Part shown: positions 1-34,190 of the stretch, piece after piece | Layout: each line of letters begins with the position of its first letter | Position numbering within the stretch: position 1 is the stretch's first letter | NCBI GenBank assembly: GCA_003550305.1 | Contig: QKYT01000499.1 | Coordinates: 3,315 to 37,504 of the forward strand | Origin: Glomus cerebriforme | Taxonomy: Eukaryota; Glomeromycota; Glomeromycetes; Glomerales; Glomeraceae | Length of the DNA: 34,190 nt | Direction: 5' to 3' | Translations under genes and position numbers: made by a program | Notes under the pieces: model-generated | Told to the model about the DNA's origin: nothing | The model's input: only the letters and a program-made list of their open reading frames with translations | Databases searched by the model: none

Positions 1-436
1 ATCGTGCTGCAAAACCCTATTATTACATATAATATAAGATTCTTATAAAATAACTGACAGTGATCTATATTTTTCTTGTATTTTTTACGAAATATTTAAT
101 AATTATTTTATAGTTGATTATCTAGCATGTTATAGCTAAAAATGGTAAATTAATTTTCTTCTGAAGTGTAGAATTCGGGAAATTCTTTCGGAAAAGTATA
201 TGATTATGGTTTAAGCACGAGTCACAGATTAGCCTAAAAGGGTAATTTTCAGTGGCACATTTTTTTATCTTCGGAAGTGTAGAATTCCGAAAAATTCGGA
301 TTTTTTTTTAGGGAAAATACTTGATTATCTTTATAGTATTTTGAAAAGTAGGATAATTATTCAAGAAACATATTTTGTTGACCGCAATGCCAAAAAATAA
401 ATTTTCTTTGAGTGATGCAATAATGATAGCAGAATC
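1..436. other. AT-rich non-coding stretch with a diverged direct repeat
   Basis: No convincing gene is seen. Two diverged copies of a roughly 55-nt unit lie at about 157-213 and 268-325. Both start TCTTC[TC]GGAAGTGTAGAATTC-like and both end in a G(A)AAA-TA-TTGATTAT segment. This stretch is immediately 3' of the minus-strand family gene, so part of it may be 3' UTR or trailing sequence of that gene. Confidence 0.4.
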
Positions 437-2560
437 TCATAGAGGAAAATGCCTTTCCAAAGAATATATTAACTGCGAAATTCCAATGCTTTGGGAGTAT
501 AATAAAAACCATATACCTATTAATTGCATTGTGTAAAATTTAAGTTTTTTAGCTGTTTCAAGAGATGCGTCAAGATATTGTTGTAATGTGCCTTGAAGCA
601 TTTCACCACCTTCCAGCAACGTCTTCTCGGTATCTCCCAGTGTGTGAGGACGATCCTGCTCAATTGGTCCGCCAGATACCTCGATTGTTGCAAACTCTCT
701 ATGATTCTTCTTGACAATAGCCAATGCGTCCACTTTGTAAGTCGTAGTTTTCTTGTCTGGATCTTCAACAAATTGCAATGCCTTTGTCATCATCATATGT
801 TTCTCCACCCTAGACAAATTCGAAAATAAATAAATATAACGAGAAAAATTCCTGTCTATATGAAGACGAGACATACCAGTTAAACGTTACCATATCAAAT
901 ACATATTCAATATACTTGAATGGAAGAGAAACCTGTTCTAGTAGAAATTTTCTTTCGGATGCATGCCTTTCAATCGTGTGATTTTTTGAACGGCGAATCA
1001 TAGTATGACTTTGGACGGTTACATCGCGTTAGTATTTTCATTTTCAAACGCATTAATAACAGTTATTATATACTTGCAAGTCGATTAATGTGCTCCGAAA
1101 GACAATACGCAAGCCATCTTCATAATCATTAGCATCTTTTAATAGCACATTCACCTTTTCATCAAACTCGTCTACAGTACTCTACAAAAATTATCAGGCT
1201 ATCAGCTTAAATTCGTAACTTCAAAGTATAATTGGCATTACAATACTCACAACGTAACCATGTAACTACTGATTCCGGCAAGCTGACTAGCTTGATTTGG
1301 TCGCGCGAATGGCGCATTATTTCCTCGACAATCCCTTCATGTTGAACTTCAAGATTGGATACAAGCGATTTCAAACCTGGTATTATTGTTGGCGCAAGAC
1401 TGCAACCAAAGAGAAAAGCAATTAATGATATTGCATAAGCTGACATGAACTACAGGGCGCATACTTTGCCATCGTCTTCTTTGTCAGGAGCGGTTTGTGC
1501 GGTGAGATTGCTAAGAATGAGACATGTGGGCCTTTCTTTCGTGGCGTTTGTGGCACATCGGATTCAGTCATCTTTCTCTTCAAGTCAATAGAATAGGTTC
1601 ACTCTTATGCTTATTTGAATTGATGACATCCTCTAGCCTATTCAAGGCACCACGATTTAACGTACTCGCATAATTTTGACTCTCCTGGGTTGCCTGTAGT
1701 AGTCCATGTAACTTATTTTGTAGTAAAATAATTTCGTATGTAAGCTCTATTAGATAAAATGACAATAATATTTCTCATGAGTACCTGAAGATCTGCTAAC
1801 TTCTTCTCTTTTAATTCGGCTTCAACAGATGTCCAAATTTTGTCTAAGGCTCCTCCTTTTCGACATCCTCGCTATGTAATTGTTAGTTTAAAGTTAATCG
1901 TAGGTTATTACAAATAATAAAGTGTTACAACTAGCCACGACGATCGTCACTCATCGGATCATAAACGGGGCATCAAGCAGAATTCCCGCGTAGTCGCAGT
2001 TGATAGTACAATTAAAGTACCCAATTAAAGTACCCTTATTGCTAAAAGCTAGCCGTCCACGACGATCGTCACTCATCGGATCATAAACGGGACATCAAGC
2101 AGAATTCCCGCGTAGTCGTAGAGATCCAAACCAACTAAACCGTTGATATGGCCACGGCCTAAGAGAACTTCTATCCAGTTGCAACATCACATTTGCACAA
2201 GGAAAAACTACACTTACCTTAGCTGTTTCTTGAAGTTTTAATGCCTTTCTTATCGTATCAACATTAGATGACGTGTTCACAATACTTCGCAAACTCTTGT
2301 TGAGTTTGTCTGCAGCCCTCTTGTACTCGAGTTTTTCCGGTCTATCTTTGTTTTTTTCTATGAAAAAAACGATGGAACTCGACGATATCCCACTCAATAG
2401 GATTCTTCAAATCGAAGTATGATTGCTTGTCGGTCATTTCCTGCAGGTCATGCAAAATAAGGTGAATAACGTAATCTCTGGCGTCCTATACGCAAATAGT
2501 TACCTGAGTTCTTGTGACGATAAAAGGGTTGTTTTCGTTGTCTTCCACTGGTCCTTGCAT
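437..2560 (-). CDS. Lineage-expanded fungal hypothetical protein, 8 exons, frame disturbed by small indels
   Basis: I do not recognise a named function. Splice-consistent exons (5' to 3' on minus) are 2560-2504, 2440-2218, 1871-1785, 1744-1465, 1399-1251, 1171-1074, 1008-877 and 809-437. Donors are GTAACT, GTAAGT, GTACTC, GTATGC, GTGAGT, GTATAT and GTATGT; acceptors include TGCAG, CATAG, TTGCAG and CTAG. Start ATG at 2560 gives MQGPVEDNENNPFIVTRTQ. Exon 2 is helical and charged. The last exon holds K-V-D-A-L-A-I-V followed by a short E-V-S-G-G-P segment. From memory this layout recurs in many Mucoromycota and Glomeromycotina hypothetical proteins, and a D...E-x-S pattern could suggest a PD-(D/E)XK-like fold (inference only). 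Phases join except for apparent 1-nt shifts near 2363 (T7 run), 1594 and 982. It is therefore either a recent pseudogene or affected by assembly indels. The 3' end after residue segment MQLIG is uncertain. Confidence 0.55.
1935..1996. repeat. 62-bp direct repeat, copy 1 (intronic)
   Basis: This copy is identical to 2057-2118 except for one base (G at 1970 versus A at 2092). The offset is exactly 122 nt. It contains the 10-bp palindrome GACGATCGTC. Its GC content is well above the surroundings. It lies inside intron 2 of the 437-2560 gene. Confidence 0.9.
2057..2118. repeat. 62-bp direct repeat, copy 2 (intronic)
   Basis: This is the second copy of the 1935-1996 unit, with a single mismatch. 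Between the copies sits a short tandem pair of AATTAAAGTACCC. The duplication enlarges an intron that is otherwise longer than its neighbours (about 350 nt). Confidence 0.9.
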
Positions 2561-2739
2561 TTAAAATGAGTATTCGAAATAAAATTAAAGCTGTTTTATG
2601 CGAAAGGATCTGAAAGTGAGTACAAACAAAACGCGTTTTCAAAATGTACCTTTCTGGAGATGATCGACAAAATGATCTTCATACGCACGTGGCGCAGTTA
2701 ACTAACTGTGGCGCAGAAATATTTTGCAAAAAAAAATAT

Positions 2740-3050
2740 TTCCTCAATATATAAAGCTTTTAAAAAAATATGCAATATGTGTATTTTTGCCCGCTCTGCA
2801 AGTTTACTTAGAGTAGCAAAGGTGATTTTAAAGGTCGTTTTTGACTTATTTCAATAAACCACTTTTTTTCATTAAAATTAATCTAACCAATTTTGGAAAT
2901 AATTGGCAAAGAAGGATTTTTTTATTTTTTTATAAAAAAAGTCAAAAACGACTTTTAAACCTCCCTTCCGGCCTTTAAGTAAACTTGCAGAGTGACTAAA
3001 AATACAATCATATTAAGAATTTTGAAAGTTTTTTTATTAAGTTATAAACT
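2740..3050. mobile_element. Foldback / MITE-like element
   Basis: An imperfect inverted repeat has arms of roughly 65-70 nt at about 2780-2848 and 2941-3010. The best inner blocks are CTCTGCAAGTTTACTTA facing TAAGTAAACTTGCAGAG, and GTCGTTTTTGACTT facing AAGTCAAAAACGAC. The centre (2849-2940) is AT-rich without an ORF. Weaker symmetry extends outward toward 2745 and 3045. This is the structure expected of a non-autonomous DNA transposon. Family and target-site duplication were not determined. Confidence 0.6.
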
Positions 3051-3654
3051 TATTTTTTATATCATTTGAACACCACTAACTAAGCATACATTTCAGACGT
3101 GCTTTTCATACATATAGTCACAAATTAAAGGTATTTGATCTTAGTAGACCAGAGGATGATTTTCTAACAATTCAGCTAAGGTTTAATTACCATTAAATCT
3201 GCAAAAGGTGATAGAAGTAAGGCAAAAGCGCAATGCAAAAAAGTACCCAAGCTAATAAGTAAAATCTAATTTCATAGATGCCAGCTTTTTTTTTACCTCA
3301 TATACCAGCATCTTCAGATTTTTAACTTCACATCATAATTTTTTATTTGCATTAATCCTCTCTCTATATTCTTTTTTTATATCTCACATAAATTTTTCAA
3401 AGGTTCTTTTATTATAATCAAACAGGTGCTGGGATAACACTTTAAGTTCATTCATAACCTAGCAATTATTTTCATTTTTATGATCACAAGTGATATTATC
3501 AGTTTGGAACCCATTATTTGTAATATATATAGCCAGTAATGCTAGAAATACATTACATTCTGGCCAGCTTTGAGAACGTAATATTTTTTCCTGAGTCATA
3601 GTTTTGTATTTTCAATTTAGTAAGTTTAAATATATACCCCAAATAGGATTCAAT

Positions 3655-3840
3655 TCATTCAGATTTCTTAGAAATAAATTCTAATGGGACAGGATCTTTA
3701 GAATGGTGCAAGAGTTCTTGGCAAGTTCTCTTGACAAGACTTTTGGATAATCTATCAATAATATGTTTATAGTCAGAATAGAATATTTTATTAAGTATAA
3801 TTTTGCGCAAAAAAAATTTGTACGCAAGAAATTCACCCAT
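3655..3840 (-). pseudogene. Short ORF, probable gene-family fragment
   Basis: A 61-codon ORF starts with ATG at 3840 and ends KDPVPLEFISKKSE. Its codon use and amphipathic content look more protein-like than the surrounding AT-rich sequence. No start context, partner exon or recognised domain was found. It may be a fragment of the decayed minus-strand gene upstream (4080-6240) or of a separate copy. Confidence is low. Confidence 0.25.
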
Positions 3841-4079
3841 AGGTCATAGTATTAAAAGCTTTTATTTTATTAATAAATTTACAGTTAATGTCATGACACA
3901 TCTGGAGATCTGCTAACTCTGATCAGATCACATGCATGTGATAAATTGTCACACCGATCACTTCACCAAGAAAAAAAAATACTGTCTGATGTATACAAAA
4001 AATAGGATTATTTTACAATAAAGTAGTACTTTTTTATTTATAATATACAGTAAGAATAAATACATGACAAATATATAAA

Positions 4080-6240
4080 ATAAACTGGTTATTCTGGATT
4101 GGAAGAAACAGTTGAGCTTTTTTCCATATACTTGCATAATCTAGATACCTGAGTATGAAATATAAGGCTCATATTAACCACTAAAATATTCTATAATATA
4201 TGAATAAATTAGTTTTGAATAAAATTTTAAGTTGTATTCTCATTGTAACATACCCATAAAATTAATAAAGTTTCTATAAATTCTGTCACAACATTCTTTT
4301 CAACTTGTTGAATGGGTATTTTTGCCAATTTGAGATGATAATATTGGTGAATATTACCGAATCCCTAACAAGCATATTGAAATGTAATTTATATTCTATT
4401 TTTGTGTGAGACATTGTTAAGTGATAAAATGTATAATATGAAAAAGAAAACATACCAGCAACTTGAATTCCAATTATTCCAAACTTATCTTTGTCTGGAT
4501 AACATCCTTTGCAAGTTCAAAAAATTCTATCATTGACTTCTCTTCACAACTTAACGTTATTATTACTTTTTTTGTGCTTAATACAAACCAAGTGGAAACA
4601 TTTAGCATATATAAGCTCATAAATATATTTTCCATATTTTAATACAAACATTATATTTGGCCATTTTTTAGAATATCCTTCTTCTCTTTTGTCTGCACTG
4701 GCAATATTCTGTTTTTTTAAGCTAAATAAAAAAAAAAATAAAAATTAATGTCTTTTCGAATCCACATTAATATTTCTAAATGCAACTTATGTGCTAACAT
4801 ATAAAGACTTTCCAAAAGGAAGATTTTTTAACATGGTATGGATTATAGGTACTATACAATGATATTTGTAATATAAGTATCCTCATTTTGCAATTCTATG
4901 AATTTGGGTCCGAATGCTAAATTGTTTCATGTATCACTCAAAACATCAAGGATTTTTTTTATAATTTCTGCAAGAATTTCCTTCTCTTCTTTTCAGAATC
5001 TATTATGCTCTAATTTTTCTGGCAGGATCTCTATCTGATATTCATTATAATTTGACACAAATTCTCTGCATGTTTCTCAAATGATTATTGGTAAGAAAGA
5101 AGATATCATCTTATGAGCTAGTTCCTACCAAGTTTTTTAAATAATATTTTATTCTGGAATTCATAATTTTTTCGTTCAATTGTATATTGGAAACCTTCAG
5201 ATTTAATAAACTTTTTGAAACTGCTATTGTAAAAGCAATTTGAATATTAGGAGAGGATCTGCCTTCTTTTGATTCTTTTAACCAAATCTTTTTGATTATG
5301 CATGTCATATAAGTCTTTTTGGGTTCTAAGTGATCAAAAAGTGATCAAATTTTTTTAACAACATTTTTAGTACTAATTTTTAACGAAGTATTATTATTGA
5401 TTTTTTTATTATCTGCTGCATCCATTGGTTTGAATAATTTGTTATGACAATTTTTTATGGCTGTCCCATTCTTCCATTTGTTCACAGCTGCAAGTAGTGC
5501 ATTCATTTTTATAGGTGAAAGTTGCTGCTCTTTGAATACAGAAAATACTGCATTTCTGATTTTAGTTGCTAATATTCCTCTATTACTTCTAATTTGTTTT
5601 AGAATCTAACAGAAAATAATAAATAACTATTGGTTAAAAAAAGAATAAATAATGTAAAACTTCTAATTCAACTAAAACTTATGTTTCCATAAAAATATTT
5701 CTCATATGTTATATTTCATAATTTTGATGTAAAATCACTAATATAATTTTTGTATTTTTTGAACAAATATTCTTCCATTTCTTCACGAAATTCTTTTTGA
5801 GTTGGATAAATTAATTTTTTTAATAAAATTTTGGCCACTTTTTTAACAANATTCTAATAAATAGATGTTAATACAATATATTAGTATTATTACTCTATAT
5901 TTATGATTAAATAAATAATAAATCTATTTGTTTATTACCTCAACAAATTGCTCGTTCACATGACTTTTAGATTTATTTTCTTCTAGTTTAGAAACTCTAA
6001 CACTTAAAGAGTTTTATAATGCTAGCAACCTATCAATTTTCTTTATTATTAATAAATTTTGTTGAATTATTTTGTTAAAAGAAAATGACACTATATTATA
6101 AAAAATAAATTTATAGTTAAATTAGGTTGCTTAATGTCAAAGATGAGAATTGAAATCATTAAATAAAAGTGTAAAATTACCTTCAGAGAATACATTCTTA
6201 GAAACTGTAGTTGACACTGCTGTTTCTTTCTTTTTTTTTT
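4080..6240 (-). pseudogene. Decayed copy of a lineage-expanded hypothetical protein family
   Basis: Read on the minus strand, broken coding blocks follow one another. A coiled-coil-like block (SLSVRVSKLEENKSK) lies near 5940-6020, ending in a GTAATAA-type donor. A block with YPTQKEFREEMEEYLFKKY lies near 5770-5830, a block around ATKIRNAVFSVFKEQQLSP near 5500-5600, and a 65-codon open stretch spans 5111-5308. A C-terminal block with KWPNIMFVLKYGKYIYEL and CYPDKDKFGIIGIQVAG lies near 4465-4680. A final block (IHQYYHLKLAKIP) lies near 4265-4370. By memory this is the order seen in a large Rhizophagus hypothetical family; its function is unknown. Frameshifts and stops are numerous. Two TGA codons (4544-4546 and 4517-4519) sit where the family appears to have tryptophan, in one frame 27 nt apart. 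An N lies at 5850. Exon limits are approximate. Confidence 0.5.
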
Positions 6241-6376
6241 TTTTTTACTATTAGTTGTAGAAGGAAAAGGACATTTAGATATTTTACTTATTATTGTTAT
6301 AATAGAAGAAAAAAATATCAAATGTAACGTCACAAAAGGCAATTAATGACCATTGTCGCTCAGCCTAAATAAATCA

Positions 6377-6768
6377 ATGATATTAAATAGCTTATTAAAT
6401 CGCAACCTGACCGATATACAGGCCAAAAAAATTAATATGGCATTTCTACAGATAGCAGGTACAAACAGGCAGATGCTTTTTGAGGATTTAATCGAGAGTT
6501 TTTATGTCATCTTTCCAGGTCCAAAATTTGAATTTCCAATAAAACTTCAACATATTGAAAAGTTAAAATCCTCTGTAAATATTATCAGACATGTCATGGT
6601 AAGCTTACATTCCAGTTTATTCATCATCAGAAGTATTTGTACCATTAATCCATTTTAACATTTACACAGAATATATATGAACAAATAAGTGAAATTGTGA
6701 AAATCAAAGAAAGTACAAGTAATGTGTTTGATGGTATTTTTGATAGTGATGAGCTTGACACGAATTGA
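6377..6768 (+). CDS. Small hypothetical protein, two exons
   Basis: Exon 1 runs from ATG 6377 to 6598 and exon 2 from 6670 to the TGA at 6766-6768. The 71-nt intron has donor GTAAGC and acceptor ACACAG with a TAAC branch-like motif. The join is phase 0 and gives about 106 residues. The protein is mixed helical with a hydrophobic middle (ESFYVIFPGPKFEFPIKLQ) and a charged C-terminus ending in GIFDSDELDTN. No family is recognised. The frame also extends upstream to a stop at 6347, so 6377 is the first in-frame ATG. The stop lies only a few dozen bases before retrotransposon reverse-transcriptase-like sequence. The gene could therefore be an intact small gene, or the surviving front of a gene interrupted by the element. 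Confidence 0.45.
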
Positions 6769-6813
6769 CTCACCCATTATAAGTCAGAATACATTCGCGA
6801 ACTGTGGTGAACT

Positions 6814-7350
6814 TATAGAAGGTTTATAAAAGATTTTGCAAAAATAGTAAAATCTTTACATACATAATTTAACTAAAAAGGATACATAATTTGAATGGAA
6901 GAAAGAATAATAGAAAGCTTTTGATATATTAAGAACTAAGTTGACAAAGAAACTAATCTTAATATATTCAAATTTTGATAAAGAATTTATATTAATAACT
7001 GATAGATCTAAAATAGGAATAGGGGCAGTATTAGCTCAAATGAATGAAGATAATAAAGAAGTTGTAATAGCATATAAAGTAGAAGTACAGTTGAAGTAGA
7101 AAAGAATTATTCACCAATAGAATTGGAATGTTTAGCTGTGTTTTGGGCAATAAAATATTTTCAAAAATATTTAGTAAGAAGAAAATTTACTGTAATAACA
7201 GATCATGCAGCTTTAAAAGGATTAACAGATGAAAAAAAACAGACAGGAAAAAGAGCATAATGGATAATGTAATTACAGCAGTTTGATTTCAAAATAGTTT
7301 ATAGAAGTAAAAAGAAAATAAAGAATGCAGACGCATTGTCAAGATTATAA
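6814..7350 (+). pseudogene. gypsy pol: RT connection and RNase H segment
   Basis: The YRRFIKDFAKI block is the usual end of the gypsy RT/connection region, followed by FEWKKE and AFDILRTKLTKKLILIYSNF. RNase H starts with ILITDRSKIGIGAVLAQMNE (first catalytic Asp) and continues through YSPIELECLAVFWAIKYF (Glu) and ITDHAALKGL (Asp). It ends at NADALSRL, the typical boundary. One frame slip lies near 6887 and another near 7087. Stops occur at 6865 (TAA), 6874 (TAA), 6908 (TAA), 6911 (TAG), 7258 (TAA) and 7270 (TAA). The pair at 6908/6911 falls on the expected Gln-Gln of an E-Q-Q-K-A-F-type motif. Confidence 0.8.
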
Positions 7351-8224
7351 TTTGAAGAAAAAGTTATAAAAGGAAGCCTTGAAGACTTAGATTAGGAAAT
7401 AAACAAAATGGATTGTAATAAAGAAAAGAGATTAAAATATGTTAAATCAGGAAATAAATGGTTTAATGCTAAGAAATTTAAAGAAAAATAGGATGATGTG
7501 AAGTATTTTAATAATAAGAAAGCAATATTGTTAAATTTAGAAAATAAAATAGAGAAAGAATTATTACAGAAGTTAGGAAGAGAAAATAAACTGCAAGTTA
7601 TTATTATCGATGAAGTAGATGGTATAGGAAAATCTACTGTAGTGAAAAATATAATTAAATGATTAAAAGAGAAAGACAAGTTATAAGTAGTATTTAATAG
7701 GTTTAAAAGAAGAAGAAATGATGATGAAAGATTTAGAGAACTATCAAAAAAGTATGAATGGTTATTCAAGAAACAAATTGTAAAAGAAATTAATAGAAGA
7801 ATGGTAGAATTTACAGATAAAAATGTAATAATATTAGATAAATCACCATATTGTGAATATTTTTATCAGACTAAAAGTTTTAATAGAGGATATATTAGTC
7901 CATATGAAAATCATAAGATGAAAAAAGAAATATTCAAATATAAAGATATTATAGATAATGCAATAGTAATTTTTTTAGAAAATAAAGAATGTTGGAATAA
8001 TTATATAGGAAAAAAAACTAAAAAAAGTAATGAAGGACATAAAGTATCTTATGAAACATTGAATAAAGAAAAATATAGGAATATGGTTGAAATATTTAAA
8101 AAGCATCAAAATGTTTATGAGAATGAAGAGAAATATAAATAAGTAAGGATTAAAAATGATAACAAAAGTTGGAAAAAGGTATATAAATAAGTTAAAAGAT
8201 TGTTAGAAGAACAAAATAACTACT
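7351..8224 (+). pseudogene. Thymidylate-kinase-like P-loop domain inside gypsy pol
   Basis: This block continues the RNase H reading frame without a shift. It opens with a lysine-rich linker, then a Walker A motif at 7609-7638 (D-E-V-D-G-I-G-K-S-T) preceded by a hydrophobic beta strand (VIII). A helix and KRRRNDDERF follow. Next comes VIILDKSPYCEYFYQ at about 7825-7869, which matches the D-R-[SY]-x-Y...YQ signature of thymidylate and deoxynucleoside kinases with Lys for Arg. Then come NAIVIFLENKECW (a strand like the VIYLD strand of these kinases) and a C-terminal helix ending near 8215. Length (about 210 residues from the P-loop) fits the family. Its predicted role, phosphorylating dTMP or a related nucleotide, is inference. 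In-frame stops occur at 7393, 7489, 7660, 7684, 8140 and 8188. The ATG at 7801 opens only a C-terminal piece and is not a true start. Confidence 0.65.
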
Positions 8225-8743
8225 GAAAATATTGGATTAGAAATATATATTTTTATTATACATGAAAATACAAATTATCATTGTGTATTATTTGAAGATA
8301 GAAAATTGAAGTTTATCTTACCTTTGAAGTAGAACTAGAAAATATATTAAGGAATGAAAGAAGATAAATATAATGAGATAGTTAAAAATATAGATAATAA
8401 ACAAAATTATAGAATTAAAGATGGTTTATTATATAGGATAAGAGATAATGAGAATTTAAGAATAATTAGAAAATAAGAATTTAAAGGTAACAAGAAGAAT
8501 AAGTTAAAGAAGAAATTTTAGACAGGTGACAAAGTATTATATTACGATATAGCAAAAGAAAAATAATGGACTGGAAAACTAGAAGAAAAATAAAAAGGAC
8601 CTTATTATATATATGAAATAATCTCTAAAGGTTCATATAAAATTAAAACTATAGAAAGGAAGATATTGAAAATGCCAGTAAATGGAGAATTATTAAAAGA
8701 ATATATGAATAGATTAAATTTTGAAGTGATAATTAGGATTTGA
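8225..8743 (+). pseudogene. gypsy pol: integrase N-terminal remnant joined to C-terminal segment
   Basis: A single frame (shifted by one from the kinase block) runs to the stop at 8741-8743. The stretch KYNEIVKNIDNKQNYRIKDG then LLYRI resembles the region just before the H2C2 zinc finger of gypsy integrases. About 15 codons later the sequence is already TGDKVLYYDIAKEK and KGPYYIYEIISKGSYKIKTI, the conserved segment after the catalytic core, ending PVNGELLKEYMNRLNF. The zinc finger and DDE core (about 250 residues) are therefore missing. Stops lie at 8330, 8336, 8348, 8474, 8519, 8564 and 8591, all TAA or TAG; several fall on Gln in remembered relatives (A-K-E-K-Q-W type). Confidence 0.7.
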
Positions 8744-8812
8744 GTGGACTCAAATTTTAAAGTGAAAGGAAAGCTGTAATTGAAGATATGGGGTAGATTA
8801 CATAAAGATTAC

Positions 8813-9373
8813 TGTTAAAGTATTTACAGTATGAGAATTAATATTATTACATTTTAGATAGTATTTTAGATAGTTTTATAGTTTAGTTTATTAACGTGTG
8901 ATTAGCATATGACTTAATACATGGATAAAATATTATAGAACATTGTAGGAATTATAAGAAATGGTAGAATAATTTATAATATCACAAATAGTTTAGTGAA
9001 ATATAATTTAATAAAACATTAAATTATATAAAAAGGCTGGGGTTTGACTTTAGTCAGATAGCCTTTGGAAGCTTTGGTATGTAGCTTTGGCTCAAAAAAA
9101 AAATAAAAAATATTAATTATTAAAAGTTATTTCAAATATGCTCATAGTTCACCTGAGAGTTAATTAATATGATAAGTCCAGAAGTGGAGTAAGGAAAATT
9201 ATCTCAATTTAATTCTTTAATGTAAAGTTATTTAACATAAGGGAAAACTATTGAAGTTTGAAAGTTAAAATTTAAGATATAAAAGAAATAAGGAGTTGTT
9301 AAAATCTAAACCAAATATATAAATAAACTAAGTGTTAATTTAGTCTGCTGATATGTAGCAGGTGTCGGTAACA
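8813..9373 (+). repeat. Candidate 3' LTR of the gypsy element
   Basis: The segment begins TGTTA (8813) and ends TAACA (9373), a 5-bp inverted TG...CA terminus. It follows a purine-rich tract (AAAGTGAAAGGAAAG, 8759-8773, and GAAGATATGGGG). A TATA-like ATTATATAAAAAGG near 9024-9037 precedes a GC-richer block (GGCTGGGGTTTGAC), consistent with an LTR promoter. No second LTR is present in the window, so the limits cannot be proved. An alternative start is the TGTAAT at 8775. Confidence 0.45.
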
Positions 9374-11147
9374 ACATGACAAATTATGCTTTTCTATATA
9401 GAGGGATATTCATGATTTATCATACTATAATTATGTATTTTTTATAGAATTTTGATAATTATAATAAACTTAATTTACTTGTCTTTAAAAAAAAAAAATC
9501 TGTAGATTGATTTTTTTTCTTGGTAAATTTTGTCAAAAAAAATTTTTAATTTTAATTGCTAATTTGCGACTTAACGATATAAAATGATTGGCAATCTATA
9601 ATTAATTTTGACGCAATTTTATATATTAAATACTATTANTTTNNAATGATGTTTGCACTAGCTTAAAAATATGTCCAACAACTTAAATATACTATAAATT
9701 TACTAAAAAAGAATATTTTATTACCTGAATATGTCTTTTTAAAACTGGTAAATCTAAAAAGTACCAAAAAAAATAATAAATAAAATAATAGAAAAAAATA
9801 TTTTTTAAGTGTTATTTTATTAATTTAAGTATNAATATATTATATATTTTTCAATAGTATTAAAAAAAACCTGGTAAATCTAATAAAATTCATGTATAAA
9901 AATTGTAAAATTAGCTAAAATATAAACTGAAATAGTGACTTTCTCCATAGTAAACTTGTTGAATTTTATAATAAAAGATAAAAAATTTTTTTTTTGTGAC
10001 ATATCCAGGTTTCATAATATTGATTGGTAAGTTATTGTTACATTTAAGCATGACTATGTGGGACAAAATTGAAGTTAAAACATGTGAATTGATGTCATTC
10101 ATATAAGNATCTGTGACGAATTTACTAATTAATTTTGTATTGTTGAGTGGCGGATTGGCAATTAAGTATTATAAAAAGGTTTAAAAAATTTACAATCTTT
10201 TTCACTACTAAATTAGTTTAAAAATTTTTAATATATATTATATAATTTTTGTTATATTATAATATAAATACATATATAAAAAATTAATAATATATTTAAT
10301 GTTATAATCTTAAAGGTATATTCTAATATTTTAAACCTAAAATTATAATGAAATCTAAAAGCTATTATATTCATATATAATACTAAATCTAAAAAATAAA
10401 AAAAAAATAAAAATCAAGTATAGGATTAAAGTATATTAAATCTAATAAAATATATTAAGTAAGATCTTTTTGGCTGCTAAATTAGTTAAGATAAAATAAT
10501 AAGAAAACTAAATACTTTCAGTTGTTGGTAATTACTTGGTTATACATAAACTAAGATTATAGTTTATTAATTTGCATATTGTGTATTTGTGTATATAAAG
10601 GTTAATCAGATTAATTCCTATTTGACACTGGGAAGTTATTCCATCCATGTGATATCACGTGTAACCGCATAACTCAGGCCAAAAGTTACGTCAGTTACCT
10701 TTTTATGGGCTCTTGTGACTATTATTATCACGTGATAAGATAATTTAATTATAGATAAATAATTATCTAATGTAAAAAAAATAATAGATAGATAGAGGGT
10801 GGATCGGTTTTACCTATCGTATTCGCTAGGCGTAGACAGCTCACATTGGGGGCTCAGCTACACTTCGTTAGTAATTTTAGAAATAGTCACTTATAGTTTT
10901 CTATTTTTGTTACTTCTAGACCTGTAGCGAATCCACGCTATCATAAAAATAAAAATAAAAATAAAATAAAAAAATAATGGTCTTTTTATGATTTTTATAA
11001 TTGAAAGTGCAATTGTATCTATTTAAAATTAAAATTTTTGAAAATAAAAAATGACAAATTCAACGTTGTTGATAAAAAAAAAATCAATAATTTTTTTTTA
11101 CAAAAAAAAAATATTAGTAATTACTTTTATAATAATTTTATAAAAAT
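9374..11147. other. Non-coding AT-rich intergenic region with palindromes and repeat fragments
   Basis: No gene is seen. Ns occur near 9640-9645, 9832 and 10108. A perfect 14-bp palindrome TTATCACGTGATAA lies at 10725-10738, followed by a short AGATAATT...AATTATCT inverted repeat. A GC-richer island at about 10797-10942 contains GGGGGCTCAGCTACACTTCG and resembles sequence at 23049-23110. It is followed by an (AAAAT)n tract at 10943-10975. Confidence 0.6.
10797..10980. repeat. Candidate dispersed short repeat with A-rich tail (SINE/MITE-like)
   Basis: A GC-richer island begins GGTGGATC, contains CATTGGGGGCTCAGCTACACTTCG, and ends in AAAAATAAAAATAAAAATAA. A related arrangement (GGCGGATC..., then AGTGGGGGTTTGGTCACGCTTCG) occurs at about 23049-23106, and a shorter GGCGGATTGGCAAT occurs at 10149. 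Shared blocks in a compositionally foreign context suggest one dispersed family. There is no ORF and no clear Pol III A/B boxes. Confidence 0.35.
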
Positions 11148-14100
11148 CTAACTTAGTTGTTGTCCACCTCCATTTCCATTATTATTATTACTATTACTAC
11201 TTTTACCACCATTTTCACTTTTATTACTTTCATTATATTCTATTATATTTCCTTCCTCATTATTATTGTTCAGATTAACATTACTTCTTTCTTCTCTGTT
11301 ATGATTTTTTTCTTTCAAATTATCATCAAAAAAATTTTTACCATTTAAATTTAATAATAAAGTTCTTAAGAATGCTTGCTCGTATTTTGTATTTTCAAAT
11401 ATTAAAGCTAAATTATCCGAAGGACATCTTAAAAAATTAGGTGCAAATACCATGGCTAAATTATGAATGTTCATTTTTGTTAATTTAGATACTTGGGGAT
11501 CTGCAAATTTCTGTTAAAATAAAAATTATGGCTTAGTATGTTTTAAATTTATCTCCGTAGAAGAAACTACGTTCTTAAAAAATTTATTTACTTACTTGTA
11601 AGAAATCAATAGTATAAACAACTACTCTTTGATTAATTAAAGGTAATTCTTTAATAATATCAATAGCAACTTTATTATCTTCAGAAAATCTAACACACTT
11701 ATCATAAAATTTATTAGGAATAAGTGGATCCGATAATTCTCTCAACCAAAGTTTTAGTAATGATGATGGTACATTTGGATCCGTTATGCCACTCATATCA
11801 TATCTATTCTTTTCTAACCTCAATTTCTAATTTAAAAAAAAGTTTAATTTAGGAAAAAAAAATTTTTTCTTTTAAAAAAAACTTCTCCCTTTCTCTACGT
11901 TTACTTACCAATTCGGTTACGTAATCGGCGTCACCTGGTACACGAAATATTCCTTCGCTAGATTGTCCATTTAATTCTAAAATAGCATTTGCGAGGAATG
12001 GTAATATTCTAGGTACTTTAAGTTGTGGGAAAGATTTTTCTTGTAATTTCATTATAAATTCCAAAGTTTCTCCAAACACTGAAGGATTAAATGGTGCTTC
12101 CTATATTAAAATATAATATAAATAATATATACACATTAAATACAAAATTTTAATAACGTAATGATATCATTAAATTATAATATTTACTTTAGCTCTTTCA
12201 ATTTCAGCTAATGTCAACACCTTGCCACGTGGACCCCGTTTACATATTTTCAGTAGACGATTATGTACATGTTTACTCAATATATCAATTTGATTTTCGG
12301 CATGTGAAAAATGATCCACAGTGAATTGCATTAAATAAGCTTCAAAATTTTTTGATGGGGGAAATGTAACTGTTATCACGCTTAACAATTCCCATCCTTT
12401 CCTTATACTATCTCTATTAAAATAAAATTATTTAATTAATCTTTTTCCCATTTTTCTCTTTAAGTTTAATAGTAATGATACCTTACCCATTTGGATTTTC
12501 ATTTAGTTGTTTACAAATTTGTACATAAATTTCATCTCTTAATTCTCCATGTAGTATTCCACGATCTAATAACCATTGTGTATCTTCTAATACATTTGTA
12601 GGACCATACCTTCCTTTAGATCGATCTCCCATTATACGTTGAACAACCTTAAAGCACCTTATTGCATCTTTTTGTATATTAGTATTTAGTACCATCAAAG
12701 GTTGATTAATCGAATCCTACATGAAAAATATAACAAATTAGTTTATAAATATTCCTTCCCTTCTTTAGTTCACACACTTTTTTGACATTACCTTTTGAAA
12801 TAATAACATTTTTTCTAGGGGAACTTTTCTTCGGAATATTCCTCTTTTATGAGTAGTAAAATATTTTCTAGCAAATCCGTCAATTCTAAATTTGTTTATT
12901 TCTTGTTGTAGTTCAGGTGGTAAAGTTAAAACTTCACTATTATTAAAACAAGAAAAAAACGGTATTAATATATTTGAAGTCATTTGGTCTTTATTGATCT
13001 TTTTAAGTGATTCAATTCTTCTCCACAAAAAAAAAAAAAAAAAAAGGAGAAAAAAATATATGGAGAAAGAAAGATTCTAAAATTTACATACCCGGTACTT
13101 AATTTCCTTGTATGTATTTGATAAGCTGGCTTTTTCCGTTGTAAATCTTGATATAAAATTCCAGTGGGTTTCATTGCAGTTGCAGCATCTGAAACAAGTT
13201 CATAATTTTAAAAATAAATTCGATTGTATAATAATTATACATATATAGTATGGGACATTATTTAAAATATGTAATGTGTGGATTGTTTCGCAGGTATGAC
13301 ATGTAATGCAATGCACGATTATAAAAGTTATGTTATACAACCTCAAAGTTTATATCCTAAAATATATAATTATTATAAATAACACAAATAAAAGTTAAAA
13401 CTTACCGAAATTTACTACAGGTTCACTTATACCAGATTTACGTGCTTTATCGGCTATAATTGAAGATTTATTTGGAGAAACAATTTTGAAAGATTGTTGT
13501 TGTATATTTACATATGGTTCTGATCCATTATTGTTTGCATTCAAACTAGATGGAGTTATTGGACGAGAAGTTGGAGTAGATGCAATAGATGTTGATGATG
13601 ATGTTTGCGATTGCGTAAATTTGTTTTGAAGTGAATTGTTCCTTTTCAATTGTCCCTACAAGACAAAAGACAAAGAAAAAAAAATCAGGGTTTTATTTTG
13701 TATAAAATTTAATAGATCTTGTCATAAATTAACACCAATACCATACAAAAAATACATAAAAATCATGTATGTATATATATATGTACTGTATATATAATAC
13801 ATATATAATACATGCAATTCACTTTCTTACCTGTGTTGATAAATCATTACTATCAATTGAAGCATTTGAAGATTTTTGAGATAAATTTCCAGAGAAATCT
13901 GATCCATTGAGAGTATCCTTACTTTGATTTATTGATTTAGAATTTTTCGATTTATGAGTTTCCTCGCTAAAAGAATCAACATCACGTGACGATGAATTTG
14001 TTGGAGAAGCGGGAGTAGTGACAATTGCAGCGTCAAATCCATCAATATCTTTTACATGATTATGATGAGATTTTAAAGGAGGAACCACAGATAATTGTTG

Positions 14101-14610
14101 TTGATAATAATAATTATTATTAGGAGTTAATAACATTCCTGATGTTCTAATTTGTTTTGAATCATTTCCAGCAGTGACAGCAGCCATATTAGTAATATCA
14201 ATATCATCTTGAGTGAACACAACAGATAATCTCTTTCCGATTGAAGAATTTTGGATCTTTTTTAAGGGAATAATTGTTCCAGACGAAGGTACATTCCAAT
14301 CAGTTTGACCTGTCTCCGTATTATAATAATAAGGTAATTTATGATTATCATCCCATAATTCCCACCATTCTTCGCCCAATACTGGATGTAAGGACACATT
14401 TCTTGGTTTTTCCACTAAACATTCCCCTGTTGCCTATAAAATATGGATGAATGCAAGGGTTACAAAAAATCCTTGCATCATTCCAATAATGGGGGTTTTT
14501 TTTCTTACAATTTACGAAATGAGAGAAAAACTTACCGGGTTAGCATAAAACACCGTATCCAATTGAGGATCCCTTATTTTAACCCAAGAATTAGTAATAA
14601 TTGTAGCCAT
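11148..14610 (-). CDS. WW-MyTH4-RhoGAP protein (ARHGAP39/Vilse-like Rho GTPase-activating protein)
   Basis: Ten exons join in phase to 831 residues: 14610-14536, 14433-13831, 13655-13406, 13188-13092, 13020-12792, 12716-12487, 12413-12188, 12100-11909, 11826-11596 and 11510-11148. Donors are GTAAG, GTATGT or GTAAT/GTAAA types; acceptors are AG. An N-terminal WW-like repeat (residues 8-34, WVKIRDPQ...FYANP) spans the first splice. A clear WW domain (46-76) has Trp48, the YYYN core and W71-N-V-P74. A Ser/Thr/Asn-rich linker runs to about 310. A MyTH4 domain (about 330-565) contains GRYGPTNVLEDTQWLLDRGI and LRDEIYVQICKQLNENP. RhoGAP (about 575-755) has the arginine finger in GIFRVPG (Arg623), LWLRELSDPLIP and NLAMVFAPNFLR. 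The Asn-rich tail is disordered. It should switch off Rho-family GTPases in polarity or cytoskeleton control; the WW-MyTH4-RhoGAP order is that of Vilse/ARHGAP39. No myosin motor is present. Confidence 0.92.
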
Positions 14611-16734
14611 ACTTTAAAACTTGAGAATACTACTTGCAGAAAGTTATCTTGTAGTATTTTTTTTTTTTTAAAAAAAAAAGGAGATACAAGTTAAAGTAAA
14701 TACCCACAATAATATCTTTTTATATAAGTTGATAATAGGAAAAGTATAATAAAAGTATTTGAAAGCATGTATGAAAAAAGTAAACGATAAAAATTATAAT
14801 TTTTTTTAATAAAAAAAATTTTTTACTTTGACATAACGAATGAAAATTCAAATTAATTTTAGTATAAAAAAAAAAAAAAAAAAGGAAAGAAAATTTAGTA
14901 GAGAAAAAAGATATTAATTTATATATTTTATTTATTTTATAAATAAAGCATATAACGGTTAATAAAAACGGGTTCCTTTGCATTTAAAGTAAGTATAATA
15001 TATATAAAGTAGCATGTACAAGGTTGTTTTTGTTGTTCGTACAACCTAAGATTAACAAGTACAATAGTATTAAATGCGCTAATATATACTGTATATATAA
15101 TAAACCCCGAGAAAATCTCTGGAAGAAATTACTTCTTTTGTTATTTTTAATAAAAAATTAAGGTTAATTATCTTAATAATGTGAATGATACTTTTGTGTA
15201 AATCATACGAAGAAAATTAAATTAATCAACAAGAAAGAGATTTATTTTCTTTGCCAAAAAAAAAAAAAAAGAATTGTAAATGATAATGAAATTAATGATC
15301 ATATACAGAAGGGGAAACATAATGGATCATGTGGGTCAAAATTGTCCGTTCCTATAAGAATTTTCGGGGAGATAAATGAAATAAATAATTCGTGTTATAT
15401 AGTGCGGATGATACACTATTTGATCGACTATTTGATAGAGTTTTTGGTAATTAATTTAAGATAATCATTGTAAATAAAAGAATTAATTATTTTGTTACCC
15501 GAAAACAAAAAATATATATACTTATGTATATCAGTGATATAAATAACTGTTTTGCACTTTTATCACAAAAATTATCTCTTGTCAGAACGAACATTAAAGA
15601 ACGCGTAAATAATTATGGTTGTGCTGCGGCTGTATCTGCATGAGAAAAAAAAAGACTCTTTTTTAGTTATTCATTCTTCATTTAACAATCTAAAAATATA
15701 TAAACTCAATTCCGCATTTAGAAAATAAACAAATATAAAAATTAAAGAGTAATATCATTTATAATGACGCCACTAATTACTTTGGGAAAGTTCGGAAAGA
15801 AATATACGAAAACTATATGTTTCACAAATGCAAAGGGACCATGTGCCTAATCCAAACTAACTTTAATTCGTGATAAAATTTATCTTTCGATATAATAATT
15901 ATAAAATTATAAAATAATCGGTTATTGACTCATTGATGCACTATTTGCATAAAATATTCTTATCTTTTTATTCCTTCACAGTTACCGTATCTCCATTTAA
16001 CAAATTTCGCTTGCCTCCGGTCACAACTGTAAGTGTTAAAGTTTATTTATTTATTTTTTTTTTTTTTACCTAAGCATCACATAGCATCACGTTTCGGCAT
16101 GAGGTAGATCTCGTTTGATTGGTTCTAATTTAAAACAATTTAAAACGAATTTACTAAATATAATATTATTTTTTGGGTTTAAACTTTGAATTTTCTCCTT
16201 TATCTTTTATTTAAACTTACCAATCAATTATCATTTACTATTTTATACCGAGTTGAAAATCCCATTTAATGAATTTGTATTACATATATTACATGTAATA
16301 TAGGAGTATTTTCTGCATTGAATTTACAGTACAGATATTCCTCCTCATTTTTAAATTATGCAAAAATCATATAATATTCCGATGTGTGGGATGATTATTT
16401 CCGATTTTATTATTCGCATGTTTCGTATATTTCGTTATTTTCGTATGATTCCGTATGGGTTTCGGACTTTTTATAATTCCTGTAAAAAAAAAAATTACTC
16501 AAAGAACTTTACGAGTATTGTTCTTGTACCTTCCTGAAATTAGAGGCTACTCTTCTTTATGGAATTATCTTGTGGTCTAAACAAGAAATTATTATAAAAA
16601 AGTTTCTTTGGTTTTTTGACTTTCTAATTTCTGATTCCATATGGTAGAAAAAAAATGGTCTAAAATGAAAGTTTATTATAGTTATTCCCTTTAAGAATAA
16701 CTTGGTTTGTATTGTTTTTTTTTTTATCATCATT

Positions 16735-16736
<2 letters not shown>

Positions 16737-16790
<54 letters not shown>
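16737..16790. repeat. 54-nt uninterrupted T homopolymer
   Basis: 54 consecutive T residues, far longer than other runs in the window (mostly 8-20). It could be the A-tail of a minus-strand retroposed sequence, a polypyrimidine tract before an acceptor, or an inexact assembly length. Confidence 0.95.
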
Positions 16791-16793
<3 letters not shown>

Positions 16794-16816
16794 TTATATC
16801 CTACTTGCTACTTTAG

Positions 16817-16984
16817 GTCCATTCTAGACATATCATAGACTGTTTTGACAAGAATCAATTTGTATTACCTATGGACAATATCATGATAGATATTTTGTCC
16901 GTGATACTTCCGATTGAACCATTCTTGATTGTTTTAAAACGCTCTTTATCTGATACTGATTTGTTCAATCATCAATTAAGATGA
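16817..16984 (+). pseudogene. Orphan exon-like ORF after the T54 run
   Basis: An acceptor-like CTTGCTACTTTAG precedes an open frame of about 55 codons (DCFDKNQFVLPMDNIMIDIL, then PIEPFLIVLKRSLSDTDLF) ending at TGA 16982-16984. The internal ATG at 16871 would give only 37 residues. The residue composition is protein-like, unlike flanking DNA. No upstream exon or family was recognised. Probably a gene fragment. Confidence 0.25.
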
Positions 16985-17174
16985 TTACACGTAATATATT
17001 TTTACTATCGTACTGTTTAAATTTCATTACATACCTTGGTTGATTAATGGTTTTATTTGTGTGAAAACACAGAGAATTGGATTTATAAATAGTAATGTTA
17101 GTGTAAAATTTTATTTTTTTATTATAAAAATTATAAATAAAAAATTATTCAAATTCCGCAGTTGATTAAACTAT

Positions 17175-17183
17175 TCACGTGAT
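17175..17183. promoter_or_regulatory. E-box-like TCACGTGAT upstream of the RRP12-like gene
   Basis: TCACGTGAT lies about 120 nt upstream of the ATG at 17300. CACGTG words are bound by fungal bHLH factors of the Cbf1/USF class (established in yeast). Similar words occur at 10725-10738 and 23264-23273. Functional use here is inference. Confidence 0.3.
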
Positions 17184-17299
17184 TGATTGATTTGATATGG
17201 TAAATTTTTTTTTTTTTTTTCAAAAAGATAATCTATCAAATTTTCAAAAATTTTCTCCAGACTCAAAAAGATTCGATTTTCTTTTTTTTAAAAAAAAAG

Positions 17300-20200
17300 A
17301 TGGATGAAACATTTGAAAGGATTCGAGGACAAATTAATTCCAAACTTGATAATCAAAAACAGATATCAATAACATTATTTGCGATAGAAGAAACGATAAA
17401 AGAACAAGATAGTACGTTGAATGCGACATCATATTTCGCCGCATTACTTACAACTTTAGACCAACAACTTGTTAAAAAACAACAACAATCATTATCATCT
17501 TCTGAAGAAAAGAATAATATAATAGGATCAATATTATATTTATTAAATATTGTATTAAAAGAATTATCAATCAAAATTTTAAAAAATAATTATTCTACAA
17601 TATTAACAATATTAATTACTTCATTAGAAGATATAACAATTAATAATAATGATTCTGCTATATTAAGAAGTATCGTAGGATGTTTAGAAACAATATTAAG
17701 TATCCAACAAGATATTAATATTTGGAAACAATTTCAAACTAAAAAAATTTTTCAAAATTTATTATTATTATCTATTGATAGTAGACCTAAACCAAGAAAA
17801 AGGGTTCATGATGCTATAAAAAAAATTTTATGTTCAATTTCTTCTGATCAAATTGAAGTTGTAGGATTAGGTGGTGATGGTAATAATAATAATGTCATCG
17901 TAACAGGAAGTAATATGGTTGGAAAATCCATAATCAAACATCCTGCTATTAATATGACAACAGAATTTTGTATGAAAATACTTAAAGAATGTATTAAAAC
18001 TGATCAAACATCAGTTTTACATATTTTGAGTTTATTAAAAGGGATTATTGTTGTATGGCCAACAGAAAATCTATATTCATTATGTGAAATATTAATTAAT
18101 ATACCAAAATATAATCAAAAATATTTAACTATATCATCATTTCAATTATTTGAAATATTATTTCAAAATAATTCAAAAGGTTTTATTCTTGTTGAAGAAG
18201 GAAGAGAAAAACAATATCATCAACAACAGCAACAACAGCAACAACAACAACAACAACAACATCGATTTAAAGAATTATTAATTTCTTTAATGGATTTAAT
18301 ACCAAATATAAAAGATATTCAACTTTTACCACAATGGTTAATGATTATAGCAAGAGGATTTCCTATTTATGTAGAATGTAATAAAAATGAGAGTGAGAAA
18401 ATGTTACAAGAATTTTTTATTAAAATTTTTGGAATTTTAGAAAGTGATAATTCTGATATTATCGTAGCTGCTACTGTATGTCTTTGTGAACTTATATCTT
18501 CAGGAATTACTGATGATATGATTCAACAATCATTAAATGATATTAAATTAAATCAAGATCAAGGCGGTCGAAAACAACGACAAGGATGTTTAAATATTAT
18601 AATTTCAACGATAGAAAATAGTTTCACTTTTAAATATCAAAATGCTTGGCCAGGAATTTTGGAAATCATTAAAGAATTATTTCAAAGACTTCATAAATCT
18701 TCACAACCATTACTCATTAATTTATTAAAAATTGTATCAGATATTAGAATGGATAAATCTTTTGAATTGAAAGAAGAAGCGGATTCAACTATAGGAATCG
18801 CTATAGAAAATATGGGACCAAAATATCTTTTACAAATTCTTCCATTAAATTTAGAATCACCAGGAAATAATAATGGTAGAGCTTGGTTATTACCTCTACT
18901 TAAAGATCATATTATAAATTCAGAATTAGGATATTTCTTAAAAGAATTCGTACCTTTAAGTCAAAGGTTACAACAGAAATCTTTAGAATGTCAACAACAA
19001 AATCGTTTAATTGAATCAAAAATTTATGATACTTTAATACAACAAATTTGGTCTTTATTACCAGGATTTTGTAATTTACCTATAGATTTACAAAATTCTT
19101 TTAATAAATCTACTGGTGAATTATTAAGTAATATTATGTATCAACAACCTGATTTACGTCCTATTATATCATTATCATTACAAAAATTGGTAGAAAAGAA
19201 TAAGGAATTATTAAATTTTGAAAAAGATGATCAAGAATTAAAAAAATTATATGGTATTGATAAGAATGATGCGAAAAAAAATTTAGAATTATTATCAAAA
19301 CATTCCAATAATTATTTGGCAGTCTTCTTTAATGTACTCTCTCAAACTTTACCTTCTTATAGAGGTTATCTTTTAGAAGTGATAAAAGTTTATTTAACTA
19401 TCACTCCATCAAAAGATGTTAATACTGCTTTCGTTAAAGTTATGAATATTCTTAAACAATCTTTATCAAATCCAATTCCTACTTCACAACAAGGTGTTGA
19501 AACTCCTCTTCCAATGTCTCATACGATGTTAGATCTATCAATTGTGATGACTCCTTATCTTAGTATAGCATCAATTAATCAATTATATGAAATTATAACT
19601 AAATTAATTTCTCAAGATGATTCAATATTACAAAAGAAATCTTATAAAATATTGAATTCATTGGCAGAAACTGAAAATGGTAAAAAAGTGATATTAAATA
19701 ATCTTGAAGATTTACAAATTAAATTAAGAGATTCTACCATGATTACAACTTCTTCTTCAAAAAAGAATAGATTATTAACATTAAGTAATATAATAAAATT
19801 ATTACCAGAATCGGATCTTCATATGATACCTGATATATTATCTGAAGTTATATTAAGTACGAAAGAAGTTAATGAAAAGGCTAGAATAGCAGCTTATGAA
19901 TTATTAATAGTAATGGGTAATAAAATGAAACAAGGTGGAATTATTATTATGAGTAAAGTATTAGAATCTGATCCTTCATCATCAAATATAAATGCAACAA
20001 TTGATGAATTCGTATTTAATATGGTAATAGCAGGATTAGCAGCTACTACTCCTCATATGATAAGTGCTACTATAACTTCTTTATCAAGATTATTATTTGA
20101 ATTTAAAAATGATCTTAAAAGAGAGTTTATACATAAATTACTTGATACCATGAATAATTTTGTTAATTGTACTAATAGAGAAATAGTTAAATCAGCTTTA

Positions 20201-21388
20201 GGTTTCGTTAAAGTGACAACAATTTCTTTAGATTTAGATATTCTTAGTCCACATTTATCTCAAATCATTATTGGAATATTATCTTGGTCAAATGAACATA
20301 AAAGTCATTTTAAAGTTAAAGTTAGACATATTTTTGAAAGATTAATTAGAAGATTTGATTATGATACTATTGAAAAATATGTACCTGAAAGTGATAAAAA
20401 ATTATTGGTTAATATTAAGAAGAGAAAAGAACGTGCAAAGAGGAAAAAGATTGCAAATGAATCAAATGTAAATGCGAATGATAATTTTGATGATAATAAA
20501 AAGAAAGATGAAAATGATGATGGTGATGATGGTGATGATGACGATCGTATTGGAAAGCATAAAGGAAAAAGATCAATGTTTAATAGTGCTTATGAAGATG
20601 CATTATACGGTAGTGAAAGTGATTTAGAAGATACTGATGATGATAAGGATGATGATGACAATATGAGAGGTACTGATAAAAACGGTAAAAATGGTAAAAA
20701 TGGAGGAATATCAAAGAAAAATAAAGAAACTTCCAAGAAAGGGAAAAAGAAGGATGGTAATAGTACCTGGATCAAAGAAGGTGATGATGATGATGATTAT
20801 GCACCTGTTGATTTCTTGGATAAAGGAATAATATCAAAAGTGATCGGAGTAAATCCTTCAAATACTCGAAAACAAAGAAAAGATTTTTCAAAAGCATTTA
20901 AAGAAACTCGAGATGGTAAAATGGTTATAAATGAATCTGACGATTCTGATAATTCCGAGAATGAAAGAACGAATTCTTCTGATGTTGTGATGCAAGAAGC
21001 TGATGATTTTTATAATGAATCACAACAATCAAATGATGGATTCATTCGTGGTCAAGGAAACAAAATTAAATTTAAGAAAGGAAATAAGAAAAATAATGAT
21101 GATATGGATATAGATGATATTGAACCTATTGATGCTATCGCTTCAAGAAATCAAAAGAAACATAAAAACAATAAAGGGAATAATAATAATAATAAAGTTA
21201 TTTCCATCGGTAAAGAATACAAAGCTAAAAATGCTGGCGGGGATATTAAAAAGAAAGGTAAACCTGATCCTTTCGCTTACGTACCTTTATCATCTATGTA
21301 TAAAAAGCATAATCAACAAAAGGGTCCAAAAATTTCTATCACTTCAAAAAGTAAAATACAAAAACGTCAAGGTATGAGGAGGAAATAA
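17300..21388 (+). CDS. RRP12: RRP12-like ribosome biogenesis protein (NUC173/HEAT-repeat)
   Basis: A single 1,362-residue exon starts at ATG 17300, right after a T8A9 tract, and ends at TAA 21386-21388. The N-terminus (IRGQINSKLDNQKQ, EETIKEQ, ATSYFAALL) is typical of Rrp12. Alpha-helical HEAT-like repeats fill most of the protein. The NUC173 region lies about residues 440-640 (FKYQNAWPGILEII, LPLNLESPG, GRAWLLPLLKDHI). A glutamine tract of CAA/CAG codons lies near residues 304-320. The C-terminal third turns into alternating Asp-rich and Lys/Arg-rich low complexity with nuclear-localisation-like clusters (about 1030-1362). Yeast Rrp12 is needed for rRNA processing and nuclear export of both ribosomal subunits; length and order match the family. 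The absence of introns contrasts with the neighbours. The gene converges on the carrier gene, with 217 nt between stops. A T11A12 tract follows the stop. Confidence 0.93.
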   Translation: MDETFERIRGQINSKLDNQKQISITLFAIEETIKEQDSTLNATSYFAALLTTLDQQLVKKQQQSLSSSEEKNNIIGSILYLLNIVLKELSIKILKNNYSTILTILITSLEDITINNNDSAILRSIVGCLETILSIQQDINIWKQFQTKKIFQNLLLLSIDSRPKPRKRVHDAIKKILCSISSDQIEVVGLGGDGNNNNVIVTGSNMVGKSIIKHPAINMTTEFCMKILKECIKTDQTSVLHILSLLKGIIVVWPTENLYSLCEILINIPKYNQKYLTISSFQLFEILFQNNSKGFILVEEGREKQYHQQQQQQQQQQQQQHRFKELLISLMDLIPNIKDIQLLPQWLMIIARGFPIYVECNKNESEKMLQEFFIKIFGILESDNSDIIVAATVCLCELISSGITDDMIQQSLNDIKLNQDQGGRKQRQGCLNIIISTIENSFTFKYQNAWPGILEIIKELFQRLHKSSQPLLINLLKIVSDIRMDKSFELKEEADSTIGIAIENMGPKYLLQILPLNLESPGNNNGRAWLLPLLKDHIINSELGYFLKEFVPLSQRLQQKSLECQQQNRLIESKIYDTLIQQIWSLLPGFCNLPIDLQNSFNKSTGELLSNIMYQQPDLRPIISLSLQKLVEKNKELLNFEKDDQELKKLYGIDKNDAKKNLELLSKHSNNYLAVFFNVLSQTLPSYRGYLLEVIKVYLTITPSKDVNTAFVKVMNILKQSLSNPIPTSQQGVETPLPMSHTMLDLSIVMTPYLSIASINQLYEIITKLISQDDSILQKKSYKILNSLAETENGKKVILNNLEDLQIKLRDSTMITTSSSKKNRLLTLSNIIKLLPESDLHMIPDILSEVILSTKEVNEKARIAAYELLIVMGNKMKQGGIIIMSKVLESDPSSSNINATIDEFVFNMVIAGLAATTPHMISATITSLSRLLFEFKNDLKREFIHKLLDTMNNFVNCTNREIVKSALGFVKVTTISLDLDILSPHLSQIIIGILSWSNEHKSHFKVKVRHIFERLIRRFDYDTIEKYVPESDKKLLVNIKKRKERAKRKKIANESNVNANDNFDDNKKKDENDDGDDGDDDDRIGKHKGKRSMFNSAYEDALYGSESDLEDTDDDKDDDDNMRGTDKNGKNGKNGGISKKNKETSKKGKKKDGNSTWIKEGDDDDDYAPVDFLDKGIISKVIGVNPSNTRKQRKDFSKAFKETRDGKMVINESDDSDNSENERTNSSDVVMQEADDFYNESQQSNDGFIRGQGNKIKFKKGNKKNNDDMDIDDIEPIDAIASRNQKKHKNNKGNNNNNKVISIGKEYKAKNAGGDIKKKGKPDPFAYVPLSSMYKKHNQQKGPKISITSKSKIQKRQGMRRK
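18211..18260 (+). repeat. CAA/CAG microsatellite encoding polyglutamine
   Basis: In-frame mixed CAA/CAG triplets give about 14 consecutive glutamines in the RRP12-like protein, between a charged helix and KELLISLMDLIP. It is a likely length-variable site. Confidence 0.85.
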
Positions 21389-21605
21389 TTTTTTTTTTTA
21401 AAAAAAAAAAATCCGAAAGTTTATTTGGTTTTTGTTTAGAATATTTTGTTTATTTTATTGTTAAAGTATCAATATTTGCTATCAAATAAAAAAAATTACA
21501 TTAATTATAAATTTATTAAATTTTCTTTGTAAATTTTCCTATTTAAAATAAATACATTAAACAAAAATCTGATAAATAATTAAAATAAATAAATCTAATC
21601 CTGGT

Positions 21606-22835
21606 TTATTTTGTAAGTACTTTTTTTCTATTGGTTAGTAATTTTCCAAAGAAAATAAAAAGTAATATGGTATATTTAGTAGTATATTCTTTAACATATA
21701 ATAATAAAGCTTGAGATAGTACAGCTTTTGTAATTTGTGCTTGCATACCCTAAATAATTTTTTATAGAAAATATATTATATATATATAAATAACGATTTA
21801 ACAAATAATAATAATACAAAGATATATAATATTTGACTTTAAAAAATTCTTGTTTACCTTATACCATCCAGGAATACCATCAGATTCTAAAACTTTTCGT
21901 AAAACATCAATAGCTCCAGAATATTTTTGATGTTTCCTAATATTATCATCCACATCATCTATAAATTCATCATCATCTTTTGGTGGTTTCCATTGTAATC
22001 TAACTTTAGCCATAATATAAGGATAAGTAATAATAGTAGCAAGAGTTTTACTTAAAGCTCCCAACCAAAAAATTATACCAGGACTAAGTTGTCCTCCATT
22101 AGCTGATAATCTTTTTGAGATTAAATCCTTAAATCTTTCAAAAGCTCCATAAGTAATAGCAGGATTAATACATAATATTAAACTTGGTTTTAATCCTTTC
22201 CATAAACCTGTAATACCATCATCCGAAATAATTTCTTTTGATGTATTAATTAAATTTTTTCTATATTTACGACTTGTTGTTTGTTGTCTCGTTGTTACTA
22301 CTGATACAGGAATTGTAAATATTTGTGCTAATGCTCCTGCTGAAGCACCTAATAATAATTCAGATATTGTTGACATTGTTTGTTGTTTATTAATACTTTG
22401 ATACCTTGTACGCAAAAATGAATACCAATAAAAATACGCAAAATTTGTTGATGCTACTCCAATTAATCCAGCTGGTAATCCTGCATATAATCCTGATATT
22501 CCTTCTGTTTTAATAATTTTAATAATTGCATCTGTCGTTGATTCATAATATTCATCTACTTTTAAATTCTTTGATGAACTTTTTGATTGTACTTGAAGTC
22601 GAGTTTTTATACTTGGAGAAAAAAAAAAAATAAATAAAAATAAATTAATATCATAGTAGATTAAAAAATCAATATATTTATTAAAAAATATTATATATAA
22701 TCAGTATTTTGATATTTACATATCCAAAGGATAAACAATCATCAAAGCGAAAAGTGCTCCCAAAGAACCTGCTACCGCATTTCCAAAAGGTGAAAGTGGT
22801 GGTAATGTTGTTATTTCTTTTGAAGCTGCTACCAT
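21606..22835 (-). CDS. ANT1: Peroxisomal adenine-nucleotide carrier-like mitochondrial carrier family protein
   Basis: Three exons (22835-22720, 22611-21858, 21749-21606) join in phase to 337 residues. Donors are GTAAAT and GTAAAC; acceptors CCAAG and TTTAG. The three SLC25 repeats carry signature motifs: PLDIIKTRLQ (36-45, split by intron 1), IPVSVVTTRQQT in the second, and YPYIMAKVRLQW in the third. Six transmembrane helices are expected. The start LSPFGNAVAGSLGALFALMI, the Asp-rich loop after the third motif (KPPKDDDEFIDDVDDN) and the ending GWYKGMQAQITKAVLSQALL resemble the peroxisomal ATP/AMP (ANT1, PMP34, PNC) group, which imports ATP for fatty-acid activation. Substrate is inferred from these resemblances; another SLC25 carrier remains possible. 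A T8A8 tract sits 38-53 nt upstream of the ATG. Confidence 0.85.
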
Positions 22836-24292
22836 TGTCGTTATTTTATTTTTCTTTTTAATAATATTTTTCTTTTTTTTAAAAAAAATAATAATAAAAT
22901 AATAATAGAAATAAAAGAAAGAAGAAAAAAAAAAAAAAAAAATTTTTTTTAATAATGGAACTACTATTTATACCTTTACGAAATTCATCTTTTTTTGATT
23001 ATCTTTCCAAATTTCTAATGCTATATGTATTATAACGCATAAAGTGCATTGGCGGATCTGCAATGAATGCAGTAGCCAGTGGGGGTTTGGTCACGCTTCG
23101 CTTTTTATCTGAATTGTGTCAAAATTGATGATGCTTAATAAAGAAATCTCGTGGTATGTTACGAAAATCATAATCATTACATCATATAATCTTAAAAAAA
23201 AAACTTTGCCTCGTTTAATGAGTTTTGTTTTTTTTTTAAGATTTCGCCGTACTTGGACACTAGATCACGTGATATTATACTTTTTAAAAAAATAACTTCA
23301 AATTATAATAAATTCTGCTTGACTTGTTATTTTTATTATTAATAATCATCTGGAAAGGTATATTTGGAACGTAAAAAAAAATTCACTAATAATAATGAGA
23401 AAAATAATGAGAGAAATAGTTGAATAATTAATAAATATAAAACGAACCATCAAACAATTGAACAATTGATTCGTGATATTAATATATTAAAAATAGGTAG
23501 TATATAAGATATATTTTTTTATATATAATATACTATTACGAATCATCATCATCATCAATTGATTAAGGATCTTATAATTTACAAATGTGCATCCTTTCAA
23601 TAATATGTAACTAAAAAATCCCTTATTTTCATAACATTGAAGCTATTAATAAATGGAATCATAAAATGGGATTTAAAAAACATATATATATATACTGTAT
23701 AAAAGAGTTATATTGTACTGTATGTTAATAAATCAATTTCATAAGAATGATGCTCATTCTGATGATGATTTCTTCTGCTTAATCAAAAAATCTTAAACGA
23801 TCAACAATTGATGTCATGATTCATGAATCTTTCCAAATTTACATTTTTTTTTTATTTTTATTTTTTATTTTTATTTTTGTTTTTCGTTTTTCATTATTAT
23901 ACATTACCATATAGTATAATGTACAATATGGTATTAAAATCGTTGGTAATACAATTATTTGGAAGGAATTCTCTTTTTTTTTTTTTTNAAAAAAAAACGA
24001 TTTTATCCTGAAAAAAAAAAAAAAATTTCCCAATATGGTTTAAATTCGCGACTTTTTAAAAATTTTAAACGAATAAATCATCAAAATCATTCGAAGATAT
24101 ATATATAAAAAAAAAAATAACGAAAGCCTTTCTTGTAACATTTACTGCATTTACTCGATTAAATCCTTTGTTATCTTATTTATAACAAAGGATCGCATAT
24201 ATTTTCCCAAAACATTCTTTAAATAATTGTCCGACCCAAAAAAAAAAAAATAATGGGTTAAAATAAATACGAAAAGTAATCTTGATTTAAAA
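22836..24292. other. Intergenic region between carrier and F-box genes
   Basis: No gene is seen. Features are T8A8 at 22873-22888, a GC-richer repeat-like island at about 23049-23110, ATCACGTGAT at 23264-23273, and many A/T runs with an N at about 23987. The apparent ORFs around 23823-24033 are homopolymer artefacts crossing that N. Confidence 0.6.
23049..23110. repeat. Dispersed short repeat fragment
   Basis: This GC-richer island has GGCGGATCTGCAATG and CAGTGGGGGTTTGGTCACG followed by CTTCGCTTTTT. It shares order and words with the island at 10797-10890 (GGATC..., TTGGGGGCTCAGCTACACTTCG). The two are diverged, so this is a tentative family. Confidence 0.35.
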
Positions 24293-26034
24293 TCATGGAC
24301 CCAATACTAAAAGAGGTTTTTTCTTTCCATCAAGATTATAATCTTGAACAAAATAATCGTTCAAATATTCACTACCTCCAAAAAAGAATTCTTGTAATTG
24401 AGAACAACCACAACAAATAATCGCTACATCATCCTGTGTTAAATTAGGACAAACACGAATTCGTAATTTTTCTAAATATCTAAGTCGTGTTAATGTTGGT
24501 GCAATAATCTAATTATAAAAAAAAAAAAAAAAAAATTACAAAGATGTCATTAAAGAAAATATAACATATATACATATATATATATAATTAAAATTACCGT
24601 ATTCGGAATATCTTCGGTACTGGCCAAATAAAATTCTTTTAATTGTGTACATATTGAAACGATCGCGTCTAAATCACGAATTGTAAAATCCGTGGAAGGA
24701 AACAAACTTAATTTTCTTAAATTCCTACAATATCTACCTATACCAGAAATTACTACTTCTTCTGTAATTCGATCACAATTTGATATTTGTAAAGAAGTAA
24801 GAGTACCAGAAATACTTTTAAGTAAAGAAATTATAGGTTCATCAGTGACATAAGGTATAGCAAATAAACAAAGATCACTAATAGGAGGACGACTCTTTTC
24901 AAGTACCCAAAAAGATGAATCAGTAAAATTACAATTATAAAGATGAAGATAAGTTAAATTTTTAGAATTTCTAATACCCAACATGCTTAAAGTAACATCA
25001 GTAACAAGTGGAGTTGAATACTGAAAAGTCACTTTATTAAGCATTTTCAAACGTTCTGCTATCATCAAGAATCCATCATTTGAAAAATTTTCCGCTTTAT
25101 GTAAAGTAAATTGAATAGATTCTATATTTAAACAATAATTAGCTATATCAAATAAAGTTTCATTTGTTACCCCTTCATATGGTTCTAAACTTAAATTATG
25201 AAGATTAGGACATCTAATTGCTACTTGTTTCATTGATAAATCAGTTATATTTCTTAAATTTTGAAGTATTAAAGATTCTAAATTTTTATTTATATTAATA
25301 GCCATTGTAATAATAGAATTATCATAAAGAGTACTACAATCCCAAATATGTATATTCTTCAATCTTGAACAATGTTGTGTTATAAGCATAAAAGTATCAT
25401 TTTGAATTATATTTCCAATATAAATTTCAAGAGTTACAAGATGTTCAGCAGAGATTGCAAGTTGTAAAAATGAATTATTTTTAATGTTCACACAATCACC
25501 AATAGAAAGATGTTCTAATCGATTACATCTTTTAATTACTTGAATTAAAGATTGATCAGTAATATTTGGTAAATTTAATAATTTGAGAGATTTCAAATCT
25601 GAACATTGTCCTGATATTCTACTAAGTATATCATCTTTAAGTTCTTGAACGTAAGAAAAATCAAGATGTTTTAATACTCCACAAGATTCAGATATTAAAC
25701 CCAATTCAGCTGAAGGACAAGAAAGTCTTGATAAATCAAGACTTTGAATAAAACAACCATAAGCATATAAAGTAGCATGTTGTCTCGTTCTAATTAAAGT
25801 TCTAATAAATTTATTAAAAGTTGAAGCGCGTTTCATAAGTGGTTTTTTCCATAATATAGGGGTTGCACAAGTATTCCATAAACGAGATACTAAACAACAA
25901 GTAGCTAAGTCGGTTTGTCTTTCTAAATGTTTTATTATTTCGCATATAATATAAGCTTGGTTTGATAAAGGTGTTTCATAAGTTATTTCGTAGTATTCGG
26001 TCGTTCGCATAACATGATATTGTGATATTGCCAT
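24293..26034 (-). CDS. F-box and leucine-rich-repeat protein
   Basis: Exon 1 is 26034-24598 and exon 2 is 24508-24293, joined in phase (GTAATT donor, ATTAG acceptor) to 550 residues. The F-box lies about residues 25-66: IICEIIKHLERQTDLATCCL then VSRLWNTCATPILW, the usual Skp1-binding pattern. From about 95 onward there are about 15 cysteine-containing LRRs (AMN1/Grr1 type), for example LKSLKLLNLPNITDQSLIQV and LEHLSIGDCVNIKN. Such proteins are substrate receptors of SCF ubiquitin ligases, the LRR arc binding the target. This type is hugely expanded in Rhizophagus-like fungi, so no one-to-one orthologue is claimed. The single intron splits the last LRRs; reading through it gives a truncated product ending in an AT-repeat-encoded tail. 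Confidence 0.9.
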
Positions 26035-29000
26035 ACGTGTGGATTAACAGGTTTTTTTTTTTGTAAATAGTTTACAGTTGTCCCCCTAAGACAATAAATA
26101 TAAACAAATAATAATAAAAGAACCTAAAAAAAAAAAAAAAAATCAAAAAGAGTGAAATACAGAAATACGTAAGAGAAAAATAAAAAAGGAACGAATAAAT
26201 AAGAGTAATGATAATGAAGTTAAAAGGTTAAAAAGAAATAACGCGTAGGGAAGAATATTCTTGGAAAAATCTAGAGTGAAAATATATATATAGAAAAAAA
26301 AAAAAATATATATACATATAATTAATATCACAATACACAAAAAAGCAATCAAAAAGAAAGAATGGGAAGACGAAAGAAGAAAGAATCCAATCAAATTATA
26401 GTAAAAATTCGATGAATTCTTTTACGAATCAGATGGATAAAGTATTTTCTAAGTAATTATCAATGAATTTCAAATGTATAAATATTTATTGAGACTGAAA
26501 AAAATATGAACAGGGATTTTTGTGTTTTTTTTTGGATGTTACACCGATTCCAAAGTAAGTTAAGGTACACAGTAATTATATAATAACGTATGTACATCTT
26601 AATAAAACTTTATTATTTATACCTACATATCTTCTTTTGATCGCTGCAGTCTTGCTTTGACTGCTGCACCTGTTTGGGAGAAAAAAAAAAAAAAAAATTT
26701 CTTAATTATAAAAAAAAAAAAAAAAAAACTTTGTACAACAATAATGGATATAAAAGGTGATGTATAGAAGATAAGTGATAATTTCAGCCCAATCGACTAA
26801 TCAAGAAGAAACTAGAAATTGGACAAGAAAGAAAACGAGAAAATCACACCAAAATATAAAAATACCGTTTGATTAAAGTTAAAACCGGAATTGGAATAAG
26901 TATTCTGCAGGTTTGATTTTGTTTGTGGGGGAGGGCGGGGGAAGGGAATAAGGATTTGTAAAGGAAAAGGAAAAAAAAAAAATCAGACTGCGGTGAATGA
27001 TAAAAGGAATTTAAAATTGAAAAAAATTTTTCTATATGATCTTTTATATAAATTTTTAATATATAAAAAAAAAAAAACTCCTTAAAAAATAGCAACCATA
27101 ACAGAATGCAGAGGTATGAACCAGTCATGGATTTGAACCCTTAGAAAAAAGTATGTTTGTGATCGCAATTTAAATAGATATGCATTGTACATCCATAATC
27201 ATGTTTTCAAAAAAAAAATTGATTTGGGTAAATTGAATTAATGATGAAACTCATTCATTCGGATCCCAATATTGGAAACCGCAATCGCGACACAAATTGT
27301 GAAGTATTCCGAATATTTTAAACGATATTGACAAAAAATAAGTTAAATAAAAATTTGCGCGCTTTCTTCCGTTAGATTCCGTCTTCTTTTTTACTCAATA
27401 AATATTATTTTTAAACTTTTTCACAATTGTACTTCATTAGTTTAATGATAAAAGATGCCTTGTTTTCGTTATGATATCTTTTGTGCTCTTTTTTTTTTTT
27501 CCCTTGCACTAAAAAGTAAAGCACGTTTTTCAACTTATTATAGTCGTATTTTTGATAATTGACAAGTCAAAAAAATCTAGTAATAATATTTTGATTAACA
27601 TGAGATATTTTTAGATTTAATAAAACATTATCGGATTTCAAGTCCAAATTTATACATATATTTTTTTTCATATAAAAATTGGGCGTTAAAAAACAAATAA
27701 AAAATTTCAATGCAAATCTTATCTACTCACATGATCATCCAAAAAAACACTTATTATTCTTACTAAAGGAAATGTATTAAATTCGGTGTGTCCCAGAAAA
27801 TCTAAATTTTATTTGCCATTTTGTTTATTGTTTGGATTAAAAAAAAATGAAATGAATTAAACTTGTATTCTTAAGCCTACTTCTATATTTGTAAAAAAAA
27901 TTTTTGATTGGTTTAATAATAAAACTGTGTTACTATCGAATAAATTCTTTTTTTTAAAAAAAAATATATATATATATGTATATATTTTTTGAAACGTTGT
28001 AATAGAACGTTCTCCTCGAATTCTTGACTATTATTACGCCTTTTAATTCTTTAGATCGATCATCTTTGTTAAATTATTTTAATAATAATAGCCAAAAGAT
28101 CTTGAATGAATATATTGTATTTAATAAATTAATAAATCTTTTTAAAGAAGAAAAAAAAAACATAAAACCACGAAAACTTATCAATTTTCCATATTCGTCC
28201 GTTTCGCCGATCAACTGACTCAATAATAATTATAAATTGCATTACAGTATCGAATCCAAAAATTTCCAAAAATTTCATTATAATGAAATAGTGATATATT
28301 TTATTAATTATATTAAATGAGCCTTTTTTTTATTTTTATTTTTTAATCAAACTTTGTTCCGTTTTATCCTTATCCGAAGCATTTATTAATAGATTAATTA
28401 TTTTTCTTTATACCGATTTATTAATTATAGTCTGAAAACCAAAAGTGGTTTAGTATTTTCCGGTTAAAGGCCTTTGGAATTCTGAATCGAGTAGCTTTAT
28501 TTTTTTTTTTCATTATAATTATATTAATTAATTATATAAGCAATAATCATACATATATCCTAAATTAGAAACTTATATTCTTTTACGCAGTAACTTAATT
28601 TATTTTAATTTAAATTTGATGCTTAACTGATTATATTCAAAAAGATTTTCGGATTTTCTATTGATCCATTTTCCGCATCTCTCTAAAAAAAAAAAAAATT
28701 ATCATCATTATTATAATAAAACGCGTGAATTAAACGCGTAAAATAAAAATTGAGTTATATAATCCATATAAAGTTATTTTATTAGAGGTATTGAACCTCA
28801 CTTGATACTATATACTAACTAGAAATAGCTTGATAAAGTCTAAAAAATTTAATTCGTAAATAATTAATATAGTTGGATTATTTAGGTATTATAATGCTGC
28901 TTATAGTAAACCCGGATGCAGTATTAATTAAAGTTCAGCCAAAAATTTGACAAACATATTAATGATATCATTCACATTTTTAATTTATATATTATCAAAA

Positions 29001-31090
29001 GATTGTTGACAAATTTAGTTGCTAAAATTATCAAATATTTATAATCCTAAAATTTTTTAAATTTACTTGTTTCATAAACAATATATTTTTTTTTTTATCT
29101 AAATATTTATTAGCTTACTCAACATTTTTTAATTATCTGTTTCAGTGATTTTTTAAACAAAAAATAAACAAATCTGAAACATTTATCTAAAGCTAAAATA
29201 AATTTTAGTTTTTTTTTTGTTAAAAATAAAAATTTTCTATATTTAGTGATTAAAAAATTTTTACCAAATTTGTTAAAATTACCATTTAAAGAATAATTTN
29301 TTTNTTTNTTTTTTTNTTTNTTTTTTTTTTTTTTTTAGGTATTATATCTTTATAATTTAATAACTCTTAAATGGTAAGAAAGTAAAAATTACTAATAAAA
29401 TACAATTGAATTTACCTGCAATACTATTTAAGAAATAATAAAACAATACATCCATATTCTTAATATATTTTTTTTTACTGTATATAAAAATCGAAAATGA
29501 TATTTTAAACCTTGCTTGATTCATTAAATAAAGTTATAAAGTAAATAAAAATATACATACACTCTATAATAATAATATAATTTATATATTAAGATAAAAG
29601 ATACCATAAGGGATCCCATCACTTTATTTTATTAATGGAAAATAAAGAAAAACATTTAAAATCCCATAAATTTTAAAAGGTTGGTATTTTTGTAAAGTTG
29701 ATTGAAGGTATATTAAAAGTAAAAGAAACACATAAAAGAAATTCAAGATCAAGAATTTAAATAAAATAATTAATAAACTTATAGAACTCAAGATTCAGAT
29801 CTTTTTAATATTTTATAGAGATTAATTAAATATTTAAAGTTTTTAATAATTTATTTCTTTTTAATTGAAGTTATAAAAGTTCTAAACCTACTAAATCCAA
29901 AATTTACCCTATTTATAATGAAAATTATTTCCAAAATATTTTTTAAAATTTACTTTAGAAATTTATTTCTAACTTTTCCTTTTATATCTTTTTATTTTTA
30001 ACTTTTTCTTATCATGACTTTTATTTTCAATTTTTTCTCCATATTTTATTTTTTACTTTTTATTCTTTTATATCTTTTTCTTAGAATCACATGATTATTA
30101 TATAATTACTATGCCAATTTTATAATTTTTTCATAATTTTTATAGTATAATTTTATTTTTTTTTTTTGTCTATTCTTTGAATTGAACTCATGATTTTCAG
30201 TATTTTTCTTCATATCTTTACTACTTTACTAATTAATCATATTTACAATCTAATTATTTTATTCTTCTTTTTATCCTTTTTTACTATTATATCTAATTAT
30301 ATACTAAATTACTGTTTTTTTATCTATCTTATACCATTATAATATATAGCTTTATATTATTTTTTATTATTAAATTTTTAATGTTAATTAAGTATTTTAT
30401 AGTATAATACTAGTCAAATTATATAAAGTAGTTAAGTAAAATAAATCCAATATAATATTTTTTAATTTATTTTTTAATTTATTTAAAAGAAATATGTAAA
30501 AATATAGTAATATACTATAAAGTAATTTGACTTGGTAGCTCATATCCATTACACAACCTTTTTACCATATCAATAAAAAAAGAATATGCTTTATTTAAAC
30601 AAATAATCTAATAAATTATTACTGTTATATATTTAAAATTATTGAAAAATAGCTTACTTAAAATTACTTACATATAAAATATAAAAAATATGTATATTAT
30701 TTTTATATGCATATTATAATTTAGTTCTAAGTTTAAAATTTAAATATTTATAAAAATATAAATTATTATATTATATATAATAATATTAAGGAAATATCTA
30801 TTTGTAACTATATGGTGATATGTAACAATATATCATCATATAGATTTATAGTGATAAATTAATTATTTGTTACCTAATCATTTTAATTATGTAATTTTTT
30901 CACATACAGTCAATATATAAATAAAATATACTTTCTGTCACATGCTTTAAATTTGATCTCGCTCTTTTTTATTTTATATCGCAATAGAAACAAATGACTC
31001 TTGTAACTTTTCAGGTAATTTTTGTTTGTTTCTTTTGTTTGTTTAAAATAACATTCCACTTCTTTTTTCTGTTTAATAGTTTTCTACAGC
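26035..31090. other. Long AT-rich region without a convincing gene
   Basis: Mostly non-coding. The open frames at 26143-26394, 26844-27128 and 28024-28218 lack domain signal, start at non-ATG codons or translate homopolymers. A terminal-exon-like piece lies at 26623-26669 (minus). A G-rich patch GGGGGAGGGCGGGGGAAGGG lies at 26926-26945. An N-interrupted T run lies at 29300-29336. A short inverted pair AGTCAAATTA / TAATTTGACT lies near 30412 and 30522. Confidence 0.55.
26623..26669 (-). other. Possible terminal exon of an unidentified minus-strand gene
   Basis: A strong pyrimidine tract plus CTCCCAAACAG acceptor precedes 47 nt that could read AAVKARLQRSKEDM and stop (TAG at 26625-26623). The GC content and codon quality exceed the surroundings. 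The other two frames are also open, and no upstream exon could be assigned with confidence in 26700-27200. Confidence 0.2.
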
Positions 31091-31096
31091 TATTTT

Positions 31097-33745
31097 GAAT
31101 ATGAGGATAATTTTCAAGAGCATTAAAATAAAAATTATTACAATCCTCTTGAACTTAATTACTCTTCTGACGAAAATGAAGATAACAATGAAACCTATCC
31201 TCAAATATTTAATAATGACAATAATGATAGATACAAACATCAAGACTTAAATCAAAATTTGGATGAATTGAATAATAATACTCACCCATCAACTAGTCTA
31301 AGTATTGGTATGGAGTTTAATACCTGGGATGATATTGATATAACATTGATTCATTATGTACAACAAACAGGTTTTGTGTAGATTAAAATATGAAAAGCAA
31401 TCTGTAAAGATCATACAACTAGTGTAACATTTGCTTGTGATCGATCTGGGATTTATAAGCCTAAAAAGTTGCTGATATATCTAAACAAAGAAATAAAAGA
31501 AGCAAAAAGTGTAATTGCCAATGTCATATCGCTATTTTTTAACTAGCAAGACGGCAACATCCATATGTTTTAACTTTTGTAATAGAACATAATCATACTT
31601 TACATGCAGATACAAATTATTTTGCATCAGCTTATCATGCTTTATCTAAGGAAATATTTAATGATGTTCAATTTTATACGATTGCAGCAAATCTTGATGC
31701 TAGTATACAATGATAATTACTTAAAGCAAGATATCCAGATAGAATATTTCTTTCAAAAGATTTATCTAATATTATTCAAAAAGCCAAAAGGATAGTACAA
31801 TCAATACCTGGTAATGAACCAGATAATGATACCTCAAATTTATTAAAAGAAATAACATCTTTAAAACAAGATGATCCACTTTGGTTTGTTGATTCATTTA
31901 CTATTAATAACAATCTCACAAGAATCATGTGAATGACGTCTAAACAAATCAATTTATGATTCTTATATTCAGATGTTATTATCTGTGATACTATATTTGG
32001 TACCAATAAATATAACATGTCACTCATGCTATTTATAGGAGTTGATAACAGGAATTGATCAAGATTAATTTCTCAAGCTTTAATTCGAGATGAGCGTCAA
32101 GAATCCTTTTCTTGGATCATGGAGGGTCTTAAAAAAACTACCAATAATACTGCATCTCGTGTTATATTTTCTAATGCAGATCATGCAATGCATAATGCAA
32201 TTGGAGAAAAATTTCCTGAAACATATCTTATGTCATGTATTTTTCATATAAAGCAAAATATTAAAAAACATTTGCGTAGTAAACTTGGTGAGTAATTTCA
32301 AAAATTTCTTATTGCATTTGATATTTTATGTAATACATTAAATACTTAACAATTTCAAGTTAAATGGGAGGATTTAATTAATAAATATAGTATAGCAAAG
32401 CAATATCTTACAGATAATTTATATCCAATATATACAACATAGGCAAAATGTTACATCAATCATGTTTTTAATGCTAGGATGCAAACATCTCAATGTGTAG
32501 AAGGAACTAATGCAGTTATTAAACGAGTAATAGATCATCATAATACTCTTTGTGGATTGTTTTATAATATTGAAAAAAGGATTAAAATAGAGACATTTAA
32601 GGATGATTATAGCAATTGGCATGATACACAATTGCCTACTAGTAATACTTTCACAATAATTAATCAATTCTTTCAAATGTTAACAAAACTTTATCCAAAT
32701 ATTTACATCAGAATTGCTTACATTACAATGACAGCAGATTTAAGATAGCTTTATGTATGATACTAGTCAGTTACTTGATTTTTAGGTACCTATATTATTA
32801 TCATACTAATGAAAAATTAATATATATATAGCGCATTAACGCTACATATATATTAATTTTTCACGTCACTTCATGGTACAGCTGAAAGTATGATACAATA
32901 GTTTTTTAACTTTATTATTTTTATAGAATCAAGATAAATCTAACAATTTGAACAATGAGTTGTCAGAATTAAGTAATGATAATAAATGTATTTATCTTCA
33001 AAAATTAATTCAAGACATTGAACTTTTAAAGATCCTTAAAATTTGGCATGTAACATATGGTCTTCGTGAAAGTAAATCTTCAAATTATGTTGCTATTCTT
33101 AATGATGGATCACACATGTGTATATGTCTTTAGATTGTTTCACGTGGCTTAATCTGTCGCCATTTTTTTAGAGTATTACAAATTTCTGATAAGGCTGTTT
33201 TTGGTATATCTTTGATTGCTAGCAGATGGTATAAAGAAGTTGATAATTTTATTAATATTGAGCACGAAGCTATAAAGAAGAGTATAATATTTCAACATTT
33301 GAATAATATTCGATCCAATCATAAAGTTCATCCTGATAATAAGCATTAAGATTTTAAGAGAAAAAAGTATGGAAAATTATATAGTTTATCAAAAAGGGCA
33401 ATGCATATTTCTATTGATTGTAATGATAATGAAGTTGAAGATTTTCTTGAAAATTATATTAAACAAAAAAAGCATGAATTTGATCATAATAGAGCTTCTG
33501 AATCTAAAGTTGATAAAGAAAATGAAAGTCCAAATGAATAAGAAACTTCAAGTAGAAATAATCCAGTTGTTAATAATTGTACTAAAGGTAGATCTGCAAA
33601 AAAAGTAAGATTTAAGAATGTAGTTGAATCATTTAAAGATAAAAGTAATGTTAAAAGTCGGATATGTCAAAATTGCAAGGAATATGGTGGGTATAATTCA
33701 AGAACATGTATTAAACCATGTGAAAATTGTGGTAATTTACTGTAA
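31097..33745 (+). pseudogene. MULE (Mutator-like) transposase, decayed
   Basis: Three frames follow each other: 31097-31467, 31468-32760 (after a 1-nt slip) and about 32938-33745, the last after an intron-like gap with a TTTTATAG acceptor. An Asp/Asn-rich N-terminus leads to a FAR1/WRKY-like DNA-binding segment (FACDRSGIYKPKK, CNCQCHI, EHNHTLHAD). The DDE core has VIICDTIFGTNKYNMSLMLF (first Asp), RVIFSNADHAMHNAIGEKFP (second Asp), the CIFHIKQNIKKHL block and QCVEGTNAVIKR (Glu). A SWIM-type zinc finger (HMCICL...ICRHFFRVL) and a CCHC-like knuckle (CQNCKEYGGYNSRTC) follow, about 820 codons in all. In the 1.29-kb middle frame there is no indel but ten internal stops (TAA 31540, TGA 31711, TAA 31714, TGA 31930, TGA 31957, TGA 32056, TAA 32293, TAA 32347, TAG 32440, TAG 32746). 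Earlier and later stops are 31124, 31379, 31391, 33131, 33347 and 33539. It cannot encode an active transposase. Confidence 0.8.
32810..32863. repeat. 24-bp-arm hairpin inside the MULE intron-like gap
   Basis: Arm 32810-32833 (TGAAAAATTAATATATATAT then AGCG) pairs with 32840-32863 around a 6-nt loop (CATTAA) with one mismatch. An outer pair TATCATAC (32799-32806) / GTATGATA (32887-32894) frames it. This suggests a small foldback insertion or a structured intron. Confidence 0.8.
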
Positions 33746-34068
33746 ATCATAGAATTCATCAATATAAAAATTAATTGTAATTTGCAATTTAGTAAATAAG
33801 AGCATTTTAATTAATTAGTCTGGTTACAAATAGTTATTTGTTACTATACACTGGTCAAAAACTGATCTATCTTACAGATATCTTATAAATATCAGGTACC
33901 CAAAATGCAGAAAATCTGCTATACATTAGGTACCCAATATGTACAGTGGGGTATCATTAGTCATCGGGCAGTTTTTTTTTTTGAGTTTTAAATCGCATTA
34001 TTTACATATCTAGTGATCGTAAAATGATGAAATAGAGCTCATTAGAATCGCCATATTAAGACGCGACT
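33746..34068. other. Non-coding downstream of the MULE
   Basis: No gene is seen. GTTACAAATAG at 33823-33833 is the exact reverse complement of CTATTTGTAAC at 30798-30808 upstream of the transposase. It is a weak candidate for the element's terminal inverted repeats, with no 9-bp target duplication evident. AGGTACCCAA occurs twice in about 40 nt (near 33893 and 33929). Confidence 0.3.
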
Positions 34069-34190
34069 AATGGTAGTATTTTCATATTTTTAGCGTCAAT
34101 AGATAAAGAGGAATCCTCAAAAGTCTATAAACAGTAATTTGTAAATAATTTCTCATCTATTGATATTAACGATATAAAAATACTACCATT
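34069..34190. mobile_element. Foldback / MITE-like element reaching the window end
   Basis: Arm 34069-34104 starts AATGGTAGTATTTT and ends CAATAGAT. Arm 34155-34190 is its inverted copy (30 of 36 positions match), with 50 nt between them that include the palindrome GAGGAATCCTC. Outer limits may lie beyond the window. Confidence 0.6.

Follow-up and report, generated by a model that had tools for sequence, protein, structure and literature searches.

A nucleotide-kinase-fold domain is supported by our analysis as a recurrent, selectively constrained part of one Ty3/gypsy lineage in the genome of Glomus cerebriforme. Computation establishes where the module lies, that it recurs, which fold is predicted for it, that its residues are conserved and that it is under selective constraint; we hold it somewhat probable that this is a gypsy lineage of Rhizophagus-type fungi whose deoxynucleotide-kinase module, in the order RNase H-kinase-integrase, feeds the DNA synthesis of the reverse transcriptase (RT). 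Such a family points to the ability of a retrotransposon to carry machinery of its own for supplying DNA building blocks: retroelement-borne dUTPases are known, and a kinase would be a second, independent route by which an element manages its own nucleotide pool, here in the AT-rich genome of an obligate plant symbiont.

A truncated remnant in the window

The window (the whole 34,190-nucleotide stretch that was analysed; C632:3315-37504, in a searched genome of 112.5 Mb and 1117 contigs) contains the following features, of which the last four are host genes:

6814..6901, + strand: C-terminal end of RT, split into two pieces that differ in frame (tblastn of P0001 RT residues 303-330)
6917..7347, + strand: RNase H in two frames, with NADALSRL at its end (7324-7347) (Pfam RT_RNaseH 73 bits; tblastn 81-82% to P0001)
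7348..7584, + strand: linker, here with a stop at its beginning (tblastn 74% to P0001, match 7345-7584; model m5bd117a4bf2b)
7585..8223, + strand: kinase domain with a predicted TMPK/dNK (thymidylate/deoxynucleoside kinase) fold (tblastn 71% to P0001; structure model and comparisons)
8216..8226, + strand: kinase stop (TGA 8224-8226) and integrase-frame start, overlapping (pattern search of copies)
8216..8520, + strand: integrase N-terminal piece, in the +1 frame relative to the kinase, containing stops (sequence)
8523..8740, + strand: integrase C-terminal piece with what we take to be the GPYxI motif (tblastn 52% to P0025 over 8528-8740)
8759..8774, + strand: purine-rich stretch ahead of the LTR, a putative polypurine tract (sequence)
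8775..9373, + strand: 3' LTR, TG...CA, 599 bases, its limits placed where similarity among copies ends
13822..14415, - strand: WW domain
17300..21388, + strand: RRP12-like
21801..22415, - strand: mitochondrial carrier
24553..26034, - strand: F-box with LRR

The window also holds two 65-base direct repeats (1935-2121), 97% identical and with 122 bases between them.

The window copy is dead. The element's remaining 5' side, upstream of the RT C-terminal end, is missing; the integrase core is deleted, with the N- and C-terminal pieces left; and the 3' LTR alone is seen (an LTR query of the genome gave at least 61 match rows, with 40 of 99 candidates scored). In addition to the stop at 7348-7350, six lie inside the block (at 7393, 7489, 7660, 7684, 8140 and 8188), four of them in the kinase domain. 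GC content is 25% in the window and 21% in the kinase block. The structure model predicts that the linker is ordered from about residue 27 onwards, as a small subdomain at the N-terminal side of the kinase.

A first-pass annotation of this DNA had described an RNase H frame that runs without a shift into a kinase-like block and then on into integrase. RNase H and the block do share one frame across an unshifted junction, although a stop stands at 7348-7350 and the RNase H itself changes frame near 7075-7078. The onward continuation did not hold: the frame is closed by TGA 8224-8226, and the N-terminal stretch of integrase is read in the +1 frame. The kinase-like motifs are present as described, within 291 codons at 7351-8223: VDGIGKST (7615-7638), FKRRR (7702-7716), LDKSPYCEYFYQ (7834-7869) and IVIFLE (7963-7980).

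Recurrence at a conserved junction

A protein search of the genome returned 26 rows on 16 contigs. The kinase body occurs on 13 of these (C436, C17, C632, which contains the window, C82, C1013, C896, C263, C658, C130, C169, C475, C324 and C612), and every one of the 20 rows obtained with the divergent query P0055 falls on the same 13; on C666, C458 and C336, the first 30-55 residues alone match. RNase H lies upstream of the kinase at 11 of the 13 loci (the exceptions are C324 and C612), and the domain is found repeatedly at the junction at which the first-pass annotation had suggested looking for it. With the block behind RNase H at these loci and in pol proteins predicted from other records, the observation exceeds what chance would give. 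Integrase sequence lies downstream, also at 11 of 13 (none was found at C263, and C658 ends with the contig). L021, L022 and L023 (on C458, C666 and C336) have RT-RNase H and a short linker near an integrase end, with kinase and integrase core absent; from their sequences, they may be a deletion-derivative subfamily that arose by internal deletion.

An RNase H search gave at least 85 rows, of which 16 have at least 72% identity and lie on 13 contigs, namely 10 that bear the kinase and those of the three candidate deletion derivatives; the other 69 all have 59% identity or less, and one of them (C475) is on a kinase-hit contig. From this distribution, in which the counts are lower bounds, the kinase is characteristic of a single gypsy lineage, with C475 in addition; the majority of gypsy elements here are without it. 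The order GAG-PR-RT-RH-linker-kinase-INT is found in L011, L012, L014 and L015, and in part in the other copies; with integrase after RNase H, this is the order of Ty3/gypsy elements (Metaviridae). The C436 copy is identified as an LTR retrotransposon by its flanking LTRs (258481-258960 and 266044-266559, the LTR part of the latter from about 266065; 93% identical), which delimit an element of ~8.1 kb that encloses the kinase at 263828-264709. The family thus comprises a Ty3/gypsy element with an extra domain, at a conserved junction and under purifying selection (see below). Elsewhere, on the reverse strand of L020 (about 790-4209), a long Sel1-repeat-like frame (1140 aa, by eye) lies beside a decayed kinase-integrase fragment.

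A pattern search found the kinase-integrase junction in 7 of 10 copies: the integrase frame opens 8 bases before the kinase TGA, with the sequence ATGACTACTGA (ATG) in five copies and ATA in two (the window and L013). This arrangement could allow integrase to be expressed via termination-reinitiation or frameshift. Integrase placement differs by lineage, with an overlapping frame here and kinase-integrase proteins elsewhere: P0146 (R. irregularis) is a single protein with Thymidylate_kin, Integrase_H2C2 and rve, each above cut-off, and kinase and integrase are joined likewise in P0147, P0148 and P0151. An in-frame fusion, as originally proposed, is therefore seen for RT-RNase H-kinase in the predicted proteins of relatives, but integrase in the window lineage is a separate, overlapping frame.

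Relatives and possible module exchange

A search with candidates of 605-1925 aa yielded 25 proteins, those with species names being from R. irregularis or R. clarus; P0001-P0025 are gene predictions, known as proteins alone, in which introns may have been assumed. P0001 to P0005 (745-770 aa, R. irregularis) have the layout RT-RNase H-linker-kinase (P0002 without part of RNase H), P0006 and P0014 are from metagenomes, and the RVT_1 and RT_RNaseH profiles are present in P0001, P0006, P0009 and P0014. Two overlapping searches with kinase alignments gave at least 117 proteins (the 7997 candidates with the most words in common were scored) and 100, and each species name listed in either is that of a Rhizophagus species or Glomus cerebriforme. 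The kinase stands beside RNase H in records of R. irregularis and R. clarus and in metagenome contigs. P0008, P0010 to P0017 and P0023 have no linker between the two, and several metagenome proteins of 251-267 aa have a Met before the linker and the kinase at their end; the kinase may be an ORF of its own in some lineages.

P0007 and P0009 combine an RT-RNase H of the P0001 type with a kinase of the no-linker type. In AU tests of 13 proteins, with groups defined after inspection of the identity table and with draft-genome gene models that can be chimeric, placement of their RT-RNase H with the no-linker set was rejected (p 3e-7), as was that of their kinase with the P0001 set (p 7e-9). P0024, a more broken model on another contig, has the same mix by eye. 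We offer, as a possibility about which we are doubtful, that the kinase would be packaged within Pol and make deoxynucleotides for reverse transcription inside the particle, with the module swapped as a unit between gypsy lineages, at the RT-RNase H end or the integrase start.

Profiles, motifs and predicted fold

The proposed profile check named neither kinase family for the decayed window copy: Thymidylate_kin and dNK were unlisted by Pfam at E up to 1, and weak general P-loop families alone were returned (best E 0.0054, below cut-off). Among 38 kinase members, Thymidylate_kin matches 33 and dNK 7 at E up to 0.01 (best dNK E 3e-4), and the Thymidylate_kin match covers nearly the whole profile in P0052 and P0055. 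Most members score under the curated TMPK cut-offs: for PF02223 (27 bits), P0052 (32.5) and P0146 (30.2) are above, and P0055 (26.4), P0064 (26.2), P0144 (25.5), the P0001 kinase part (24.3), whole P0001 (20.0) and P0014 (18.6) below. The dNK cut-off (PF01712, 27 bits) was missed by the P0001 kinase part (17.0) and P0064 (16.1). Automatic database names label some relatives 'thymidylate kinase' or 'Thymidylate kinase-like domain'.

A sequence search of the PDB gave mainly P-loop matches to FtsY, and NCBIfam listed FtsY for 32 of 38 members and dTMP kinase models for 31 and 29; in the one member displayed, every score was well under its cut-off. FtsY was not adopted as a family call. We also rejected phrog_761 as proof of a TMPK, since L056, a dNK-type ORF, matched it too. 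L056 (G000:C358, 1030-2115) is a single-copy, apparently intronless frame of 361 aa, in which an extension of ~130 residues precedes a C-terminal dNK (Pfam 105 bits); the alignment of its profile with the retroelement kinase is weak.

Structure prediction, the other check proposed, gave the kinase family of the translated block a TMPK/dNK fold, and the predicted structure qualifies as a TMPK fold. The structural matches listed are TMPK, dNK and similar kinases, at 7-18% identity to thymidylate kinases; in these model-based comparisons, dNK structures tie with TMPK within the tool's tie, and Foldseek ranks a deoxyadenosine kinase first. That a family is missing from these structural lists does not count against it. 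The P-loop, GVDGxGK, is presumably of TMPK type. Thymidylate kinases have a DR motif after the third strand, in place of which DK is found in all 69 sequences having that column. The dNK glutamate-tryptophan motif (HETVDEW in L056) has no counterpart in the retroelement kinase by eye. Of the TMPK/dNK identity first suggested, the predicted nucleotide-kinase fold thus stands, but not the DR motif, and the two families match equally in structure.

Constraint and residue conservation

Median dN/dS (NG86, pairs with at least 60 comparable codons; subject to post-insertion decay, non-independent pairs and, in every domain, a bias of tblastn pieces to alike stretches) was 0.27 for the kinase (77 pairs), 0.27 for RT (36), 0.33 for RNase H (55), 0.30 for the linker (55) and 0.32 for integrase (43), in agreement with the purifying selection that had been anticipated. 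Shifted-frame controls, which often fall below 1, probably from composition, gave 0.63 and 1.09 for the kinase, 0.73 and 0.68 for RT, 0.46 and 0.67 for RNase H, 0.46 and 0.50 for the linker and 0.65 and 0.64 for integrase; RNase H and linker show the least contrast with the true frame. When copies are compared with the divergent L018, constraint is strongest in the kinase (0.14-0.22 in 10 pairs; RT 0.26-0.35 in 8 pairs), and the L018-L020 kinase pair has 0.44. At the protein level, conservation of the kinase is about equal to that of RT (P0001 and P0006 are 72% identical in kinase, 67% in RT, 53% in RNase H and 39% in linker).

Residues were counted in 70 near-full-length kinases out of 159 proteins. 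The expectation of intact motifs was borne out for the P-loop lysine (69/70) and not for DR, the pair being D643 and K644 in 69/69 (P0001 numbering). N596, K599, R602, F619, R620, V624, N628, R630, R660 and R702 are present in 70/70. Walker A is altered in several decayed copies of the window genome.

A proposed role and its alternatives

A supply of dNTPs can limit reverse transcription, as is established for retroviruses in non-dividing cells. We hypothesize that the kinase forms the C-terminal end of a Pol protein with the layout RT-RNase H-kinase, with integrase supplied from the overlapping frame by reinitiation or frameshift; joined to Pol, the kinase could be packaged together with RT, near which it would phosphorylate dTMP, or deoxynucleotides more broadly, and its products would feed RT's DNA synthesis when host pools are low. 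Against this reading stand the structural tie with dNK, the deoxyadenosine kinase at the head of the Foldseek ranking, the DK pair, the sub-threshold TMPK scores of most members, the window copy's escape from the Pfam kinase profiles, the phrog_761 match of a dNK-type ORF and the lack of a kinase in most gypsy elements of this genome. An alternative is a deoxynucleoside or broad dNMP kinase, still supplying dNTPs via salvage of other nucleosides or nucleotides; we regard this as rather unlikely, given the preponderance of Thymidylate_kin over dNK matches, the TMPK-type P-loop and the missing HETVDEW counterpart. Undecayed relatives exist as predicted proteins, and so function is directly testable.

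Other roles seem less probable still. A catalytically dead domain, retained as a structural spacer in Pol, would accommodate the DK pair, the altered Walker A of decayed copies and the absence of linker or kinase from some elements, but the near-invariant P-loop lysine, the many invariant charged residues and the strong constraint against L018 make it improbable. Slightly less probable again is action on RNA/DNA ends or a tRNA primer, aiding priming rather than nucleotide supply. KTI12 and PSTK are P-loop proteins that bind tRNA; the KTI12 profile matches 28 of 38 members (above cut-off in P0064), and one member matches L-seryl-tRNA(Sec) kinase. The KTI12 matches inspected, however, span the P-loop half alone (profile 3-82 of 271), whereas the TMPK profile is covered almost fully in P0052 and P0055 and the structures listed are kinases of the TMPK, dNK and similar kinds. 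The chance that a host gene was inserted once, at the window locus alone, as the broken and truncated window copy might have suggested, is negligible: this is refuted by the recurrent RNase H-kinase junction (11 loci here, R. irregularis and R. clarus records and metagenome contigs). The predicted-fold comparison places the block among P-loop kinases, and neither of the two outcomes named by the first-pass annotation as refuting was seen.

Comparison with known systems

The available text of one study describes several captures of dUTPase by fungal gypsy elements, at several Pol positions (PMC2864245). PosPlaTy3 of Postia placenta (earlier Phanerochaete, Tuber) likewise joins a deoxynucleotide-metabolism enzyme to a fungal gypsy Pol (PMC2864245), but that enzyme, dUTPase, has a different fold and is a hydrolase; the enzyme seen here in Rhizophagus-type fungi is a P-loop kinase, placed after RNase H and before integrase. 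From the portions available, LTR retrotransposons with an added enzyme also include orchid Ty3/gypsy elements with an AlkB RNA demethylase ORF, active in vitro (PMC9289625), and bdelloid rotifer elements that carry dUTPase together with additional ORF3 enzymes (PMC5408684); the enzymes are different ones, and they sit in a further ORF or elsewhere in Pol. Thymidylate kinases (PF02223; S. aureus TMPK 4hld) differ from the retroelement kinase by DR for DK and by the latter's joining to Pol. Deoxynucleoside kinases (PF01712; human dCK, Giardia deoxyadenosine kinase) are alike in predicted fold, with a common S after the D-K/R pair and then a Y-rich motif, but differ in their weak profile matches and in the TMPK-type P-loop of the retroelement kinase.

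In the open-licence PMC literature, outside which most subscription journals lie, we found, among the matches listed, no TMPK-type kinase in a retroelement, consistent with the first-pass annotation's doubt that such a lineage had been described. In the accessible text of two R. irregularis transposon papers, kinases figure solely as host gene families that have expanded (PMC11075540, PMC8647823), and by term search 'kinase' is absent from the main text of a fungal LTR element survey (PMC3248453).

Source of the module

A comparison of motifs, as distinct from a tree, does not support an origin from the host TMPK, whose P-loop differs (FEGCDKAGKSTQ) and which carries DRYAYSG. A second Thymidylate_kin match in the genome (C931) lacks, by eye, a P-loop of the retroelement-kinase kind. 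The P0014 kinase found no match by tblastn among 50,697 phage records, A3, P0152 and P0158 as queries likewise yielded nothing, and a scan of prokaryote genomes for the kinase found none. IMG/VR gave six weak relatives, which align over part of the domain at 32-56% identity; among the three whose ORFs were inspected (L058, L062 and L063), L058 has a short TMPK-like ORF. The nearest relative without retroelement parts is P0152, a protein that joins NUDIX to kinase, is encoded on a 6198-base metagenome contig and is 43% identical to P0055; P0158 has, by eye, a stretch resembling P0152's NUDIX ahead of its kinase. These proteins are a possible clue to the source of the module.
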